Shown: positions 1 through 64,000 of the stretch, piece by piece
Layout of the letters: each line of letters opens with the position of its first letter
How positions within the stretch are numbered: position 1 is the stretch's first letter
From: Syntrophomonas sp.
GTDB lineage: Bacteria; Bacillota; Syntrophomonadia; Syntrophomonadales; Syntrophomonadaceae
NCBI GenBank assembly: GCA_016841245.1
Contig: JAENZN010000005.1
Coordinates: 62,001 to 126,000 of the forward strand
DNA: 64,000 nucleotides
Direction of reading: 5' to 3'
The notes under the pieces: generated by a model
Told to the model about the DNA's origin: nothing
The model's database searches: none
What the model saw: only the letters and a program-made list of their open reading frames with translations
Made by a program: the position numbers and the translations under genes

Positions 1-1
1 T

Positions 2-382
2 GCCTACCACAATGTACTGGATACAATTGATAATTATATAGAAAGTCGCGATAATGGTCTGAACCGGATGCTGTTTGCTGACCAGGCAGCAGATATACAA
101 AAAGGAGACCACTTATTTGTACAGCGGCCAGGTTTTACCCACCATGGTATATATATGGGGGAAAATCTAGTACTTCATTATCATATGAGCAAAGTTAAAA
201 TAACCGGTTTTGAAGAATTTGCAGAAGGAGCAAAAATACAAAAAAGAAGTGATGAAGAAAGTCACGCCGCCTATTCCCCGGATGAGATCATTAAAAGGGG
301 CCTGAGCCGATATGGGGAAAGCGATTATAATATTATTTTCAACAACTGTGAACACTTTGTTCGTTGGGCCAGAAATGGATAG
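2..382 (+). CDS. LRAT/NC-domain protein, 5' end outside the window
   Basis: The frame is open to the left edge of the window, so the first ATG (68) is probably internal and the gene starts upstream. The product has the hallmarks of a lecithin:retinol acyltransferase-like (NlpC/P60-related) domain: a first His in 'THHGIYMG' and a nucleophile Cys in 'NNCEHFVRWARNG'. Bacterial members are thiol acyltransferases or hydrolases of mostly unknown substrate. The stop comes directly after the Cys motif, where relatives usually continue for tens of residues, so the 3' end may be cut. It overlaps, tail to tail, a fragment on the other strand. Family call is good; function and intactness are uncertain. 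Confidence 0.7.
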   Translation, partial: AYHNVLDTIDNYIESRDNGLNRMLFADQAADIQKGDHLFVQRPGFTHHGIYMGENLVLHYHMSKVKITGFEEFAEGAKIQKRSDEESHAAYSPDEIIKRGLSRYGESDYNIIFNNCEHFVRWARNG

Positions 383-563
383 CTGGTATAGGAACCATAT
401 CGTTTTCGATTACCGGCGTATCATCAAAGATTAACTTATTACCATTAACATATACTTTAATATCCTCACTGCTGGCCTGTGCAGGTATTAAGCACATATT
501 AGACAGGAGCAGCACCGCTAAAAGCAGAACGTTAAACTTGTAAGGTAAAAGATACTTATTCAT
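339..563 (-). pseudogene. Truncated copper-amine-oxidase N-terminal (stalk) domain protein
   Basis: The frame begins with a clear signal peptide (charged MNKYLLPYKF, a Leu-rich core, cleavage near 'AQA-SS') and then 'KVYVNGNKLIFDDTPVIEND', the opening of the copper amine oxidase-like N-terminal domain that is common in surface proteins of anaerobic Firmicutes. After about 'MVPIPAI' the similarity stops and the last dozen codons are merely the antisense of the LRAT gene. I read it as the 5' stub of a secreted protein cut by a rearrangement at about position 385. Confidence 0.6.
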
Positions 564-680
564 AGGAACTTCAGTGCAATTCGTACTTTTCCCATATTAA
601 TATAAATAAAGCCAGCCATCAGCTTATGAAGGATAAATTCTATACGGTGCCAGGATTTATCTGTTATTTTCAGCTAATTG

Positions 681-2090
681 CTAAGGTTTTGAGGGCTGAC
701 CTTCCTCAGCTTCACTGCCAGTATGCAGCTTACCCCGGGAATAGGAAAAATAAATTCCTGCCAGGCAGAGCAGGGTGAAGATGCTGAAGGTAATATGACT
801 GCTGTTCAGGAAGAGTTCATAAGTGGCAGGAGCTATTGGGGCCTTGCCCATATAGAGAGTAATCATTAGTGTAGCCAGGGCCATACTAAAATTCTGTCCC
901 AAGAGGCGCATGGTTGAGACTGATCCAGATGCAATTCCATAATACTGCCGGGAGACCGAACCCATGATAGCATTGGTATTGGGAGATCCAAAGAGCGCAA
1001 AGCCAATCCCAAGTACAATTAAGGCAGTGATGATATAAGTAAGCGGGGTCTCAGAATGTAGGAATATCAACAAGAATAAACCCAGGGAGGTAGATGCCAT
1101 ACCCAGGGATGAAATAAGACGGGGTTCAATTTTATCTGATAGATTGCCAGCTGCTGGTGACAAAATAGCCTGGATGATGGGCTGTACGATCAAAACCAGG
1201 CCTGCAGTCTGGGGAGGCATTCCTTTAATATACTGCAGATAAAGGCTCAATAAGAAAGTTATTCCGGCGGTTGCTCCGTAATTAATAAGAGCTGCGATAT
1301 TGGAAAAAGCAAATACCCGGTTATTCTTAAACAGGCGTACGTTGAATACAGGATATTTAACAGTTAGCTGGCTTCTTACAAAAGCGGCAGCCCCCAGTAT
1401 GCCCAGCAGCAGATACAATATGCCGGATGCGGCTGGAAGCAGCGTTAAACCGTATGTTATAGCGATAACACTAAACGCGTAGATCAAGCTGCCCTTGATG
1501 TCTAATTTTTCTTCCCGGGCGTCTGCCCACTCTCCTTTCAAGTAATACAGGGTTAAAAGTAGAGTAATTAAGCCCAGGGGAGCCGACATATAGAAGATAC
1601 TTCTCCAACCCAGATGGGCAGTAAGCAATCCACCCAAAGTAGGGCCGCTGGCCAGGCCGATATACACCATAGATACGTTCACGCCCAGAGCTTTACCGCG
1701 TTCCTGGGGCGGATATACTGAAGTAAGTATGGCGACTGCAGTAGTCATAACAATGGAACCGCCCAGTCCCTGAAATACCCGCATCAATATCAACCAATCG
1801 ATGGTAGGGACGAAGGCAGATAAAAGTGAAGCCAGGGTAAATATAACTACTCCAATAATGAAGAGTTTTTTTCGGCCATAGATATCGGCTATTTTTCCCG
1901 CCGGCATAAGGAATACTGCTGTTGACAGAAGATAGGAGGTGGCAATCCAGCTCAGCATTACCGCGTTAGCTGCGAAATCTCTCTGTAAAGAGGGGAGAGC
2001 TATATTAGTTGCAGATAGCATAAATGGGGTTAAAAATGAAGCTATAGCAATAGTAAATAATACCTGGTTTTTTGAAATATGGTTTTCCAT
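681..2090 (-). CDS. MFS drug exporter, DHA2 (EmrB/QacA) family, 14 TM
   Basis: A 469-residue hydrophobic protein with the length and spacing of a 14-helix DHA2 proton-driven exporter in the cytoplasmic membrane. Motif A is seen as 'GKIADIYGRKKLF' after helix 2 and motif C-like 'GLASGPTLGGLL' in helix 5. Such pumps expel lipophilic cations, antibiotics or dyes; the substrate cannot be told. I prefer the ATG at 2090 over the one at 2096 because GGGAG then sits eight bases upstream. The gene stands alone, with no regulator beside it. Confidence 0.88.
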   Translation of the reverse strand: MENHISKNQVLFTIAIASFLTPFMLSATNIALPSLQRDFAANAVMLSWIATSYLLSTAVFLMPAGKIADIYGRKKLFIIGVVIFTLASLLSAFVPTIDWLILMRVFQGLGGSIVMTTAVAILTSVYPPQERGKALGVNVSMVYIGLASGPTLGGLLTAHLGWRSIFYMSAPLGLITLLLTLYYLKGEWADAREEKLDIKGSLIYAFSVIAITYGLTLLPAASGILYLLLGILGAAAFVRSQLTVKYPVFNVRLFKNNRVFAFSNIAALINYGATAGITFLLSLYLQYIKGMPPQTAGLVLIVQPIIQAILSPAAGNLSDKIEPRLISSLGMASTSLGLFLLIFLHSETPLTYIITALIVLGIGFALFGSPNTNAIMGSVSRQYYGIASGSVSTMRLLGQNFSMALATLMITLYMGKAPIAPATYELFLNSSHITFSIFTLLCLAGIYFSYSRGKLHTGSEAEEGQPSKP

Positions 2091-2096
2091 CAGCAT

Positions 2097-2434
2097 TTCT
2101 CCCGTTAATTCATATTATTTTTTACAATAATTTATGCGACTATGACTATTATAAAACTTAAAGTCATGGGGTGGAAGGGCAAGCACTCTTGGTTGGCCTG
2201 AATAGTTATCCCTAAAAAAGTCGACTTGGGTTTATTAGAGTTTTTCAGGGGGAACTAAATAATAAAATTTTAAAAGTATTAAAGATATTACTATACGATA
2301 GCACCGAAGTAAAACATTGAGTGAATAGTTGTGTTAACGACTGGAACTTGATAAAATAAAAATGTAATATTATGGAAATATTGCGGTATTGGAAGTCAAC
2401 TTGTTAAGATATTTGGCTTAAGTGGGGGATCTAA
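2097..2434. other. Intergenic, no feature recognised
   Basis: AT-rich spacer between two divergent genes. It must hold both promoters, but I see no -35/-10 pair good enough to name and no conserved RNA. Confidence 0.4.
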
Positions 2435-2728
2435 TTGAAAAAAGCAGTCTTGTTTAGTTTAGTAATTTTTGTTCTGGCAGGAGTTACGGCTGTTATTCTA
2501 AGGAATATAGATTGGTTAATTAATATACCTTTTGTAGCTGGAATGTTGTTTTTGGCCATGGCTATAATAACTTCGGGATCACTGGGGAGCGGTTATCAAG
2601 TCAGGACTATAAACTATTCCGAAAGCCGTGCAGACAGGCAGGAAAGGCATGAACGCGAGAATACTCTGTTAATTATAGGGCTAATCAACCTGTTGGGGTC
2701 GATTAGCATTTATCTGCTGCTCAGTTAA
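2435..2728 (+). CDS. DUF5316 family small membrane protein
   Basis: A 97-residue protein with three hydrophobic segments (about 3-21, 29-48 and 77-96). The loop 'SGSLGSGYQVRTINYSESRADRQERHERENT' region, written here only in part, resembles the polar stretch of DUF5316 proteins of Bacillus and Clostridium, where a 'SG.(L/F).SGDR' motif is followed by charged residues. Function is unknown for the family. The start is TTG, preceded by GGGGGAT. Family match is from memory and moderate. Confidence 0.6.
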   Translation: MKKAVLFSLVIFVLAGVTAVILRNIDWLINIPFVAGMLFLAMAIITSGSLGSGYQVRTINYSESRADRQERHERENTLLIIGLINLLGSISIYLLLS

Positions 2729-2781
2729 TAAACAGGGGAAAACGACTGTACTTGGAATGCGATATATTATTTCTGTTTGGG

Positions 2782-3588
2782 TCAGGGAATCTTTACAAAT
2801 CGGGGCTTTCTTTGTTGATAAGCGTTAATATATTTGAACCCTATTTCTCTCAGTAGGGTATAGGCATCATTAAAATCCGCACAAAGATCCCGAGGGCTGT
2901 GGGCATCAGAGCCCACAGTTATTATTTCGCCTCCCAGCTTCTTATAGCGTCTGATTATATCCGCTTGGGGATGCATGTGCTGCAGGCCATAGCGATACCC
3001 CGAGGTATTAATCTCAATACCTCGGCCATTATAAATAAGATTTCGCAGAATTTTATCAATTACCTGTGAATGCTCCTGGTAAGAAAGCACCTTGGAGTCA
3101 TAATCACCATACCGGACGATAAAATCCAGGTGTCCGTAAATATTGAAATTAGAAGGCTTATTTAGACTTTGCAGTACGTTTTCAAAATATCTCTGATAGG
3201 CAGCATTCTTATCCTTGCCATCAAAAAAAGCTCCGGTATAAAAATCAAGCTGGTCGGCCATATGAGTGGAATAAATTACGAAATCAAAGTCATAACTGTT
3301 TAGCAGTTCCTCAATTTGGGGTTCGACATGCGGTTGAAAGCCTATTTCTACCCCCATTAAAATATTTATATCACGGTAATATCTTTCTTTAACATGCCTG
3401 AAGTGTTCTAGATAATCTTCAAAATCAATATTTTCAAAAACAGGATCAGCATAATCATAATCAACATGATCGGTAAAAACTAGTTCAGTTAATCCCAGTT
3501 CGATTGCTCTCTTAACCATTGATTCCATAGGGGCCTCACTGTCCCCGGAAAAATTTGTATGGGTATGATAATCAGCAAAATAACGCAT
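2782..3588 (-). CDS. hisJ: Histidinol-phosphatase-like PHP domain phosphoesterase
   Basis: A 268-residue PHP-fold metallo-phosphoesterase of the HisJ/HisK type, which removes phosphate from histidinol phosphate in histidine synthesis. Metal ligands are all visible in order: 'DYHTHTNFSGDS', 'FTDHVDY', 'MGVEIGF', 'YSTHMAD', 'GHLDFIVRYG' and 'VGSDAHSPRD'. Length matches the family. AGGAG lies eight bases before the ATG. No other his gene is nearby, so an alternative sugar-phosphate or other phosphoester substrate stays possible. Confidence 0.82.
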   Translation of the reverse strand: MRYFADYHTHTNFSGDSEAPMESMVKRAIELGLTELVFTDHVDYDYADPVFENIDFEDYLEHFRHVKERYYRDINILMGVEIGFQPHVEPQIEELLNSYDFDFVIYSTHMADQLDFYTGAFFDGKDKNAAYQRYFENVLQSLNKPSNFNIYGHLDFIVRYGDYDSKVLSYQEHSQVIDKILRNLIYNGRGIEINTSGYRYGLQHMHPQADIIRRYKKLGGEIITVGSDAHSPRDLCADFNDAYTLLREIGFKYINAYQQRKPRFVKIP

Positions 3589-3670
3589 TTTAGAAATCTC
3601 CTCTTGAATAATAGCAGCTTAATCTATCTATATATTATAGCACCAGAAGGATGACACTGGGGATACCGTT

Positions 3671-3686
3671 GCTCCCCTTGGGGAGC
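3671..3686. repeat. Perfect short inverted repeat
   Basis: Arms GCTCCCC and GGGGAGC separated by two bases, in a 630-base gene-poor spacer (3589-4218). There is no following T run, so it is not a convincing terminator. Confidence 0.5.
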
Positions 3687-3941
3687 CGGCACGCGGCGGT
3701 TCCATTTTGTTATCTTTCTACAGTTAGATAAAACTTCAGCCAACTTAATGAAGACTGTTCAACCCGCGCGGTTTTTTCATGATAGCAGCTTGCCCAGATC
3801 AAAATGCCAGTGTAGATTCTACCCCATCCCCCCACAATCTTCCCACAAGGGGCATATAAAGTAAAATAATCCAGCTTTTTTCTGAGATATTCCAGCGATG
3901 TTGTATAATTAGTTTATAAAGAAGAAGACCAAGGACTGATA

Positions 3942-4037
3942 GTGGCAGAAAACGTCTTTATATTACGAACCGAAGCTTCTTTTGATGACGGAGTTCCCTT
4001 AATGCACAATTTCTTAAGGTTGCTGAAGATTATTTGA
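3942..4037 (+). pseudogene. Possible 5' fragment of a 6-carboxytetrahydropterin synthase (QueD-like) gene
   Basis: A 31-codon frame starting with GTG behind AAGGA reads 'VFILRTEASFDDGVPL', which resembles the conserved N-terminus of QueD/PTPS proteins ('...LRTEASFDSAHFL'). The His-containing zinc motif that should follow is missing and the frame ends. The similarity is short, so the call is weak. The rest of 3589-4218 holds nothing I recognise. Confidence 0.25.
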
Positions 4038-4218
4038 TACAACAAATTCAATCTAAAAAACAGAGATGGCTATTACATCACAATTAAATTTATTGATATA
4101 ATTTTATTAAGGAGTGTAGTTGCGATGGCTTTAATCCAGTTATCGAAACTGCTTTTTTATTAGTTGAATTTATTCCTGAAAATACTATTTATTAATTCAA
4201 AAGCAAGGAGAAAGATTT

Positions 4219-4734
4219 ATGTTCAAAGTGAATGATTATGTTGTGTATGGCTTAACGGGAGTATGCCAAATTACAGATATTAGAAGAGATGAGCATATCA
4301 GTAATGATGAAACCCAATACTATGTTTTGAATCCCGTTTACGACAGTAATATGACCATTATGGTCCCTGTAAATAATCAAAATATTTCAATGAGGTCAAT
4401 CATTACTAAAGATGATGCATTATCGTTAATAGCAAAGATGCCAGAAATGGAAAGCGTTTGGATTAATGATGAGAGACAAAGAAATGCTAATTTCAAAGCT
4501 GCTCTTAGATCTGGAAATAATGAAGAATGGGTAAAAATTATTAGGACGCTATATCTAGAAAAAGAAGCAAGATCCGCCATTGGCAAGAAACTGACCAAAA
4601 CAGAGGAAGACATAATGAATAAAGCTGAAACACAATTGAATCAAGAATTTTCAATAGTTTTGGATATTTCACCCGACGAGGTTGTGCCTTATATTCTCGA
4701 ACATATTCCGCACAACAAGGAGAGTGTAAATTAA
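4219..4734 (+). CDS. CarD/CdnL-type transcriptional regulator
   Basis: 171 residues. The N-terminal 60 residues carry the CarD_CdnL_TRCF Tudor-like fold signature 'MFKVNDYVVYGLTGVCQI' and 'YYVLNPVYD', which contacts the RNA polymerase beta subunit. The C-terminal part is helical and charged, as in CarD proteins that stabilise the open complex at promoters. The ATG follows AAGGAGAAAGATTT. The neighbours say nothing about targets. Confidence 0.85.
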   Translation: MFKVNDYVVYGLTGVCQITDIRRDEHISNDETQYYVLNPVYDSNMTIMVPVNNQNISMRSIITKDDALSLIAKMPEMESVWINDERQRNANFKAALRSGNNEEWVKIIRTLYLEKEARSAIGKKLTKTEEDIMNKAETQLNQEFSIVLDISPDEVVPYILEHIPHNKESVN

Positions 4735-5052
4735 ATTGTGCTGGTACAATTCGCGTTCAGAAAATTCGTATATATCCCATATTCTGGCGCATTTCTTCTT
4801 ACCGGTGCAACTAGAGATCCAACGCTTGTATATCTCTTCGCTTTATAATCTGTATCCCGGTGATTAGGATATGCACTCTTAATACCGGCTGCCCATTGCC
4901 ATTATAGTAAAACTTAAGTGTTGACTCCTCCGGCCAACAAAATCTGACCGGTTCAAGGTTCTCTATGTTTTTGTATAGGGCCAGGCCATCACTCCTATTG
5001 TAATTTTAATACATATGAGGTAATTTATGTATATATGCTTGAGGAGTTGTGG
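4735..5052. other. Intergenic; unrecognised open stretch on the minus strand
   Basis: Reading the minus strand from about 4995 down to 4812 gives an uninterrupted frame of about 60 codons ('GLALYKNIENLEPVRFCW...') ending in TAG, but without a good start and ribosome site. It may be the tail of a lost gene. I do not recognise it. Confidence 0.25.
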
Positions 5053-5058
5053 TTGTTT

Positions 5059-6591
5059 ATGCTGGCTAAATTAAATTCTATGGTCTTAACCGGGGTTGAT
5101 GCTGTACCGGTAAGAGTTGAAATAGATGTTCAGGGCGGTCTGCCCACAGTTGAAATCGTGGGGTTGGCTTCTACATCGGTAAAAGAAGCCCGTGAAAGGG
5201 TACGGTCGGCCATCAAAAATACCGGCTTTGAATTCCCCAACCGCAGAATAGTGATTAATCTCTCACCTGCCGACATGAAGAAAGAGGGAACTCATTTTGA
5301 TCTGCCTATTGCCCTGGGTATCCTTCTGGCATCTGGGCAAATAGAGACTACTCTGACTGATTTCTGTTATATGGCCGGGGAACTTTCTTTGTACGGTGAC
5401 CTGCAGAAGATAGCCGGAGTGCTGCCCATGGCTTTGGAACTTGCTAATTTCGAGTACCCGATTGACTTCATTGTACCTTCAGAAAACGCTGGGGAAGCAG
5501 CCCTGGTAGAAGAAGTACGAACCTTTACTGTTTCGAATCTCAGGGAAGCTGTTAATTTTATGACTTCAACCGGAGACCTGCCTCTGGTAGAGGTTAAGAA
5601 TATGGAACAAATAACCCCCAGGGGTCAAATACTTGATTTTGCCGACGTCCGAGGTCAGGATATCGCCAAGCGCGCCCTGCAGGTAGCGGCTGCTGGACAT
5701 CATAATGTGCTGCTGATCGGACCTCCCGGCTCAGGAAAGACCATGCTGGCCCGCCGGATACCTGGAATCCTCCCGGAGATGACCCGCAGCGAAATCTTGG
5801 AGACCACTCGCATATATTCGGTTTCCAACCTGCTTAATAAAGAAAGACCATTGATTGAAACCCGGCCATTCAGAGCTCCCCACAAAAATGCTTCTGCAGT
5901 GAGTATTATCGGCGGGGGAAAAGACCCGCGCCCTGGAGAGATCAGCCTGGCGCACAATGGTGTGCTCTTCATGGATGAATTGCCTGAGTTCAATCGTGAG
6001 GTTTTGGAATCTCTCCGTCAACCGCTGGAAGATAAAACCGTTACCATCGCACGAGCTCTGGCTACCTATACCTATCCCTGCAACTTCAGTCTGGTAGCAG
6101 CCATGAATCCCTGCCCGTGCGGTTACTTTGGTTCGGATACGGAATGCCTGTGCACTCCTACTCAGATACAGAAATATCTCAATCGCATCAGTGGACCTCT
6201 TTTGGATCGTATGGATATGCACATAGAAATACCAAGAGTAAAATATGAAGAACTGCAGGATAAGGTACCAGGGGAGGACTCCTCGTCTATGCGGGAAAGA
6301 GTAAACCGCGCTCAAGAGATTCAGGGAATACGATTCAAAGATCTTGATATTAACTTCAATGCCCAGATGCGTCCGGGAGAAATCCGCAGATACTGCCAAC
6401 TCGATGACAATTCGCAGCAGGTTTTTAAAAAGGCTTTCAATACCTTGAACATGAGTGCCCGGGCTTACGACCGGATTCTAAAGGTAGCCCGTTCCATAGC
6501 TGACCTGGAAAATTCGGATACTATTACCCTCCACCACCTGTCAGAAGCACTGCGCTACAGGAGCCTGGATCGGAAATACTGGAATATGTAA
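5059..6591 (+). CDS. comM: YifB/ComM family Mg-chelatase-like AAA+ ATPase
   Basis: About 510 residues. N-terminal ChlI/Lon-protease-like domain ('VEIDVQGGLPTVEIVGLA'), AAA+ core with Walker A 'GPPGSGKTMLARRIPGI' and Walker B 'GVLFMDELPEF', and the C-terminal Mg_chelatase_C helical domain. ComM is a hexameric helicase that promotes branch migration when single-stranded DNA is integrated during transformation. I choose the ATG at 5059 (MLAKLNSMVLTG) because homologues start there; a TTG at 5053 lies six bases after GGAG and is equally possible. The last 74 codons are duplicated at 13610-13831. Confidence 0.9.
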   Translation: MLAKLNSMVLTGVDAVPVRVEIDVQGGLPTVEIVGLASTSVKEARERVRSAIKNTGFEFPNRRIVINLSPADMKKEGTHFDLPIALGILLASGQIETTLTDFCYMAGELSLYGDLQKIAGVLPMALELANFEYPIDFIVPSENAGEAALVEEVRTFTVSNLREAVNFMTSTGDLPLVEVKNMEQITPRGQILDFADVRGQDIAKRALQVAAAGHHNVLLIGPPGSGKTMLARRIPGILPEMTRSEILETTRIYSVSNLLNKERPLIETRPFRAPHKNASAVSIIGGGKDPRPGEISLAHNGVLFMDELPEFNREVLESLRQPLEDKTVTIARALATYTYPCNFSLVAAMNPCPCGYFGSDTECLCTPTQIQKYLNRISGPLLDRMDMHIEIPRVKYEELQDKVPGEDSSSMRERVNRAQEIQGIRFKDLDINFNAQMRPGEIRRYCQLDDNSQQVFKKAFNTLNMSARAYDRILKVARSIADLENSDTITLHHLSEALRYRSLDRKYWNM

Positions 6592-6604
6592 AGATGCAGA
6601 ATTT

Positions 6605-7025
6605 ATCTAAACGGTAAACTATATAGCAAGTACCTAATTCTGTCCTTTCCATACAGTAATTGAAGCAAGAGAATGGTTCTTTTGCTTCCTCAGCCTTAAA
6701 TATCAGTTTGGGAGACACGCCAAGAATTCTTGCTGCCAGCCGCTGCGTTACCCCTTCTAAACTTTTTACCATTGAAAGCACTTCGTCCCGCTGCTCCTTC
6801 TGTAAACTTTTTATCTTACTCAGTAAGGCTGAGCCTAACAAGTACTTTCTTTATCTTTCACCGGGCTTCTTCATCATTTAACCGCTTAATTTTATCATCA
6901 TCTAAGCATTTGTCTTCATTCTCTGTTTCATTGAACCGTATAAACCTTTACCTGTCTCGCTTCGTTTCCCAGCTTTTCTCGCCAGACTCATCACTCTCAA
7001 AGTTTTTTATTCATCTTACTAAATA
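6605..7025 (-). pseudogene. Relic of a REP-associated (IS200-like, RAYT) transposase, C-terminal part
   Basis: Three reading frames joined by frameshifts and at least one stop give, on the minus strand, 'RFIRFNETENEDK', 'RLNDEEAR', then 'LQKEQRDEVLSMVKSLEG' and 'TQRLAARILGVSPKLIFKA'. This is the order of the linker and C-terminal helix-turn-helix seen in Firmicute Y1-transposase-like RAYT proteins. The catalytic HUH half is missing. Its tail, 'KEPFSCFNY', is encoded by a sequence similar to short elements found elsewhere in the window. The gene is dead. Confidence 0.55.
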
Positions 7026-7061
7026 AACTCTTTGGAAGTAATAGAACCGTCTTGCTTCTTC

Positions 7062-8357
7062 TTATTGAGTCGCCTCGTTATTCTGGAAAAATACTTTAAA
7101 AGTGCTGCCTTCTTCCGGTTTGCTATCTACTCGAATATAACCTTTGTGTACTTCAACAATCCAGGCAGCAATAGATAATCCCAGTCCTGTTCCTCCTTGC
7201 TTGCGCGAACGAGCTCTATCCACCCGGTAAAATCTTCTAAAGATATTTTCTGTTTCAGTCTCCTCAATACCAATTCCGCTATCTCTAACCAGAATTTCGA
7301 TTCCGTTTTGTAATTTGCTTACTTTCAGGTGAATAAATCCACCATCGGGAGTATATTTATAAGCATTCTCCAGGAAAATGTTCACCAGCTGTTTTATTCG
7401 CATGGCATCGCCATACATTTTTACTTCTGATTCTATGTTTGATGAAAATTTTAGGTTCTTGCCCTGGAACAATGGAGAAAACTGAAATGCAAGCTCGGTT
7501 ATCATAGATGATAAATCGAATTCATTAAAATCAAGTTGAATCTCGTGCGCGTCAATTCTGGCTAAAAGCAGAAGATCATTAATCAACTTGCCCATGTTTT
7601 CGGTTTCATTATAGGCATTTTGCAGCCAAGTGATATTATCTTTAATGCTTCCGTAATGGTCTGCTATCACAACATCCAGGTTGCTTTGTATTACCGTAAG
7701 TGGAGTTCTAAGTTCGTGAGAAACATCTGCAATAAACTCTTTCTGACGCTGCCAGGCAAATTTAACCGGCATCATGGCCCGGCCAGCCAGGCACCAGCCT
7801 ATCAATGCGGCTAAAACAATAGCAATTACACTAATTGCTAATAGAAGGTAATTGAAATTGCTGATAAACTTATGGATCATAGTTAAATTACAGCAGGTCT
7901 GTACTACTCCATTATCCCCGTTACTATGGAAAGGAGTAGAAAAGATTCGATATTCAGTTTCTCCCAAATTGATGGTATCCCAGCGTTCTTGCTGGTTTAA
8001 CCAGGACTGTCGGGCCAAATCCTGACTGTTTTGCAGAAGTGCCTTATATTGAATGGAAGCCTGAGTAATATTCATATTTTCATCACGTAAGATAATTTTG
8101 AACAATGAATCGATAATTTCTCCATTATTTGACAAATTTTTCTTGCCGGAATCAGGTGGGCGGTTGCTCAACTCCGGTAAAATGCTTAAGTTGCTTACCT
8201 GGGCTGATGTTGCTTTCAACTCCCGATCGAGAATGAATCCATTAGCATAAAAAATATTATAAAAAACAAAGCTGGTAAACAGAGATGTGAATAATACCAA
8301 TACCAGTGTATAGTAAAGGGTTAATCTGTATCTCATATTACGCAGTTCCTGAAACAT
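7062..8357 (-). CDS. Sensor histidine kinase of the efflux cassette
   Basis: 431 residues. TM helix 1 at about 11-33, an extracytoplasmic sensor region to about 165, TM helix 2 at about 170-190, then a HisKA dimerisation domain with phosphoacceptor His in 'ADVSHELRTPLTV', N box 'FLENAYKYTPDGG', G1 'DSGIGIEE', F box 'IFRRFYRVD' and G2 'GGTGLGLSIA'. No clear HAMP domain joins the second helix to the H box. It starts two bases after the response regulator stop, so the pair is co-translated. Given the adjacent pump it probably senses an envelope stress or drug; this is inference. Confidence 0.92.
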   Translation of the reverse strand: MFQELRNMRYRLTLYYTLVLVLFTSLFTSFVFYNIFYANGFILDRELKATSAQVSNLSILPELSNRPPDSGKKNLSNNGEIIDSLFKIILRDENMNITQASIQYKALLQNSQDLARQSWLNQQERWDTINLGETEYRIFSTPFHSNGDNGVVQTCCNLTMIHKFISNFNYLLLAISVIAIVLAALIGWCLAGRAMMPVKFAWQRQKEFIADVSHELRTPLTVIQSNLDVVIADHYGSIKDNITWLQNAYNETENMGKLINDLLLLARIDAHEIQLDFNEFDLSSMITELAFQFSPLFQGKNLKFSSNIESEVKMYGDAMRIKQLVNIFLENAYKYTPDGGFIHLKVSKLQNGIEILVRDSGIGIEETETENIFRRFYRVDRARSRKQGGTGLGLSIAAWIVEVHKGYIRVDSKPEEGSTFKVFFQNNEATQ

Positions 8358-8359
8358 GA

Positions 8360-9028
8360 CTACCTCTCTTCCAGGGTATAACCTATTCCTCTTATCGTAG
8401 CAATTAAATGACTGGCTTTACTTATTTTTTTCCTCAGATAATGAACATATATTTCTATGTTATTATCATGAACCAGATTATCATAGCCCCATATACGGTC
8501 AATTATCTGTTCTCGGGTAAATACCATACCCGGTTTTCGCATTAGCATTTCCATAAATTGCGCTTCTCTGTAGGTGAGCTTCATTTCCTGCCCATCTATG
8601 CTTAAAGTAAGGTTATCTACATCCAGACTCATATTACCCAAATGTAAAGCTTTACTGATATAAACCGCAGGTATTCTACGTGACAAGGCCCGTATCCTGG
8701 CCATTAATTCTGCCATGGCAAACGGTTTTACCAGATAATCGTCTGCTCCTAAGTCCAGACCGGAAACCCGGTCGTTAATTGAAGCCAGAGCCGTTAAAAG
8801 CAAAACCGGGGTAGCATTTTTGCAAGATCGCAATTCTTTCACTATCTCCCAACCACTTTTTCCGGGAAGCATAATATCTAAAACAATAACATCGTATATA
8901 TCTTTTTGAGCCAGCATGAATCCTTCATTGCCATCCGCGGCGCAATCGACTTCATAATGCTTTTGCTTAAGTGCGTGGGCTACAGCAGCACTTATTTTTT
9001 CTTCGTCTTCGATCAATAATACTCGCAT
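8360..9028 (-). CDS. OmpR/PhoB-family response regulator of the efflux cassette
   Basis: 222 residues: receiver domain with acidic pocket 'EDEEK', phosphoacceptor Asp in 'VIVLDIMLPGKSG', Thr in 'LLLTALAS' and Lys in 'LVKPFAM', then a winged-helix DNA-binding domain ('LTYREAQFMEMLMRKPG', 'VHYLRKKI'). GAGGAG precedes the ATG. It lies 113 bases downstream of the RND gene on the same strand and likely controls that operon, though no operator can be pinned down by eye. Confidence 0.93.
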   Translation of the reverse strand: MRVLLIEDEEKISAAVAHALKQKHYEVDCAADGNEGFMLAQKDIYDVIVLDIMLPGKSGWEIVKELRSCKNATPVLLLTALASINDRVSGLDLGADDYLVKPFAMAELMARIRALSRRIPAVYISKALHLGNMSLDVDNLTLSIDGQEMKLTYREAQFMEMLMRKPGMVFTREQIIDRIWGYDNLVHDNNIEIYVHYLRKKISKASHLIATIRGIGYTLEER

Positions 9029-9058
9029 AGCCGTGTCTCCTCAAAATAAATAATACAA

Positions 9059-9106
9059 CTTTCGCCTTGACCCAAACTATAAGCAATAATGAGCCAAGGG
9101 CGAAAG
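9059..9106 (-). terminator. Imperfect inverted repeat between pump and regulator genes
   Basis: Arms CTTTCGCCTTG and CAAGGGCGAAAG, one base of slippage, 25-base loop. It may attenuate transcription from the RND gene into the two-component genes. The following T stretch on the minus strand is poor (TTGTATTATTTA), so terminator activity is only possible. Confidence 0.4.
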
Positions 9107-9141
9107 CTGTAATTAATATATAAATTATCGTAAATATTCTT

Positions 9142-12100
9142 TTACTTGTTTACAGGTTCATTGTCCAGAATAATTACTTTATTACTTCCAGAAAATTTGT
9201 ACATTACTTTATCTCTCCAATCATCAAAAATACTGTATATTACCGGCACAAACACCAGGGTAAGAACAGTGGATACCAGCAGACCACCTATTACAACCGT
9301 AGCCATAGGTGACATAGTTGAAGCTCCTTCATGTAATTCTAAAGCCAGGGGAAGCATTGCCAGCATAGTGCTGAGTGAAGTCATCAAAATAGGCCTGAGC
9401 CTCACCCGACCGGCTTCAATAATAGCTGCATCTTTTTTCATGCCTCTGTCACGCAGTTGCTTCAAGTAATCAATTAATACTATTGCATTGGCAACAACAA
9501 TACCCATTAACATTATAATTCCTAAAAACGAAGCAACACTTAAAGCCTTTCCAGTTACTGCCAAAGAAAGGATTGCTCCGATAATAGCCGTTGGCATGGT
9601 AAACATAATAATAAACGGATCGAAAAAAGATTCATACTGCACCACCATAACCACATAAACCATAACAATAGCTAAAATCAGGGCTGTAAGTAGGTTCGAG
9701 AAGCTTTCCTGCATGTTTTGATTAGCACCGCCAAAACTAATACTATAGCCATCGGGCAGATTCAATTCAGCAGTCTTGCTTCTAATTTCCTGGTTAACAC
9801 TATTATTATCCCGCCCAAAGATATCACCGGTAACCGAGACCTGGCGAACCTGATCAACACGACCAATCTCTACCGGAGCCCGGTCCAGGGTGAAGCTTGC
9901 CACATCTGACAACTTAATACTGGTACCGCTGGAATTGGTTATAGTCAAATCCATTAAATATTCTAAATCCTCCGATACATCTTTATAAGAAAGTGTAACA
10001 TCAATATCTTCACCATCATCAGTAAAAGTAGTGGCATCTACATCATTCATAACATTTTTAACTTCCAAGGCAATAGCTAGCGGAGTCAGGCCATACATAT
10101 CAGCCTTATCAACATCGATGTTCACTTTTACTTCCGGGTCTCCGTCAGTTAAAGAATTGCTTACATTTCGGGTACCGGAGATACTTTTTACAATGTCGGC
10201 CACTTCGGTTGCAATCTCTTTCAAAGTATCGAGATCATCTCCTTCGATTTCGACACTGATGTCATCACCGGTCATACTGCCCATGGTAGTACTTTTAGTA
10301 ATTTCAATTTTGGCACCCGCTATTGAAGTTACCGATTTTCTTAATTCCTCCATGATTTCATCGGTGCTTCTGTCTCCTTCAGACTCCTCAGCCAGGGCAG
10401 CAGTGATAGCGGCCTCATTACTGTTACTGCTGCTAAATATAAACCCAGAACTGCCTACCGTAGTGTAAACATCTTCCATTTCCGGGATCTCTAATAAAAT
10501 TTCTTCAACTTGAGCTACTATAGCATCGGTATCATCCAGGGAAGAACCTTTATCCGCTTCAATATCGATCGATATCTCTTCTGAGTCCGAGGAAGGGAAA
10601 AACTCTGCTCCTATAGTACCTATTGACAGCAGTGACAGCAGCATAAGAGCAATTACGGTAATAACCACTTTACTGCGATGATTTAAGGCCCAGGCTAAAA
10701 GATTCTTGTATTTTTCTCCTAAATTATCAATCTCATGGCCAAAACTTGCCACGATTCGAGAAAATATATTTTTGTGCGGATCAACTGGCTTCATAGCTCT
10801 ATCACTCAGGAATCGTGATGACAGCATGGGAATTACCGTTATAGCCACTATATAGGAACAGGCAATGGCAATACATATGGTTGCCGCCAGCGGCTTAAAC
10901 AGCATTCCGGTTATGCCTTCAACGGTCATCATAGGTAAAAATACTGCAAATAGAGTCAGGGTGGAAGCTAAAACCGCACCGCTAACTTCCTTTGCCCCCA
11001 AAATTGCTGCTTCTTTCATGGATAAACCTGAGCTTCGATGGCGGTGAATATTTTCATAAACAACAATAGAATCATCGATAATTCTACCAATTCCTAAAGC
11101 CAGACCTCCCAGGGTAATAATATTAACAGTATAACCAAGAAAATACATTCCGGTAAAGGTAGCAACAAGCGACAACGGTATGGAAATGAATATGATTACT
11201 GTACTTCGCCAGCTGCGCAGGAACAGCAGCAATACTATTGCCGCCAGTATAGCTCCTTCATATATCATGTGTTTGGTGGAATCGATAGATTCCTGAATAC
11301 TTTCAGATTGGTCGGAAATTATCTTATAGTGCAGCTCGCCGCCCAAATCCTGGCTTATCTGCTCTATTTCAGCCTTAACCTCGGTACATGCATCAACCGT
11401 ATTAGCGCCTGATTCTTTCTGACAGGATATACCAACTGCCGTATCTTTATTTATGCGGGTGTATTCAGTCATATCGGCAGCCGTATCTTTAATTGAGGCA
11501 ATGTCTCTTAGATGAATGGTGTCTCCTCCGGAAGTAGTTATGGGTACATTACCAATATCATCAACTTCGTCAAATTCCTGTATAGTGCGAATAGTATATT
11601 CGCGGTCTCCATATCTTAGAGATCCGGTTGAAATATCAAAGTTTTCAACAGCCATGAAATCTGCAATATCCGCTAAGGTTAAACCATAACTTTCCATTTT
11701 ATTTTCGTCCAGTTGTATTTGTATTTCCCGCTCCTGTCCCCCGCTTATGGAAACTGAAGCTATTTCGGAAATGCGCGATAAACGCGGTTCAATAGTATCT
11801 TCCGCCAAGCTTTGCAGTTCTGCCAGAGACATGTTGTCACCGGCTAAACTAATCTGAATAACCGCCTGTGAAGAGGAGTCAAATTTCATTATGGTGGGTT
11901 CCTCTGCATCATCCGGCAGACTGGATTCAATCTGTCCCACTTTGTCCCTTATGTCAAGAGCAGCTTGGTCCATATCTATACCGTAATCGAAGGTTATCAT
12001 TATCATAGATGAACTCGAGCTGGATGAAGATTCAATGGAGTCAACGTCACTCAGGCTGGCCAGAACAGATTCCAGTGGTTTAGTTACTTCTTCTTCAACT

Positions 12101-12276
12101 GTTTCTGGACTGGCACCGCTATATGTGGTCATAACAGTTACCATAGGCATTTCCATCTCAGGCATCTGATCAATAGATAGTTTAGATAGATTGAAAAAAC
12201 CTAGAAGAATAATGGCTAAGGCTAAAATGGTAACACTCGCCGGTCTGCTTACGGCAAATTTTGCTATTTTATCCAT
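9142..12276 (-). CDS. RND multidrug efflux transporter, HAE1/AcrB-like
   Basis: 1044 residues, the normal AcrB length, with twelve predicted helices and two large loops. N-terminal 'FAVSRPASVTILALAIILL', the helix 4 motif 'GLALGIGRIIDDSIVVYENI' region and the second-half 'GIIMLMGIVVANAIVLIDY' (one Asp in each repeat relay proton) are clear. In HAE1 pumps helix 4 normally reads 'GMVVDDAIVVVENI'; here 'GRIIDDSIVVYENI' keeps both Asp. It starts three bases after the fusion-protein stop. No outer membrane channel is near, as expected for a Firmicute. The Gly/Ser-rich porter domain gives no clue to substrate. Confidence 0.93.
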   Translation of the reverse strand: MDKIAKFAVSRPASVTILALAIILLGFFNLSKLSIDQMPEMEMPMVTVMTTYSGASPETVEEEVTKPLESVLASLSDVDSIESSSSSSSSMIMITFDYGIDMDQAALDIRDKVGQIESSLPDDAEEPTIMKFDSSSQAVIQISLAGDNMSLAELQSLAEDTIEPRLSRISEIASVSISGGQEREIQIQLDENKMESYGLTLADIADFMAVENFDISTGSLRYGDREYTIRTIQEFDEVDDIGNVPITTSGGDTIHLRDIASIKDTAADMTEYTRINKDTAVGISCQKESGANTVDACTEVKAEIEQISQDLGGELHYKIISDQSESIQESIDSTKHMIYEGAILAAIVLLLFLRSWRSTVIIFISIPLSLVATFTGMYFLGYTVNIITLGGLALGIGRIIDDSIVVYENIHRHRSSGLSMKEAAILGAKEVSGAVLASTLTLFAVFLPMMTVEGITGMLFKPLAATICIAIACSYIVAITVIPMLSSRFLSDRAMKPVDPHKNIFSRIVASFGHEIDNLGEKYKNLLAWALNHRSKVVITVIALMLLSLLSIGTIGAEFFPSSDSEEISIDIEADKGSSLDDTDAIVAQVEEILLEIPEMEDVYTTVGSSGFIFSSSNSNEAAITAALAEESEGDRSTDEIMEELRKSVTSIAGAKIEITKSTTMGSMTGDDISVEIEGDDLDTLKEIATEVADIVKSISGTRNVSNSLTDGDPEVKVNIDVDKADMYGLTPLAIALEVKNVMNDVDATTFTDDGEDIDVTLSYKDVSEDLEYLMDLTITNSSGTSIKLSDVASFTLDRAPVEIGRVDQVRQVSVTGDIFGRDNNSVNQEIRSKTAELNLPDGYSISFGGANQNMQESFSNLLTALILAIVMVYVVMVVQYESFFDPFIIMFTMPTAIIGAILSLAVTGKALSVASFLGIIMLMGIVVANAIVLIDYLKQLRDRGMKKDAAIIEAGRVRLRPILMTSLSTMLAMLPLALELHEGASTMSPMATVVIGGLLVSTVLTLVFVPVIYSIFDDWRDKVMYKFSGSNKVIILDNEPVNK

Positions 12277-12278
12277 TC

Positions 12279-13421
12279 TTATTCACCTTCTTCACTCTCG
12301 GTCGTCAGCAATGAACCATTGCTAATAAGGGTGTTGCCCAGAGTGATAACTTTATCACCTGCTTTTAATCCAGATAAAACCTGTATATAGTTATTATCAT
12401 TTATTCCTGTTTCTACTTCTGTTCTTGCGGCCCGACTTTCATCATCCACCGTATATACAATATTAACTCCATTATCCGGTATTATGGCTGATAGCGGAAT
12501 ACAAAGTGCATTTTGCACACCGCTGGTGTGGATCATAATTTCCGCATACATACCGGATTTAATTTTTCCTGCGGAGTTATCAACAGTAACGGTAATCGGA
12601 TACATATCCGAAGAGGAATTTAGTACTGTAGCAATGCTGCTTACTGTGCCAGTAAAAGCATCCTCACTTACAGATTCAACATAAACATCAACCTGCGTAT
12701 TTAGCTCAATTTTGGTTATATCTGATTCTCCAACCATAATTTCTGCTTGCAATTGCTGAGGATCACTGATTACTGCTACAGTTGAGGAAGTAGTAACATA
12801 GTCGCCCACGGATACATCAATTCGGCCGACCGCTCCACTTACCGGAGCAGTAATATTGCAATAAGCAACCTGTTCCTGGACTGAAAGTAGTGAGGCTTCA
12901 GCTTGCGCTACAGCGGCCTCTACTGATCCTGACTGCAAAGAAGAGTATTCATCTTCAGCAGTTTCCAGTTCCAACAGAGTTACTGCTCCATTGTCATATA
13001 ATTCTTTAGTCCGTTCATAATTTTTGCGGGCAGCTTCCAGGCTAATTTCATTATTAGCCTGATTTGCCCTGGCTGAAGCTACCTGAGCTTCGGCCTGCTT
13101 TAATGAGGGCTGCAGGCTGCTGCTGTCCAAAATCATTAAAGTCTCACCTGCCATGACTTCTTGACCTTCTGCCACTTGTATAGATATTACCTGCTCACTT
13201 GTTTTCGGGAATACCTCAACTTCGCTGCGGGCTTTTAACCTGCCGCTGTAACTGGTACTTTTATAGATATCCCGTTGCTCTGCGGTTACAGTATTTACCG
13301 TAATAGCAGATTCTGATATTGCTTCAGTCATTTCCTTTCCACAGCCGGAAATAATCAATAAAGAACCGAGTAGTAGTATTGTTACAAAATGTAAAATACT
13401 GCTTTGTTTCTTGCTTATCAC
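12279..13421 (-). CDS. RND membrane fusion protein (periplasmic adaptor-like lipoprotein)
   Basis: 380 residues. Lipoprotein signal with lipobox 'LLIISGCGKE', a biotinyl-lipoyl-like domain split by an alpha-helical hairpin ('KQAEAQVASARANQANNE' onward), a beta barrel and a membrane-proximal domain. It anchors to the outer face of the membrane and works with the RND pump. GTG start with AGGAGG nine bases upstream. First gene of the MFP-RND-(regulator)-(kinase) run. The coiled hairpin is short, which fits a pump that needs no TolC. Confidence 0.9.
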   Translation of the reverse strand: MISKKQSSILHFVTILLLGSLLIISGCGKEMTEAISESAITVNTVTAEQRDIYKSTSYSGRLKARSEVEVFPKTSEQVISIQVAEGQEVMAGETLMILDSSSLQPSLKQAEAQVASARANQANNEISLEAARKNYERTKELYDNGAVTLLELETAEDEYSSLQSGSVEAAVAQAEASLLSVQEQVAYCNITAPVSGAVGRIDVSVGDYVTTSSTVAVISDPQQLQAEIMVGESDITKIELNTQVDVYVESVSEDAFTGTVSSIATVLNSSSDMYPITVTVDNSAGKIKSGMYAEIMIHTSGVQNALCIPLSAIIPDNGVNIVYTVDDESRAARTEVETGINDNNYIQVLSGLKAGDKVITLGNTLISNGSLLTTESEEGE

Positions 13422-13609
13422 CAGATAATTCCTCCTATGCTTTTTTGTTCTTTAATTTGAGTAATATAGAACTGTACAAAAACAATTGTAACTTTCAAAT
13501 CTTTATTTTTCCTTAAGCGGTAAGGAGAATAATAGTACAAAAATTATCTTCAATTTTAGATCCATTTTTCGAGAAGCTTTATTAAGATGACACCATTCTT
13601 TCTCTTGAC

Positions 13610-13831
13610 AACTTCAATGCCCAGATGCGTCCGGGAGAAATCCGCAGATACTGCCAACTCGATGACAATTCCCAGCAGGTTTTTAAAAAGGCTTTCAATA
13701 CCTTGAATATGAGTGCTCGGGCTTACGATCGGATACTAAAGGTAGCCCGTTCCATAGCCGATCTGGAAAATTCGGGTAATATTACCCTCCACCACCTGTC
13801 AGAAGCACTGCGCTATAGGAGCCTGGACAGG
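13610..13831 (+). pseudogene. Second copy of the comM 3' end (222-bp direct repeat)
   Basis: Aligns without gaps to 6352-6573 with 12 mismatches. Ten of them are silent in the comM frame; the other two change a neighbouring Asp-Thr to Gly-Asn. It begins at '(A)ACTTCAATGCCCAG' and stops four codons before the comM stop, where it runs into 'IFYIKVVFNGR' and a stop. An 80-codon frame exists but it lacks a ribosome site and the ATPase domain, so it is a fragment. Together with comM it brackets the RAYT relic and the whole efflux cassette. Confidence 0.9.
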
Positions 13832-13856
13832 ATTTTTTATATTAAGGTGGTATTCA

Positions 13857-14231
13857 ATGGCAGATAGTCTGTTATCTTGGTCAACATTAATAACTTTATC
13901 GGGAGCTGCCATGATGACCTTTTTGCTCGTATTATATACTGACAAATTAGTGGACTCCTGGTGGAAATGGGGAACAGACTTATATGCGGCAGCATGGGCC
14001 TTTATAATACTGGTTATTGCCAATATTGCGACAGGTGGAGATTGTAAGGATTGGAGGCTATATTGTCTAGCATTTTTTAATTCTTTCCTTGTAGCAGCTT
14101 CGGCCGGTAAGTTGAGGGACAAGTCCATAGCCGAGGATGAAAAAAAGAAACAGAGAAATGCAGAAAAAATAAACGAAAGCGGAGAGTCAGTGATCACTAA
14201 AGAAGGAGAATCGGTCCATTGGGATAAATAA
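13857..14231 (+). CDS. Small membrane protein of unknown function
   Basis: 124 residues. Hydrophobic helices at about 8-28 and 42-60 and a weaker one at 70-83, then a strongly charged tail ('EDEKKKQRNAEKINE'). The shape recalls phage-type holins or small anchors, but no family is recognised. AAGGTGG lies six bases before the ATG, inside the sequence that follows the comM fragment, and an intrinsic terminator follows, so it is very likely a real transcribed gene. Confidence 0.6.
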   Translation: MADSLLSWSTLITLSGAAMMTFLLVLYTDKLVDSWWKWGTDLYAAAWAFIILVIANIATGGDCKDWRLYCLAFFNSFLVAASAGKLRDKSIAEDEKKKQRNAEKINESGESVITKEGESVHWDK

Positions 14232-14250
14232 ACACTATTAGCTAAATCCA

Positions 14251-14280
14251 GGACCGGGTGTAATGCCCGGTTCTTTTTAT
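14251..14280 (+). terminator. Intrinsic terminator after the small membrane protein
   Basis: Stem ACCGGG/CCCGGT with a seven-base loop, followed by TCTTTTTAT. Confidence 0.8.
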
Positions 14281-14432
14281 GGTTTATGGGGAATTATGTA
14301 AGTGAGTATCAACATTTCCACATTATTTTTTCATATTTATTCGGAATTTCTTACTTATAATGTATTTACAGCAAAACGTTGGGCAATAAAGCCAAGCTGA
14401 TTAAGATAGATTTATACCCTTCCCTTTCTCCT

Positions 14433-14463
14433 CTAAATAGGCTCCATATCGGGGCCTATTTAG
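14433..14463. repeat. Inverted repeat in the spacer before exoD
   Basis: Arms CTAAATAGG and CCTATTTAG, extended by partial pairing of CTCC with GGGG. No T run follows. The rest of 14281-14702 is AT-rich and shows nothing recognisable apart from possible promoter-like TATAAT stretches. Confidence 0.5.
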
Positions 14464-14702
14464 CCATTAACGATTAATAAAACATCCAATTGCTAATGTT
14501 TTGTTCTCCCGGTAAAGTCTTGCTTTTCATTTGAATAGTCACTAAAAATTCAGCTTCTGGTACTTGAGTTTGAAGGGTGCCCACTCATAGCAGAAGTATT
14601 GGGAGAGTGAAGAGTTTAAGTATAATTCACAAATTTGTGTTATATGATAAAATATAAATAAATTATTAATCACAATTCCATGAGAAAGGAATCTATTATT
14701 AA

Positions 14703-15305
14703 ATGAACTGGATGTCAGGACATGAAACACCAAGCAAAATAATTCGAAATACTATATCAAATAGAGAATCCAGACTTACAGTCGAAGATTTAATCAAAGC
14801 TTTTGGTTCTCAAAGTTTTAGTTTGATGCTTATAGTTATAGCATTGCCATTAACGATACCTCTGCCCCCAGGAATAGGTTTTATCCCAGCAGCTCTTCTT
14901 TGTGTTTGGTCCCTTCAGCGTACATTAGGGAGAACACATTTGTGGGTACCTAAAGCAATTGGTAAACGAGAGATATCTGAGGCGCTTATTATGAAAATTG
15001 AAACCAAAGCGTTACCTTTGTGCGAAAAACTAGAAAAACGCTTTTTAAATAATGGTCTATCAGTTGCACTTAACGAATTGGAAATTAGACTTGCATCGTT
15101 GGCAGTAGTCTTCTTAAGCATGCTAATTATGATACCAACCCCCTTTTTGAACAGCATTCCGGCTATATTAATAATCTTTATGGAATTAACTATCTTAAAC
15201 AGTAATCGTAAATTACTATGGATTAACATGAGCCTTGGCTTATTGGCTTTGGGCTTTATCGGATCTACTTTATACATAGGCTCTGAAGCCTTATTTCAAG
15301 ATTGA
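14703..15305 (+). CDS. ExoD family membrane protein
   Basis: 200 residues matching the exopolysaccharide synthesis ExoD family: 'LTVEDLIKAFGSQSFSLMLI' near the N-terminus, the family's 'ALPLTIPLPPGIG' and paired C-terminal helices ('LASLAVVFLSMLIMIPTP'). Four or so membrane segments. ExoD was first linked to exopolysaccharide and alkaline tolerance in rhizobia; the biochemical role is unknown. AAAGGA lies about 15 bases before the ATG, a weak site. It stands alone between gene relics. Confidence 0.8.
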   Translation: MNWMSGHETPSKIIRNTISNRESRLTVEDLIKAFGSQSFSLMLIVIALPLTIPLPPGIGFIPAALLCVWSLQRTLGRTHLWVPKAIGKREISEALIMKIETKALPLCEKLEKRFLNNGLSVALNELEIRLASLAVVFLSMLIMIPTPFLNSIPAILIIFMELTILNSNRKLLWINMSLGLLALGFIGSTLYIGSEALFQD

Positions 15306-15317
15306 AGCAAGGGTGAG

Positions 15318-15337
15318 GCAAGGGGACGGTTCTTGAA
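15318..15337. repeat. Short dispersed element, copy 1 (AGGGGACGGTTCTTGA type)
   Basis: Reads GCAAGGGGACGGTTCTTGAA. Related sequence recurs at 17730-17752 (opposite strand) and 20960-20977, and in degenerate form at the 3' end of the RAYT relic (6660-6690). It sits directly after the exoD stop. Confidence 0.5.
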
Positions 15338-15364
15338 GGGGTCAATCGGAAGTTTTGCGCACGA

Positions 15365-15405
15365 AAAGGACTCAACTATCGTTTTAGGCGATCTTTGAGT
15401 CCTTT
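15365..15405. repeat. Perfect 11-bp inverted repeat at the edge of the IS91 relic
   Basis: Arms AAAGGACTCAA and TTGAGTCCTTT with a 19-base loop. Its place just past the transposase C-terminal end suggests an end of the mobile element or a terminator that protected it. Confidence 0.6.
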
Positions 15406-15490
15406 AAACAGCCTGCGTAAAATTTTTGATTGCCCAGAAGAATGAAGTCGCGTTTAGGATAAGGTATGGGGTTTCAATTTTCTTGTTTCC

Positions 15491-15736
15491 CTATGGGATG
15501 AGTAAAATGAATAGCATTTCGTCCATTTCGGGGGAATTCATGCGCTTGTTATTGGGAAAACCACTCATTTTAAGTATACTTTGCCTGGCAGAAGGACTAT
15601 TGCTTAGTTTTCTGCATAACGCAAGTTTGGTCTTCTTGTTTCGATTGGCTAGAAGTCCATAGTACCTGATCTTTACAACCCCCCGGGGTAAGATATGCAT
15701 CAGAAAACGTCTTATGAATTCCACTCCCGGCAAGGT
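15491..15736 (-). pseudogene. IS91-family (Y2) transposase, C-terminal fragment
   Basis: The minus-strand frame contains 'GVEFIRRFLMHILPRGV' and 'KIRYYGLLANRNKKTKLALC', the well-conserved C-terminal block of IS91-type rolling-circle transposases (Y2_Tnp). The catalytic HUH and double-Tyr parts are absent. At its 5' side it is joined directly to a recombinase fragment, so the middle of the element has been deleted. Confidence 0.75.
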
Positions 15737-15945
15737 AAATTAGTAGTTGAGTTCAGTATAGCCAGGACTTCATCTTTGGGTGGGATAACCGGGAAATAAT
15801 GCTTTCGTTTCATCCGCGGAATTTTCTTAGTATACCATTCCTTGTCTAATACATGGGTGTAGAAGAACTTAATAGCGGAAATATAGTTGTTGATGGTTCC
15901 TCCTGTGAGGCCTTTTTAATACAGGCGGTCATATATTGAAAACCC
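15737..15945 (-). pseudogene. Tyrosine recombinase fragment (IS91-associated integrase)
   Basis: Reads 'GGTINNYISAIKFFYTHVLD', 'WYTKKIPRMKRKHYFP' and 'KDEVLAILNSTTNL', the SAM-like N-terminal core-binding domain of XerD-type recombinases that accompany IS91 elements. There is an in-frame TAA just upstream ('RLY*KGLTGG') and the catalytic domain is gone: at 'TTNL' the frame passes straight into transposase sequence. A deletion inside one IS91-type element explains both fragments. Confidence 0.7.
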
Positions 15946-15992
15946 AATAATTATTGATGCTCCCTTAAGTCTACCTGTTACATTAGTATTAA

Positions 15993-16637
15993 CTATTTGG
16001 CATAATCTTTAATTTCCACCACAGCATTTTCCCTCAAAGTATTGTAAAACTTGTTAAAAGCCTTTATTTGTTCTTGATTTAGTTCACTGGAACTCAATTT
16101 ATTATCAGATTCCCATTCAACTTCGTCATATATCTTTTGCCTTAGTAAACCAACGTGCATTGTTTCTTGATACATAGGTATCATTTGTTCAAAATACTCA
16201 TCTACAGTCAAGCCTAAACCGCTAATATACTCAAACAAATCTACTGCAAAAGGGTCCTCCTCATCAGCAAGAAATGCCTGCTTTAGTTGCTCAGTATATT
16301 TTTGGGCCTCATCAAAATCCACATCAATACCCTGGTTTATAGCTTCTTGATATAATATTTCATGTCGGATGGCGGCTTCTATGATATCTTTTTCAGATGC
16401 ACTAGGATTATATGTCATATAGGAATCCTTTAAATTTCGCATATCTCCAACAGTAATTGTATTGTCATTTACTATTAGTGCAGCATCTTCTTTATCTTCC
16501 ATCTGCTCATTTAGGACTACCTTTTCGCCTAGTGCTGTGCCAGGCGATTGTGCAATAACTTTATCTTTTTGCCATATACCAATACCACAAATTAATGCTA
16601 GTGATATTATTACAATAATGCCTTTTTTTATTTTCAT
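15993..16637 (-). CDS. SurA_N-like membrane-anchored protein, no rotamase domain
   Basis: About 214 residues. N-terminal signal anchor (MKIKKGIIVIISLALICGIG), then a SurA_N-like chaperone module: 'ALIVNDNTITVGDMRNLK', 'IIEAAIRHEILYQEAINQG', 'YFEQMIPMYQETM'. In PrsA/SurA proteins this is followed by a parvulin domain; here the protein ends in a short helix, so it resembles the catalysis-free SurA_N_3 proteins of Firmicutes. The ATG at 16637 has AAAGG nine bases upstream and is preferred to a TTG at 16646. Probably extracytoplasmic; function unknown. Confidence 0.65.
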   Translation of the reverse strand: MKIKKGIIVIISLALICGIGIWQKDKVIAQSPGTALGEKVVLNEQMEDKEDAALIVNDNTITVGDMRNLKDSYMTYNPSASEKDIIEAAIRHEILYQEAINQGIDVDFDEAQKYTEQLKQAFLADEEDPFAVDLFEYISGLGLTVDEYFEQMIPMYQETMHVGLLRQKIYDEVEWESDNKLSSSELNQEQIKAFNKFYNTLRENAVVEIKDYAK

Positions 16638-16763
16638 TAATATCAACCTTTCTCTAATATCTAGTGTAGATCATTCTACACCGTTTTAATAGATTACATA
16701 TAATTAATGTAATCTGAGATTTTTCACATAAGTTTGCCTCTCAGTACAAAAAACAATTAACTC

Positions 16764-16984
16764 TTAGAAAGAAAATGCTAGTGTTTTACCATAAACAGGT
16801 AATACATTTTCGCCACTATACAACTGTATATAAGGATTTGCGTTTAACGTAGCAGTACTTAGCGAATCAATATTAAAATTGTCATCATCACAGTATAGAT
16901 CCCATTTTCTCATTCTTTCTAAATATTGATAAATTAGAGTGTGCTTAGTCAAATCAGTTTGATATATAGTACTACTATTATCGA
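16764..16984 (-). pseudogene. C-terminal fragment of an unknown protein
   Basis: A minus-strand frame without ribosome site ('YQYLERMRKWDLYCDDDNFN...YIQLYSGENVLPVYGK') that is open upstream until a stop at about 16988. That is the same spot where a histidine-kinase fragment starts on the plus strand, so the point is a rearrangement junction. I do not recognise the family. Confidence 0.3.
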
Positions 16985-17175
16985 ATCACCCCAGAGTTGG
17001 AATTGAATTTATGCAAGATCATGAATTTTACGTAGTCTATATCTATAACAATGGTGCAACCATACCGCAAAAAGTTGATATATTTGAAGCTGGTTTCAGT
17101 ACAAAAGAATCCGAATCTCGTGGGTATGGACTATATATAGTAAAAAAACTGCTTGAAAAATACAATGGACAAATA
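16981..17175 (+). pseudogene. AgrC-like (GHKL) histidine kinase, C-terminal ATPase fragment
   Basis: Reads 'GIEFMQDHEFYVVYIYNNG', 'FEAGFSTKE' and 'SRGYGLYIVKKLLEKYNGQI', that is the N box remainder, D/G1 box, and G2 box of a HATPase_c_5 domain as in AgrC-type peptide sensors. Everything N-terminal is missing, and after 'NGQI' the same frame enters AgrB sequence. Confidence 0.7.
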
Positions 17176-17643
17176 TTGTTAGGTGTTTTAAAAACAACGT
17201 TAGTTTTCCTGGTGGCATTTGCTCCATTCAGATGTTTTGGCGGGGGTACCCATCTGAGTTCGGGAAAACGATGCGTGTTGGTTAGTACAGTTATGTTTAT
17301 TGCTTTTGGGTATTTAAGTTGCATTGTAATATCAAAGCATTTCTTAATTATCTTAGTAATAATCACGATATTGTTAGGGCTATATACTACCATAAGGTGG
17401 GTGCCAGCAGGTAGGCTAAAACGACCTATTACTGATAAAAGGATTCAGTATATGCAAAAGGTGAATATGTTTGTTGCTTTATTTATGCAGCAGCAGCCTT
17501 AATATTGATCAAAGCAGGAAACTTAAGCAATACTTTTGCATTAACCTTAGGAGCAATGGTAAGTTGGTGCTAATTACTCCACTGGGTTACAGTCTCATTG
17601 GAGCTTTTTTCTTCTCTATGAATCAGATGTCCCAGAAGCTTTA
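17176..17643 (+). pseudogene. AgrB-like autoinducer-processing protease, truncated and frameshifted
   Basis: The frame keeps the AgrB core 'FRCFGGGTHLSSGKRC' with the catalytic His and Cys seven residues apart as in AgrB, followed by the transmembrane part. Helix 1 is lost at the fusion point. A one-base shift near 17480 moves the sequence to 'YAAAALILIKAGNLSNTF', and a second shift near 17565 to 'LITPLGYSLIGAFFF', the usual AgrB end. AgrB cuts the AgrD propeptide in the membrane; this copy cannot be made as one protein. Confidence 0.75.
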
Positions 17644-17668
17644 GAAAAATAAACAAGAAGAAGGGTTT

Positions 17669-17730
17669 ATGTTGTTTGAAGTTTTAATCCTCGAAGATGT
17701 AGAATACAACCGTGAATTTTTCAGTGGTCT
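17669..17730 (+). pseudogene. AgrA/LytTR-type response regulator, first 20 codons only
   Basis: ATG followed by 'LFEVLILEDVEYNREFF', the acidic pocket start of a receiver domain. It then breaks off at a copy of the dispersed short element (17730-17752) and the frame becomes meaningless. GAAGAAGGG lies upstream of the ATG. It completes a wrecked agr-type set with the two preceding relics. Confidence 0.55.
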
Positions 17731-17752
17731 CGAACCGTTCCCTTGCTTCCCC
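17730..17752. repeat. Short dispersed element, copy 2 (inverted)
   Basis: TCGAACCGTTCCCTTGCTTC is the reverse-complement form of the element at 15318-15337. It lies exactly where the response regulator fragment breaks off. Confidence 0.45.
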
Positions 17753-17820
17753 TTGCTTGTTAAGAGAAAAGTTGTTATATTTCGTAAAGTGACGATATAT
17801 ACTGAGAAGGAGGTGTTGAC

Positions 17821-18387
17821 TTGGAGCTGGATACAGGGATTTCCGACACAAGGCTGGACGGCAGCAATAAGCTGATAATAGCCGGCTCCGGTAGGGTAGC
17901 CTTGTATATATGTAAGTTTGCGGCTGCGATAGGTTACCGGGTGACCGTTATTGACCATATAAGCCAAAACCTGACCCGGGACAGGTTTCCCGAAGCTGGT
18001 GAATTGCTGATAGGGAATGAGGTGCAATTGTTAGGGGAATGTGCTATCGATGAAAACACCAGCATTGTGATAATAACCCATCATCATGAAAATGATGAAA
18101 AATGCCTGCTGGCTGTGGTTAACTCACCCGCCCGCTATATAGGGATTATGAGCAACCGGCATGCGATTAGAGCCTATTTGAACAAGCTGTTGCATTTGGG
18201 TATTCCAGAGGATCGCATAAACCGGGTCCATACCCCGATCGGGTTAGATATAGGGGGCCAGTTGGCGGTCGAGATAGCCCTGGCAGCAGTGGCAGAGATA
18301 CAGGCGGTGAAATACAATCGTTCCGGCGGCTTCATGACTGTGAAACAAAGCAGCCGGGAGGTTGAGAAAAAGGATAACTGGTTTTAA
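17821..18387 (+). CDS. XdhC Rossmann-domain protein (stand-alone C-terminal domain)
   Basis: 188 residues. Dinucleotide-binding start 'IIAGSGRVALYICKFAAAIG', then 'IVIITHHHEND', 'ARYIGIMSNRHA' and 'HTPIGLDIGGQLAVEIALA', the conserved blocks of the XdhC C-terminal domain. XdhC proteins help load or sulfurate the molybdenum cofactor of xanthine dehydrogenase-type enzymes. The usual Cys-bearing N-terminal XdhC/CoxI domain is absent, and no molybdoenzyme gene is in view. The start is TTG, six bases after AGAAGGAGGT. Confidence 0.75.
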   Translation: MELDTGISDTRLDGSNKLIIAGSGRVALYICKFAAAIGYRVTVIDHISQNLTRDRFPEAGELLIGNEVQLLGECAIDENTSIVIITHHHENDEKCLLAVVNSPARYIGIMSNRHAIRAYLNKLLHLGIPEDRINRVHTPIGLDIGGQLAVEIALAAVAEIQAVKYNRSGGFMTVKQSSREVEKKDNWF

Positions 18388-18410
18388 AGGGATTTATAAT
18401 GGGATTAAGG

Positions 18411-18426
18411 ATATTCCCGGGAATAT
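18411..18426. repeat. Perfect 16-bp palindrome
   Basis: ATATTCCCGGGAATAT, 100 bases upstream of the lipoate ligase gene and just after xdhC-like. The symmetry fits an operator; there is no T run for a terminator. Confidence 0.5.
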
Positions 18427-18524
18427 GCTGATATTGATCGTTTTCATATATGGTGCAGAGATGCTACAATAGTACAATAATATCATTGCAGTATAATCAT
18501 ACTAATTAGATAAGGGAAGATGAG

Positions 18525-19577
18525 GTGCAGCAAGTGTTAGTATTCAATCCAGGTATATTGCCTGAACAGTATTCGATGTTGCTTTTTCACGCTCTGGCCT
18601 ACATGGAAATTGAGTCGCTGGTGTTGGTATCCCCACAGACCCCGCTGGTAAGTGTGGGCTACTTTCAGGATCTGAGCGGAGTGGATCAGGATTATTGCCG
18701 TGATCATGGCATATCTGTGATGCGGAGAGAACTGGGGGGAGGAACTACGCTATTAGATCGTAATCAGGTTTTTTACCAGATTATAATGAAAAAAGATAAC
18801 CCGGTTCTTCCTTTAAATATAGATCAGTTGTACCAGAAATTTTCACGACCGGTGATAGAATCTTATCGGGCTATGGGAGTAGAAACCAGATTTAAACCTA
18901 TCAACGACATAATCACCGTACAGGGGCGCAAAATATCGGGTGAAGGCGGAGGCGACATTGGCAAGTGCATAGTTTTCGTAGGAGGAATTCTGCTTGATTT
19001 TGATTTTGAACTTATGAGCAAAGTGCTGCGGGTACCTGATGAAAAATTCAGGGACAAACTCTATAAAACCATGCAGGATAATTTGAGTACTTTGAAGATG
19101 GAACTTGGTTATACTCCTGACCGTGAAGACGTTATAAATATTCTTATCGACAAGTTTAGTCAGGTACTTGGTACTTTAACCCCGGCAGCTATCCCCGATG
19201 AAGTATGGAAGATGGCAGCCAGGCTGGGTAAGGAATACACTTCCGAAGAATTCATGAATCTCGATAGCTGCGCTCAGGATTTCATAACCATTGGGGCCGG
19301 AGTCACGATGAAGCAGGGCATGTATAAGGCCCTGGGGGGATTAATTCAGAGCAATGTTACCACCGGTGACGGTGAGATTATTGATCTGGTATTAAGCGGG
19401 GATTTTACCTGCTATCCCAAAAACTGTCTTCCGGAACTATCGGCTTGTATGGTAGGGTCTGCTTATGAAGAGCAGGAAGTAAGAAACAGGATAGAACAGT
19501 ATTTATCCCAATCCAATATAGAGATTCCAGGTGTCTCGGCAGCAGACATTTGCAAGGCTGTATTTTCCAGTAAATAA
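18525..19577 (+). CDS. Lipoate--protein ligase A family protein
   Basis: 350 residues. BPL_LPL catalytic fold with 'RRELGGGTTLLDRNQVFYQI' (the RRxGGG nucleotide/lipoyl loop), the catalytic Lys region 'GRKISGEGGG' and a C-terminal domain as in LplA. It would activate lipoate (or octanoate) to the adenylate and attach it to E2 or H proteins. The Gly-rich 'SGEGGG' replaces the commoner 'SGSA', so substrate could differ. GTG start, with AAGGGAAG upstream. No lipoyl-dependent complex is in the window. Confidence 0.75.
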   Translation: MQQVLVFNPGILPEQYSMLLFHALAYMEIESLVLVSPQTPLVSVGYFQDLSGVDQDYCRDHGISVMRRELGGGTTLLDRNQVFYQIIMKKDNPVLPLNIDQLYQKFSRPVIESYRAMGVETRFKPINDIITVQGRKISGEGGGDIGKCIVFVGGILLDFDFELMSKVLRVPDEKFRDKLYKTMQDNLSTLKMELGYTPDREDVINILIDKFSQVLGTLTPAAIPDEVWKMAARLGKEYTSEEFMNLDSCAQDFITIGAGVTMKQGMYKALGGLIQSNVTTGDGEIIDLVLSGDFTCYPKNCLPELSACMVGSAYEEQEVRNRIEQYLSQSNIEIPGVSAADICKAVFSSK

Positions 19578-20242
19578 CTTTGATGTTCCCCGCCCGGCAG
19601 GTAAAGTTCGCCAGTAAGGTCCCCGGGGTATGAATGAAACAGAACTGCGTTGATTAAAGGAATAGCATGACAGTCTATTCCAAAAAGGCAGAATAAGCAT
19701 CAGAACCTGATTTACTCCCCTAAGTGGATAGGTTAAATAATTAAAAACCTACTACTAGAAGGGGAGTATTTTTATGGGAAACAATAAGCATTACTTTAAA
19801 GAATTGTAAAATGGCTTCACCGATGTTTAGAGCTGCATCCCCGGCTCACAGTCTAACTATGCCGGCCGGGCAATCGTTGCTGCCTGATCAGTTTACAAAG
19901 CATCTTTTTCTGTATATTTTTTCTCATCTCTGATTTTATTTGGCAGCTCTCCAGCAAAGATAAGATCCATCAAAAAATTTTTTCCACACCATGGGGAAAT
20001 TCCTGCGGCCGCAGGTGCGGCCCGGACTTATTTTCATATTCTCAACTTAAGAATATGAAGGGTCAAAAATTTTTTCTTCCTTAATGATTTCCTGAATCAA
20101 TTTACCAAATTGTGTGCCCCAGGAACATATATGGGAGATATTCGTCCCCCGAGCACACAAAATCATTATCCGTCATATAAATAAAAGCAGGGAATTTTTA
20201 ATAAATAGACCGGGAAAATAATTTTAAGGAGGAAGATTTAAC
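19578..20242. other. Gene-poor spacer with mobile-element debris and palindromes
   Basis: ACTCCCCT (19713) pairs with AGGGGAGT (19764), and an excellent ribosome site then leads into an 11-codon frame 'MGNNKHYFKEL' and a stop, which looks like the cut start of an IS3-type OrfA. Further on are a 14-base palindrome CCTGCGGCCGCAGG (about 20004) and CATATTCT/AGAATATG arms (about 20035-20058). No complete gene is present. Confidence 0.4.
20110..20160. repeat. Inverted repeat upstream of the XRE regulator
   Basis: Arms TTGTGTGC and GCACACAA with a 35-base loop that itself has GGGAG/CCCCC-type pairing. It may be an autoregulatory operator or leader hairpin. Confidence 0.4.
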
Positions 20243-20947
20243 ATGGAAAAAATATATAGCGATATCGCTTTGAGGATAAAAAGAGTAAGAAAGCAGCGGA
20301 AGCTGACCCAGAAGAAGCTGGGGGAGATGATAAACATACCCCGGGCCACCCTGGCCAACTATGAGATCGGGAGGAAACGCATTCCCCTGCATCACCTGCA
20401 GGCATTGGAGCAGGCCTTGAAATGCAATCTGTACCCGCACCTGGGGCAGATACCTGCTGCAGCCGTAATTGAAAACCACCTGGCCTCCCTGGCCGGCTTA
20501 CTGGCTGATGCCAGGTACCTGCCCACCATCCCCCGGCTCAGCTTCGAAGGATTGAACGGCATGGATCTCAGAGGACAGCGGCTCCTGCCCTTTCCGGAAG
20601 TAGCCGCAAAAGAAGCCGACTTCGCTATCGCCACCGGTAATAAAGAAAGCATGAACATGTACCTGTTGAAGAAAGGGGGGAGTCCGGAAACAGAAGACCT
20701 GGTCTGTGTGGAAAAAAAAGAATATATACCCGAGGAGAAAAACTATGAGACCAGCTACACCATAGAAAAATTCCAAGAATACCTGCAGTACAAAAAAGAA
20801 ATCCGGGAATTAAAATTCCAGAGCAGGCAGGTCAAAAGAGTCATCGGGATAGTAAAAGGAGTACTGCAGACCGGCAAATTCATGCCCCTATCTACCGTGA
20901 AATATATCAATATTAACTTATCTGCCAGCCCGGCATCCGCAACTTGA
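20243..20947 (+). CDS. XRE-family transcriptional regulator with unknown C-terminal domain
   Basis: 234 residues. N-terminal HTH_3 domain (about 7-62): 'RIKRVRKQRKLTQKKLGEMI', recognition helix 'PRATLANYEIGRKRIP'. The middle (about 75-135) is Pro-rich and unrecognised, and the C-terminal part is charged and helical ('YTIEKFQEYLQYKKEIRELK'), likely oligomerising. AAGGAGG lies ahead of the ATG. Phage-repressor-like, but no peptidase or metallopeptidase partner is present. The palindromes upstream are candidate sites. Confidence 0.75.
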   Translation: MEKIYSDIALRIKRVRKQRKLTQKKLGEMINIPRATLANYEIGRKRIPLHHLQALEQALKCNLYPHLGQIPAAAVIENHLASLAGLLADARYLPTIPRLSFEGLNGMDLRGQRLLPFPEVAAKEADFAIATGNKESMNMYLLKKGGSPETEDLVCVEKKEYIPEEKNYETSYTIEKFQEYLQYKKEIRELKFQSRQVKRVIGIVKGVLQTGKFMPLSTVKYININLSASPASAT

Positions 20948-21312
20948 CATACATGCCGGCAGGGGAAGGTTCTTGACTTGCATAAATAGCTTATAATTAC
21001 CTTTGGAAGATACCGATTACCTCACCACAGGAGGTTTCCTTGCCAAGGGGAGCTGCCTGCGAGCATCTTACCAAATTATTCCAGGCGATGGTAATGTTGA
21101 GATGATACATTTTCTCGCTAGCGTTTTTCTCCTGACTGGTTCAGTTTTAGTTTAGCGTTTATACGGAGTATGCCCGCAGATGAATTTGTGACCTTTATTA
21201 TCAAAGGAAGCAGTTGCTATGAAAAAGAAGCAGATTCTGCTTCCCGACAATTTCCTGTTGCCAGATGTTTATGATAAAGTATGCATTATACTGATAAAAG
21301 GGAGGTCGTGTT
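20948..21312. other. Intergenic spacer with dispersed element copy 3
   Basis: Positions 20960-20977 (CAGGGGAAGGTTCTTGAC) are a third copy of the short element. 'GTTTTAGTTTAGCGTTTATA' at about 21139 resembles a stretch at about 36848, perhaps the ends of a lost insertion sequence. Otherwise nothing recognised. Confidence 0.35.
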
Positions 21313-21846
21313 ATGCTGGATATACTGCGCAGGCGGAGGAGTATTCGCAAATACCGGGAGGATAGAATTGAACCGGAAAAGATTGAACAATTGATAAAGG
21401 CAGCCCTCTTGGCACCATCTTCAAGAAATTTAAAACCATGGGAATTCATAGTGGTAGATGATAGAGACCTGCTGAAAAAATTGGCAGAAAGCAAAGAACA
21501 CGGTTCTGCTTTTCTTAAGGGAGCAGCTCTGGGAATTGTGGTTATGGCCGACCCGGAAAAATGTGATGTATGGATAGAAGATACTTCTATTGCTTCAATA
21601 ATACTGCATTTGATGGCAGAATCTATGGGTCTGGGTTCATGCTGGATTCAGATCAGGGCAAGGCGGCATGACGCTCAGCAGATGGCAGAGGATTATATTA
21701 AAGATTTATTAAATATCCCAGATAAATACCAGGTTGAATCGATAATAGCTGTAGGTTATCCTGCAGAACAAAAATCTCCCCATAGTGAAAGTGAAATCCA
21801 GTACAGTAAAGTTTATTTAAATGCTTATGGTATCTCATATCAATGA
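21313..21846 (+). CDS. Nitroreductase family flavoprotein
   Basis: 177 residues, a short NfsA/FRP-type member. FMN-contacting 'RRRRSIRKYREDRIEP' at the N-terminus, 'LLAPSSRNLKPWEFIVV', and the C-terminal 'IIAVGYPAEQKSP'. Dimeric cytosolic NAD(P)H-dependent reductase of nitro compounds, quinones or similar; the physiological substrate is unknown. GGGAGGTCGTGTT precedes the ATG. Single gene. Confidence 0.88.
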   Translation: MLDILRRRRSIRKYREDRIEPEKIEQLIKAALLAPSSRNLKPWEFIVVDDRDLLKKLAESKEHGSAFLKGAALGIVVMADPEKCDVWIEDTSIASIILHLMAESMGLGSCWIQIRARRHDAQQMAEDYIKDLLNIPDKYQVESIIAVGYPAEQKSPHSESEIQYSKVYLNAYGISYQ

Positions 21847-21890
21847 TAGTGTGCTGGTAAACTTATGCACACATTTTCAGGCAGGGTTTT

Positions 21891-22085
21891 TTAACCAAAC
21901 TTGATAATATATGTTTGGACAGCAATTATAATAAAAATTATGATAAGGCCCACCCACCAAATTCTCCATATGATACCAATATTCTTCTTGCGTTTCTCCA
22001 ACTTTATTTCCATTTCTTTTTCTCTCTTTATGGCTTTTCTTCTTTCCATCTCAATTTCCATCTCTTTTTTTCTATCTTTTTTCAA
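21891..22085 (-). CDS. Small protein with charged helix and one TM segment
   Basis: About 64 residues: a long Lys/Glu-rich helix ('KEMEIEMERRKAIKREKEME') and a C-terminal membrane segment ('IWWVGLIIIFIIIAVQTYII'), a tail-anchored layout. GAGGTGA lies five bases before a TTG at 22085, better than the GTG at 22094. Plus-strand frames here are its mirror. No family recognised; low-complexity composition calls for caution. Confidence 0.45.
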   Translation of the reverse strand: MKKDRKKEMEIEMERRKAIKREKEMEIKLEKRKKNIGIIWRIWWVGLIIIFIIIAVQTYIIKFG

Positions 22086-22428
22086 AAATATCACCTCGAA
22101 GATACTATTCTTTCCAGGGGATTGATTTCCTCTATGTTAATAGGATTAAGTTTTGAACCGGCTGGCTTTTGGGAGGCGTTCTGTTTTTTATGCTCTTTTC
22201 ATTAAGCTTATGCAGATGCATCGGGCTTTTTCCTCAAAAATCTAAACATAGAAGGAACCTCTTTCTATAAATGAATAATTTCTCATAAAGCCGCAGGATA
22301 AATGTAACTTTTACCGCCAGTTGTTATTTTTGCCGGATCGTAATTATTTGTATAATTTCGCCTTTTCTATGGCAACATAAGATTGTCGGAAAAACATAAT
22401 ATTATCGATTAAGGAAGGGAGTTTTTAT

Positions 22429-22770
22429 ATGAGTGGGAGCTGGATAGGAACTATTGTCCGCTTCGTAGTTTCAGCCATAGTATTGATGTTAGTAGCTTAT
22501 TTAGTACCTGGTATAAGAGTAGCAGGTTTCGTAGGGGCAATTCTTGCCGCAATAGTAATTGCAGGTATCGGTTATCTGATAGAGATGGGATTTGGTGATC
22601 GGATTTCCCCTCGTTCACGTGGGATCGTGGGATTTATCACCGCTGCGGTAGTTATTTATCTGGCGCAGTTTATTATTCCTAATTATCTGTCGGTATCTTT
22701 AATTGGAAGCCTTCTGGCAGCACTGGTGATAGGACTGGTAGATGCATTTGTGCCCACCGAGCTGCGATAA
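22429..22770 (+). CDS. Phage-holin-4_2 (YvlD-like) membrane protein
   Basis: 113 residues with four helices and the family's 'MLVAYLVPGIRVAGFVGAI' and 'AAVVIYLAQFIIPNY...SLIGSLLAALVIGLVDAFV' pattern (quoted in parts). YvlD-type proteins are common single genes in Firmicutes; the holin name is historical. AAGGAAGGGAG precedes the ATG and a terminator follows. Confidence 0.85.
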   Translation: MSGSWIGTIVRFVVSAIVLMLVAYLVPGIRVAGFVGAILAAIVIAGIGYLIEMGFGDRISPRSRGIVGFITAAVVIYLAQFIIPNYLSVSLIGSLLAALVIGLVDAFVPTELR

Positions 22771-22825
22771 CCACTGCTAATGGCTTTTAAAGTCTTTTTC
22801 AACTAATAAAGAACTCAAGAAATAT

Positions 22826-22866
22826 GTCCATATAGAAATGTTTAGTTTCTTTATGGACTTTTTCTT
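22826..22866 (+). terminator. Intrinsic terminator after the YvlD-like gene
   Basis: Stem GTCCATATAGAAA with TTTCTTTATGGAC (one mismatch), loop TGTTTAG, followed by TTTTTCTT. 22867-23109 beyond it is an AT-rich spacer without recognised features. Confidence 0.75.
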
Positions 22867-23109
22867 ATAAAGACATTTCCGGCAGGATAATACGTTATTT
22901 GTGCAGTTGAACCGATGAAATAATACCGTCATATTATACTATATGGTTGCCCCTGCTGGAAATGATCATTAGCATCTCTTCTTCCCGGTATTGATAAAAA
23001 ATTAAACATTGCTAATATGAAGAAATACAAGTAAAATATATAGCGAATATAGTAGGCAGGTGAGTCATAGCAGTGGTATCTTTAGCTGCCAGGTAAGGGA
23101 GATAATCAC

Positions 23110-23418
23110 ATGTTCGGATTTATAGGTAATATAGGACCCTGGGAATTAATAGTCATTTTATTAATTGCTTTGATTGTGGTAGGGCCAGGCAAACTTCCGG
23201 AAGTAGCCAAAGGCATGGGGAAGGCTGCCCGCGAATTCAAGAAAGCTACCAGTGGAGTCCAAAAAGAAATAAATGATGTTATGAAGTTCGATGATGACAA
23301 ACCAAATACGATAAAGAAGGAATATGAAACCATCGTCAATACCAAGCAGGAAGCGGCGGTGGAGAAGGCTGAGCCTGCAGCCGAGGAAAAAGTCGAAGAA
23401 AAGACTGAAGATAAGTAA
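23110..23418 (+). CDS. tatA: Twin-arginine translocase TatA/TatB subunit
   Basis: 102 residues. Short periplasmic start 'MFGFIGNIGPWEL', one membrane helix, the hinge 'VVGPGKLPEVAKGMG' and the amphipathic helix 'KAAREFKKATSG', then an acidic Glu/Ala/Lys tail. It forms the pore element of the Sec-independent export of folded proteins. No tatC lies nearby, which is common. TatA and TatB cannot be separated by eye. Confidence 0.88.
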   Translation: MFGFIGNIGPWELIVILLIALIVVGPGKLPEVAKGMGKAAREFKKATSGVQKEINDVMKFDDDKPNTIKKEYETIVNTKQEAAVEKAEPAAEEKVEEKTEDK

Positions 23419-23481
23419 GGCAGTCAGGTGTCATTGGACAGGCAGCTATTAATGTAGGTTAATTAATAATACAGTTGAATG

Positions 23482-23584
23482 CTCTTATCTAGAGAGGTGG
23501 AGGGAAAGGCCCGATGAAGCCCGGCAACCGCCCGTGGAGGTAAGGTGCCAATTCCTGCAGGGTAATCCTGAAAGATGAGAGGGG
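23482..23584 (+). promoter_or_regulatory. SAM-I (S-box) riboswitch
   Basis: The S-box core is present in order: CTCTTATCTAGAGAGGTGGA, GGCCCGATGAAGCCCGGCAA, GGTGCCAATTCC, then CCTGAAAGATGAGAGG. P1 pairs the opening CTCTTATC with GATGAGAG. It controls the methionine/homocysteine genes that follow: SAM binding should hold P1 and let the terminator form. Confidence 0.95.
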
Positions 23585-23596
23585 GAAATAACTTAT

Positions 23597-23625
23597 GGAC
23601 CCTCTCATGTGAGGGTTTTTGTTTT
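23597..23625 (+). terminator. Riboswitch-controlled terminator
   Basis: ACCCTCTCATGTGAGGG followed by TTTTTGTTTT. The left arm CCCTCTCAT is complementary to ATGAGAGGG at 23574-23583, the 3' strand of P1, which gives the mutually exclusive antiterminator expected of an S-box. Confidence 0.9.
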
Positions 23626-23665
23626 GCCATCATTTACCTGACCCAGAAACAGGGGGGAGATAAAA

Positions 23666-26179
23666 CTGACTATCCAAGATATTAATATTATTTTAAAAGA
23701 CAGAATTCTGGTCTTGGATGGAGCAATGGGAACTATGCTCCAGAATCAAGGCCTGCAGCCCGGACAATGCCCGGAATTGTTTGGAATTGAGAACCCGCAG
23801 GTACTGGCTGAAATACATTACCAGTATGTTCAGGCTGGTTCTGACATTATTCAGACCAATACTTTCGGCGGTAACCGCTGTAAACTATCTGAATACGGGT
23901 TGGCTGAACAGGTGCAGGAAATAAATACTGAAGCAGTTAAGATAGCCCGGCAGGGAGCCGGCCATAAGGCCCTGGTCGCTGCTTCGATTGGTCCCACCGG
24001 TAAGCTGCTCTATCCCATGGGGGATGTTGATTTTGATTACTTGTATCAGGTTTTCTCTGAACAGATGTCGGCTTGTGAAAAGGCCGGAGCGGACCTGATT
24101 TCTATAGAAACTATGACTGATATTGGTGAGATGCGGGCTGCGCTTATTGCCGCCCGACAGAATACCAGTCTGCCGGTTATAGCTCATATGACTTTTGAGA
24201 ACAGTGGCCGGACCATGATGGGAACCGATCCACTCACCGCCCTCATTATTCTGGAAGCTCTGCAGCCTCTGGCCATTGGCGCCAACTGTTCCGGCGGTGC
24301 TAGAGAACTGTTGCCAGTCATTAAGATGATGGGTCGGCATTCCAGTATCGTTCTGTCGGTTGAACCTAATGCGGGTTTGCCCCAGCTGGTTAACGGTCAA
24401 ACAGTTTTTCCCGATTCTCCGGAAGAGATGGCCGAATATGCCCTTAAACTTCGGGATGCAGGTGCCAATATTATAGGTGGATGCTGTGGCAGTACCCCTT
24501 ATCATATCCAGGCCATGGCCAAAGCGGTTAAAGGACTCACTCCGGCCCATAGAAACAGGGGCAAGCTCAGTGCCTTTGCTTCCCGCAGCAAGCATGTGCT
24601 GCTGGGAGAAGACCAGCCACTGGCGTTCATTGGAGAACGGATAAACCCAACCGCTCGGAAAAAACTGGCTCAGGACATAAAGGACGGCAGTATGCAGATG
24701 GTGGTAGAAGAGGCCAGAAAACAGTGTGAAAAGGGAGCGCCCATTCTGGATGTCAATATGGGAGTTCCAGGTATAGACGAGGCTGCGGCCATGAAAAAGG
24801 CGGTTATAGATATACAAACAGCAGTCGACATGCCTGTTTCCATCGATTCGGTAAACCCGCAGGCGGTAGAAGAAGGGCTGAAAAACTTTGTGGGACGGGC
24901 TCTTATAAATTCAACTACCGGGGAAGAAAAGCACCTTGAGGTCATACTGCCTCTGGCCAAGAAATACGGGGCAGCAGTTCTGGGCTTATGCCTGGACGAA
25001 AATGGAATACCTGATAAAGCAGAAGATAGAGTAACAGTTGCCCGCAACATTTACAATAAAGCTATCGAATATGGCCTGCGGGATGAAGACATATATATCG
25101 ACTGCCTGGTCAAAACAGCCAGTGCTGAGCAGGGTCAGGTGATGGAAACACTAAAGGCTCTGCAGACGGTAAAAAGACAACTGCCGGTTAGGACAGTGCT
25201 GGGTATTAGCAATGTTTCTCATGGCCTGCCGGCCCGGGAGATATTGACCTCAGCTTACCTGGCCATGGCCTGGGCAGCCGGACTAGATTTACCCATTATG
25301 AATCCATTTGATGAAAAAGTAATGGATATTACCCGGTCAGCAGCGGTGCTGCTTAATCGTGATGTTAATTGTACCGGGTATATTGAGAAATATAAAGATT
25401 ATAAAACAGGAGGTACCGATCATACCGGGCTGCCGAGACACCCGGTGTGTTCGATGTGCAACATACCAGATTTAATGGCGGAAAAATCCTTGATGGCTGA
25501 TATTCCTAAGGCCAGGGCAGGTATGGAAGAAAAACCACCAGAATCAAACGTTGGTCAGCTTGTGCAGCAGGCAGTTCTAAAAGGAGATCGAGATAATATT
25601 GAGTCCCTGCTGAGCCAGGCTCTATTTGAAGAAAAAATAGATGCTCTGCAGGTAGTAAATACTTATCTTATTCCAGGGATTGAAAAAGCCGGGCAGTTAT
25701 ATGATGAAAAGAAATATTTTCTGCCCCAGCTGATGATGGCTGCTGATACAATGAAAAAAGCATTTGCTTTTATTAAACCGCATCTAAAAGGAGATGAAGG
25801 GAAAAGCAGCGGAGTAATCGTTATGGCCACAGTAGAAGGAGACATTCATGACATAGGTAAAAATATAGTATGTGTCCTGCTGGAAAATTACGGCTTTAAA
25901 GTGATAGACCTGGGCAAAGACGTGAAGGCGGCTGATATTCTGGATGCGGCTGTAAGTCAAAAGGCAGATATTATTGGCTTAAGCGCCTTGATGACTACCA
26001 CCATGCCCCGTATGCAAGAAGTTATTGCTGGGGTTAAAGATAAAGGTCTTAAATGCAGGGTAATCGTCGGAGGAGCAGTTTTGAATCAGGATTATGCTGA
26101 TCAGATTGGTGCTGACGGATATGGGGAAGATGCTCGTAAAGCGGTATTAGTTGCCCAGAGTCTATTAAAGCTTTATTAA
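23666..26179 (+). CDS. metH: Cobalamin-dependent methionine synthase, lacking the reactivation domain
   Basis: About 837 residues. Homocysteine-binding barrel (to about 290) with zinc Cys residues in 'GANCSGG' and 'GGCCGSTPYHI'; pterin-binding barrel (about 310-560: 'FIGERINPTARKKL', 'ILDVNMGVPG'); cobalamin cap and B12 domain with 'GDIHDIGKNIV' supplying the axial His. The C-terminal SAM-binding reactivation domain of E. coli MetH is missing. The first ATG/TTG (TTG 23714) falls inside the conserved 'LVLDGAMGTML'; the frame extends to a CTG at 23666 ('TIQDINIILKDRILV') with AGGGGGGAG six bases before it, which I take as the start. First gene after the SAM-I switch. Confidence 0.92.
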   Translation: MTIQDINIILKDRILVLDGAMGTMLQNQGLQPGQCPELFGIENPQVLAEIHYQYVQAGSDIIQTNTFGGNRCKLSEYGLAEQVQEINTEAVKIARQGAGHKALVAASIGPTGKLLYPMGDVDFDYLYQVFSEQMSACEKAGADLISIETMTDIGEMRAALIAARQNTSLPVIAHMTFENSGRTMMGTDPLTALIILEALQPLAIGANCSGGARELLPVIKMMGRHSSIVLSVEPNAGLPQLVNGQTVFPDSPEEMAEYALKLRDAGANIIGGCCGSTPYHIQAMAKAVKGLTPAHRNRGKLSAFASRSKHVLLGEDQPLAFIGERINPTARKKLAQDIKDGSMQMVVEEARKQCEKGAPILDVNMGVPGIDEAAAMKKAVIDIQTAVDMPVSIDSVNPQAVEEGLKNFVGRALINSTTGEEKHLEVILPLAKKYGAAVLGLCLDENGIPDKAEDRVTVARNIYNKAIEYGLRDEDIYIDCLVKTASAEQGQVMETLKALQTVKRQLPVRTVLGISNVSHGLPAREILTSAYLAMAWAAGLDLPIMNPFDEKVMDITRSAAVLLNRDVNCTGYIEKYKDYKTGGTDHTGLPRHPVCSMCNIPDLMAEKSLMADIPKARAGMEEKPPESNVGQLVQQAVLKGDRDNIESLLSQALFEEKIDALQVVNTYLIPGIEKAGQLYDEKKYFLPQLMMAADTMKKAFAFIKPHLKGDEGKSSGVIVMATVEGDIHDIGKNIVCVLLENYGFKVIDLGKDVKAADILDAAVSQKADIIGLSALMTTTMPRMQEVIAGVKDKGLKCRVIVGGAVLNQDYADQIGADGYGEDARKAVLVAQSLLKLY

Positions 26180-26247
26180 TTGTAATTAAGCAGATATTGA
26201 TTGTGGATACTAAAAATTATGACAAAATGAAAGTTAGGAGGACAAAT

Positions 26248-27501
26248 ATGTCATATCAAAAGAGTTATGAAGAAATAAATGAAAAAATAAGAAAAGGCGA
26301 AGCAGTAGTTGTTACTGCCGAAGAAGTAATAGATATTGTGGAGGAAAAGGGGTACACTCAGGCGGCCCGCGAAATCGATGTTGTTACCACGGGTACCTTT
26401 GGCCCCATGTGTTCTTCAGGTGCTTTTATAAACTTCGGCCATTCTAACCCACGTATCAAAATGAAAAAAGTATGGTTGAACGGAGTCGAAGCCTATACCG
26501 GTATAGCCGCAGTAGATGTTTATATAGGTGCCGGACAGCTTCCTGAATCAGATCCGGAAAACAAAGTATACCCGGGCCGATTCACCTATGGCGGTGGTCA
26601 CGTAATACAGGATCTGGTAGCCCGTAAAGAAATAAGATTGGAAGCTATTGCATATGGTACAGATTGTTATCCGAATCGTACCCTGGAAACCATAATTACT
26701 CTGGATGATGTAAATGAAGCCTTCATGTTTAATCCGCGCAACGCTTATCAGAACTACAATTGTGCGGTTAATTTAGGTGACCGGCCCCTTTATACCTACA
26801 TGGGTATATTAAGGCCGAAACTGGGTAATGCAGCTTATTCTACTTCGGGGCAGTTGAGTCCATTGTTAAATGATCCCCATTATAAGACTATCGGGATAGG
26901 CACCAGAATTTTCCTGGGGGGCGGTATTGGCTATGTAGCATGGAACGGAACCCAGCATCATCCCAACGTATTAAGGGGTGAAAATGGAGTGCCCCAAACT
27001 CCGGCGGGAACACTTTCCGTCATTGGCGATCTGAAACAGATGGATCCCAACTGGCTGGTGGGTCTCAGTTATGCTGGTTATGGAGCCACTATGGCCATCG
27101 GGATAGGTATTCCAATACCCATTCTGGACGAAGAGATTCTGCATTATACCGCAGTTAAAGATGAAGATATTTACTGCCCCATTGTAGACTTTTTTGAAGG
27201 TTATCCATATAAAAAGGATATAGATCTGGGGTTTGCTAACTTTAAAGAACTGAAAAGCGGCAAAATAACAATCAATGGCAAACAGGTAGTTACTACCCCA
27301 CAATCCAGTTATCCCCGGGCCAGAAAAATCGCCGCTACATTGAAAGAGTGGATTAAGGCCGGAAAATTTGAAATCAGCCAGCCGGTACAAATGCTGCCCG
27401 GGGCCGATTCTAATATAGACTTCAAATCAATACCTGATCGACACCCTGCTAATGGGGTAATATTTAATTCCAGGATGGGAGGCAATAAATATGAAAAATA
27501 G
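26248..27501 (+). CDS. L-aspartate semialdehyde sulfurtransferase-like protein (HcyBio, DUF39/COG1900)
   Basis: About 417 residues. Family blocks 'VTTGTFGPMCSSGAFINFGH' with the conserved Cys, 'GTDCYPNRTLET' and 'GNAAYSTSGQLSPLLNDP' are plain. Genetic work in methanogens linked COG1900 proteins to making homocysteine from aspartate semialdehyde and sulfide, through a protein persulfide. The ATG at 26248 follows TTAGGAGGACAAAT and is preferred over an upstream start. It overlaps the next gene by 11 bases. Lies between metH and its ferredoxin partner, under the SAM-I switch. Confidence 0.88.
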   Translation: MSYQKSYEEINEKIRKGEAVVVTAEEVIDIVEEKGYTQAAREIDVVTTGTFGPMCSSGAFINFGHSNPRIKMKKVWLNGVEAYTGIAAVDVYIGAGQLPESDPENKVYPGRFTYGGGHVIQDLVARKEIRLEAIAYGTDCYPNRTLETIITLDDVNEAFMFNPRNAYQNYNCAVNLGDRPLYTYMGILRPKLGNAAYSTSGQLSPLLNDPHYKTIGIGTRIFLGGGIGYVAWNGTQHHPNVLRGENGVPQTPAGTLSVIGDLKQMDPNWLVGLSYAGYGATMAIGIGIPIPILDEEILHYTAVKDEDIYCPIVDFFEGYPYKKDIDLGFANFKELKSGKITINGKQVVTTPQSSYPRARKIAATLKEWIKAGKFEISQPVQMLPGADSNIDFKSIPDRHPANGVIFNSRMGGNKYEK

Positions 27502-27913
27502 GATTGTATTATACTTTTCCGCTGCTCAATCAGAACAGCCCATAATATACCAGCTGGTAAAAGAATACGATTTGGTAGTCAATATATTAAAAGCCAATAT
27601 TAATCCTCAAAAAGAAGGATTAATGGTAATGGAACTTACTGGAGAAAAGGATAATTATGATTCGGGTATCGAATATTTGAGCAGCCTGGGGATAGCCTGT
27701 GAACCATTAAGCGAAACTGTAATGTGGAATGAAGCATTGTGTATACAATGTGGTGCCTGCACATCTTTCTGTCCTACTGAGGCACTGGCCATGGATAGAG
27801 AAACCATGGAAGTATCATTTGATAATTCTAAATGTGTGGTTTGTGGTATGTGTCTGGAATGCTGTCCCACCCGGGCCATTATACTTCATTTCGATATCAA
27901 GGAGGCTGTGTAA
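27491..27913 (+). CDS. NIL-domain 2[4Fe-4S] ferredoxin, homocysteine synthesis partner
   Basis: 140 residues. N-terminal NIL domain (about 1-75), the ligand-binding fold also found at the C-terminus of methionine importer MetN, then two clusters: 'CIQCGACTSFCPTEAL' and 'CVVCGMCLECCPTRAI'. In Methanosarcina the same two-domain protein is encoded beside the COG1900 protein and both are needed for homocysteine synthesis. It probably feeds electrons to cleave a persulfide or carry out the reductive step. Coupled to its neighbour by overlapping frames. Confidence 0.88.
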   Translation: MKNRIVLYFSAAQSEQPIIYQLVKEYDLVVNILKANINPQKEGLMVMELTGEKDNYDSGIEYLSSLGIACEPLSETVMWNEALCIQCGACTSFCPTEALAMDRETMEVSFDNSKCVVCGMCLECCPTRAIILHFDIKEAV

Positions 27914-27921
27914 GATTTTAC

Positions 27922-28692
27922 ATGGATAACAGAGAGCAGCGGGATTATGTAGACCGGCACTACCGGGCCCTGCATGAGGGTCCTAACCTCAAATACTATA
28001 AAATAAATATTCGAGAAAGTGATCTGGCTATCGGTGTAGACAAGAAGAGCTATACCGATAGCCTTGTGTCATTATCCTATCAAGAGCTGAGAAGTATAAG
28101 GGCCGGTCTGGAGAATTATATTAAACTGCAGCCAGAATTTCAGACTTCGCTGGCACCACTGCCCCTGCTGGCAGGTGCTCCGGAAATAGTTTGCCGTATG
28201 GGTCGGGCTGCCTGGGCAGCAGGTGTAGGGCCGATGGCGGCAGTGGCCGGTACCGTATCAGAGATGATAGGGGAAAAGCTGCTGGAAACCTGCAGTGAAG
28301 TGGTGGTAGAGAATGGCGGAGATATATTTCTTAAGTCGGAATCGGAGAGAATTGTTGCCGTCTTTGCCGGACCATCAAAATTCACCTACAAAATCGGGAT
28401 TCGAGTGGCGGCTCATGAGACTCCGCTGGGTATCTGTACTTCTTCAGGAACAGTTGGCCCAAGTTTGAGTTTTGGAAAAGCAGATGCGGTAGTTATCAAG
28501 GGGACTTCTGCTGCACTGGCAGATGCCGCAGCCACGGCAGCTGCGAACCGGGTTAAAACATCTGAGGACTTGATGAAAGCAGTAGATTTTGTTAAGGGTA
28601 TAACCGGGATCACTGGTATATTAGCTATTAAAGATGATAAAATGGCGGCCTGGGGCCGGATGGAGATAGTTCCCATAGATAGGAGGAAATAA
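27922..28692 (+). CDS. UPF0280 (COG2122, ApbE-like) family protein
   Basis: 256 residues from the ATG at 27922 (MDNREQRDY). Blocks 'LPLLAGAPEIVCRMGRAA', 'VGPMAAVAGTVSEMIGEK', 'VVVENGGDIFL' and 'GICTSSGTVGPSLSFGKADA' define UPF0280, related in fold to the flavin transferase ApbE. It starts eight bases after the ferredoxin stop, with AAGGAGG somewhat far upstream, so translation is probably coupled. Members often travel with the two preceding genes in anaerobes, suggesting a role in sulfur transfer to homocysteine; the reaction is not established to my knowledge. It ends overlapping the cysK start. Confidence 0.85.
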   Translation: MDNREQRDYVDRHYRALHEGPNLKYYKINIRESDLAIGVDKKSYTDSLVSLSYQELRSIRAGLENYIKLQPEFQTSLAPLPLLAGAPEIVCRMGRAAWAAGVGPMAAVAGTVSEMIGEKLLETCSEVVVENGGDIFLKSESERIVAVFAGPSKFTYKIGIRVAAHETPLGICTSSGTVGPSLSFGKADAVVIKGTSAALADAAATAAANRVKTSEDLMKAVDFVKGITGITGILAIKDDKMAAWGRMEIVPIDRRK

Positions 28693-29612
28693 TGATGAAA
28701 GTAGCAGATAACATATTAGAGCTTATCGGAGAAACACCGGTGATAAAACTGAGCCCGGAACATCAGAGCGGGGGAGCCGATGTCTATGTTAAACTAGAGG
28801 GCTTCAACCCGGGAGGCAGTATTAAAGATCGTCCTGGCCTATATATGATTGAAAAAGCAGAGCAGGATGGGTTGCTCAAACCAGATTCCATTATCATCGA
28901 AGCCACCAGTGGTAACACCGGGATAGGTCTGGCTATGGCTGCTGCGATTAAATCATATTCCCTGGTAATAGTTATGCCGGAAAACATGAGTGAGGAACGC
29001 AAGAAGATACTCCGGGCATATGGAGCCAGATTAGTACTGACCCCGGCAGCGGATGGTATGCCCGGGGCAGTTAAGAAAGCAGAACAGATGGCTGCTGAGG
29101 ACAGCAAATACTTCGCGGTAAAGCAGTTTGAGAACCAGGCCAACGCTGAAAGCCATGAGAGATCAACTGCACTGGAGATATATGAGCAGATGGATGGACA
29201 GTTGGATGCACTTATATGCGGGGTGGGAAGCGGGGGGACCATAAGCGGAATCGCCCGAGTGCTCAAACAGAAAATACCAGGTATAGAAATAGTAGCGATT
29301 GAACCCGCAGAATCGGCAGTCTTAAGCGGCAAGCCAGCAGGGCCTCATAAAATTCAAGGGATTGGGGCAGGATTTATTCCCCCGGTGTTGAATTTAGAAT
29401 TGATCGACAATATTTTTCCGGTTGAGAGTGACATGGCCATAAAAACGTGCCGGGAAGTTGCGACAAGAGATGCGCTGCTCCTGGGTATATCTTCCGGAGC
29501 AGCCGTATATGCTGCGATACACGTTGCCAGGCGAATGGGTAAAGGGGCTAAAATAATGGCCATTGCAGCGGACGGGGCAGAAAAATATATGTCAACTGAA
29601 ATGTTTGATTAA
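28692..29612 (+). CDS. cysK: Cysteine synthase (O-acetylserine sulfhydrylase)
   Basis: 306 residues, normal CysK length. PLP Lys in 'NPGGSIKDRPGLYMI', substrate loop 'EATSGNTGIGLAMAA', PLP-phosphate loop 'GVGSGGTISGIARVL' and 'GISSGAAVYAA'. It joins sulfide to O-acetylserine. ATG start overlaps the preceding stop; AGGAGG precedes. Placement in a sulfide-assimilation operon fits both cysteine formation and shared use of sulfide with the homocysteine branch. Confidence 0.92.
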   Translation: MMKVADNILELIGETPVIKLSPEHQSGGADVYVKLEGFNPGGSIKDRPGLYMIEKAEQDGLLKPDSIIIEATSGNTGIGLAMAAAIKSYSLVIVMPENMSEERKKILRAYGARLVLTPAADGMPGAVKKAEQMAAEDSKYFAVKQFENQANAESHERSTALEIYEQMDGQLDALICGVGSGGTISGIARVLKQKIPGIEIVAIEPAESAVLSGKPAGPHKIQGIGAGFIPPVLNLELIDNIFPVESDMAIKTCREVATRDALLLGISSGAAVYAAIHVARRMGKGAKIMAIAADGAEKYMSTEMFD

Positions 29613-29625
29613 GGGGGATTTTGAG

Positions 29626-30378
29626 ATGAACGCTGAGGCTAAAGTCGATTATCTAGTTGACTGGCTCCGGCAGAAGGTAAGAGAAGCAAGTTTTTCCGGG
29701 GTAGTCATTGGTTTGAGCGGTGGTGTGGATTCAGCTGTGGCAGCAGTTATTGCCAGCAAAGCATTTCCGGACAACTGTATGGCCCTGATTCTGCCTTGTG
29801 AAAGCCAGGTTTCAGACTTAATGCACAGCCAGCTCCTGGCCGAGGAATTCAAGATACCTTACCGTATAGTCGATCTTGATAACGCCTATAAATTGCTGGT
29901 AACCCAGTTTGAATCTTATATACGACTGGAAGGCGAGCAGGGACGGCTTATTCGCTCTAATTTAAAACCCCGCTTGAGAATGATAACGCTTTATTATTCA
30001 GCTCAGGCCAGAAACTACCTGGTGCTTGGTACCAGTAATAAGAGTGAGATCTGTATCGGTTACTGCACCAAGCATGGAGATAATGCGGTAGACTTGCAGC
30101 TTCTGGGGGATTTAACCAAGCAAGAAGTATACCAGATAGCAACATATTTAAAAATACCTCAGATTATTATTAATAAACCCCCTTCCGGAGGACTGTGGGA
30201 AGGTCAAACAGATGAAGGGGAGATGGGGTTCACTTATGATGAACTGGACCGCTATCTGAGCGGTGAACGGCAGGGAATCCAAAACCTGGATCTCATCGAG
30301 AACAGGATAAGAACAAGCGAACATAAACGGAAAATGCCCGAGATTGCACGGATACCTAAAAATAGGACCTTTGAATAA
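29626..30378 (+). CDS. nadE: NAD+ synthetase
   Basis: 250 residues from the ATG at 29626 (GGGGGATTTTGAG upstream). PP-loop ATPase motif 'GLSGGVDSAVAAVIA', 'LGTSNKSEICIGYCTKHGD' and 'KPPSGGLWEGQTDEGEMGF'. It amidates deamido-NAD using ammonia; no glutaminase domain is fused, so it is the ammonia-dependent form. Located 13 bases after cysK; no obvious functional tie to it. Confidence 0.92.
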   Translation: MNAEAKVDYLVDWLRQKVREASFSGVVIGLSGGVDSAVAAVIASKAFPDNCMALILPCESQVSDLMHSQLLAEEFKIPYRIVDLDNAYKLLVTQFESYIRLEGEQGRLIRSNLKPRLRMITLYYSAQARNYLVLGTSNKSEICIGYCTKHGDNAVDLQLLGDLTKQEVYQIATYLKIPQIIINKPPSGGLWEGQTDEGEMGFTYDELDRYLSGERQGIQNLDLIENRIRTSEHKRKMPEIARIPKNRTFE

Positions 30379-30392
30379 AAACAGCGGAGGCG

Positions 30393-31073
30393 ATGAAATT
30401 GGACCCCAGGCAGCGAAGAGTGTTGATAAGAATTTTTTCTTTCCTCCTGGTCTTTATTTATGTTGGCTATTTTGCTTACAAAATGCTGCCCCGCTTTGAC
30501 TTTGAAGTAATAATGCTGTTTTTTGCGGTCTTTCTTACCTGGACCTTGCTGTCAGAAACCCTGGCCTATCAGGCTCCTGACGTATATGTAATTGATGATG
30601 ATGACCGCAGAACCTTCCTCTATCTCCAGTTATCATTTTTTATAGCCCTCTTTTATTCGGCTATAGACTTTGCCGGTCCTCATTATACAAGAATGGCAGC
30701 TTTGGAACCCTGGGTTATAATGGCTGGATTTATACTGTTTTTGATATCCTGTCCTATAAGGTGGATAGCATTTAAGAAAATAGGAAAATACTTTAACCAC
30801 CGGGTAGCACTTTACGAAAGACATAGTCTGGTTACTACCGGAATATATGGGAAAATACGCCACCCCATATACCTGGGAAACCTGCTTAGTTTTGTGGCGG
30901 TGCCCTTGATTTTCAGCTCCTGGGGAGGATTATTGATAATATTTCTTGCCACCGTACCGGCTTTGATATACCGGATTAGAGTGGAAGAAGAGTTTCTGCT
31001 CCGGCATTTTGGTGAAGAATACAGAAAATATATGAGAAAAACATCGAAAATGATTCCTGTTAAAAATAATTGA
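30393..31073 (+). CDS. Isoprenylcysteine carboxyl methyltransferase (ICMT/PEMT)-family membrane protein
   Basis: 226 residues, five or so membrane helices, and the family C-terminal motif 'GIYGKIRHPIYLGNLL' followed by 'RVEEEFLLRHFGEEYRKYM'. Bacterial members methylate lipids, isoprenoids or small molecules using SAM; target unknown. TTG/ATG choice: the start used gives MKLDPRQRRV after GGAGGCG. Continues the operon, 15 bases after nadE. Confidence 0.82.
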   Translation: MKLDPRQRRVLIRIFSFLLVFIYVGYFAYKMLPRFDFEVIMLFFAVFLTWTLLSETLAYQAPDVYVIDDDDRRTFLYLQLSFFIALFYSAIDFAGPHYTRMAALEPWVIMAGFILFLISCPIRWIAFKKIGKYFNHRVALYERHSLVTTGIYGKIRHPIYLGNLLSFVAVPLIFSSWGGLLIIFLATVPALIYRIRVEEEFLLRHFGEEYRKYMRKTSKMIPVKNN

Positions 31074-31091
31074 TAAGGAGGCTTTGTATAT

Positions 31092-31850
31092 ATGTCAGGA
31101 CATTCGAAGTGGTCAACTATAAAGCATAAAAAGGCTCGCTCGGACGAAAAAAGAGGCAAGGAATTTACCAAACTGGCCAAGGAAATTACCATAGCGGTTA
31201 AAACCGGCGGTGGCGGAGACCCTGAGGCTAATTCCAAACTTAAGCTGGCCATTCAAAAAGCCAAAGCTATCAATATGCCCAACGAGAATATTACCCGGGC
31301 GGTTAAGAAGGGAACCGGGGAACTGGAGAGTGAAGTTTTTGAGGAAATAATATATGAAGGATATGCTCCGGCTGGGGTTGCAGTTATGCTGGAGATTGCT
31401 ACCGATAACAGGAATCGAACCGCCCCGGATATCAGACATTTGTTTTCCAAACATAATGGAAACATGGGTGAGACCGGCTGTGTGGGCTGGATGTTCAAGC
31501 GGGTAGGATATATGAGCATCAGCCAGGAAGACTTGAAAATAGATGAAGATGAGTTAATGATGCTGGCTTTAGAATCTGGAGCTGAGGACTTCAAAGATGA
31601 AGGGGACAGTTATGAAGTAATAAGCTCACCCGATAACTTCATGGAGGTCAAGGAGGCACTGGAAAAAGAAGGTATTATTGCCCAGGAGGCCGATATAATT
31701 ATGATGGCGGAAAATACCGTCGATATCAACGACGAGGATACCGCCGCTAAAGTCATAAGATTAATCGACTTATTTGAAGACCATGATGATGTACAGCGGG
31801 TTTATACCAATATGAACATATCGGATGAAATACTGGAAAAACTGAGCTGA
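31092..31850 (+). CDS. yebC: YebC/PmpR family regulator
   Basis: 252 residues. Invariant N-terminus 'SGHSKWSTIKHKKARSDEKR', 'MPNENITRAVKKGTGE' and 'GYAPAGVAVMLEIATDNRNR'. Long thought a DNA-binding regulator; recent work on YebC proteins connects them to translation of proline-rich stretches. AAGGAGG upstream. Last gene of the block. Confidence 0.95.
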   Translation: MSGHSKWSTIKHKKARSDEKRGKEFTKLAKEITIAVKTGGGGDPEANSKLKLAIQKAKAINMPNENITRAVKKGTGELESEVFEEIIYEGYAPAGVAVMLEIATDNRNRTAPDIRHLFSKHNGNMGETGCVGWMFKRVGYMSISQEDLKIDEDELMMLALESGAEDFKDEGDSYEVISSPDNFMEVKEALEKEGIIAQEADIIMMAENTVDINDEDTAAKVIRLIDLFEDHDDVQRVYTNMNISDEILEKLS

Positions 31851-31920
31851 CTGCGATGAAAAATATAAGTCGGCAAGCTGCCAGGCCTATGACAAGAGTG
31901 AAGATCAAGGCATGAAAAAA

Positions 31921-32078
31921 GCCCTTACAGGACCACAGTTTAAGCTCACTGCGCTCGAAAATATGAGGAAGCCCTTACAGGACCACTCCGTACCGGGGCA
32001 ACTGATGTGCCTTCTTTTCATTGCGGCACCATTATGGGTGCAATTTTAGGCTCACTTCGCTCGAAATAATGAGGAAGC
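31921..32078. repeat. Interleaved imperfect direct repeats downstream of yebC
   Basis: GCCCTTACAGGACCAC occurs at 31921 and 31971. A second block, 'AGTTTAAGCTCACTGCGCTC' onward to AGGAAGC (31937-31972), returns as 'ATTTTAGGCTCACTTCGCTC' onward (32043-32078). No reading frame with a start explains them; a degraded duplicated element is likely. Confidence 0.6.
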
Positions 32079-32166
32079 ACCTGATTGAGGCGCACCTAAG
32101 TATGTCAATTGAGGGAAATTTTTGCATTTTAAGTATAAGTGCAATCAGAGCTTTTGCCTTCCTTGC

Positions 32167-32190
32167 AACTCGGCACAAGCCGGTTTTTTT
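32167..32190 (+). terminator. Weak intrinsic terminator
   Basis: CGGC-ACAA-GCCGG stem-loop followed by TTTTTTTT. Confidence 0.5.
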
Positions 32191-32228
32191 TAAAATAATG
32201 AAGATATTTGCTTTTTTCATAGGCGTGG

Positions 32229-32258
32229 GCCGGGATGCATCCCGGCTTTGTTGTTTTT
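32229..32258 (+). terminator. Strong intrinsic terminator
   Basis: Perfect stem GCCGGGAT/ATCCCGGC with two-base centre, then TTTGTTGTTTTT. It insulates the next operon. Confidence 0.75.
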
Positions 32259-32343
32259 GGAAGAACAATTGTTCTATCGGTCTTCATAAAACTACATATA
32301 TTATTAAAAAACTCGAAATTTGATTTATTTGATTAAAAATGCA

Positions 32344-32372
32344 TTGTCAGGCTTACAGAATGGTGGTATAAT
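32344..32372 (+). promoter_or_regulatory. Sigma-A-type promoter of the ACT/hom/thrB/lysC operon
   Basis: TTGTCA, 17-base spacer, TATAAT, about 50 bases ahead of the ACT gene start. Confidence 0.75.
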
Positions 32373-32422
32373 GTCCGAGTGTTAAAGAATATTATCCGCC
32401 TGGAGCGGACGGAGGTATTTCC

Positions 32423-32869
32423 ATGCCAGGACATAACAAAAAATTTTATATGGTAAGAGAAGATATTCTGCCGGATTCCATCCGCAAGACTGCACAAGCC
32501 AAGGAGATGCTGGTCAGAGGAGAAGCTCTGAATATTCAGGAAGCTGTTGATGGTGTCGGTATTGCACGAAGCACCTTTTACAAGTATAAGGATGGTGTTT
32601 TTGCTATATTTAATGCGGAAAGCATGGAAATCGTAAATATTTCTCTTCTTTTAAAGCATGTGCCCGGTGTATTATCAGTCGTATTAAACAATATTGCGGG
32701 TATGAATGGAAATATTTTAACTATTAATCAGAACCTGCCTATGCATGGTGCTGCTTATTTGACCATCTCCATAAGCGTTGAAGATATGACGGTATCAGTG
32801 GATGAACTCTTGAGAAATCTGGCCAAGCTGGACGGTGTACTCGAGGTAGAAGTAGTAGGAAAAAGTTGA
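32423..32869 (+). CDS. UPF0735 ACT-domain protein (PheB-like)
   Basis: 148 residues. The N-terminal half has a helix-turn-helix-like segment 'LNIQEAVDGVGIARSTFYKY', the C-terminal half an ACT domain ('LSVVLNNIAGMNGNILTINQ', 'MHGAAYLTISI'). The family is often placed before hom in Firmicutes and presumably senses an amino acid of the aspartate branch. ATG after CGGAGG; 16 bases before hom. Confidence 0.88.
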   Translation: MPGHNKKFYMVREDILPDSIRKTAQAKEMLVRGEALNIQEAVDGVGIARSTFYKYKDGVFAIFNAESMEIVNISLLLKHVPGVLSVVLNNIAGMNGNILTINQNLPMHGAAYLTISISVEDMTVSVDELLRNLAKLDGVLEVEVVGKS

Positions 32870-32885
32870 TGCAGGAGGAGAGACT

Positions 32886-34178
32886 ATGATTAAAGTTGGA
32901 TTACTGGGCTGTGGAACCGTAGGTTCAGGAGTAGTTGAGCTGCTAAAAAAAAATGCTGAAATTATATCGCGCAGAGCAGGCGATATGATTGCATTGAAAA
33001 AAGTGCTGGATAAGGATCTCGATAAGTGCCGGGCCTTGGGAATAGATGAAGCCCAAATTACAGGGGATTTTGAGGATATTTTACAGGACGATGAAATTGA
33101 TATCGTGGTAGAGTTGATAGGTGGAATTGAACCGGCCTTGACTATGATCACCCAGGCTATGCAGCAGGGTAAGCATATTGTGACTGCTAATAAGGATCTT
33201 ATTGCTGAGAAAGGCCAAGAACTTTTTGATATAGCTAAAGCTAACCAGGTAGATTTCTATTTTGAAGCCAGTGTGGCCGGGGGTATTCCTATTATTTATC
33301 CCTTAAAACAATCTTTAGCCGGTAATCAGATCAAAGAAGTTATAGGTATATTAAATGGTACCACCAATTATATTCTTAGCAAAATGAGTGAAGAAGGCCG
33401 ACCCTTTGAGGAAATACTGGCTGAAGCCCAGGAACTGGGATATGCAGAAGCTGATCCCACGTCCGATATTGAAGGATTGGATGCCGGCCGAAAAATTGCC
33501 ATCTTGTCATCCATAGCCTTTAACAGCCGGGTTACTTTCGATGACGTATATATAGAGGGCATAAGCAAAATCACTCCCACTGATATCAACTTTGCCCGTG
33601 ATCTGGGATATGTAATAAAACTGCTGGCGGTGGCCAAGCAGGGGGAGGATGGTTCTATTCAGGCCCGGGTACACCCGGCATTTTTACCCAAGCAACACCC
33701 GCTGGCAGCGGTTAACGATGTTTACAATGCAGTGTTCATTACCGGGGACGCCGTTGGAGAAATCATGCATTATGGGCAGGGAGCGGGGAAATTGCCCACT
33801 GCCAGTTCCGTGGTGGGAGACATTATAGATATAGGAAGAAATATGGTCCACCATATAAGTGGGCGGATCGGCTGTACCTGTTATGAAGATAAAAAAATAC
33901 TTGATGTCAGCCAGCTGCGAGCCCAGTTTTATATTCGAATGACGGTCAAGGACCGGCCTGGAGTTCTGGCCGGAATTGCCGGGGTTTTTGGGAGTAATAA
34001 TGTCAGTCTGGCTACCGTTTTCCAGACTACTCATGGCGGGGAAATGGCGGAATTGATACTGATCACCCATGAAGTAGAAGAGCAGGATTTAAACGATTCG
34101 CTGGCTGTCTTAAGGGGAATGCATATAGTTGGAAATGTAGATAATGTAATCCGGCTGGAAGGCACAAATCGAGATTGA
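32886..34178 (+). CDS. hom: Homoserine dehydrogenase with ACT domain
   Basis: 430 residues. Rossmann start 'VGLLGCGTVGSGVVELL', 'HIVTANKDLIAEKGQELF', catalytic region 'YFEASVAGGIPIIYPLK' and 'AEADPTSDIEGLDAGRK', and a C-terminal ACT domain from about 350 ('DRPGVLAGIAGVFGSNNVSL') for threonine feedback. It reduces aspartate semialdehyde to homoserine. That draws on the same intermediate used by the COG1900 homocysteine route upstream. Confidence 0.96.
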   Translation: MIKVGLLGCGTVGSGVVELLKKNAEIISRRAGDMIALKKVLDKDLDKCRALGIDEAQITGDFEDILQDDEIDIVVELIGGIEPALTMITQAMQQGKHIVTANKDLIAEKGQELFDIAKANQVDFYFEASVAGGIPIIYPLKQSLAGNQIKEVIGILNGTTNYILSKMSEEGRPFEEILAEAQELGYAEADPTSDIEGLDAGRKIAILSSIAFNSRVTFDDVYIEGISKITPTDINFARDLGYVIKLLAVAKQGEDGSIQARVHPAFLPKQHPLAAVNDVYNAVFITGDAVGEIMHYGQGAGKLPTASSVVGDIIDIGRNMVHHISGRIGCTCYEDKKILDVSQLRAQFYIRMTVKDRPGVLAGIAGVFGSNNVSLATVFQTTHGGEMAELILITHEVEEQDLNDSLAVLRGMHIVGNVDNVIRLEGTNRD

Positions 34179-34208
34179 TAGCAGCATTTTATCAATGCGG
34201 GAGGAATA

Positions 34209-35108
34209 ATGATAAGAGTAAGAGCACCGGCCACTACCGCCAACCTGGGACCTGGATTTGATACTCTGGGTATGGCCCTGGAACTATACCTGCAGGTGGA
34301 GGCCGAATTTGGCGGAAGTGGCATTGAAATCGTATTCAGCGGCGTAAGAGATAGGTCCATTATGGAAAGCCCGCAGGAAAATCTATTATATAAAGCCATG
34401 AACTTCGTGTTTAAGCAGGCTGAGTATAGACATACCGGGCTGTATATAGAAATTGACAATGATATTCCTATCGGCAAGGGACTGGGAAGCAGTGCTGCCG
34501 CCATAGTGGCCGGCATGTTCACTGCCAACCGTCTTATCGGAGACCGGTTTTTACCTGCTGAACTGCTGCGCTGGGCGGTTAAAATGGAAGGACATGCTGA
34601 TAATATCGTGCCTTCCATCACCGGAGGACTGGCGGTAGCCATGATCTATGCAGGGGAAGTATATTACCAGCAGGTCAGGCCGGGAAACCAGCTGGGGGTA
34701 GTCGTGGCAGTACCAGATTTTGTTCTGCCCACCGAGCAGTCCCGTTCTGTGCTGCCGCAAAATGTTGCTCTGCAGGCTACGGTATCTAATCTGCAGAGAG
34801 CCTGTTTTTTCCTGGCCAGTATACAAAACGGAGATTTTTCTAATCTGGATAAAGCCATGGATGATATGGTTTATCAGCCGTGGAGGAAAGCGTTTATCCC
34901 GGGTTTTGATCAAGTACTGCAGTCTGCTCTGGCAGCAGGAGCTCGGGGGGCTGCATTGAGTGGAGCCGGTCCTTCCATACTGGCGTTTACAGCCATCGGT
35001 CAGGAACAGGATATCGGCCAGGCCATGGAAAAAGCCTTTAATGAGGCGGGAGTCAGAGTGCAGGTCTTATACTTAAAACCGGATTTACAAGGAGTTCAAT
35101 ATTATTAA
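34209..35108 (+). CDS. thrB: Homoserine kinase
   Basis: 299 residues, GHMP kinase family: 'APATTANLGPGFDTLGMALE', ATP loop 'PIGKGLGSSAAAIVAGM' and C-terminal 'GARGAALSGAGPSILAF'. It makes O-phosphohomoserine for threonine synthesis. CGGGAGGAATA precedes the ATG; 30 bases after hom. No thrC is in view. Confidence 0.95.
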   Translation: MIRVRAPATTANLGPGFDTLGMALELYLQVEAEFGGSGIEIVFSGVRDRSIMESPQENLLYKAMNFVFKQAEYRHTGLYIEIDNDIPIGKGLGSSAAAIVAGMFTANRLIGDRFLPAELLRWAVKMEGHADNIVPSITGGLAVAMIYAGEVYYQQVRPGNQLGVVVAVPDFVLPTEQSRSVLPQNVALQATVSNLQRACFFLASIQNGDFSNLDKAMDDMVYQPWRKAFIPGFDQVLQSALAAGARGAALSGAGPSILAFTAIGQEQDIGQAMEKAFNEAGVRVQVLYLKPDLQGVQYY

Positions 35109-35168
35109 CCGGGATTTAAAAGAGAATCCAATCAAATAATTGGGAATTGATCCAGGGAGTGAGATATT

Positions 35169-36389
35169 TTGTCTTTAATAGTTGCAAAATTTGGAGGAAG
35201 TTCGGTAGGTTCAATTGAGAGAATTAAAACTATAGCCTGTCGAGTTCGAGAAATGAGAATGAAGAGTCATGATGTGGTAGTTGTAGTATCAGCCATGGGA
35301 GATACTACTGATGACCTTATTCAACTGGCCGGAGCCACCGGGGATGATTTAAACAGCCGGGAAATGGATATGCTTCTGGCTACCGGTGAACAGCAATCTG
35401 CTGCCCTGCTGGCTATGACCCTGAACAATATGGGATGTCTGGCGATATCTCTTACCGGCTGGCAGGCTGGCATCAAAAGCGATTCATCGCATAATAAAGC
35501 CAAAATAAATGGGATTGAAAACTGCCGTATAAAAAAGGAGATTGAAGCAGGAAATATTGTAGTTATCGCAGGTTTTCAAGGTATATCTCCAGAAGGGGAC
35601 ATTACTACTCTGGGCCGAGGAGGCTCAGATACTACCGCAGTAGCCCTGGCGGCCAGTTTGCAGGCCGATCGCTGTATGATTTTCACTGATGTTGATGGGG
35701 TTTATACGGCTGACCCTCGGATTGTACCTGAGGCACGCAAGCTGACCAAGATATCTTATGAAGAGATGCTGGAACTTGCTGTGCTGGGAGCAGTAGTGAT
35801 GCAGCCCCGGGCAGTTGAAGTAGCACTTGCTTACCAGATAGATGTAGAAGTAAGGTGCAGCTTTAATAAGAATCCAGGAACTATAATCACAAAGGAGGCT
35901 AACATGGAAAAACAAGTTATTGTAAGCGGAGTTGCTCATGATGTGAACTGTGCCCGCTTTGCTATATTCGATGTGCCAGACCAGCCCGGAATTGCTAAGA
36001 CACTTTTTAAATCTCTGGCCGGAGCAGGGATAAACGTAGATATGGTGATACAGGCTGCTATGCGAAACGGCAGGAATGATATTGCCTTTACCATAGGGCG
36101 GGATGATTTGAAAAAAGCTATTGAGGTAATAGGGAAACTGGTGATAGAAATCGGGGCCTCGGGTATGACCTATGGAGATGATGTAGCCAAGGTGTCTATA
36201 GTAGGGGCCGGGATGCAGACTAATCCCGGTGTAGCCGCAGATATGTTTGAAGTCCTGGCTGATGAAAACATAAACATTCATATGATCAGTACCTCAGAAA
36301 TTAAAGTATCCTGCTTGATAGACAAGGATTGTATAGAGACCGCAGTCCGGGCCCTGCATCGAAAATTTGAGCTGGATAAAGTTGAATAG
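35169..36389 (+). CDS. lysC: Aspartate kinase, alpha chain
   Basis: 406 residues. 'VAKFGGSSVGSIERIK', 'GRGGSDTTAVALAASLQA' and two C-terminal ACT domains ('DQPGIAKTLFKSLAGAGINV'). First step of the aspartate pathway. The TTG start follows AGGGAGTGAGATATT. Length and layout match Bacillus aspartokinase II, including an internal ribosome site (see next entry). Last protein gene of the hom-thrB-lysC run, then tRNA-Pro. Confidence 0.95.
   Translation: MSLIVAKFGGSSVGSIERIKTIACRVREMRMKSHDVVVVVSAMGDTTDDLIQLAGATGDDLNSREMDMLLATGEQQSAALLAMTLNNMGCLAISLTGWQAGIKSDSSHNKAKINGIENCRIKKEIEAGNIVVIAGFQGISPEGDITTLGRGGSDTTAVALAASLQADRCMIFTDVDGVYTADPRIVPEARKLTKISYEEMLELAVLGAVVMQPRAVEVALAYQIDVEVRCSFNKNPGTIITKEANMEKQVIVSGVAHDVNCARFAIFDVPDQPGIAKTLFKSLAGAGINVDMVIQAAMRNGRNDIAFTIGRDDLKKAIEVIGKLVIEIGASGMTYGDDVAKVSIVGAGMQTNPGVAADMFEVLADENINIHMISTSEIKVSCLIDKDCIETAVRALHRKFELDKVE
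35904..36389 (+). CDS. lysC: Aspartate kinase, beta chain from an internal in-frame start
   Basis: Inside lysC, AAAGGAGG lies five bases before an in-frame ATG at codon 246 ('MEKQVIVSGVAHD'). The 161-residue product is the double-ACT regulatory half. Bacillus subtilis aspartokinase II makes its beta subunit exactly this way, from about the same codon, giving an alpha2-beta2 enzyme. The ribosome site is stronger than that of many real genes here, so I infer the same arrangement. Confidence 0.75.
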   Translation: MEKQVIVSGVAHDVNCARFAIFDVPDQPGIAKTLFKSLAGAGINVDMVIQAAMRNGRNDIAFTIGRDDLKKAIEVIGKLVIEIGASGMTYGDDVAKVSIVGAGMQTNPGVAADMFEVLADENINIHMISTSEIKVSCLIDKDCIETAVRALHRKFELDKVE

Positions 36390-36410
36390 AATGGAATGCC
36401 TTGACAAGCC

Positions 36411-36439
36411 TTGACGAATAAATCTATCTGTTATACAAT
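36411..36439 (+). promoter_or_regulatory. Promoter of tRNA-Pro
   Basis: TTGACG, 17-base spacer, TACAAT, ending 12 bases before the tRNA. Confidence 0.8.
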
Positions 36440-36450
36440 AATCCTTGCGT

Positions 36451-36528
36451 CGGGGTGTAGCTCAGTTTGGTATGAGCGCTTCGTTGGGGACGAAGAGGCC
36501 GCTGGTTCAAATCCAGTCACTCCGACCA
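36451..36528 (+). tRNA. tRNA-Pro (anticodon GGG)
   Basis: Acceptor CGGGGTG/CACTCCG (one G-U), D arm with GCTC...GAGC, anticodon stem CTTCG/CGAAG with loop TTGGGGA giving GGG, T arm GCTGG-TTCAAAT-CCAGT, encoded CCA. All conserved positions hold. Confidence 0.97.
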
Positions 36529-36549
36529 TTTTTAATTTAGCGAAATATA

Positions 36550-36585
36550 GGGCTTCCTTTTAAAACGGGGAAGCCCTTTTTTATT
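36550..36585 (+). terminator. Terminator after tRNA-Pro
   Basis: GGGCTTCC/GGAAGCCC stem with TTTTTTAT. Confidence 0.9.
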
Positions 36586-37134
36586 TCAGTCTGCTGCAAC
36601 CGGAAATGAAGTTTTTATAGTAACGAGTAAAAGAATATTATACCATCTGCCCCCATAAAAAAAGCCATTCTTCAGCTAGATAGTTAAAAACACTTACTGC
36701 TATATGCTATAATTATCTAACATTTGTTACTATGGGGTTTTGGAATAAGGTAGGTGTGATACAGCTGTTTTTATTTACAGCTCAATCATAACGGTTTTGG
36801 AGGATTGTGGTAAATACTGTTCATTCTTATTTGTTGTTTTCTGTCCATTTTAGTTTAACGGTTACAGGAATTGCCTGGCCGAGAATTGATGGATATAATG
36901 ACCATATCTTAGAGAACGAAAAGACGCCTCTATCAAATGTGCAACTGCAAGAATGGAAGCCCTTAATAAACTAACATAAAATCCCTTAATTACCAATTGA
37001 TATCCGCATTATGTTGTAACTTATTGGTACTTACGATATAATTAATATGACTTATAAGTCAATTAATATCAATTGGTTATAAATATCACTGCTTGTACAT
37101 AATGTTTAATAATATTATGTCGAGGAGTGATATT
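36586..37134. other. AT-rich spacer, no gene
   Basis: About 550 bases without a supported frame. 'ATTTTAGTTTAACGGTTACA' near 36848 resembles a stretch near 21139. The composition becomes clearly AT-rich toward the toxin pair. Nothing else recognised. Confidence 0.35.
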
Positions 37135-37167
37135 GTGGGAGAAAAAGAAAAAAAGGGGGATAAAGAT

Positions 37168-37323
37168 ATGCCGGCAATTGAAAAAAAAGAAGGAAATAAA
37201 GCATTATCTTTGTCGTCAAAAAAAATAAATGAAATAAGTGTTAAACCTAAAGTTAAAGATGGGAAATTAATCTTTGATAAAAATAATAAGGATCATCGTT
37301 ACATCGTAGATGAGGAATACTAA
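37168..37323 (+). CDS. Putative antitoxin partner of the MazF-like toxin
   Basis: About 51 residues from the ATG at 37168, eight bases after AAGGGGGAT; a GTG at 37135 with GAGGAGTG would give 62. Lys-rich, ending 'IFDKNNKDHRYIVDEEY', a Tyr/acidic tail typical of small antitoxins that wrap a toxin. No DNA-binding motif is evident. Seven bases separate it from the toxin, the usual order. Family not recognised. Confidence 0.55.
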   Translation: MPAIEKKEGNKALSLSSKKINEISVKPKVKDGKLIFDKNNKDHRYIVDEEY

Positions 37324-37330
37324 TTTGTAA

Positions 37331-37687
37331 ATGTTTTATATTGGTGAAATATTTTGGCTTGAAATTGAATATGAAGATTTACCTGATGAATCTAAAAGAA
37401 GACCAGCAATAATAATTGATAAACTAGAAGACAGTATATTCATTTTAGTTTCAACTACAACACAATCTCCCAGTGATCCTCCATCTTATTTTGATCAATA
37501 TAAGATACCTATTTTAAATTGGCGAAAAATTGGTTTACCGAAACATTCATGGGGATTAGCTTACAGATTAATTCAATTAACAGAAGATGAATTAAAAGAT
37601 GTAGTTAAAAGAAGAGATTATATAGCCTGTATGAGTGATAAGGATTTGCAATATTTAATTGATCAGATTGAATCTAAACATATTTAA
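37331..37687 (+). CDS. PemK/MazF-like endoribonuclease toxin
   Basis: 118 residues with the MazF fold signs: 'GEIFWLEIEYEDLPDESKRR' with 'RRPAIIIDK', the central 'ILVSTTTQS', and 'GLAYRLIQLTEDEL' before the C-terminal helix. MazF enzymes cut mRNA at short sites. The 'RPAIII' and strand pattern are kept, but the protein is a divergent member. The gene is far more AT-rich than its neighbours, which suggests transfer. Confidence 0.72.
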   Translation: MFYIGEIFWLEIEYEDLPDESKRRPAIIIDKLEDSIFILVSTTTQSPSDPPSYFDQYKIPILNWRKIGLPKHSWGLAYRLIQLTEDELKDVVKRRDYIACMSDKDLQYLIDQIESKHI

Positions 37688-37713
37688 AGACCTCTATCCA
37701 GGGGTCTTTTTCA
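37688..37713 (+). terminator. Terminator after the toxin
   Basis: AGACCTCT/AGGGGTCT stem with TTTTTC. Confidence 0.7.
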
Positions 37714-37756
37714 CTTGGATTAATAGAGGATATTTTCTGCCCAATAAGTGGAGTTT

Positions 37757-37804
37757 AACCATTCCTTTTTCGAGACAAAGCCGATAAAAGGAGTGGTTTT
37801 TTGT
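37757..37804. terminator. Second, possibly two-way terminator
   Basis: AACCATTCCTTTT pairs with AAAAGGAGTGGTT (one G-U), followed by TTTTTTG. A-rich on the other side, so it may also stop minus-strand transcripts. Confidence 0.65.
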
Positions 37805-37811
37805 TGCCTGG

Positions 37812-38006
37812 GTATCGTCAATAGTTTTTCGCAAATTTATTTGCCGCTTGGCAGCTGGCAGTTAACCTGCAAATAAATTGGCTTCTTCTTTTTACATTCT
37901 CTTCAAGATGCTTCATACTCATGTAATGCTTGGTTCCCCAGTGCTGTACTTTAAACTTTGCTCTTGCTTTGGCAAAGCGATATTCTTCATATATTTATAT
38001 GAATAT
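37812..38006 (-). pseudogene. Unrecognised coding relic
   Basis: The minus strand gives an open stretch 'YRFAKARAKFKVQHWGTKHY', 'MSMKHLEENVKRRSQF', 'ANKFAKNY' ending in TGA. Basic, transposase-like composition, no ribosome site. It may be the C-terminal tail of a lost transposase; I cannot place the family. Confidence 0.3.
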
Positions 38007-38071
38007 AACGTATGGAATAATTAGAAAATACTTATAATAAAGCCATCAATGGAAAAAAGGGGAATCATATC

Positions 38072-39712
38072 ATGATCTTTCGGGGTATGAAGAGATTGAA
38101 AAATATTTCTGAAAAGGATGGTAAGATAAATAGCGGGAATATTTCCGAATTGTTAAACCATGAGATTTTAACTCCCGAGCAGGTTAAGGATATACGGGTA
38201 TCATCTGTCCTGGAGGAGAATCTCCGCTTTTTACAGGACCTGCTGGGTCATAACAAAGATGTCATCATTCGTCGCATTCTTATCGGGACTTCTCCCCGTA
38301 TCCCATCGGCATTAATATATATTGAAGGTCTGGCAGACAAAGCCATTCTTAACAACAACATCATGAAATCCTTAATGATCGAGATTCCTGAGGAGAGTTG
38401 TGGATCTGACCCGCTCTATCTCCGCGAGTATTTGCTTAAGACGGCTCTGACCATTTCTAACCTAAAAAACACCCGTCAAATGAACGAAATAGCCATCAAC
38501 ATACTATCCGGGGATGTGGTCCTCCTGGTAGAAGGGGTAGATGATGCAGTCATCATCAATATTCGCGGGCACAAGGAGAAAGCGATCAGCGAGCCGGAAT
38601 CCGAGATACTGGTAAGGGGACCCCGGGAAGGCTTTACAGAAACACTGGAGACGAATATCAGCCTGATACGTCGAAAATTAAAAAGCCCCAATCTCTCTTT
38701 TGACCATATGCTTATCGGCAAAATAACCCTGACTGAAGTCTCGGTGGTATATTTAAAAGGTCTGGCTTCACCTGATCTGGTGGAAGAGGTGAAACAACGG
38801 CTGCAGCGTATTAAAATTGACGGAATACTGGAAAGCGGCTACCTGGAAGAATTTATTGAAGACAATCCCTATTCGCCTTTTCCGCAAATGCATCATACCG
38901 AACGTCCGGACCGAATCGTGGCAGGTCTCCTGGAAGGTAGAGTCGCTATAATGACGGATGGGACTCCCTTTGTACTGATAGTGCCTGTGGAAATCACATC
39001 ATTCCTAACTTCACCGGAGGATTATTACGAACGCTATTACCTGGGCACCCTTATTCTGTGGGTGAGATATATTTCATTTGGCGTATCCCTGCTGTTACCA
39101 TCCTTCTATATTGCCATTACCACCTTTCACCAGGAAATGATCCCAACCCGACTACTGATCAGCATAGCCTCATACCGGCAGGGACTGCCTTTTTCCACTC
39201 TGCTGGAAGCCCTGCTTATGGAGTTGACTTTCGAAGTTTTGAGGGAAGCAGGAACCCGCCTGCCCCGGGCGGTAGGTCAGGCGGTAAGCATTGTAGGTGC
39301 TCTGGTTATCGGCCAGGCAGCAGTTCAGGCTGGAATCGTCTCGCCCCTGATGGTGATTATAGTAGCATTTACCGGGATAGCCTCTTTTACCAATCCTTCG
39401 TATAACCTGGGGATTACTATGCGGTTTCTGCGTTTCCCGCTCATGTTTCTGGCCGGGATGCTGGGGCTGTTCGGTGTAATGTTTGGCATCGTTATGATAC
39501 ATATTCACCTGGCACAAATTCGCTCCTTCGGGCTTCCTTATCTGGCTTCGCTATCTCCCCTGCATTGGTCCGATCTTAAAGATGTACTGGTACGGGGACC
39601 ATGGTGGAGTATGGATACCCGTCCATGGGAACTCGGTGAAAGGAACCGGCGCCGCCAGATTCCGGGGTTAAAGCCGTCACCACCCAGGGCTGATAAGGCA
39701 GGGGGGAATTAG
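38072..39712 (+). CDS. Spore germinant receptor subunit A (GerA/GerKA family)
   Basis: 546 residues: a soluble N-terminal part of about 300 residues, then five membrane helices ('FGVSLLLPSFYIAITTFHQE', 'GLPFSTLLEALLMELTFEVL', 'LRFPLMFLAGMLGLFGVM'). The family blocks 'GTSPRIPSALIYIEGLADK' and 'ISFLTSPEDYYERYYLG' region are clear. Sits in the spore inner membrane and binds or relays germinants with B and C. Stop overlaps the start of the next gene. Confidence 0.94.
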   Translation: MIFRGMKRLKNISEKDGKINSGNISELLNHEILTPEQVKDIRVSSVLEENLRFLQDLLGHNKDVIIRRILIGTSPRIPSALIYIEGLADKAILNNNIMKSLMIEIPEESCGSDPLYLREYLLKTALTISNLKNTRQMNEIAINILSGDVVLLVEGVDDAVIINIRGHKEKAISEPESEILVRGPREGFTETLETNISLIRRKLKSPNLSFDHMLIGKITLTEVSVVYLKGLASPDLVEEVKQRLQRIKIDGILESGYLEEFIEDNPYSPFPQMHHTERPDRIVAGLLEGRVAIMTDGTPFVLIVPVEITSFLTSPEDYYERYYLGTLILWVRYISFGVSLLLPSFYIAITTFHQEMIPTRLLISIASYRQGLPFSTLLEALLMELTFEVLREAGTRLPRAVGQAVSIVGALVIGQAAVQAGIVSPLMVIIVAFTGIASFTNPSYNLGITMRFLRFPLMFLAGMLGLFGVMFGIVMIHIHLAQIRSFGLPYLASLSPLHWSDLKDVLVRGPWWSMDTRPWELGERNRRRQIPGLKPSPPRADKAGGN

Positions 39713-40942
39713 ATGATGATCCGTCGCATTTTCGTGACGTTCTTGATAATAATGCTCACCATATCATCGGGCTGCTGGGATCGGCGTGAACTCGATGATC
39801 TGGGCATTGTGAATGGAATTGGGATAGAATCTGCCCCCGGGGGAAAGATCCGTATAATTGCTCAAACTCTAAATACTTCGGCAATAGTCAGGGGTACAGG
39901 GGGAGGGGGCGCTGGAACCACCTTTCAAAAGGCTTACCGTAATACGGTTGCCGAAGGGAACAGCCTCCAGGACGCCATTGATAATCTAACCAAGGTTACT
40001 CCTATCCAGCGTTTTTTTTCTCACAACAGCGTAGTTATTGTCTCCGAGGAACTGGCCCGGAAACAGGGTATTAGGTCTATTATGGATTTCCTGGAGCGGA
40101 ATCCGGAACTTAGACTGGACCCGTGGCTGATTATCGGCAGGGGATCGCTGGTGAGCCTCATGGATCAACCGGGAAGAATTACACTTATACCTTCCCAGCG
40201 GATTGATAATTATATGAAAATTCATAAGATATCATCAACCTATGCACCCCTCAATGTGGGGCAATTCATTCGTTCAATACAAAGTCCCTGCTGCCAGCCA
40301 TATACCGCGGTGATAGAAACCGGGCCTAATGAGTCCCTTTCCGATGAACCGGGTCATGACCTGGCCAGTGGTGTAGTCCCAGAACCGCTTAATCAGATTA
40401 TAGTAAATGGTACGGCGGTATTCAAAGAGGATAAAATGGTGGGTTGGTTAAATGCTCCCGAGAGTCGGGGTTTGCTTTGGGTAAGGGGAGAGGTGGAGCA
40501 GGGCTACATTAATTTCTCCATACCTGGAGAGCAGGATAGATTTGCAGAGACCAGCATACTGAGATCATCGAGCAAACTTGAGCCCAGTATAAAGGACGGG
40601 CAGATTATGATAACCGCCACCATTAAAGTAGATACTTACCTGATAGAAGTGCAGGGGAATATAGATCCGGGAATAACGGAAGAATTAAAAAAACTGGAAG
40701 ACGCACAGGATGCTGAAATCAGCAAGGAAATTAAAGCAGCTTTAAAAAAGGCGCAGGGGGAGTACCATGCGGATATATTCGGTTTCGGAGCAGCAATCCA
40801 TCGCGGTTACCCCGCAGAATGGAAGCAGCTGGAAGCACAGTGGGATGAGGCTTTTCCCGGATTGCAGGTGGAAATAAAAGTTGAATCCAGCATCCGTCAT
40901 ACCTCTTTGATAAACAAACCTGCTGAGGCGGCCAGGCAGTAA
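39713..40942 (+). CDS. Spore germinant receptor lipoprotein subunit C (Ger(x)C)
   Basis: 409 residues. Lipoprotein signal with lipobox at 'ISSGCWDRRELDDLGIVNGI', the family hallmark. The rest contains the three-domain Ger(x)C fold ('SHNSVVIVSEELARKQG', 'IVNGTAVFKEDKMVGWL'). Anchored on the outer face of the spore inner membrane. Adjacent to subunit A without a gap. Confidence 0.94.
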   Translation: MMIRRIFVTFLIIMLTISSGCWDRRELDDLGIVNGIGIESAPGGKIRIIAQTLNTSAIVRGTGGGGAGTTFQKAYRNTVAEGNSLQDAIDNLTKVTPIQRFFSHNSVVIVSEELARKQGIRSIMDFLERNPELRLDPWLIIGRGSLVSLMDQPGRITLIPSQRIDNYMKIHKISSTYAPLNVGQFIRSIQSPCCQPYTAVIETGPNESLSDEPGHDLASGVVPEPLNQIIVNGTAVFKEDKMVGWLNAPESRGLLWVRGEVEQGYINFSIPGEQDRFAETSILRSSSKLEPSIKDGQIMITATIKVDTYLIEVQGNIDPGITEELKKLEDAQDAEISKEIKAALKKAQGEYHADIFGFGAAIHRGYPAEWKQLEAQWDEAFPGLQVEIKVESSIRHTSLINKPAEAARQ

Positions 40943-40965
40943 CATATGCACAGGGAGGAATCGGG

Positions 40966-41196
40966 TTGGTTATTGTGATCGCACTGGTGTTTGCAGGAAT
41001 CATAGTCTTGCAGGCCGGACCGCTGTATAAAAAGAAAATGTGGCGTGAACTAGGGGTTTTTAGCATCTTGATGCTTGTTGCAATGGTCTATGTTTATGAC
41101 TGGCTTCTGGAATGGCATCTTCCTACTGTTAAAACACTTATGGAAGTTGTATTTATACCGGTAACGGTGTTCATGGAGAACCTGCTGACCCCTTAG
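40966..41196 (+). CDS. Small two-helix membrane protein, probable germinant receptor D subunit
   Basis: 76 residues with helices at about 1-17 and 27-45 and a hydrophobic tail. TTG start after AGGGAGGAATCGGG. Germinant receptor operons often carry such a 55-80-residue D gene between the large subunits. Sequence similarity is not strong enough to claim by eye, so the call rests on size, topology and position between C and B. Confidence 0.65.
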   Translation: MVIVIALVFAGIIVLQAGPLYKKKMWRELGVFSILMLVAMVYVYDWLLEWHLPTVKTLMEVVFIPVTVFMENLLTP

Positions 41197-41224
41197 ATGA
41201 CGACTAACAGATAGACGTGCAGGG

Positions 41225-42346
41225 ATGAAAGGATTAAAAGGATTGAAACAGGAAAGTGGTATTTATAAAACCGATACATATTCTATCATGGGATTGCTGG
41301 TAAATACCGTAGGTACTACTGCCGCTTTATTTATTCCCCTTTCGGCAGTGAAAATCGCCCAACAGGATGGGTGGATGACAATGCTCATTGCCATGCTGGG
41401 CGCAGTCTATCTGGTTTACGTGGTTTACCGCCTGGGTACACTTTACAGCGATAAAATCTTTATCGAGTATCTTCCCTTGATAATAGGAAAAGCAGGAGGT
41501 AAGATACTGGGTCTGGCCTATATATTATTCTTTTTCTATTTAACATCGTCCGTGATTCGAGAAGCGGTCGCCCTGTTTTTTGGAACCGGTGTCTTCAAGA
41601 TTACTCCAGAATTTGTTATCCCGCTGTTCTTGATTATAGCCACAACCTATGCGGTTGTTTTGGGATTTGAAGTCATTTGCCGGGTGTTAAGTATCTACTG
41701 GCTGGTGATAAGCACCACACTTATCGTTTTTTACCTTCTGGTATTTCCATATATGGATTTCGCTGCTTTGCTTCCGGTGGGAGAAGCGAGTATCTTAACC
41801 TTGCTAAAAAGCGCCATGATCCCGCAGGCCTATATGGGGGAGCTATTTATACTGGCCATGCTTTCCCCATATATCAGAACAGCCCGAACAGTTCTTATCG
41901 CCGGCAATATCAGCACTGTAATAATTATCTGTCATATGACGGTTATAACAATCTCCATGGTAACCATCCTGGGAGTGGATACTCCTGCTCGTTCTCTTTA
42001 TGCTCCGTTTTTTCTGGCCGATATTATCCAGCCCATCGGTATCAAGGCATTGCTTGTTTCTATTTGGATGCTGGCGTTATGGGGAAAAATCGTAGTTTTT
42101 CAGTTTATTGTAACTGATGGGATATCAAAATATTTCAACCTGAAACAATATCAAAGCATAATAATCCCGGTTGCCATCCTTCTTCTGGTATTCTCCTTTA
42201 CTTTTTATCAAAACAACACCGATGTACTGGAATCGATCCCCCGGACTTTCCCCGGAGTGGCACTGTTCTTTGAGTATTTAATCCCTACTTTATTATTGAT
42301 CATTGCTCTAATTAGATCAAAGATCGGGGCATCCTCATCGCAGTGA
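41225..42346 (+). CDS. Spore germinant receptor permease subunit B (GerB family)
   Basis: 373 residues, ten helices of the APC-type endospore germination permease family: 'TYSIMGLLVNTVGTTAALF', 'VIREAVALFFGTGVFKITP', 'PQAYMGELFILAMLSPY'. Thought to hold the germinant pocket. Ribosome site for the ATG is weak (CAGGG directly ahead), so coupling to the D gene is possible. Confidence 0.93.
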   Translation: MKGLKGLKQESGIYKTDTYSIMGLLVNTVGTTAALFIPLSAVKIAQQDGWMTMLIAMLGAVYLVYVVYRLGTLYSDKIFIEYLPLIIGKAGGKILGLAYILFFFYLTSSVIREAVALFFGTGVFKITPEFVIPLFLIIATTYAVVLGFEVICRVLSIYWLVISTTLIVFYLLVFPYMDFAALLPVGEASILTLLKSAMIPQAYMGELFILAMLSPYIRTARTVLIAGNISTVIIICHMTVITISMVTILGVDTPARSLYAPFFLADIIQPIGIKALLVSIWMLALWGKIVVFQFIVTDGISKYFNLKQYQSIIIPVAILLLVFSFTFYQNNTDVLESIPRTFPGVALFFEYLIPTLLLIIALIRSKIGASSSQ

Positions 42347-42560
42347 ACATTGCTTGCATTATCTGGTCGGTATTATGGAGGATAGTAATCCGGCACCGAT
42401 TTCTGACCATCATCTGGTAATTATTTGGAAAGACGGATATCCCTTCTTTCTTACTGCCCAAGGTTTGCCTTTTATGTTTTCCCATTTTTTTCTTACCTGA
42501 TCGACTCACATAGTCTATTTTTTTGGTAAATAATATGACTGAGCGAAAGGAGGTGAAAAT

Positions 42561-43055
42561 TTGAAGAAAGCGGCACTGAGTCTACTGCTGTCTTTTGTTT
42601 TAGCGGCAAGCATGTATGGTGGATATTCTTTTGCTCAGACAGATGACGCAATTCAACCAGAAGCCAAGCTGGAAATGAAAGCTGAAGAGATGGGTATCAG
42701 TGTTGATGAACTAAAGGCTCAATGCAAAGCTGAGCGGCAGGAAAAGCTGGAACAGAGAGCCAAGGAGATGGGCATTACCGTTGATGAACTGAAGGCCCAA
42801 ATGAAAGCTGAGCGGAAAGAAAGGCTGGAACAGAAAGCCAAAGAGATGGGCATCACTGTTGATGAACTGAAGGCCCAAATGAAAGCTGAGCGGCAGGAGA
42901 GACTGGAACAGAGAGCCAAAGAGATGGGCATCACCGTTGATGAACTGAAGGCTAAAATGAAAGCTGAGCGGCAGGAAAGATTAGAACAAAAAGCCAAAGA
43001 GATGGGCATTACCGTTGATGAACTGAAGGCTAAAATGAAAGCCAAACATGAGTAA
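42561..43055 (+). CDS. Secreted protein of 26-residue tandem repeats
   Basis: 164 residues. Signal peptide MKKAALSLLLSFVLAASMYG..., predicted cut near 'SFA-QTDD'. Then five units of consensus 'KEMGITVDELKAQMKAERQE' plus 'RLEQRA', 26 residues each, the last one cut short ('KMKAKHE'). Each unit is a charged amphipathic helix; 'MGITVDELKA' recalls the DUF2680-like helices of Firmicute secreted proteins. TTG start after AAAGGAGGTGAAAAT, an excellent site. Function unknown; likely extracytoplasmic. Minus-strand frames over it are artefacts of the repeats. Confidence 0.75.
   Translation: MKKAALSLLLSFVLAASMYGGYSFAQTDDAIQPEAKLEMKAEEMGISVDELKAQCKAERQEKLEQRAKEMGITVDELKAQMKAERKERLEQKAKEMGITVDELKAQMKAERQERLEQRAKEMGITVDELKAKMKAERQERLEQKAKEMGITVDELKAKMKAKHE
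42693..43043 (+). repeat. 78-bp tandem repeat array inside the secreted protein gene
   Basis: The Gly codon of 'MGI' recurs at 42693, 42771, 42849, 42927 and 43005, a strict 78-base period. Units 2 to 5 are nearly identical in DNA, unit 1 more diverged, pointing to recent expansion or gene conversion. Confidence 0.9.
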
Positions 43056-43114
43056 GTAACTATTGGTTTTTCATGAACTCTGCAGCAGACAGAATAACAT
43101 CACTCATCAGTTTC

Positions 43115-43150
43115 AGCCTGTAGACCAAGCAAGTCGGCAGGCTTTTTTTA
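43115..43150 (+). terminator. Terminator after the repeat protein
   Basis: AGCCTG/CAGGCT stem with TTTTTTTAT. 43151-43487 beyond it is AT-rich and shows no feature I recognise. Confidence 0.65.
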
Positions 43151-43487
43151 TGGTTTTAAGGGAGCTGCTCAAATGTAATTTTCAAAAAACAATCTGTTCA
43201 CCTCCCTCTTGGCTTTGGAACATTTAAAAAACATCATATTGATCTTTAGATTACGGAATAATTAAATGGTATCATATTGAGGACAAAATAAATGTAGACT
43301 TTTACCAATACGTCCATATATTCCTACTGCATTGTTTTTGAATAATTTTTTGTTATAAGAGGTGTGCAAAAAAAGATTGATAAGTAAGATATTAATATTA
43401 TTGGTAAAATGTCTTATCTGCTCGAATAAATATATTTACTTAAAAATGTTATCGATAACATAATGATGTAAAAAATTAACAAAGTTC

Positions 43488-43517
43488 TTGCCACTTTATA
43501 TGGCCAGGGTATATAAT
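43488..43517 (+). promoter_or_regulatory. Promoter of the candidate structured RNA
   Basis: TTGCCA, 18-base spacer, TATAAT. The nearest downstream frame has no ribosome site. Confidence 0.7.
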
Positions 43518-43521
43518 AAAA

Positions 43522-43738
43522 ATGCAAGCTGATAACCATATGGTTAATTTGTCCCGCGGAGAAGTCTGCTGGTCATCTGAGTTCAGTGGTGGTCTATTGG
43601 CTAAGGGGTATGCATTATCTTTGATGGTGTACAAAAACGATGAAACAGCAATGTGCCAGTTAGTGTACACGTGTCTCTCAGCTTGCACCCTATCTAGATA
43701 TTAAAAGACGCAGTCCGGGGGACGGTGTCTTTTTTTAT
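43522..43738 (+). ncRNA. Candidate structured small RNA, about 210 nt (6S-like?)
   Basis: A good promoter lies just upstream, and an intrinsic terminator ends it (43705-43738: AGACGCAGTCC/GGACGGTGTCT, then TTTTTTTAT). The 5' TGCAAGCTGA (43523-43532) is perfectly complementary to TCAGCTTGCA (43678-43687), closing a long rod. Inside are AACCATATGGTT and GTGTAC/GTACAC pairings. Size, closing helix and own terminator recall 6S RNA, but I cannot confirm that family. A 60-codon frame across it lacks a ribosome site. Confidence 0.5.
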
Positions 43739-44063
43739 ATACTTTATGAAAGCGTATGGATGATTCAATCGTTATATTAAATAAGAAAACAGCTTGGGGA
43801 TGAAGTCTTAAGGTTAGCGCAGGGGTTAAGGCGATTCGAAGAGCGGGGATTTAACTTTTCTAATCACTAAGCGCAAGACCACTCAGCTAACTTACATTTA
43901 AGAGCTAAGACCGGCCTCAAGCTTTATTAAGCCTTCAGCCCCCCTCAGTCATTTTTCATGAGTGATTGTGGCCGCGGCCATGGGGGGTTAAGATGGAACA
44001 AGCTTCCTGTGATAATAAGAATAATCCTTAATAGACTACTGGTTAATAAGCCTGGGGAGGGAT
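43739..44063. other. Spacer without recognised gene
   Basis: Contains a GC-rich inverted stretch GGCCGCGGCC near 43970. 'GGAGGGATATG' at its end is the ribosome site of the next gene. Confidence 0.35.
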
Positions 44064-45683
44064 ATGATGTCGAAGAGCAATTATGATCTGCTGCTGCAGA
44101 TAGACGAAATTTTATTGAACAAATCACTGGCCGCCCTGTATTACTCTGGTTTCCTGGCCCTGGAGGGAGAATACAGTTTTGTAGAAGGCATTCCCGCAAG
44201 CCTGCATGATTTCACCAAATTTTCTTATAAGATCCGCATGAAAAATGAACCTTTGATAGACTTAAGAGGAAGAGATCAGGTTTATATCAAGTTCATGGTG
44301 GAGTTAAAACTTGTTGTCCTGACCGGGATTGTATTGGAATTTGATGCCTCTTTCTATGCTTACACCAAAATTGTATTTGATGCGATTAACAGGAAAATGA
44401 TCTTCGATTTAAGCAATGCCAGGATCACCGACTTATATATCAATGATACCTATCGCTTTCATAAAAAATTCATAGATAATATCAATGAAGTGCTGGCAGT
44501 CTTATTGTCAGCCTATCTGACCGAAGATCGCCAAACCATTGAAATCCCCCTGATCCTTCAACAGTTGGAACTTCCTATGATGCCTGCCGGCAATGCTTAC
44601 GAATTGCCAGTCAGAATGGGGGATGTATTAATCTATAATAATCGCCTGCTGATTATGGGGATCAACTTTTTTAACGAGGCTGCCGAGGACATATCTGATA
44701 TGCAGGATTTAAGCGGCGGCAATGAGCTATATATCAACTTAAAAGAGCAAACCCTGAAAGAGGTTTTTGATTTCTGGTGGGATAACACCGAATATGAAAA
44801 ATGTGAAGACTTTTCCGGAAGTTTTCCCATCAACAGCGATTCCTGGTGGGAAAAGAGCGTTGATATCCTTGCCCGGCTGGTCAGCCTGGGATTTATTGAA
44901 ACAAAAACCAGTTACGATAATCTGTTATGTAATTATGATGGTCTGGTCCAAGTGCTGGAAAAGCCTGACTTCGAGTTCGGTGAGGGGAACAAAGTACTTC
45001 TCAATTCGCTGAAGATCCAGGTTCGGTTTAAAGCATCGTTCACCGCTGAGGTGATCAAGGATATTAAACTTGATACCAGTTCTTTCATCCCCGATCGGCT
45101 TACCCCCTGGGAGGATGATAAGCTGTTGAAACATCGGGAGGAATCCAAAGAGATATTAAATCTGGAGCAAGAGTTGGAGCTGTACATATCCCAGGCAGAG
45201 GGAATCATCAAGCTGAATGAGAACAGTAATCTGGTGATAGAAATTGTTAAAGCCGATATTAATATCGAAATGGGGGATAAGTGGTACCATAATCTGTCCG
45301 AAAAGGCTGTTAATTATATAATAGACCTGCTGGAGCAGAAGGTTCTGGAAAAAATCCCGGATCTGGTCATTTCCCCCAACCTGCTTTTATCCCGGCAGGA
45401 ATTAGCAGGCTATACCATGCAGGTCTCCACCCATTACATCTCTTTTGATAATGATGAACTGGCCCTGACTTTGAATATAGGTATAAACGAACTTATGAGC
45501 AAGGCGGTACCGGTTCCTATGTATATCGCCAACCAACGCACTAAAAAGATTCATAGCTTTGACTGCCCATCTATTGAAGATATCGAGATGGAAAACCGAC
45601 TCGGTTTTTATGTGCTTTATGAAGCATTGAAAGAGGGTTACTCGGCCTGCCAGGCGTGCATCGGCGCCAGCAAGCTGCTTTAA
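44064..45683 (+). CDS. Large paralogous protein 1, TULIP/P47-like with C-terminal Ada-like metal motif
   Basis: 539 residues, no signal peptide or membrane helix. Starts 'SNYDLLLQIDEILLNKSLAA LYYSGF'-like (split here), a pattern seen in clostridial P47/OrfX-type lipid-binding TULIP proteins, and is otherwise beta-rich with alternating polar and hydrophobic residues. The last 50 residues read 'KIHSFDCPS' ... 'GYSACQACIG': H-x3-C and C-x2-C at the spacing of the Ada/nuclease tail metal site. Strong ribosome site GGGGAGGG. 18 bases from its paralogue. TULIP assignment is inference; the tail motif is seen directly. Confidence 0.55.
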   Translation: MMSKSNYDLLLQIDEILLNKSLAALYYSGFLALEGEYSFVEGIPASLHDFTKFSYKIRMKNEPLIDLRGRDQVYIKFMVELKLVVLTGIVLEFDASFYAYTKIVFDAINRKMIFDLSNARITDLYINDTYRFHKKFIDNINEVLAVLLSAYLTEDRQTIEIPLILQQLELPMMPAGNAYELPVRMGDVLIYNNRLLIMGINFFNEAAEDISDMQDLSGGNELYINLKEQTLKEVFDFWWDNTEYEKCEDFSGSFPINSDSWWEKSVDILARLVSLGFIETKTSYDNLLCNYDGLVQVLEKPDFEFGEGNKVLLNSLKIQVRFKASFTAEVIKDIKLDTSSFIPDRLTPWEDDKLLKHREESKEILNLEQELELYISQAEGIIKLNENSNLVIEIVKADINIEMGDKWYHNLSEKAVNYIIDLLEQKVLEKIPDLVISPNLLLSRQELAGYTMQVSTHYISFDNDELALTLNIGINELMSKAVPVPMYIANQRTKKIHSFDCPSIEDIEMENRLGFYVLYEALKEGYSACQACIGASKLL

Positions 45684-45701
45684 AGGGGAGGAGAGGAGAA
45701 C

Positions 45702-47390
45702 ATGAAATCAGCCGGTTACGATATAGTAGTCTTATTGAATGAAAAATTTTTGAATCAAGTCACCGGAGCTTTATTCTACAATGGTTTTCTGAGAATCAAT
45801 GGCTCTGTAAAATTATACGAGGAGCTGGACCAGGAAAGCCTGGATAAGATACCGGAGAGCTTGTATCGCTTTATGCTCATCAATTACCGGATGAAGCTGA
45901 ATTATGAACCTTCCATTGACTTCCTTCCCCCGGTCAGTCCGGATGATCCTGCCCGAGTAAGGATACATACTGCCCTGCGGGTTTATTTCTGGCTCTGGGA
46001 CGGACTGGAAATTAAATTTGATGCCAATGTGTCCCTGGTAGCAGGAGTGGAAATAGATAGCAAGACCAATCAGATGATGATAGATTTTGCTCATTCCGAT
46101 ATCGAGGCACTGGCCGTGAAATACCGGTATAGTATGGAGCAAACCGTCACCTTGAAGCTGGACCAGATTATGGAAAATGCGGTTCGGGCCTATCTGAGTG
46201 ACCAGAACAATTGTTTCAGCTTCAACCTGCCCAGCATCAACCCGCTGCTTCCATATATGGATGATATACCGGAGAATTACCTGCCCCTGAGTGTGCGTTC
46301 CATAAAAACCCTGGATGCTACCACTTTGGCTATGGCTGTCAATGTCCAAATCGATGACTATGAGGGCGGAGACGAACAGCAGTTAAGCAACTTCGCCCGC
46401 AACTGCAGTGCCGCAGTAGCCGTTTCCGAGATTGCCATGTATAAGGTTTATGACTTTTTCTGGGAAAGAACCAACGGGGACAAGTGTTTCAAATTCAAAA
46501 AAAGCTTCGAGAGTGAGACTCTAAATGACGTGGTGAATGTGATCGGCAAAGTGGTAGATATTACCCAGCGCATAGTCACAGAAATCGCTACCCTGGGTTT
46601 TGTGGAAACTCACTTTGAGATGAAGGGTATGAGGTTTGAAGTAGGTGCGGATGTTAAACTTTTGAGCAAACCGGAATTCGATCTGATGCCGGACAACAAA
46701 GTGAAAATAAAGAAGCTAAATACCAATATCATTTTCAGCCTTAAAGTGTTTTTGGATGTTGAATATTCGGTGGAGATCGATCCAACCGGTTGGTTCCCTG
46801 ATATAATACCGGATTACGAAGTAGTGAATGACCGGGTGGAGGTAAAGATCTTTGAAATGCATGTGCCGTTCTTCAATATGCAGTTGAAAAAAGGTGTTGG
46901 TAAGATAGTCCTGGATGATGCCACCAATACTTTGCAGATCAAAATCGAACAGCTGGATCTGTACTGGGATTTCATAGCTTTCACCGACTGCCCGTTTCTG
47001 AATTTTCCGGAATGGCTCTTTAATAAGATACTGGATCTGTGTGAATCAAGCATAGCCGATGCAATTCCCCCGATAGTTGTGACTCCATCTTTCACGGTGG
47101 ACGTTCCTCTGGTGGACTGGGATCTTAAAATTGAAGGCAAAAAGCTGACCATCGATCCTGATGAAGTGACTCTGGCAGCTGATATATACTTTGCAGAACT
47201 AAAAAAGGATATTCCTCATGTGCCCAAGTACATAGTCAATATTAATAATAGGGAGATACACAAGATAGGCTGCGATTCACTGATGGATACCTATGAAGAG
47301 CACCAGCGCGGTTATCATCTCTTAAATGATGCGGTAAACCGGGGCTATGACGGATGTAAACGTTGCCTGCCCGCTTATCATACTAAGTAA
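45702..47390 (+). CDS. Large paralogous protein 2, TULIP/P47-like with C-terminal Ada-like metal motif
   Basis: 562 residues, same layout as its neighbour: 'GYDIVVLLNEKFLNQVTGAL' plus 'FYNGFL' at the N-terminus, 'AVSEIAMYKVYDFFWE' matching 'LKEVFDFWWDNTEYEKC' in paralogue 1, 'TLGFVETHFE' matching 'SLGFIETKTS', and the tail 'EIHKIGCDS' ... 'GYDGCKRCLP'. Identity between the two is low overall, so the duplication is old. GGGGAGGAGAGG precedes the ATG. The pair is probably co-transcribed and may form a heteromer. Function unknown; lipid binding is only suggested by the fold guess. Confidence 0.55.
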   Translation: MKSAGYDIVVLLNEKFLNQVTGALFYNGFLRINGSVKLYEELDQESLDKIPESLYRFMLINYRMKLNYEPSIDFLPPVSPDDPARVRIHTALRVYFWLWDGLEIKFDANVSLVAGVEIDSKTNQMMIDFAHSDIEALAVKYRYSMEQTVTLKLDQIMENAVRAYLSDQNNCFSFNLPSINPLLPYMDDIPENYLPLSVRSIKTLDATTLAMAVNVQIDDYEGGDEQQLSNFARNCSAAVAVSEIAMYKVYDFFWERTNGDKCFKFKKSFESETLNDVVNVIGKVVDITQRIVTEIATLGFVETHFEMKGMRFEVGADVKLLSKPEFDLMPDNKVKIKKLNTNIIFSLKVFLDVEYSVEIDPTGWFPDIIPDYEVVNDRVEVKIFEMHVPFFNMQLKKGVGKIVLDDATNTLQIKIEQLDLYWDFIAFTDCPFLNFPEWLFNKILDLCESSIADAIPPIVVTPSFTVDVPLVDWDLKIEGKKLTIDPDEVTLAADIYFAELKKDIPHVPKYIVNINNREIHKIGCDSLMDTYEEHQRGYHLLNDAVNRGYDGCKRCLPAYHTK

Positions 47391-47494
47391 TGGGGTCTGG
47401 TTTAGTCCTGAATACAGGTTGGAAAAGCTGCTATAAAGAGGATAGTGTTTTTCATATAAAAGAAACTGGCTTCTGATTCATAGCAGAGGGGGAG

Positions 47495-48199
47495 TTGGTT
47501 CTGCTGAAAAAAGCCATCATAGCGCTACTGCTCATCTTTTTGATATTGATATTCGCTGGTAATGACATTCTTAATATGAGTATGGGACAGGATGTCGTAG
47601 CCAGTTTGGAGGGACGAATATTCTTCCTGCAACGGGAACAAGGCGTGTTGAATTTGTATGCTGCTGATGCCCAACTAACAAATATAAAGCTTGTTTACAG
47701 CCATAGAGGCCAAGGAGAAGAGAACGAGAATATAATCGAATACTGCTATGATAAGTCAAGAGATGAAATCAGCTTTATGGCTATGAAAGGTGGAAATTGG
47801 GGATTATTCTCTATCAAGATCGGTGAGGAAAGCCCTCGTTTTATTAGAGAAAATGAATCGTGGCCGAAAGATTTTCAAGCTTACGTAAAGCCGGAACTCA
47901 CAGGTATTAAAGCAATCAACAAAAGGGGATCTCTGTATCTATCTGGAAACGGGGAAGAAATCGAGTTGAAGCATTACTACGGCATTTATGACAGTAAATT
48001 TTCCTCTGGTTATTTCCCCTTGGGTTTTTCACCTGATGGCAAATATCTTCTGTACAGTTGGAATGGACATTTGACCCCTGTGGGAGCAGTCTTGGAATGT
48101 CTGCTGCAAGGGACTGAAGATAGCGTATACATAATTGATTTGGAAAGCTGTAAAAGTAACTATTACATTGCTGGGCAAAAAGTTCAGTGGATCAAATAG
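47495..48199 (+). CDS. Membrane-anchored beta-propeller-like protein (PD40 type)
   Basis: About 234 residues. One N-terminal membrane segment (KKAIIALLLIFLILIFAG), then repeated short strands ending in 'GRIFFLQREQGVLNLYAAD', 'ISFMAMKGGNWGLFSIKI' and 'GFSPDGKYLLYSWNG', the last a typical WD40-like PD40 motif. TTG at 47495 abuts the ribosome site AGAGGGGGAG; a CTG at 47504 has better spacing. Located about 100 bases after the paralogue pair, same strand; functional link unknown. Confidence 0.55.
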   Translation: MVLLKKAIIALLLIFLILIFAGNDILNMSMGQDVVASLEGRIFFLQREQGVLNLYAADAQLTNIKLVYSHRGQGEENENIIEYCYDKSRDEISFMAMKGGNWGLFSIKIGEESPRFIRENESWPKDFQAYVKPELTGIKAINKRGSLYLSGNGEEIELKHYYGIYDSKFSSGYFPLGFSPDGKYLLYSWNGHLTPVGAVLECLLQGTEDSVYIIDLESCKSNYYIAGQKVQWIK

Positions 48200-48417
48200 A
48201 AGTAACCTGCCATTATTCTCTCACTGGCCATATTAGTATGGGTAACTTCGTTAAATGAATAGCTATATTTATCCCGTTTTGGTCCCTGCTAATCCTGTAA
48301 CAGCTTTTTAACATATTCTCTTCGTTCCTACAATATGAATGCTGTGATGAGTGGTATCTGGTCGGCAACGGAATTTATTAACTCAGCTCCGTTGTTACAA
48401 TATTGGAGGCATAATTA

Positions 48418-49539
48418 ATGAAAATTTCGGAGTTTAAACTGGAAAGATTTTTTGCCAGGTATGAATTTGAGGCTCCTTATTTAATGTGCTGTTCTGATTG
48501 TGAATCCTGGACAATCCAGGAATTGCTGGCTTTTGATTCTGGTAACATGGAACGCTTAATTAATATGGGATTGGGTTATACGGAATCCAGGGGAAACCCG
48601 GCTTTGCGGCAGCAGATCGCCTCGCTTTACCGGCATATTGATGCTGAGCAGGTGCTGGTCTTCTGTGGAGCTGAAGAAGCTGTATTTTTGTATATGCAGG
48701 CAGTATTATCACCCGGGGATCACGTTATAGTGCAGGCTCCAGCTTATCAATCTCTACTTGAAATCCCAGCGGCCATGGGCTGCCGGGTGGATAAATGGGA
48801 GATGAAGCGACTGGACGGACAGTGGGGAATAGATCTGGAAGAGCTCAAAGATTTGCTTACCGAGAAAACCAGGGCGATTATCATTAACACCCCCCACAAT
48901 CCTACCGGATATCTAATATCAGAACAGGAAATGCAGGAAATCGTCAAGATAGCCTGGGAAAGGGATATTCATCTCTTTGTGGATGAAGTTTATAAGTATC
49001 TGGAGTATGACCTGCATAAACAGGTGCCCTGGGGCTGTGACCTGTATGAAAAGGCGGTTTCCCTGGGAGTAATGTCAAAATCCTTTGGGCTGGCCGGACT
49101 GCGTATCGGTTGGGTGGCCACCAGAGATCAAGACGTGTACCGGACTCTGGCAGGATTGAAGGATTATACGACTATATGCTCCAGCGGTCCTTCTGAATTA
49201 TTGTCTATGATGGCTCTGGAAAACAGGGAACAGATCATAAACCGCAACCGTAAAATTATCATCGAAAATTTAAAACTGCTGGATGAATTTTTCAAGCAAT
49301 ATGATGAGATATTTTCCTGGTATCGACCAGGTGCGGGACCGATAGCCTTTCCGGCCTTTCGGGGAGGGCTGGATGCTGAAATAATGGGCCAGGATTTACT
49401 GAAGCATACCGGAGTTTTGATTCTGCCTGGCCGGGTCTATGATTATGATCATCAGCATTTCAGGATCGGTTTCGGCAGAAAGGATTTCGCAAATTGTCTT
49501 AGCAGGTTTGAACAATATGTAAAAGAAAGACTGCTATGA
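48418..49539 (+). CDS. PLP-dependent aminotransferase, class I/II
   Basis: 373 residues, fold type I. 'YTESRGNPALRQQIASLY', 'GAEEAVFLYMQAVLSPGD', 'NTPHNPTGYLIS', Asp in 'FVDEVYKYLEY', PLP Lys in 'MSKSFGLAGLRIGW' and Arg in 'FRIGFGRKDF'. Substrate not clear; the sequence is of the Ib-like aspartate/aromatic group often annotated only as aminotransferase. TTGGAGGCATAATT precedes the ATG. Isolated, convergent with the ABC transporter genes. Confidence 0.88.
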   Translation: MKISEFKLERFFARYEFEAPYLMCCSDCESWTIQELLAFDSGNMERLINMGLGYTESRGNPALRQQIASLYRHIDAEQVLVFCGAEEAVFLYMQAVLSPGDHVIVQAPAYQSLLEIPAAMGCRVDKWEMKRLDGQWGIDLEELKDLLTEKTRAIIINTPHNPTGYLISEQEMQEIVKIAWERDIHLFVDEVYKYLEYDLHKQVPWGCDLYEKAVSLGVMSKSFGLAGLRIGWVATRDQDVYRTLAGLKDYTTICSSGPSELLSMMALENREQIINRNRKIIIENLKLLDEFFKQYDEIFSWYRPGAGPIAFPAFRGGLDAEIMGQDLLKHTGVLILPGRVYDYDHQHFRIGFGRKDFANCLSRFEQYVKERLL

Positions 49540-49606
49540 AAAATTTTCGCAGAGCACTCTTTTCGATGATATTCGTGGGCACCGTAAAAACTGGATTAGG
49601 TTCTCA

Positions 49607-50563
49607 TTATATAACTAGAGTATTTTCCCCGGAAAATGAAAGGAATACCACATCGTCCGGTTTCCAGCCTTTGTCTTCAGGTGAAGGCACGTCGACTTCA
49701 ACAATACCATCACTTACCCTGACCAGGTAAGTAGTATAAGCCCCGGTAAACTGCTTCTGGGTTATAGTTCCTGGGGTGGACCCTGATACATCAGATATTT
49801 GAATTTGCTCCGGCCTTACCGCAAGTAACCCTTGTTTCTCACCACCTATAAAGTTTATCCTTCCTATAAATTCGGCTACAAATCTGCTGGCAGGTGAATT
49901 ATAGACGGTATTCGGGGTACCTACCTGTTCAATTCGACCGTTGTTCATAACAGCGATACGGTCGGATATACTCAATGCTTCCTCCTGATCATGGGTAACA
50001 TAGAGCGTGGTTATACCCAGCTCAGTCTGCAGATGCCTGATTTCTTTACGCATTTGCAGACGGAGTTTAGCATCTAAATTGCTCAAAGGTTCATCCAGCA
50101 GTAATACCTTGGGATTCATAACCAGTGCCCGAGCAAGAGCAACCCGCTGCTGTTCACCACCGGATAATTGCTGTATAGATTTATTTTTATACGGTTTCAG
50201 CCCTACCAACTCCAGCATATGTTCCCCTTGTACCAGCATCTCGTTTTTCCCTAACTTTTTAAATTTTAGTCCATAGCAGATATTTTGGATTACGTTCATA
50301 TGGGGAAACAGCGCATAACTCTGAAATACAGTAGCAGTGGGTCTGAGATTGGCTGGAACTGAGCTTATATCATTGCCTTCCAATATAACCTTTCCATGAT
50401 CCGGAGCAATAAAACCACCGACCATTCTTAGGGTGGTAGTTTTGCCGCAGCCGGAAGGTCCCAGAATAGACAGCAGCTCGCCTTGGTTAACCTCCAGGTG
50501 CAAATTATCTACCGCGGTAATATTAGGGTATCGCTTACCTAATTCCTTCAATTGCAGATACAT
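49607..50563 (-). CDS. ABC importer ATP-binding protein (Fe3+/putrescine-like)
   Basis: 318 residues. Walker A 'GPSGCGKTTTLRMVGGF', signature 'LSGGEQQRVALARALVM', Walker B 'LLLDEPLSNLDAKLR' and H-loop 'YVTHDQEEA', then a C-terminal TOBE domain ('LLAVRPEQIQISD'). CysA/FbpC type. Its start overlaps the permease 3' end by 29 bases. Powers the importer encoded with it. Confidence 0.93.
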   Translation of the reverse strand: MYLQLKELGKRYPNITAVDNLHLEVNQGELLSILGPSGCGKTTTLRMVGGFIAPDHGKVILEGNDISSVPANLRPTATVFQSYALFPHMNVIQNICYGLKFKKLGKNEMLVQGEHMLELVGLKPYKNKSIQQLSGGEQQRVALARALVMNPKVLLLDEPLSNLDAKLRLQMRKEIRHLQTELGITTLYVTHDQEEALSISDRIAVMNNGRIEQVGTPNTVYNSPASRFVAEFIGRINFIGGEKQGLLAVRPEQIQISDVSGSTPGTITQKQFTGAYTTYLVRVSDGIVEVDVPSPEDKGWKPDDVVFLSFSGENTLVI

Positions 50564-52235
50564 AGGTTCCCTCCATTTTTTCGCTGTCTTTATATCTTTG
50601 CGGCCGCAGAATGAAATATGAAAAAGCCAGATTAACAGCCAGGGTAACGATTATTATCATATTGGCAATGACCGCACTGACTCCTATCTGCCCGGTTTTT
50701 ATGGCATTAAACATCTGTACCGTAGCCACTTCAGAACCAGGTACCACTAGAAATATTATAGCTCCGATAGTGGTCATAGTTGTTGTAAAAGTATTTATGA
50801 ATCCGATCAGAAAAGCAGGTTTTAGTGAAGGTAAGATTACATCCTTAAAGGTAGATATTTCATCGGCTCCCAGGTCACGGGCTCCATACTCTGTTTCCGG
50901 GTTCAGCTGGGTAAGAACTGCGGTGCCTGCCTTGGTACTGATAGGCAGTTGGCGGTAAATGCAGTTAACAATTACTATAAAAACTGTGCCCGTCAGTATC
51001 AGTGGTTTATCATGAAATGCCAGCACATAGGCTATCCCCAGAAACGGCCCGGGTATCATATAGGGCAGAGTAGCCAGGAAATCTAAAATCCTATAACCCG
51101 GGAACTTCTTTCTTTCTACCATATAGGCAATGATCATCCCTATTAAACTGCCGGCCAGGGCTGCGATCAGGGCATATTCCAGGCTGCGGGCAAAAGCCAG
51201 CAGCTGACCTATTCCCAGGGCCTGAATGTGTTTCATACTGAAAGTGAAATCCACCCCCCAGGTTTTAGCAAAAGCTCCCCAGAGTATGGTGGCATACTGC
51301 AGCAGCTGGAAAAGAATAAAAGACCAGGTTACCAATGCCAGGACATGATTGATCCACCTGGATAGTGCCAGTGAACTGTCACTGCCAACCCGCAGGGAGA
51401 AATATTCTGAATTCTCTACCACCCGACGGTAGATAACGAACATCAGAAGGGCTGGTATCATCAACAGGGTCCCCATGGCAGCAGCCCGGGGCAGATTATA
51501 TAATCCGATTACGTTTAAATACGCCTCCGTAGCCAGTACGGTAAAATTACCTCCGATAATTATTGGCGTACCGAAATCGGCCAGAGATTGTATAAAACTT
51601 ATTAAAACGGCGGCAATGATTCCAGGTTTGGCCAGGGGTATAGTGATTTTTAGCAGGGTACTCAGACTGCCTGCTCCCAGGTCCAGGGAAGCCTGCTCCA
51701 GGCTTTTATCGATCCCCCGTAAGACTCCCAGGATAATCAATGCTGCCAGGGAGGCGTGACTCAAGGTTTGCATTAATACTACCCCATGCCATCCGTAAGG
51801 GTTAATGCTCAGACCCAGCAGGTAATAGGTGATAATCCCCCTGCGGCCAAAGAGCATGATATAGGATAATGCAGATACAAAAGGAGGTGAAATCATAGTT
51901 AAGAGCAGTACGGCAAAAACCGTCTTTTTGCCACGATTCCCCGAATGGGTAATAAATAAGGCTACGAACAGGCCGAGAGTTACGGCCAGCACAGTCGAAG
52001 ATGCGGATACCAATATGCTGTTCAAAAGCAGCTGTCTATTTTCGGTAAAAAGCTGGATATACTGTCCAAAGGTGAAATTTCCGCCGTAATATACGCTTTT
52101 TACCAGTATCGCTATCGTGGGCCACAGTATAAATAGTATAACACTGGCAGCTATTAAGACGTAGATAAGACCGGCTATAAAATCAGAAAAAGAGGTGCCT
52201 TTAAAAGACACCCCTTGTTTAATTTTATTCACCAT
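50535..52235 (-). CDS. ABC importer permease, two fused BPD modules (FbpB-like)
   Basis: 566 residues from the ATG at 52235 (MVNKIKQ), with 11-12 helices and two copies of the permease EAA loop: 'EQASLDLGAGSLSTLLKITI' and 'TEYGARDLGADEISTFKDVI'. Such double-length permeases serve iron(III) or 2-aminoethylphosphonate uptake. The start overlaps the binding-protein stop by 11 bases, so translation is coupled. Confidence 0.92.
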   Translation of the reverse strand: MVNKIKQGVSFKGTSFSDFIAGLIYVLIAASVILFILWPTIAILVKSVYYGGNFTFGQYIQLFTENRQLLLNSILVSASSTVLAVTLGLFVALFITHSGNRGKKTVFAVLLLTMISPPFVSALSYIMLFGRRGIITYYLLGLSINPYGWHGVVLMQTLSHASLAALIILGVLRGIDKSLEQASLDLGAGSLSTLLKITIPLAKPGIIAAVLISFIQSLADFGTPIIIGGNFTVLATEAYLNVIGLYNLPRAAAMGTLLMIPALLMFVIYRRVVENSEYFSLRVGSDSSLALSRWINHVLALVTWSFILFQLLQYATILWGAFAKTWGVDFTFSMKHIQALGIGQLLAFARSLEYALIAALAGSLIGMIIAYMVERKKFPGYRILDFLATLPYMIPGPFLGIAYVLAFHDKPLILTGTVFIVIVNCIYRQLPISTKAGTAVLTQLNPETEYGARDLGADEISTFKDVILPSLKPAFLIGFINTFTTTMTTIGAIIFLVVPGSEVATVQMFNAIKTGQIGVSAVIANMIIIVTLAVNLAFSYFILRPQRYKDSEKMEGTYVSAIEGIR

Positions 52236-53271
52236 ACTTGGTCTGCCACTGTTCAACCACACTATCCCGTACATTACCAGCTACCACAAAATCTATATCC
52301 TGTAATTTTGCTTCTTTAATTGCAGCCAGACATTCGGGGGGTTCTATTCCTTCACGCACAGGAACTCTGGGGCAGTTATCCCTGAGTATTTCCTGTCCTT
52401 TTTCACTCAAGCACCAGTCCACAAATGCTTTGGCACCTTCCAGGTTTTCCGCTCCCTTTAAAATAGCAACCGGTGAAGGCCACCATGGGGTACCGTCCTG
52501 GGGAAATATAGATACAATCGGATAACCTTCGGCCTTAAGACTTTCGCCGGTGTCAGGGGCAAGACCTACGGTAACTTCACCTAGAGCTGCTTTCTGGGGC
52601 GGTTCACTCCCCCTCTTGGCGTAATACGGTATCTGTTGATTTAATTGATCTATGTATGCCCATCCTTCTTCCTCGCCCATAGATTGAAGAATTCCACTGA
52701 GTATAGTATAAGATGTGCCTGAAATAGATGGGTTAGACATTAATATCTCACCCTTTAACTCGGGTTGAAGCAGATCCTGCCAGGTCTGAGGTGTCTCAAT
52801 CCCAATTTCTTCACAGCGGTCAGTATTGACAATAAAGCTGACTGTTACCAGTGATACACCGGTCCAGTAGCCATCAGGATCAAGATACTTGGCAGGAACA
52901 TGTTCTGCTTCTGGAGACACATAGCTTTCCAGCAGTCCATCATTCTGGGCGGCTATAAAGCTGTCAACTCCACCGCCAAACCAGATATCTCCCAGAGGAT
53001 TTCCCTGTTCAGCCCTGATGCGGGCCAGAACTTCACCGGATGACATATCCAGGTATTCAACTTTAACACCGGTATCAGCTTCAAAGGCCTGGAAAATTTC
53101 ATCTATACCACCATAAGCAACGAACACCTTTAACGTGGTTCCAGTCAGATCAATTATACTTTCCTCAACCGGAGCCGGATCTTCAGTTGCTGTATCAGCT
53201 GAGCCTGCACATCCTGCGAAGCTGAACCCAAAAACGACAATCATTAATAACGCTAGCAGCTTTTTCTTCAT
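52225..53271 (-). CDS. Extracellular solute-binding lipoprotein, iron(III)-type
   Basis: 348 residues from the ATG at 53271, which follows GGGGAGGTTTATC. Lipobox 'FSFAGCAGS'. Family 1 binding protein: 'TTLKVFVAYGGIDEIFQAFE', 'GVKVEYLDMSSGEVLARIRA', 'GNPLGDIWFGGGVDSFIAA'. Similar to FbpA/AfuA and aminoethylphosphonate receptors, so ferric iron is likely but not certain. First gene of the operon. Confidence 0.9.
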   Translation of the reverse strand: MKKKLLALLMIVVFGFSFAGCAGSADTATEDPAPVEESIIDLTGTTLKVFVAYGGIDEIFQAFEADTGVKVEYLDMSSGEVLARIRAEQGNPLGDIWFGGGVDSFIAAQNDGLLESYVSPEAEHVPAKYLDPDGYWTGVSLVTVSFIVNTDRCEEIGIETPQTWQDLLQPELKGEILMSNPSISGTSYTILSGILQSMGEEEGWAYIDQLNQQIPYYAKRGSEPPQKAALGEVTVGLAPDTGESLKAEGYPIVSIFPQDGTPWWPSPVAILKGAENLEGAKAFVDWCLSEKGQEILRDNCPRVPVREGIEPPECLAAIKEAKLQDIDFVVAGNVRDSVVEQWQTKYGE

Positions 53272-53499
53272 GATAAACCTCCCCATAATACTCTTATCCT
53301 AGAGATATAGTTATTGCTGATATACTACCGGCTTCATGAATTGGACAAATATTATACCTGCCCCCCCTCCTATGGCAAAAAACCCTGAATATAGATATTC
53401 ATTAGTTGTTTAGGCAGATGAAAAACCTAAAATCGATTAAAAAACCGTATCATGAATATCCGGTATAGCTTTTATATCAACAAAACTATCAAAAATAAA

Positions 53500-54138
53500 C
53501 TATGCACTCTGAATAGCACGCCAGTTAACCTTTTGGAAACCTTCAGGGGTTAAACTAACTGGATACACCTGTCCCATCTTAACTGCGGCAATAAGATCAT
53601 TTTCATCCTGCATGCCATCAGGAAAAAAGGTGGCGAATTTACCCAGGGCATTAAGTGTATGGGCGTCACTGGCTCCCAGCAGAGGCAGTCCCATTTCTTC
53701 AGCCATCTTGACAGCTCTCAGGTTGTTGTGCGAATCAGTACTGCCATTAAAGGCTTCTATTCCGTGTAAACCGTATCTGCGTGCTGTATTCCCCATCCCC
53801 CGGTTATTGGTGCGAAAGGGATGGGCACTCACTGCAATTCCACCGCTCTCCAGCACCATATCCAGCAGATAATCGCTATTTACCCTTTTGCCTGGAAGTT
53901 TATCCAAGCCAAACACCAGGACATCACCTTCATAAGTGAAAACTTCCGCTCCAACAAATATAGGAAACCCGATCTGTTTTGAATAATCTAAAGCCCTTTC
54001 TCTAATGTCCAGAGAATCATGATCAGTAATACATACTGCATCAAGCCCTATTTTTAATGCCTGGTCAATAATCTCCTCCAGCATCATCTTACTATCATCT
54101 GAAGTCGGGTAAGCATGAACATGAGTGTCAATAATCAT
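53500..54138 (-). CDS. PHP-domain metal-dependent phosphoesterase
   Basis: 212 residues. 'IDTHVHAYPTSDDSKM', 'CITDHDSLDIRERALDYS', 'IFVGAEVFTYEGDVLVFGL', 'AVSAHPFRTNNRG' and 'LLGASDAHTLNALGKFATFF' supply the usual His/Asp/Glu metal ligands. Resembles YciV/TrpH-like and RNase AM-like short members; substrate unknown. GGGGATTTATT precedes the ATG. Single gene. Confidence 0.85.
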   Translation of the reverse strand: MIIDTHVHAYPTSDDSKMMLEEIIDQALKIGLDAVCITDHDSLDIRERALDYSKQIGFPIFVGAEVFTYEGDVLVFGLDKLPGKRVNSDYLLDMVLESGGIAVSAHPFRTNNRGMGNTARRYGLHGIEAFNGSTDSHNNLRAVKMAEEMGLPLLGASDAHTLNALGKFATFFPDGMQDENDLIAAVKMGQVYPVSLTPEGFQKVNWRAIQSA

Positions 54139-54386
54139 AATAAATCCCCTTCTGAGGTATAATTTTTCTCAAAGTGATTTAATTAGATTATAATCGACAG
54201 CCGGGCATCATTCAATAACTTTAATGAAACAATGTAATAACTTTTGGTTATAGATAACTATAAGGCATGGCAGGCAGGGGATAATCAAAAAGTGTTGACG
54301 TCGGTAAAGATACTCCCGTGAAATGGCAAAGGATATCGCACAATTTGATAACCATCGGGTTGGATATAAGTTTAGCCCGTCGATGT

Positions 54387-54462
54387 GGGGGATTAGCTCA
54401 GCTGGGAGAGCGCCTGCATGGCATGCAGGCGGGCAGCGGTTCGGCCCCTCTATTCTCCACCA
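54387..54462 (+). tRNA. tRNA-Ala (anticodon GGC) with an abnormal T arm
   Basis: Acceptor GGGGGAT/ATTCTCC (two G-U), normal D arm GCTCAGCTGGGAGAGC, anticodon stem CCTGC/GCAGG with loop ATGGCAT, encoded CCA, 76 nt. The T arm is AGCGG-TTCGGCC-CCTCT: position 58 is G where A is almost invariant, and C51 faces T63. It may be a degenerate or barely functional gene. tRNA position 32 is A, also uncommon for this family. Confidence 0.8.
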
Positions 54463-54471
54463 CAACGATAT

Positions 54472-54523
54472 AATCCGAACCCTTTTCCAATTGGCGAAGG
54501 GTTCGGATTTGTTGTTTTTTTGG
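54472..54523 (+). terminator. Strong terminator after tRNA-Ala
   Basis: TCCGAACCCTT/AAGGGTTCGGA stem, 12-base loop, then TTTGTTGTTTTTTT. Confidence 0.9.
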
Positions 54524-54573
54524 AGTAATGTTCCACACTCTGCTATAATCATCCTATCAAAAGTTGTGAGGGG

Positions 54574-56589
54574 GTGACTGCTATCCAAGGTCTTATAAAC
54601 AAGCACCGGTTGCTGATTATAATACTTGCTGCGTTTTTAACAGTTATGGCCCTTATGTTTTTTGTCCGGCTTCCGGGTATGATAAACAGCGAGCCTGTAA
54701 GCATCAATGTCGAGGAGGCAAATGGCGTCTTTGTCTTGACAGGTATCACGGATTGGAAAGCAGTCGTCACCCTGCCGCCCGGCCCCACATACTATCCTAA
54801 CACTTTATTGACGCCGAAGGATGTTGAGTACACCACGCCGGTCAGCACAACGCAATATGACAAGCTGCACGCCGATTATTTGTCCCAACGGTTCGTGGCA
54901 GCGCTGCCTGACAACAGCGATGTCTATACCCTGACCTTTTCCTTGTCGGGGCGTCACGCCATGCGGGTCTATGTAAACGGTGAACTGGTCGGACAGTCCG
55001 GACAGCCGGGGACCACAAAGCGGGATACTGAGGTTTGGGAAAATAACCTCACCTGCTATGCCTCGCCAATAGATGGCAAAATGGATATTATTTTACAGTC
55101 GGCGCAGTTTTACCATTATCGCAGCGGTGCGCGGCTGGCAACCTTGAGCATTCAGAATACGGCATCCGCGCCAAGCAGCGGTCTGACTGGCGAAACCAAA
55201 GGCTTTCTTGTTATGGGAGCGTTTTTGTGTGCGGCGGCGCTGCTGCTGTGCATCTATCTGCTTCTGTCGCATACGAAGGCAACGCTGTATTTCGCGCTGG
55301 CCTGCCTTGCCATGGCGCTGCGGGAGTGCATTCAAAGCCAGGCGTGGACGGATTTTTCTTTTCTCTCCGGAAATACATCCTTTATGCTCGAATATCTGAG
55401 CGTGGTGTTACTCACCATCTTTTTATCTTTGTATCTTGGACAGTACATCGAGAGACAGTTCCTGCGCGCCGTTCAATATGCGGCTATCGTCGGATCGCTT
55501 GCTTACGGCTTATGTGTCCTGTTCGGCGATTCGATTTTTTATACTTCCATTTTGCAATACTATCAGGCACTGCTGGTGCTCTGCATCGTCCCTGGAATAT
55601 CCGGACTGTTTTGGACGATGCGGAACCCAAATAAGGAACAGTCGGCTGCCATCTACGGCATTGCGGTGTTTTTTCTGGCAGCGATCAGTGATATTTTGCT
55701 GTACAACAATGTTTTTAGCTATCAGCACCCCAAAACACCGATTTCGGAAGCCGCCATGCTGGTGTTCGTGCTGGCACAGACGGTGTCTTTGTTCCAAATG
55801 AACAATCGGGTGCTGGGGGAATCCAAAGAAGCAGAGCAGAAACTGGCGGCGGAAAAGGAAGCGCTGGAAAGCCTCAACCGTCTGAAAACCGAGTTTCTGG
55901 GCAATGTCTCCCACGAGCTGAAAACGCCGCTGACGGTCATGTCCGGCTATGCGCAGACTACGAATCAACTTGCCGAACGTCCCGGTGAGCTGGATGGCGG
56001 TGAAGTCTCCCGCCGGATGAAACTCATTTCCTCCGAGGCGGAGCGGCTCTCCCTGATGGTGGGGCAGATTCTCGACGTGACTCGCATGGAGGAGGGCCGC
56101 ATGGCGATGGAAAAGCGCTCCTGTCACATTGATGAAATCATCCACGGGGCCGTTGAAACCCACTATCCCATGCTCAATAAAAATCAAAACCGCCTGAAAA
56201 TCCAGATTGAACGGGGGCTGCCTGATATTTGCGCCGATCCCGCCCGCATTTCGCAGGTAATTGTGAATTTGATTTCCAATGCGGTACGCTTCACCTCGGA
56301 GGGGGTCATTGCCATATCCGCCGAACAGAACGAGAATCAGATTCGTATCTGCGTTTCAGATACGGGGATCGGCATTGCACCGGAGCGGCTTGCGCGTCTG
56401 TTTGAGCGCTATGGAGGAAAACAAAAATCCGGCGGCGGTCAGGATACCGGCACCGGACTTGGGCTATATATCTGCAAGCATATCGTAGAGCAGCACGGAG
56501 GAACCATCTGGATTGAAAGCGAAGCGGGCAAGGGAACCTCTGTTTTCTTCACCTTGCCCGCTGCCGTTGCTAATACTGAACCTTGCTGA
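54574..56589 (+). CDS. Sensor histidine kinase with extracytoplasmic and 7TM (7TMR-DISM-like) sensor
   Basis: 671 residues. N-terminal helix (about 12-31), an extracytoplasmic jelly-roll-like domain to about 200 ('HAMRVYVNGELVGQSGQPG'), seven helices to about 405, a coiled linker, then HisKA ('GNVSHELKTPLTVMSGYAQ') and HATPase ('LISNAVRFTSEG', 'DTGIGIAPERLARLF', 'GTGLGLYICKHIVEQHGG'). Visibly richer in G+C than the flanks. Its 3' end overlaps the convergent response regulator by 20 bases. Confidence 0.9.
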   Translation: MTAIQGLINKHRLLIIILAAFLTVMALMFFVRLPGMINSEPVSINVEEANGVFVLTGITDWKAVVTLPPGPTYYPNTLLTPKDVEYTTPVSTTQYDKLHADYLSQRFVAALPDNSDVYTLTFSLSGRHAMRVYVNGELVGQSGQPGTTKRDTEVWENNLTCYASPIDGKMDIILQSAQFYHYRSGARLATLSIQNTASAPSSGLTGETKGFLVMGAFLCAAALLLCIYLLLSHTKATLYFALACLAMALRECIQSQAWTDFSFLSGNTSFMLEYLSVVLLTIFLSLYLGQYIERQFLRAVQYAAIVGSLAYGLCVLFGDSIFYTSILQYYQALLVLCIVPGISGLFWTMRNPNKEQSAAIYGIAVFFLAAISDILLYNNVFSYQHPKTPISEAAMLVFVLAQTVSLFQMNNRVLGESKEAEQKLAAEKEALESLNRLKTEFLGNVSHELKTPLTVMSGYAQTTNQLAERPGELDGGEVSRRMKLISSEAERLSLMVGQILDVTRMEEGRMAMEKRSCHIDEIIHGAVETHYPMLNKNQNRLKIQIERGLPDICADPARISQVIVNLISNAVRFTSEGVIAISAEQNENQIRICVSDTGIGIAPERLARLFERYGGKQKSGGGQDTGTGLGLYICKHIVEQHGGTIWIESEAGKGTSVFFTLPAAVANTEPC

Positions 56590-57256
56590 AAATGTATTCG
56601 CTTTTCCCAGCGCTTGCCAGCTCAAACCAGCCGCTGTCATCCAGCCTAAGCTTTCTGCGCAGATTCGCCACATGGGTCTTGACGGTTCCAACCGCGCCGG
56701 GGGACGGATCGCCCCACGCCCGACGGTAGATTTCTTCCGCGTTCAGCCGCTGCCCGGCGAACAGGGCAAAGCAGCCGAGAAGCTGCAATTCCTTCAAGGT
56801 GAGCGGAATACGTTCACCGTCCAGCACGGCTTCCCCTGCCAAAAAATCAATGGTCAAGGGCGGCAGCTCAATGATTCCGGCAGACATAAAGCCATTGCGG
56901 CGAAGCTGCGCCGCAACACGTGCGCTTAAAACATTCAAATCATAGGGCTTGGTGACATAATCGTCCCCGCCCTGCAAAAGCCCCTTTACAACGCTCTCAT
57001 TTTCATCCCTGCAAGTCAGGAAGATGATGGGGGCGTTTGTTTTTTGCCGCAGCTCCGCGCAGAAGTCAAAGCCGGAACCGTCCGGCATCATCACATCCAG
57101 GAGAATCAGGTCGGGGGCGTGCTCCTCCAGAAAAAAGCGCGCCTTGGAAAGCGTGGGGGCACAGACCGTTTCATAGCCCTTTCCCTCAAAATATTCCCGG
57201 TTGATTTCCAGCACCTCGGCTTCATCCTCAATCAGCAGCAACGTTGCTTTTTTCAT
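56570..57256 (-). CDS. OmpR-family response regulator, convergent with the kinase
   Basis: 228 residues from the ATG at 57256 (MKKATLLLIEDE). Receiver Asp in 'LILLDVMMPDGSG', Lys in 'YVTKPYDLN', winged helix with 'LTLKELQLLGCFALFAGQ' and 'VKTHVANLRRKL'. The tail-to-tail arrangement with its presumed kinase is unusual, since such pairs are normally one operon. Candidate target: the surface-protein genes downstream on the same GC-rich block. Confidence 0.9.
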   Translation of the reverse strand: MKKATLLLIEDEAEVLEINREYFEGKGYETVCAPTLSKARFFLEEHAPDLILLDVMMPDGSGFDFCAELRQKTNAPIIFLTCRDENESVVKGLLQGGDDYVTKPYDLNVLSARVAAQLRRNGFMSAGIIELPPLTIDFLAGEAVLDGERIPLTLKELQLLGCFALFAGQRLNAEEIYRRAWGDPSPGAVGTVKTHVANLRRKLRLDDSGWFELASAGKSEYIFSKVQY

Positions 57257-57439
57257 TGCTTCACCCACTTGTCATTATTATAAACTTACCATATTTTATT
57301 TTAAAAAAGAATGCCGCAAATATTTTTTCTGAAAACAGATAAGATTTCTTAACCTTTCGCACAGAGTAAAATTTTTCTGGCACCCTTTTAATATGTCGGA
57401 GTAATAGAAATGAAACCGGCTGAAATGAGGTGATATTTT

Positions 57440-57688
57440 ATGCTGCAAATAACCCGGGTGGACATCGTTGATGGTCAGACACTGGATATTGAACTAAACA
57501 ACGGTCATTTGATTCTGTTCGATACCCAGCGGCTGCCGGAAACGGACCACAGCTACGACAGCCTGCGTGACTTGGAGGTACTGCCCCGCCCGAATACCGA
57601 CGGCCAGAGCATTTTCTGGCGGAATGGCCCCCGGATCGCTCTGGGAGAAATACTGCACTGGCTGTCGATGCAAACAATCAAGAAATGA
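57440..57688 (+). CDS. DUF2442-family small protein
   Basis: 82 residues. 'DIELNNGHLILFDTQRLPET', 'LRDLEVLPRPNTD' and 'SIFWRNGPRIALGEI' follow the DUF2442 pattern of a short beta-rich protein. Function unknown. AATGAGGTGATATTTT precedes the ATG; 17 bases before the SLH gene, so the two are likely co-transcribed. Confidence 0.75.
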   Translation: MLQITRVDIVDGQTLDIELNNGHLILFDTQRLPETDHSYDSLRDLEVLPRPNTDGQSIFWRNGPRIALGEILHWLSMQTIKK

Positions 57689-57705
57689 AGGAGGTAATAT
57701 TAAAA

Positions 57706-60700
57706 ATGAAACGAACAAGGAAACAAATCGGCAGTCTGCTGCTTTTGGTGTGCATGCTATTTACAATGCTGCCTACAGCAGCGTTTGGCGAGGAGGGCAC
57801 TCAGGATTCCGGCACATCCCCTGGCACAAGTGAAATTACTGCCTTTGCAGATTTAGCGGAGGATGTTGCTTTACAGGAAGTAGAAACCGGCACAACTTTG
57901 GAGGAATTGAATCTTCCAAGCACTTTGACTGTTACCGCAACAGTCTATTCATCTTCATCATTTACTGCCACTTATATGTCCAGCTGGACTTCCGAACCAA
58001 CTTATGACGGTGATACGGAGGGAGACTATATCTTTACGCCCACTCTTGACTTGACGGATGGTACAACGCTGGCCGCAGGCGTTACACCGCCACAGATTAT
58101 GGTGACGGTGGAAGCACCGGCTGCAACAATGCTGCGCAGCAGCCCTGCATTATTGGGCGGCAGTGCTTATGACTACGTAATCGACCTTTCCGGCACGCTG
58201 GACACGGGCAACACCGATGATACTGACGGGTATGACATTTCTGACGGAGGTACTGTGATAATACCGAATGAAACTGGCAAAAGCTACTGCATTACCGGAA
58301 CTACTACTGACTACTATCTGGTTGTGAATTATGATCTTGCGTCTTTGACACTGGATGACGTCAGTATTGAAACGAGCAAGAGTTATGCAATTACATTATA
58401 TAAGAATACAACGCTTACACTAATTGGCACAAACAGCCTGACAGGCGCGTCAAGAGGCATATCCGGAGTCTTAAACCCTGACCTTACCATTGACGGAACG
58501 GGTGCCCTCACCACCGACATGATTTCAGACATCGACTCGCTTACTATTAACAGCGGTACAGTAAACGCTGTTCTTGTTGCTAATAGCGTCACGGTTAACG
58601 GCGGTACAGTCAATGCTGTGACTGAATTTGATTATGGGATTGCTGCAGGCACAATTACAATCAACGGAGGCAGCGTCTATGCGGCTGGTAACGATGGAGC
58701 CACCAGCATTCAGCCGACAAACGGAAGCGATTCTGTTTACATGACCACCCTCTGTGGGATGCCCGCGAACACTGCTGTTACAAACCTGACCGCCCCCGCC
58801 GGTTATGGCTTTGAGGGCATGAAAACTGACGACGATGGCAAGCTGTACCTTTGGCTGCCGGAAGGTAGTCAAACCGTTACTTTTACGGTTGGGGCAGAGA
58901 ATGTCGACAAAACTTTTACCATAGCTGCTAACAACAACAACCTGTTTGCTGCCGTGGACGTTATAACCGACGTTGCCGATGCCACGGAGCTGCAGACGGC
59001 ACTGGAAGTGAATACTCCGACTACTATTAACGTCACAGGGAATATAAATCTAAATTCCGGCGCTTTTATCTCAGTGGGATCAAACCATACACTGGTCATT
59101 CCGGGGGGGAGAACAGTCACCGTCACAGACAGTAGCTGCATAAACATTGGCAGCAACGCCTTGACTATTAACGGCGGTGGGACCTTTGCTTCTAGTAATG
59201 AGTCAACGAACGCGCTCTGGGGAACAACTGACAGCACGCTGAATCTCGAAAATATCACTGTTGAGCTAAAAAATACTTCATCAAGTGGTATAAGAGTAAA
59301 GACGGTCAATGTGAACAACGGCGCAACGATTGTTCTGGATTCCAGCACTGGCAGGCAGCTGATGTCTTTATATTCCGGCTACATTTGCACGGTAAATGCA
59401 GGAGGCAAAATAGAGGTCAACAACTTTTATGTGATTGGCCTGTACCTGCAGGGCGGAACACTGCACCTGAACGGCGGCACCATTACTGTGAACAAGGGGC
59501 AATCTGATAACAGAGGCATTTCTCTCATTTCCTCCAGTACATTAAAATATACCTCCGGCACTTTGAGCGGCGCAGAGGGCAGTAGTATCTTCCTGTTACA
59601 AAATACGAAGGTTGAAGGAATGAATGGCAGGTTTAACGACTGCAATACAACCTTTACCGCATCAGGGCTGGTTACCGTGGGTGCAGCGGATGCCATCGCA
59701 TCCGCTGACAGTCTGAGTCAAGGACAATATTATTGGGATGGCATGCGGTTTTTAAAAAGCGCAATTACCATTGATACCCAGCCGCAAAATGCCACCGTTA
59801 CACAGGGCGACATTTCCAGCGTTCTCACTGTGTCGGGAACGACGAGCAATGGAAAAACGGTTGGGTATCAGTGGTTTTATATATTAAGCGAATACGAATA
59901 TCTCACAGTTGACGGCGCTACAAGCAGTACCTTTACTATCCCAGCAGATTTGACCTCGGGAACCTATGATTATTATTGTGTGCTCAGTGCAGATGGATGC
60001 AGTGATGCCAAAAGTGACACAGCTGCTGTGACAGTCAATGCGTCTGGGGAAACACCTGCCTCCCATGCCGTTACTGTCAATAATGGTACTGCAAGCTCGT
60101 CAGCAGCGGCGGAGAATGCAACTGTTTCAATAACCGCAAATACCGCGCCTAGTGACAAGCAGTTTAAGGAGTGGACGGTAGTCAGCGGCGGCGTAACCCT
60201 TGCCAATGCACAGGCATCCAGCACCACCTTTACCATGCCAGCAAACGCAGTAGAAGTTACGGCAACCTATGAGGATATTCCTGACGGGATTACACCGGTT
60301 ACAGGTATAACGCTTAATAAAACTACGCTTACTCTTTACAGCAACAAAAGCACCAAAACCACAACACTAACTGCAACAATTACACCTGCTGTTGCCACAG
60401 ATACATCCGTAACATGGCAGAGCAGTGATACATCTGTTGCCACAGTGAATGAAAGCGGATTGGTTACAGCCGTTGGAAACGGTACAGCGACGATTATTGC
60501 TACCACAACCGACGGCGGGTATACAGACTCCTGTACCGTGACTGTAAAAACCTATACAAGCGGCGGAGGTTCATCCAGCAATACGCCGTCTGCCACTGTT
60601 TCCGGTTCTACCGCTGCCGCCACGGTTACAGCCAGTACCGGCTCCGACGGCACGGCGACCGCTTCAGTTACGCAGTCGCAGATGAACAAGGCAATTACAG

Positions 60701-61779
60701 CGGCGCAAAAAGCCGCCGCAAACACCGGTGAAGCTCCCCGGGTGGAAATTCAGGTGTCCGGCGCATCCGGCGCAAGCGGGGTAGAAACCTCCCTGCCGCA
60801 ATCCACAATTCAGGCGCTGGTAACCGGCGAAATGGAAGCCCTGACGCTTTCCTCCGATGTTGCAGATATTACCTTTGACGCACAGGCCATCGCCGCTATA
60901 GCGGGTGCGGCCTCCGGCGACGTGACCATCTCCGCCGCTCAGGTGGAAAACAGTACTCTCTCCGACGCGGCTGCCCAAGTAGTGGGCGACCGTCCGGTCT
61001 ATAACTTCAGCGTCACCAGCGGCGGCAATACGATTTCCCAGTTTGGCGGAGCTGTCACAGTCTCAGTACCCTACACCCCGGCGGCGGGCGAAGACGTAAA
61101 TGCCATTGTGGCCTATTACATCAACGCCGACGGCGAACCGGAGCTGATGCAAAACTGCTATTACGATTCTGAAGCGGGCGCGCTTATATTTACCACTACC
61201 CACTTTTCCCAGTATGCGGTGGGTTATAACAAGATAGCATTCAGCGACGTATCCGACAGCGCCTGGTACGGTGAGGCAGTCACTTATCTCGCTGCGCGCG
61301 GAGTTACCTCCGGCACGACAGAAAACACCTTCAGTCCCGACGCGACCTTGACCCGGGGACAGCTCATCACCCTGCTGATGCGGGCTTATGATATCGACCC
61401 GGACGATTCTTCCTCCGACAACTTCTCGGACGCGGGGAATACCTACTATACCGGTTATTTGGCGGCAGCGAAGCGGCTTGAAATAACAAACGGCGTGGGC
61501 GACAACAAATTCGCGCCAGAGCAGGCTATCTCACGTCAGGATATGTTCGCCCTGCTTTATAATGCGCTGAAGGTTGTTGACCAACTGCCCGAGGAAAATT
61601 CTAAAACAACGCTCTCCGACTTCACGGACAGCGCAACCATCTCTTCCTACGCGCAGGAGGCCATCACTTATCTGGTAGAAACCGGTGTGGTCGGCGGCGA
61701 CAACGGGCAGCTAAGCCCTACCTCCACCACCACCCGTGCCCAGATGGCGCAGGTGCTGTATAATCTTTTGGCCAAGTAG
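57706..61779 (+). CDS. Large SLH-domain surface protein with beta-helix, Ig-like and BIG2 domains
   Basis: 1357 residues from the ATG at 57706 (GAAGGAGGTAATATTAAAA upstream). Signal peptide cut near 'AAFG-EEG'. Then a Thr/Ser-rich region with parallel beta-helix turns ('LTINGGGTFASSNES', 'LENITVELKNTSSSG'), an Ig-like unit ('ITIDTQPQNATVTQG'), an InlB-type B repeat ('HAVTVNNGTASSSAA'), a BIG2 domain ('TGITLNKTTLTLYSNKS', 'VTWQSSDTSVATVNESG') and three SLH modules at the end ('FSDVSDSAWYGEAVTYLA', 'FSDAGNTYYTGYLAAAKRL', 'TTTRAQMAQVLYNLLAK'). It would be held on the cell wall through secondary polymers. GC-rich like its neighbours. Confidence 0.9.
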   Translation: MKRTRKQIGSLLLLVCMLFTMLPTAAFGEEGTQDSGTSPGTSEITAFADLAEDVALQEVETGTTLEELNLPSTLTVTATVYSSSSFTATYMSSWTSEPTYDGDTEGDYIFTPTLDLTDGTTLAAGVTPPQIMVTVEAPAATMLRSSPALLGGSAYDYVIDLSGTLDTGNTDDTDGYDISDGGTVIIPNETGKSYCITGTTTDYYLVVNYDLASLTLDDVSIETSKSYAITLYKNTTLTLIGTNSLTGASRGISGVLNPDLTIDGTGALTTDMISDIDSLTINSGTVNAVLVANSVTVNGGTVNAVTEFDYGIAAGTITINGGSVYAAGNDGATSIQPTNGSDSVYMTTLCGMPANTAVTNLTAPAGYGFEGMKTDDDGKLYLWLPEGSQTVTFTVGAENVDKTFTIAANNNNLFAAVDVITDVADATELQTALEVNTPTTINVTGNINLNSGAFISVGSNHTLVIPGGRTVTVTDSSCINIGSNALTINGGGTFASSNESTNALWGTTDSTLNLENITVELKNTSSSGIRVKTVNVNNGATIVLDSSTGRQLMSLYSGYICTVNAGGKIEVNNFYVIGLYLQGGTLHLNGGTITVNKGQSDNRGISLISSSTLKYTSGTLSGAEGSSIFLLQNTKVEGMNGRFNDCNTTFTASGLVTVGAADAIASADSLSQGQYYWDGMRFLKSAITIDTQPQNATVTQGDISSVLTVSGTTSNGKTVGYQWFYILSEYEYLTVDGATSSTFTIPADLTSGTYDYYCVLSADGCSDAKSDTAAVTVNASGETPASHAVTVNNGTASSSAAAENATVSITANTAPSDKQFKEWTVVSGGVTLANAQASSTTFTMPANAVEVTATYEDIPDGITPVTGITLNKTTLTLYSNKSTKTTTLTATITPAVATDTSVTWQSSDTSVATVNESGLVTAVGNGTATIIATTTDGGYTDSCTVTVKTYTSGGGSSSNTPSATVSGSTAAATVTASTGSDGTATASVTQSQMNKAITAAQKAAANTGEAPRVEIQVSGASGASGVETSLPQSTIQALVTGEMEALTLSSDVADITFDAQAIAAIAGAASGDVTISAAQVENSTLSDAAAQVVGDRPVYNFSVTSGGNTISQFGGAVTVSVPYTPAAGEDVNAIVAYYINADGEPELMQNCYYDSEAGALIFTTTHFSQYAVGYNKIAFSDVSDSAWYGEAVTYLAARGVTSGTTENTFSPDATLTRGQLITLLMRAYDIDPDDSSSDNFSDAGNTYYTGYLAAAKRLEITNGVGDNKFAPEQAISRQDMFALLYNALKVVDQLPEENSKTTLSDFTDSATISSYAQEAITYLVETGVVGGDNGQLSPTSTTTRAQMAQVLYNLLAK

Positions 61780-61807
61780 GAATCTATAAAAATTGCAACA
61801 TTTGATT

Positions 61808-61836
61808 CGGGCGGTCTGGTTTCTATCGGCCGCCCG
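61808..61836 (+). terminator. Hairpin after the SLH gene
   Basis: CGGGCGG/CCGCCCG with a 15-base loop, 29 bases after the stop. T run is poor, so termination is plausible but not sure. Confidence 0.5.
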
Positions 61837-62048
61837 AGCGGTTTGTGTATCCCATTGCGCCCATACGAAAGACAATCTGTGTATGTTCCATCTACATAAT
61901 ATTGTATACTTGAAAAATTGCTCTTGATTATCCTGAAAAGAAGGATTATACTTAAGCACGAGATTGATACTGATGGTGCATATGGAGCCTGTCTCCTTAA
62001 GTGAAGCAGTTGTCAATACAGAATTTCATAGATTGATCAGGTAAAGAC

Positions 62049-62083
62049 GCCTTGAACCCCTAGAGGGAGCAAGGCTTTTTTTT
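62049..62083 (+). terminator. Terminator upstream of nifH
   Basis: GCCTTG/CAAGGC with an inner CCCTAGAGGG pairing, then TTTTTTTT. It isolates the nif operon. The rest of 61837-62314 contains a 23-codon frame without ribosome site and no clear promoter; nothing more is supported. Confidence 0.75.
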
Positions 62084-62239
62084 ATTGCCAGGGTCCAGGA
62101 GTAAAGGTGCTTCCGGTAATATTGCTGAAACATCTCTCTTTTTTTTTGCAGGTATGCCTTTTCCTGCCCTGGTATATAATAGTTGGTTACAGTTAGCCGC
62201 CTATCTGATTATATTTTTTGGCGTGGAATCAAAGTTTAA

Positions 62240-63139
<900 letters not shown>

Positions 63140-63158
63140 AAAAGGAGAGTGTCTTATT

Positions 63159-63485
63159 ATGATTATGATTCGAGCCATTGTAAGGCCGGAAAGAACCAAT
63201 CATGTATTGATGGAGTTGAGCAAAGCAGGATTTCCTGCAGTAACCAAGATGGATGTAGTAGGCAGAGGAAAACAGCGCGGAATCAGCGTAGGTGAAATTG
63301 TTTATGATGAGATACCTAAAGATCTTTTGCTGCTGGTAGTGCAGGATGAAGAAAAGGAAGATGTATTCAGCATTATTACCAGATATGCAAAAACTGGAGA
63401 AAAGGGTGCCTTTGGTGATGGCAAAATATTTGTAAGCCCGGTCGAGGACGTATACACCATTAGCAGTGGTGCCAAGAGTTTATAA
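63159..63485 (+). CDS. nifI1: Nitrogenase-regulating PII protein 1
   Basis: 108 residues. 'IRAIVRPERTNHVLMELSKA', the NifI-type T-loop 'VVGRGKQRGISVGEI' in place of the GlnB Tyr loop, and the B-loop 'AKTGEKGAFGDGKIFVSPVE'. NifI1 and NifI2 form a complex that blocks nitrogenase when ammonium is present and is released by 2-oxoglutarate. ATG at 63159 after AAAGGAGAG; 19 bases after nifH. Confidence 0.93.
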   Translation: MIMIRAIVRPERTNHVLMELSKAGFPAVTKMDVVGRGKQRGISVGEIVYDEIPKDLLLLVVQDEEKEDVFSIITRYAKTGEKGAFGDGKIFVSPVEDVYTISSGAKSL

Positions 63486-63526
63486 CGAGCTTTCTTACGA
63501 TGCCTAAAGAATGGAGGTGCTGTTAA

Positions 63527-63907
63527 ATGAAAGAAATTATTGCCATAGTCAGAATGAATACGGTAAATGAAAACAAGAAGAATTTGGCAGATATCGGCAT
63601 ATGCAGTCTTCATGCCATGAAAGTTACCGGTCGTGGTCGTGCACCGGTGGGGTATTCAATTGTCAATGAACATGGGGTACGGGAAGAAATCGGAAATATT
63701 ATTGAAGAAGGTCTTTCCGCCGGAGCTCGTCTGGTACCTAAACGGATGTTGACCATTCTGGTTCAGGATGGTCAGGTGGAAGAGGTGGTTGATACTTTGA
63801 TACGGGTCAACAGCCAGGGCAGTCCTGGTGATGGAAAAATATTTGTACTGCCGATTGAAGATGCCATGCGTATCAGGACGGGAGAACGCGGAGAAGAGGC
63901 TATATAA
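63527..63907 (+). CDS. nifI2: Nitrogenase-regulating PII protein 2
   Basis: 126 residues. 'EIIAIVRMNTVNENKKNLAD', 'MKVTGRGRAPVGYSIV' with an extended T-loop, 'GARLVPKRMLTILVQDGQVE' and 'SPGDGKIFVLPIEDAMRI', the features that set NifI2 apart from NifI1. GGAGGTGCTGTTAA precedes the ATG. Partner of nifI1. Confidence 0.93.
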   Translation: MKEIIAIVRMNTVNENKKNLADIGICSLHAMKVTGRGRAPVGYSIVNEHGVREEIGNIIEEGLSAGARLVPKRMLTILVQDGQVEEVVDTLIRVNSQGSPGDGKIFVLPIEDAMRIRTGERGEEAI

Positions 63908-63941
63908 GAAGCAAAAGCAGTCACTTAAGGGGGGATTCCAA

Positions 63942-64000
63942 ATGATAAATAATAGAATTCTGGATGAGATTCTGGGTCAGTATCCGGTCAAAGTAAAAAA
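63942..64000 (+). CDS. nifD: Nitrogenase molybdenum-iron protein alpha chain, 5' end only
   Basis: ATG after AAGGGGGGATTCCAA, then 'INNRILDEILGQYPVKVKK', matching the NifD N-terminus '...ILEQYPxKV'. Cut by the window edge after 19 codons. The call leans on the nifH-I1-I2 context. Confidence 0.85.
   Translation, partial: MINNRILDEILGQYPVKVK

Follow-up and report, generated by a model that had tools for sequence, protein, structure and literature searches.

Closest described systems

The rod-shaped 6S RNA imitates an open promoter by means of a large central bubble; sigma-A RNA polymerase is its binding partner, and the RNA acts as template for product RNA. raiA RNA is a stand-alone RNA of about 200 bases. 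A third type of system to be considered comprises riboswitches and attenuators that terminate transcription, such as the SAM riboswitch. Species of Syntrophomonas are fatty-acid degraders, and in titles and abstract openings we found little on RNA regulation in this genus.

We analyzed a stretch of 64,000 nucleotides from Syntrophomonas sp. (contig JAENZN010000005.1, positions 62,001 to 126,000; "the window"), in which a stand-alone structured RNA of a housekeeping type such as 6S had been predicted from the letters of the sequence. Genome comparisons indicate, with high confidence, that the locus encodes a real, conserved and structured non-coding RNA of one genus that belongs to no known family. 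The kind of mechanism that we propose for it is known, and the RNA family is absent from Rfam; the interest of the locus lies in a well-conserved RNA without such a family.

Locus anatomy and predicted fold

The features of the locus, in window positions, are as follows.

43488-43517, + strand: sigma-A type promoter, TTGCCA-18-TATAAT, 11 of 12 positions to consensus, kept in three homologues; the flank upstream of it is not conserved
43523-43736, + strand: predicted structured non-coding RNA, 5' end placed from the promoter and 3' end from the terminator; conservation above that of four-fold sites
43523-43532, + strand: closing helix P1, 5' strand; 10 Watson-Crick pairs, 8 of the 10 invariant across four sequences
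43533-43546, + strand: hairpin P2 (TAACC-ATAT-GGTTA), invariant
43550-43575, + strand: hairpin P3, 9 pairs, with consistent one-sided changes at two pairs
43611-43631, + strand: hairpin that holds the sole compensatory pair (G-C in G004 in place of A-U), plus one half change
43667-43686, + strand: 5' part of a candidate antiterminator that excludes P1 and the terminator alike; pairings 43667-43670 with 43725-43728, 43672-43679 with 43717-43724, and 43683-43686 with 43710-43713
43678-43687, + strand: closing helix P1, 3' strand, doubling as part of the candidate antiterminator
43703-43736, + strand: intrinsic terminator, a hairpin (43703-43733) and a U run (seven T)
44064-45683, + strand: first gene of the operon that follows the RNA; fold matches of a low-confidence model make it TULIP-like
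45702-47390, + strand: second operon gene, a distant paralogue with 25% identity to the first

The promoter, the closing helix and the terminator of the original prediction were all confirmed. The promoter is the best among 10 promoter-like sites in a scan of positions 42500-45000; shuffled sequences average 6.4 sites, so a promoter-like site as such is no evidence. Its counterparts in the three homologues (G003, G001 and G004, the order kept below) score 12, 10 and 10 of 12; all four carriers have TATAAT as the -10 box and a -35 box that starts with TTG. The perfect pairing of P1 was equalled between the two ends by 10 of 20000 letter shuffles. The terminator hairpin is present and is unlisted by a simple terminator scan, and an intrinsic terminator sits between the RNA domain and the gene in every carrier.

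The folding energy of the window copy is unremarkable relative to shuffles (z -1.5), and relatives fold better (z -3.44 for G001, -2.51 for G004). The RNAalifold prediction comprises P1 with two hairpins next to it, a long arm in the interior, and the terminator; the predicted folds are multi-branched. On the RNAalifold structure 98.5% of cells pair, versus 34-45% when the structure is slid. P1 together with the terminator is the minimum-energy fold of all four sequences. The minimum-energy folds of the window copy and G004 differ in the inner part and share only P1, P2, P3 and the terminator. The covariation check against homologous intergenic regions gave one pair that changes on both sides (in the hairpin 43611-43631), which is not significant for four close sequences, as 133 of 500 shuffles had as many. 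In the window's own minimum-energy fold, positions 43626-43632 are predicted to pair elsewhere, in competition with this hairpin.

Conservation and coding potential

Over 43522-43738 the RNA is 95, 91 and 83% identical to G003, G001 and G004 (207/217, 199/219 and 182/219 alignment columns). The corresponding identities are 33/84, 39/80 and 25/92 in the upstream flank and 25/59, 49/56 and 15/58 in the downstream flank, which G001 retains. At four-fold sites of the next gene, identity is 144/173, 112/162 and 66/132 (83, 69 and 50%). By this comparison, conservation of the RNA lies well above that of neutral sites, and the pattern looks like that of a functional transcript. The predicted non-coding RNA with a promoter and a terminator of its own is thereby well supported. 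That the locus is a remnant, or intergenic DNA conserved by chance without RNA function, would accord with the non-significant covariation, but identity falls outside the promoter and terminator and exceeds that of four-fold sites inside. We consider this explanation very unlikely.

The predicted lack of a translated frame needs qualification. A 60-codon frame on the + strand (43522-43704) and a 70-codon frame on the - strand (43476-43688) both overlap the RNA, and three of the four species keep the + frame open, which speaks for a small protein gene. In G004, the most distant relative, the ATG of this frame is lost and two single-base insertions break it; the RNA is therefore judged to be non-coding. 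A two-base indel at 43671-43672 occurs in all three relatives, and substitutions by codon position (2/3/2, 6/5/2 and 12/9/7) show no excess at the third position. The start codon also coincides with the expected transcription start, leaving no room for a ribosome site. A small protein gene on either strand is thus extremely improbable, and the comparison did not reveal the conserved protein frame that the original prediction had named as the contrary outcome.

Relation to 6S, raiA and other Rfam families

The proposed search of Rfam (6S, raiA, others) gave no family that matches the RNA. Neither 6S (RF00013) nor raiA (RF03072) matched in 43200-44000, even at E 5. The raiA model also found nothing anywhere else in the genome; the same search matched no control genome either. 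One regular 6S lies elsewhere in each of the five genus genomes, and the only match in the window's genome is at C37:396287-396462. Against this 6S, a covariance model built from the four homologues (R1) gave no match, the best score being 5.0 bits. The predicted folds of the RNA lack the 6S-type rod with its large central bubble.

A diverged copy of 6S, or a member of another Rfam family such as raiA, would account for the size, the stand-alone anatomy and the closing helix. The missing matches, the regular 6S elsewhere in all five genomes, the low score between R1 and that 6S and the multi-branched fold speak against it, and we give this explanation hardly any credence. As judged from model and sequence comparison, the RNA is not 6S. 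The assignment to housekeeping RNAs such as 6S was not supported, also in view of an occurrence in four of five genomes of one genus.

Distribution

A DNA search of 61 relatives matched six genomes, four of which, all Syntrophomonas (the window's genome, G003, G001 and G004, among five genomes of the genus), were taken as real. The other two matches (G051 and G029) covered only 32-34 bases (E 0.001-0.0035) and were taken as chance. R1 recovered the same four carriers in 54 family genomes and in 63 class genomes (overlapping sets) and, from a sample of 398 phylum genomes, the three carriers that it included; the model found nothing else outside the genus in these sets. Partial matches of R1 in G015 (E 0.10) and G037 (E 0.046), at 16-17 bits, were likewise taken as chance. 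Within the genus, G002 had no match to the RNA even at E 10. The RNA is single-copy, with one match per genome by R1.

A pattern scan of genome contigs returned four records, three of them from Syntrophomonas relatives (labelled Syntrophomonas sp. or Syntrophomonadaceae). The fourth, a Parcubacteria contig, had a best model score of 7.1 bits and was dismissed as chance. The viral contigs, plasmids and phages searched gave no match. Among the genomes searched, the RNA is thus limited, as far as these models detect it, to the genus Syntrophomonas.

Association with a downstream operon

In all four carriers the RNA lies directly upstream of the same gene and on the same strand (44064-45683 in the window and its orthologues in the others, which are 94, 85 and 73% identical), and the distant paralogue comes next in all of them. 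Both operon genes and the RNA are missing from G002. The first gene occurs in the same four of five genus genomes, and nowhere else in the 54 family genomes or the 398-genome phylum sample.

Upstream of the RNA the carriers differ. G001 and G004 have a divergent MaoC-like gene there, the window a gene for a 164-aa repeat protein, and G003 an extra gene fragment between the MaoC-like gene and the RNA; in G003 the upstream side is rearranged almost up to the RNA promoter. This fragment (L002:1189-1445), which by eye resembles the end of a HAD-type phosphatase, adjoins the promoter of the RNA in G003 alone. The 164-aa protein of the window (42561-43055) consists of near-identical repeats (KAKEMGITVDELKAKMKAER), and their number differs from that in G001. 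Farther upstream, germination genes for GerA, GerAC and a spore permease occupy 38072-42346.

The protein encoded by 44064-45683 had no match by sequence in Pfam, NCBIfam or PDB. Its predicted structure has a mean pLDDT of 46. In a Foldseek search with this model the six best matches were all TULIP lipid-binding proteins (CETP, LBP, BPI and P47; E 1e-7 to 1.5e-4). The first operon protein thus appears TULIP-like and resembles lipid carriers, as far as Foldseek matches to a weak model can indicate. The tandem paralogues of 44064-47390 are confined to the genus in the genomes searched, and in both a His/Cys cluster at the C-terminus ends with C-x2-C.

Between the terminator and the gene, the window and G001 carry a repeat of about 200 bp (43790-43995) that G003 and G004 lack. 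Its two other copies in the window's genome are at C24:13240-13445 (83%) and C8:34293-34500 (75%).

Alternative pairing and proposed transcription attenuation

We favour the reading that the RNA is a transcription-attenuating leader of the TULIP-like operon. It is our best reading, preferred to that of an independent small RNA, and we give it about an even chance of being correct. RNA polymerase would start at the sigma-A promoter (43488-43517) and transcribe about 213 bases, with P1 zipping the two ends of the RNA together. Once P1 is in place, the terminator (43703-43736) would form and transcription would stop before the operon. A trigger (small ligand, protein or partner RNA) would open P1, and its freed 3' strand and the adjacent UCUCUC would then pair with the terminator, so that transcription would continue into the two downstream genes. 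What the analysis shows is a conserved non-coding RNA, its tie to one operon, and the existence of an alternative pairing by which P1 and the terminator are both excluded; that the RNA is transcribed and read through, what acts as trigger and which way control runs are parts of the scheme that we infer.

Conservation of the RNA well above four-fold sites, the operon's constant position downstream while the upstream side differs, and the shared occurrence of RNA and gene all argue for such a leader. Descent alone could also keep RNA and operon together in four related genomes. No other sigma-A-like promoter was found between the RNA start and the gene in G003, G001 and G004, which makes the RNA's promoter the only such site before the gene in three of the four species, a point in favour of a leader. 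In the window there is one weak promoter-like site (43988-44016) between RNA and gene, overlapping the end of the repeat of about 200 bp; this site, and the presence of the repeat between terminator and gene in two species, weigh against a leader.

The P1 3' strand and the neighbouring UCUCUC can pair with the loop and arms of the terminator. Averaged over the four sequences, the energy of this pairing is -19.4 kcal/mol; 1000 column shuffles gave -12.3 (sd 2.0) and matched or bettered it twice. The P1-3' stretch ranks first among 49 stretches of the RNA body offered to the terminator. Both results support attenuation. With letter shuffles of single sequences, 221 of 1000 were as good as the window, 3 as good as G003, 60 as good as G001 and 2 as good as G004. 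In the same test 7 of 1000 shuffles equalled the SAM riboswitch of the window, and 180 of 1000 equalled the 6S RNA of its genome. The single-sequence shuffles thus support an attenuator in G003 and G004, support it weakly in G001, and do not support it in the window's copy, whose pairing is at chance level. The SAM riboswitch (RF00162; 23482-23581, 92.5 bits), which served as positive control, has an evident antiterminator and lies upstream of a gene at 23714.

The energies also tell against the leader in part. The fold with P1 and terminator is more stable than the best terminator-less fold by 10.0 (window), 7.8 (G003), 13.9 (G001) and 4.9 (G004) kcal/mol, versus only 1.6 kcal/mol for the SAM control; the switch would therefore be set strongly "off". 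When the P1 5' strand was blocked in the whole RNA, the predicted terminator probability was 0.28, 0.39, 0.998 and 0.58 (window, G003, G001 and G004), a mixed result. No covariation was found within the antiterminator among the four sequences, which is a further point against it.

These observations can also be read as those of an independent small regulatory RNA, always terminated and sealed by P1, that would act in trans by base pairing or protein binding and would adjoin the operon through shared descent. A start site at the foot of P1 followed by a strong terminator, a minimum-energy fold that contains P1 and terminator in all four sequences, the tolerance of repeat insertions between RNA and gene in two species and the weak antiterminator of the window all fit such an RNA. 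It would leave the conserved alternative pairing unexplained, and it agrees less well with an operon that lacks a sigma-A-like promoter of its own in three of four species and with the joint absence of RNA and operon from G002. We regard it as a serious possibility, somewhat short of an even chance. The "stand-alone" character of the original prediction is likewise doubtful, given the constant site before one operon and a 3' end that can pair with the terminator. The leader may be ancestral and weakened in the window's species, or the RNA may act alone and the alternative pairing be due to chance.

A more specific proposal is that the RNA represents an undescribed riboswitch class, in which a domain of about 165 bases would sense a metabolite (perhaps lipid- or CoA-related) and control the tandem pair of TULIP-like, lipid-binding proteins by transcription termination; we think this rather unlikely. 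If the RNA is a leader, it would help to show how these syntrophs regulate an operon for lipid handling, and as an orphan riboswitch candidate it would be of a size that permits direct testing.

Comparison with known systems

The RNA shares with 6S RNA (RF00013) a length in the range of about 180-210 bases, a closing helix, and its own promoter and terminator. It differs in having no sequence or model match to 6S, in its multi-branched predicted fold, and in the location of the genome's one 6S elsewhere. With raiA RNA (RF03072) it shares a length of about 200 bases and a stand-alone arrangement, but the raiA model matches neither the locus nor the rest of the genome. The product of 44064-45683, not the RNA, resembles the TULIP proteins P47, BPI, LBP and CETP by fold match (Foldseek E 1e-7 to 1.5e-4); on the other side stand a model pLDDT of only 46 and no sequence match in Pfam, NCBIfam or PDB.

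Transcription-terminating riboswitches and attenuators such as SAM (RF00162) differ in that the RNA described here has no Rfam match or known ligand, comes from four genomes only, and has a P1 and terminator far more stable than the alternative. What it has in common with them is a sigma-A promoter, a large sealed domain with a closing helix, a terminator, a candidate pairing alternative common to the P1 3' strand and the terminator, and a same-strand operon downstream.

Follow-up and report, generated by a model that had tools for sequence, protein, structure and literature searches.

Two adjacent genes of Syntrophomonas sp., here called P1 and P2, encode members of a new protein family restricted to this genus. 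They are paralogues, paired in all four species in which they occur, evolving under selection and ending in a tail with conserved metal ligands; judging from structural models, their body very probably has a TULIP fold, the two-barrel architecture of lipid carriers such as human BPI and of clostridial P47, in which case they would represent an additional bacterial TULIP family. To our knowledge, few such families are known in bacteria, and we know of none with a metal-site tail, a twin operon or a tie to a structured RNA. The RNA found upstream of the pair is also new, being described by no library searched. The best explanation of the locus as a whole, which we hold with moderate confidence, is a two-gene operon, its expression linked to a structured leader RNA or small RNA, for lineage-specific pseudodimeric TULIP proteins that carry hydrophobic ligands and end in a zinc-stabilised tail. 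Features of the locus are reported in Table 1, where positions refer to the window, i.e. the whole 64,000-nucleotide stretch of DNA analysed.

Table 1. Features of the P1-P2 locus, with positions in the window
Feature	Position	Strand	Description
Sigma-70 promoter of the RNA, TTGCCA-18-TATAAT	43488-43517	+	11/12 consensus
Conserved RNA domain, predicted structured, ~167 nt	43524-43690	+	9-bp closing stem GCAAGCUGA/UCAGCUUGC, internal hairpins
Intrinsic terminator, GACGCAGTCC/GGACGGTGTC then T7	43704-43736	+	stem predicted in all four species
P1	44064-45683	+	ORF, 539 aa; predicted pseudodimeric TULIP protein with Zn-site tail
P1 tail, Ada-type metal-site domain, H497-x3-C501...C529-x2-C532	45509-45677	+	invariant ligands; profile matches to Ada_Zn_binding-tailed proteins
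P2	45702-47390	+	ORF, 562 aa; P1 paralogue; predicted pseudodimeric TULIP protein with Zn-site tail
P2 tail, H520-x3-C524...C552-x2-C555	47217-47378	+	invariant in all copies; weak direct match to Pfam PF02805 (E 0.12)

The P1-P2 gene pair

A previous reading of this region, made from the sequence only, had proposed two tandem genes for proteins of 539 and 562 residues, and both coordinates and lengths proved exact. The genes lie on one strand, separated by 18 bases, and each is preceded by a strong ribosome site. Similarity between the two proteins had been described in terms of shared blocks at low identity: identity is indeed low, but BLASTP aligns the whole length (139 identical residues out of 564, 25% end to end, E 7e-52). 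Within their own genome the two proteins match each other at E 9.9e-46 and are the sole copies, with no third one. Both are acidic (pI 4.6-4.8) and soluble, and no hydrophobic segment resembling a signal peptide was seen at their N-termini. Nothing significant was found by searching Pfam, NCBIfam, PHROGs, PADLOC and the PDB sequences.

Distribution was evaluated in 63 genomes of the order and 398 of the phylum. The tandem pair is present in three further genomes, recorded as Syntrophomonas or Syntrophomonadaceae; homologues of the body are confined to four of the five genomes of the genus, for a total of eight sequences, the near-complete genome G019, within the genus, being without the pair. 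A body-only profile, searched against the 398 phylum genomes, produced outside the genus just chance-level matches of 40-70 residues. No relative of either the proteins or the upstream RNA was found in plasmid, phage and IMG/VR collections, and there is therefore no sign of a mobile element. Both genes are under strong purifying selection in the four species, with dN/dS values of 0.05-0.13, and are therefore functional.

A predicted structured RNA upstream of P1

The region preceding P1 contains a putative RNA, missed in the sequence-only reading, framed by a promoter and an intrinsic terminator and predicted to fold into a multi-branched structure with a perfect 9-bp closing stem (z -3.1). 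In the three relatives (loci L003, L004 and L005) the promoter lies at the same place and matches 10-12 of the 12 consensus positions, including one perfect TTGACA-17-TATAAT, and the 5' end of the RNA falls 6-7 nt past it in all four species (6 nt in the window). The RNA domain is 87-97% identical to its relatives, while the flanks do not align. Compared with the most distant relative, positions 43524-43736 are 87% identical, against 71% for P1 and 79% for P2 DNA, whose synonymous sites are near saturation: the RNA region is more conserved than the genes. Covariation amounts to one compensatory pair in four close sequences, a sample from which a proof of structure is beyond reach.

With both BLAST and a covariance model, every one of the four genomes carrying the pair yielded a single copy of the RNA, always upstream of the pair, and the remaining 59 genomes of the order, G019 included, yielded none; matches of 16-17 bits to the RNA model in G025, G005 and G007 were judged due to chance. 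The upstream region matched no known family in Rfam (best E 2). Identity with 6S RNA was rejected, the 6S RNA of this genome being found elsewhere. Similarly rejected as a gene was an ORF of 51-54 aa contained within the RNA in three species: it is frame-shifted in L005, lacks a ribosome site and, by inspection, shows non-synonymous changes, which argues against a coding function.

Most simply, the RNA would be a terminating leader, limiting read-through into P1-P2, because the three relatives have no other sigma-70-like promoter between its terminator and P1; we infer an action in cis on the pair. The linked RNA would provide a direct genetic handle on P1/P2 regulation. It is possible, if doubtful, that the RNA is instead an independent small RNA, with P1-P2 transcribed from a promoter of their own and the two lying side by side for some other reason, such as a joint RNP or mutual regulation. 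Its near-consensus promoter and strong terminator in all species, and its exact co-occurrence with the pair, are consistent with this possibility; furthermore, the terminator and the aptamer-like part fold independently of each other and show no sign of an antiterminator pairing, which favours a free small RNA over a switch. The lack of a sigma-70-like promoter before P1 in three of the four species speaks against it, however, as do the acidic nature of both proteins and the complementarity of the RNA to the start regions of P1 and P2, no better than that of shuffled sequences save for a nominal 4/100 for one copy. While a terminating leader is our preferred reading, a more ambitious one may also be formulated, in which RNA, P1 and P2 make up one functional unit, either a lineage-specific ribonucleoprotein or an RNA-controlled lipid-handling system, the 167-nt RNA sensing or working with the twin zinc-tailed TULIPs in a syntrophic fatty-acid degrader; this we regard as quite improbable.

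Between terminator and P1, window and L004 share an extra segment of 170-190 nt (43890-44060 in the window), which is missing in L003 and L005. Inverted repeats rich in GC (GGCCGCGGCC) occur in it, and in the window it also includes one weak site resembling a promoter, a point against the leader reading.

Metal-site tail and predicted fold of the body

Both proteins end with the H-x3-C and C-x2-C motifs noticed in the sequence-only reading, but the gap between them is of 27 residues, not about 35. Loss of the tail Cys and His in homologues, which that reading had named as contrary evidence, was not seen: the four ligands (H, C, C, C) are invariant in all eight copies from the four species. By comparison of substitutions in P1/P2, the tail is also less changed than the body. 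Outside the genus the family profile finds the tail alone, a stretch of some 50 residues matched at E 1e-7 to 1e-3 and located C-terminally in many proteins, including predicted secreted thermonucleases (SNase), NucA-type nucleases and metallo-beta-lactamase hydrolases. Three tail-matched proteins were scanned, and all of them contain the Pfam Ada_Zn_binding domain, one below the Pfam cut-off. Compared directly with this family (PF02805), the P2 tail scores 12.9 bits, below the threshold of 23, and the P1 tail gives no match, so homology is indirect, through profile matches to PF02805-bearing tails (E 1e-7 to 1e-4). The proposed assignment to the Ada or nuclease-tail type of metal site is borne out by this statistical relationship and by the conserved ligands and, on the strength of these profile comparisons, the motif is more than chance.

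The tail is found on many proteins and is therefore a borrowed, widespread metal-site domain: the unusual feature is the host protein, not the tail. Compared with the Ada_Zn_binding domain that ends secreted SNase, NucA and metallo-beta-lactamase proteins, the P1/P2 tails have the same C-terminal location, H-x3-C ... C-x2-C motif and layout YI(G/A)N...H...C...GY..C..C, but are divergent and without the usual final C-x2-C-x-P. Unlike P1/P2, those hosts mostly feature a signal or lipoprotein leader and a nuclease or hydrolase domain.

AlphaFold2 models of P1 and P2 were built from the alignment of the eight sequences. Because just eight exist, confidence is low (mean pLDDT 55.5 for P1 and 47.2 for P2, pTM 0.35), the N-terminal module being best predicted, with means of 10-residue blocks mostly of 55-80. 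A helix together with long antiparallel strands occurs twice in the models, in keeping with the TULIP hallmark of a helix enclosed by a long, twisted antiparallel sheet that makes up a tube. For each of the two models separately, the significant matches are to TULIP folds and hardly anything else, the alignments spanning two TULIP modules. The P2 model matches E. coli YceB (Z 12.4, 157 aligned residues, 2.9 A), BPI (Z 9.3) and P47 (Z 8.1); by Foldseek, it matches LBP (E 1.4e-9), BPI (E 8.9e-9) and P47 (E 5.8e-7), the whole range of LBP, BPI, P47, CETP and OrfX3 extending from E 1.4e-9 to 6e-5, with prob 0.98-1.00 over some 460-565 columns. The P1 model matches YceB (Z 12.6), P47 (Z 11.4, 265 residues aligned over 1-442) and BPI (Z 10.8), as well as, by Foldseek, CETP (E 5e-8) and BPI (E 8e-8). 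SPLUNC1, OrfX2 and OrfX3 are also found among the fold matches across the two proteins. As a negative control, the P1 model was compared with a viral structure library, with no match at E <= 0.001.

A TULIP-like fold had been guessed from the sequence, and an unrelated predicted fold named as its refutation; two separate models now support the guess, structure comparison having returned TULIPs in both cases. Whole-model TM-scores are just 0.15-0.25, and the rmsd over both modules is high, 17-21 A, so the inter-domain arrangement is not predicted; within the models, most confidence attaches to the N-terminal module, and less to the second one. The two modules do not align with each other as sequence profiles, and no sequence link of P1/P2 to any TULIP family was found.

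Known TULIP systems, proposed role and neighbourhood

A systematic survey lists P47/OrfX2, YceB/DUF1439, DUF4403, DUF2140 and DUF2993 as bacterial TULIP families (PMC6791001); none of the last four, as Pfam families, matched P1 or P2. YceB, the best single-module match (Z 12.4-12.6), is a single-module lipoprotein, unlike P1/P2. BPI, LBP and CETP, pseudodimeric like the P1/P2 models and giving the best Foldseek E-values over the full body, are in contrast eukaryotic, secreted and devoid of a zinc tail, and show no sequence similarity to P1/P2. In the models, clostridial P47 is by fold among the closest bacterial two-module relatives: P47, OrfX3 and OrfX2 (PF06597) feature, like P1/P2, two TULIP-like modules per chain and several paralogues per cluster. 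P1/P2 differ from them in having no Pfam or profile sequence match, an extra Zn-site tail and a linked RNA, and in that the neighbours seen include neither toxin nor NTNH genes. The resemblance to P47/OrfX suggested by the sequence-only reading therefore stands as to fold, not as to membership of the sequence family: PF06597 did not match P1, P2 or their relatives at E <= 10, nor was the family found in their own genome (G000), and hhalign of the P1/P2 profile against a P47-family protein of G029 gave a probability of 0.1%, with weak power due to thin profiles. This last protein (L053:8957-10702), the only PF06597 member found in the same bacterial family (Syntrophomonadaceae), is a genuine one with an extra N-terminal part; its gene adjoins an ABC/MacB-type exporter, with no evident toxin beside it.

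In each of our proteins, two tubular lipid-binding modules, at approximately residues 5-220 and 240-470, would precede a small zinc-site domain of the Ada type. It is established that TULIP proteins keep hydrophobic molecules in their tube (PMC5507252, PMC13030710), and the tubes of P1/P2 would most likely bind a ligand of this nature, for example a membrane lipid or a long-chain fatty acid. The twin gene arrangement suggests a hetero-complex, and the two proteins, presumably cytoplasmic, may work as a pair, either within such a complex or by a two-step hand-off, the putative zinc tail stabilising the C-terminus or mediating contacts; expression would be tied to the conserved, structured RNA with which the transcription unit begins. 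The anaerobic genus Syntrophomonas is known to grow on fatty acids, and the most economical role for P1/P2 would therefore be to deal with long-chain fatty acids or lipids within the cell. Should they indeed act as intracellular lipid carriers, they would be an example of the BPI/P47 type of carrier outside toxin clusters, in bacteria living on fatty acids. The sequence-only reading had offered cytoplasmic lipid carriers or scaffold pairs as possible roles, and such a role is plausible. MaoC-family genes (fatty-acid type hydratases) adjoin the locus in three of the four genomes but are missing at this place in the window, so the fatty-acid link is only suggestive; they encode a MaoC-like dehydratase, divergently oriented just upstream of the RNA (L003:5018-5434, L004:5087-5524 and L005:5327-5743, all on the minus strand).

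Alternatively, P1 and P2 might be TULIP-fold scaffolds without lipid transport, involved in protein-protein assembly as OrfX/P47 are in toxin complexes, with the zinc tail docking a partner. In favour of this, OrfX1-OrfX3 and NTNH-OrfX2 do form protein complexes (PMC13030710), the pseudodimeric bacterial proteins closest to ours in fold are P47/OrfX, and P1 and P2, both acidic and soluble, are always found together. We nevertheless consider this rather unlikely, as a conserved toxin gene or obvious partner gene beside the pair is lacking in the four genomes, and no P47/OrfX-type toxin gene was found among the neighbours surveyed in them; the neighbours, which include spore germination, aminotransferase, ABC transporter, MaoC and homoserine/aspartate genes, differ between species. 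It is very unlikely that the low confidence of the models has produced spurious fold matches and that the body has some other beta-rich fold: pLDDT, pTM and whole-model TM-scores are low, but the best-predicted part, the N-terminal module, reaches Z ~12.5 in both proteins, and the top matches are all TULIPs, from unrelated sequence families.

Directly upstream of the locus, at 38072-42346 of the window, lie spore-germination genes of the GerA, GerAC and Spore_permease families; such genes are found near the pair also in L003, and are absent near it in L004 and L005. They are followed, at 42561-43055, by a gene for a secreted repeat protein, made up of Lys/Glu-rich units of about 24 residues (AKEMGITVDELKAQMKAER...), which matches Pfam as low-complexity noise alone. 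L003 and L004 also encode a protein of this kind upstream of the locus, the number of repeats being different. Farther away, at 23482-23581, the window contains a SAM riboswitch (S box), recognized with a score of 92.5 bits.
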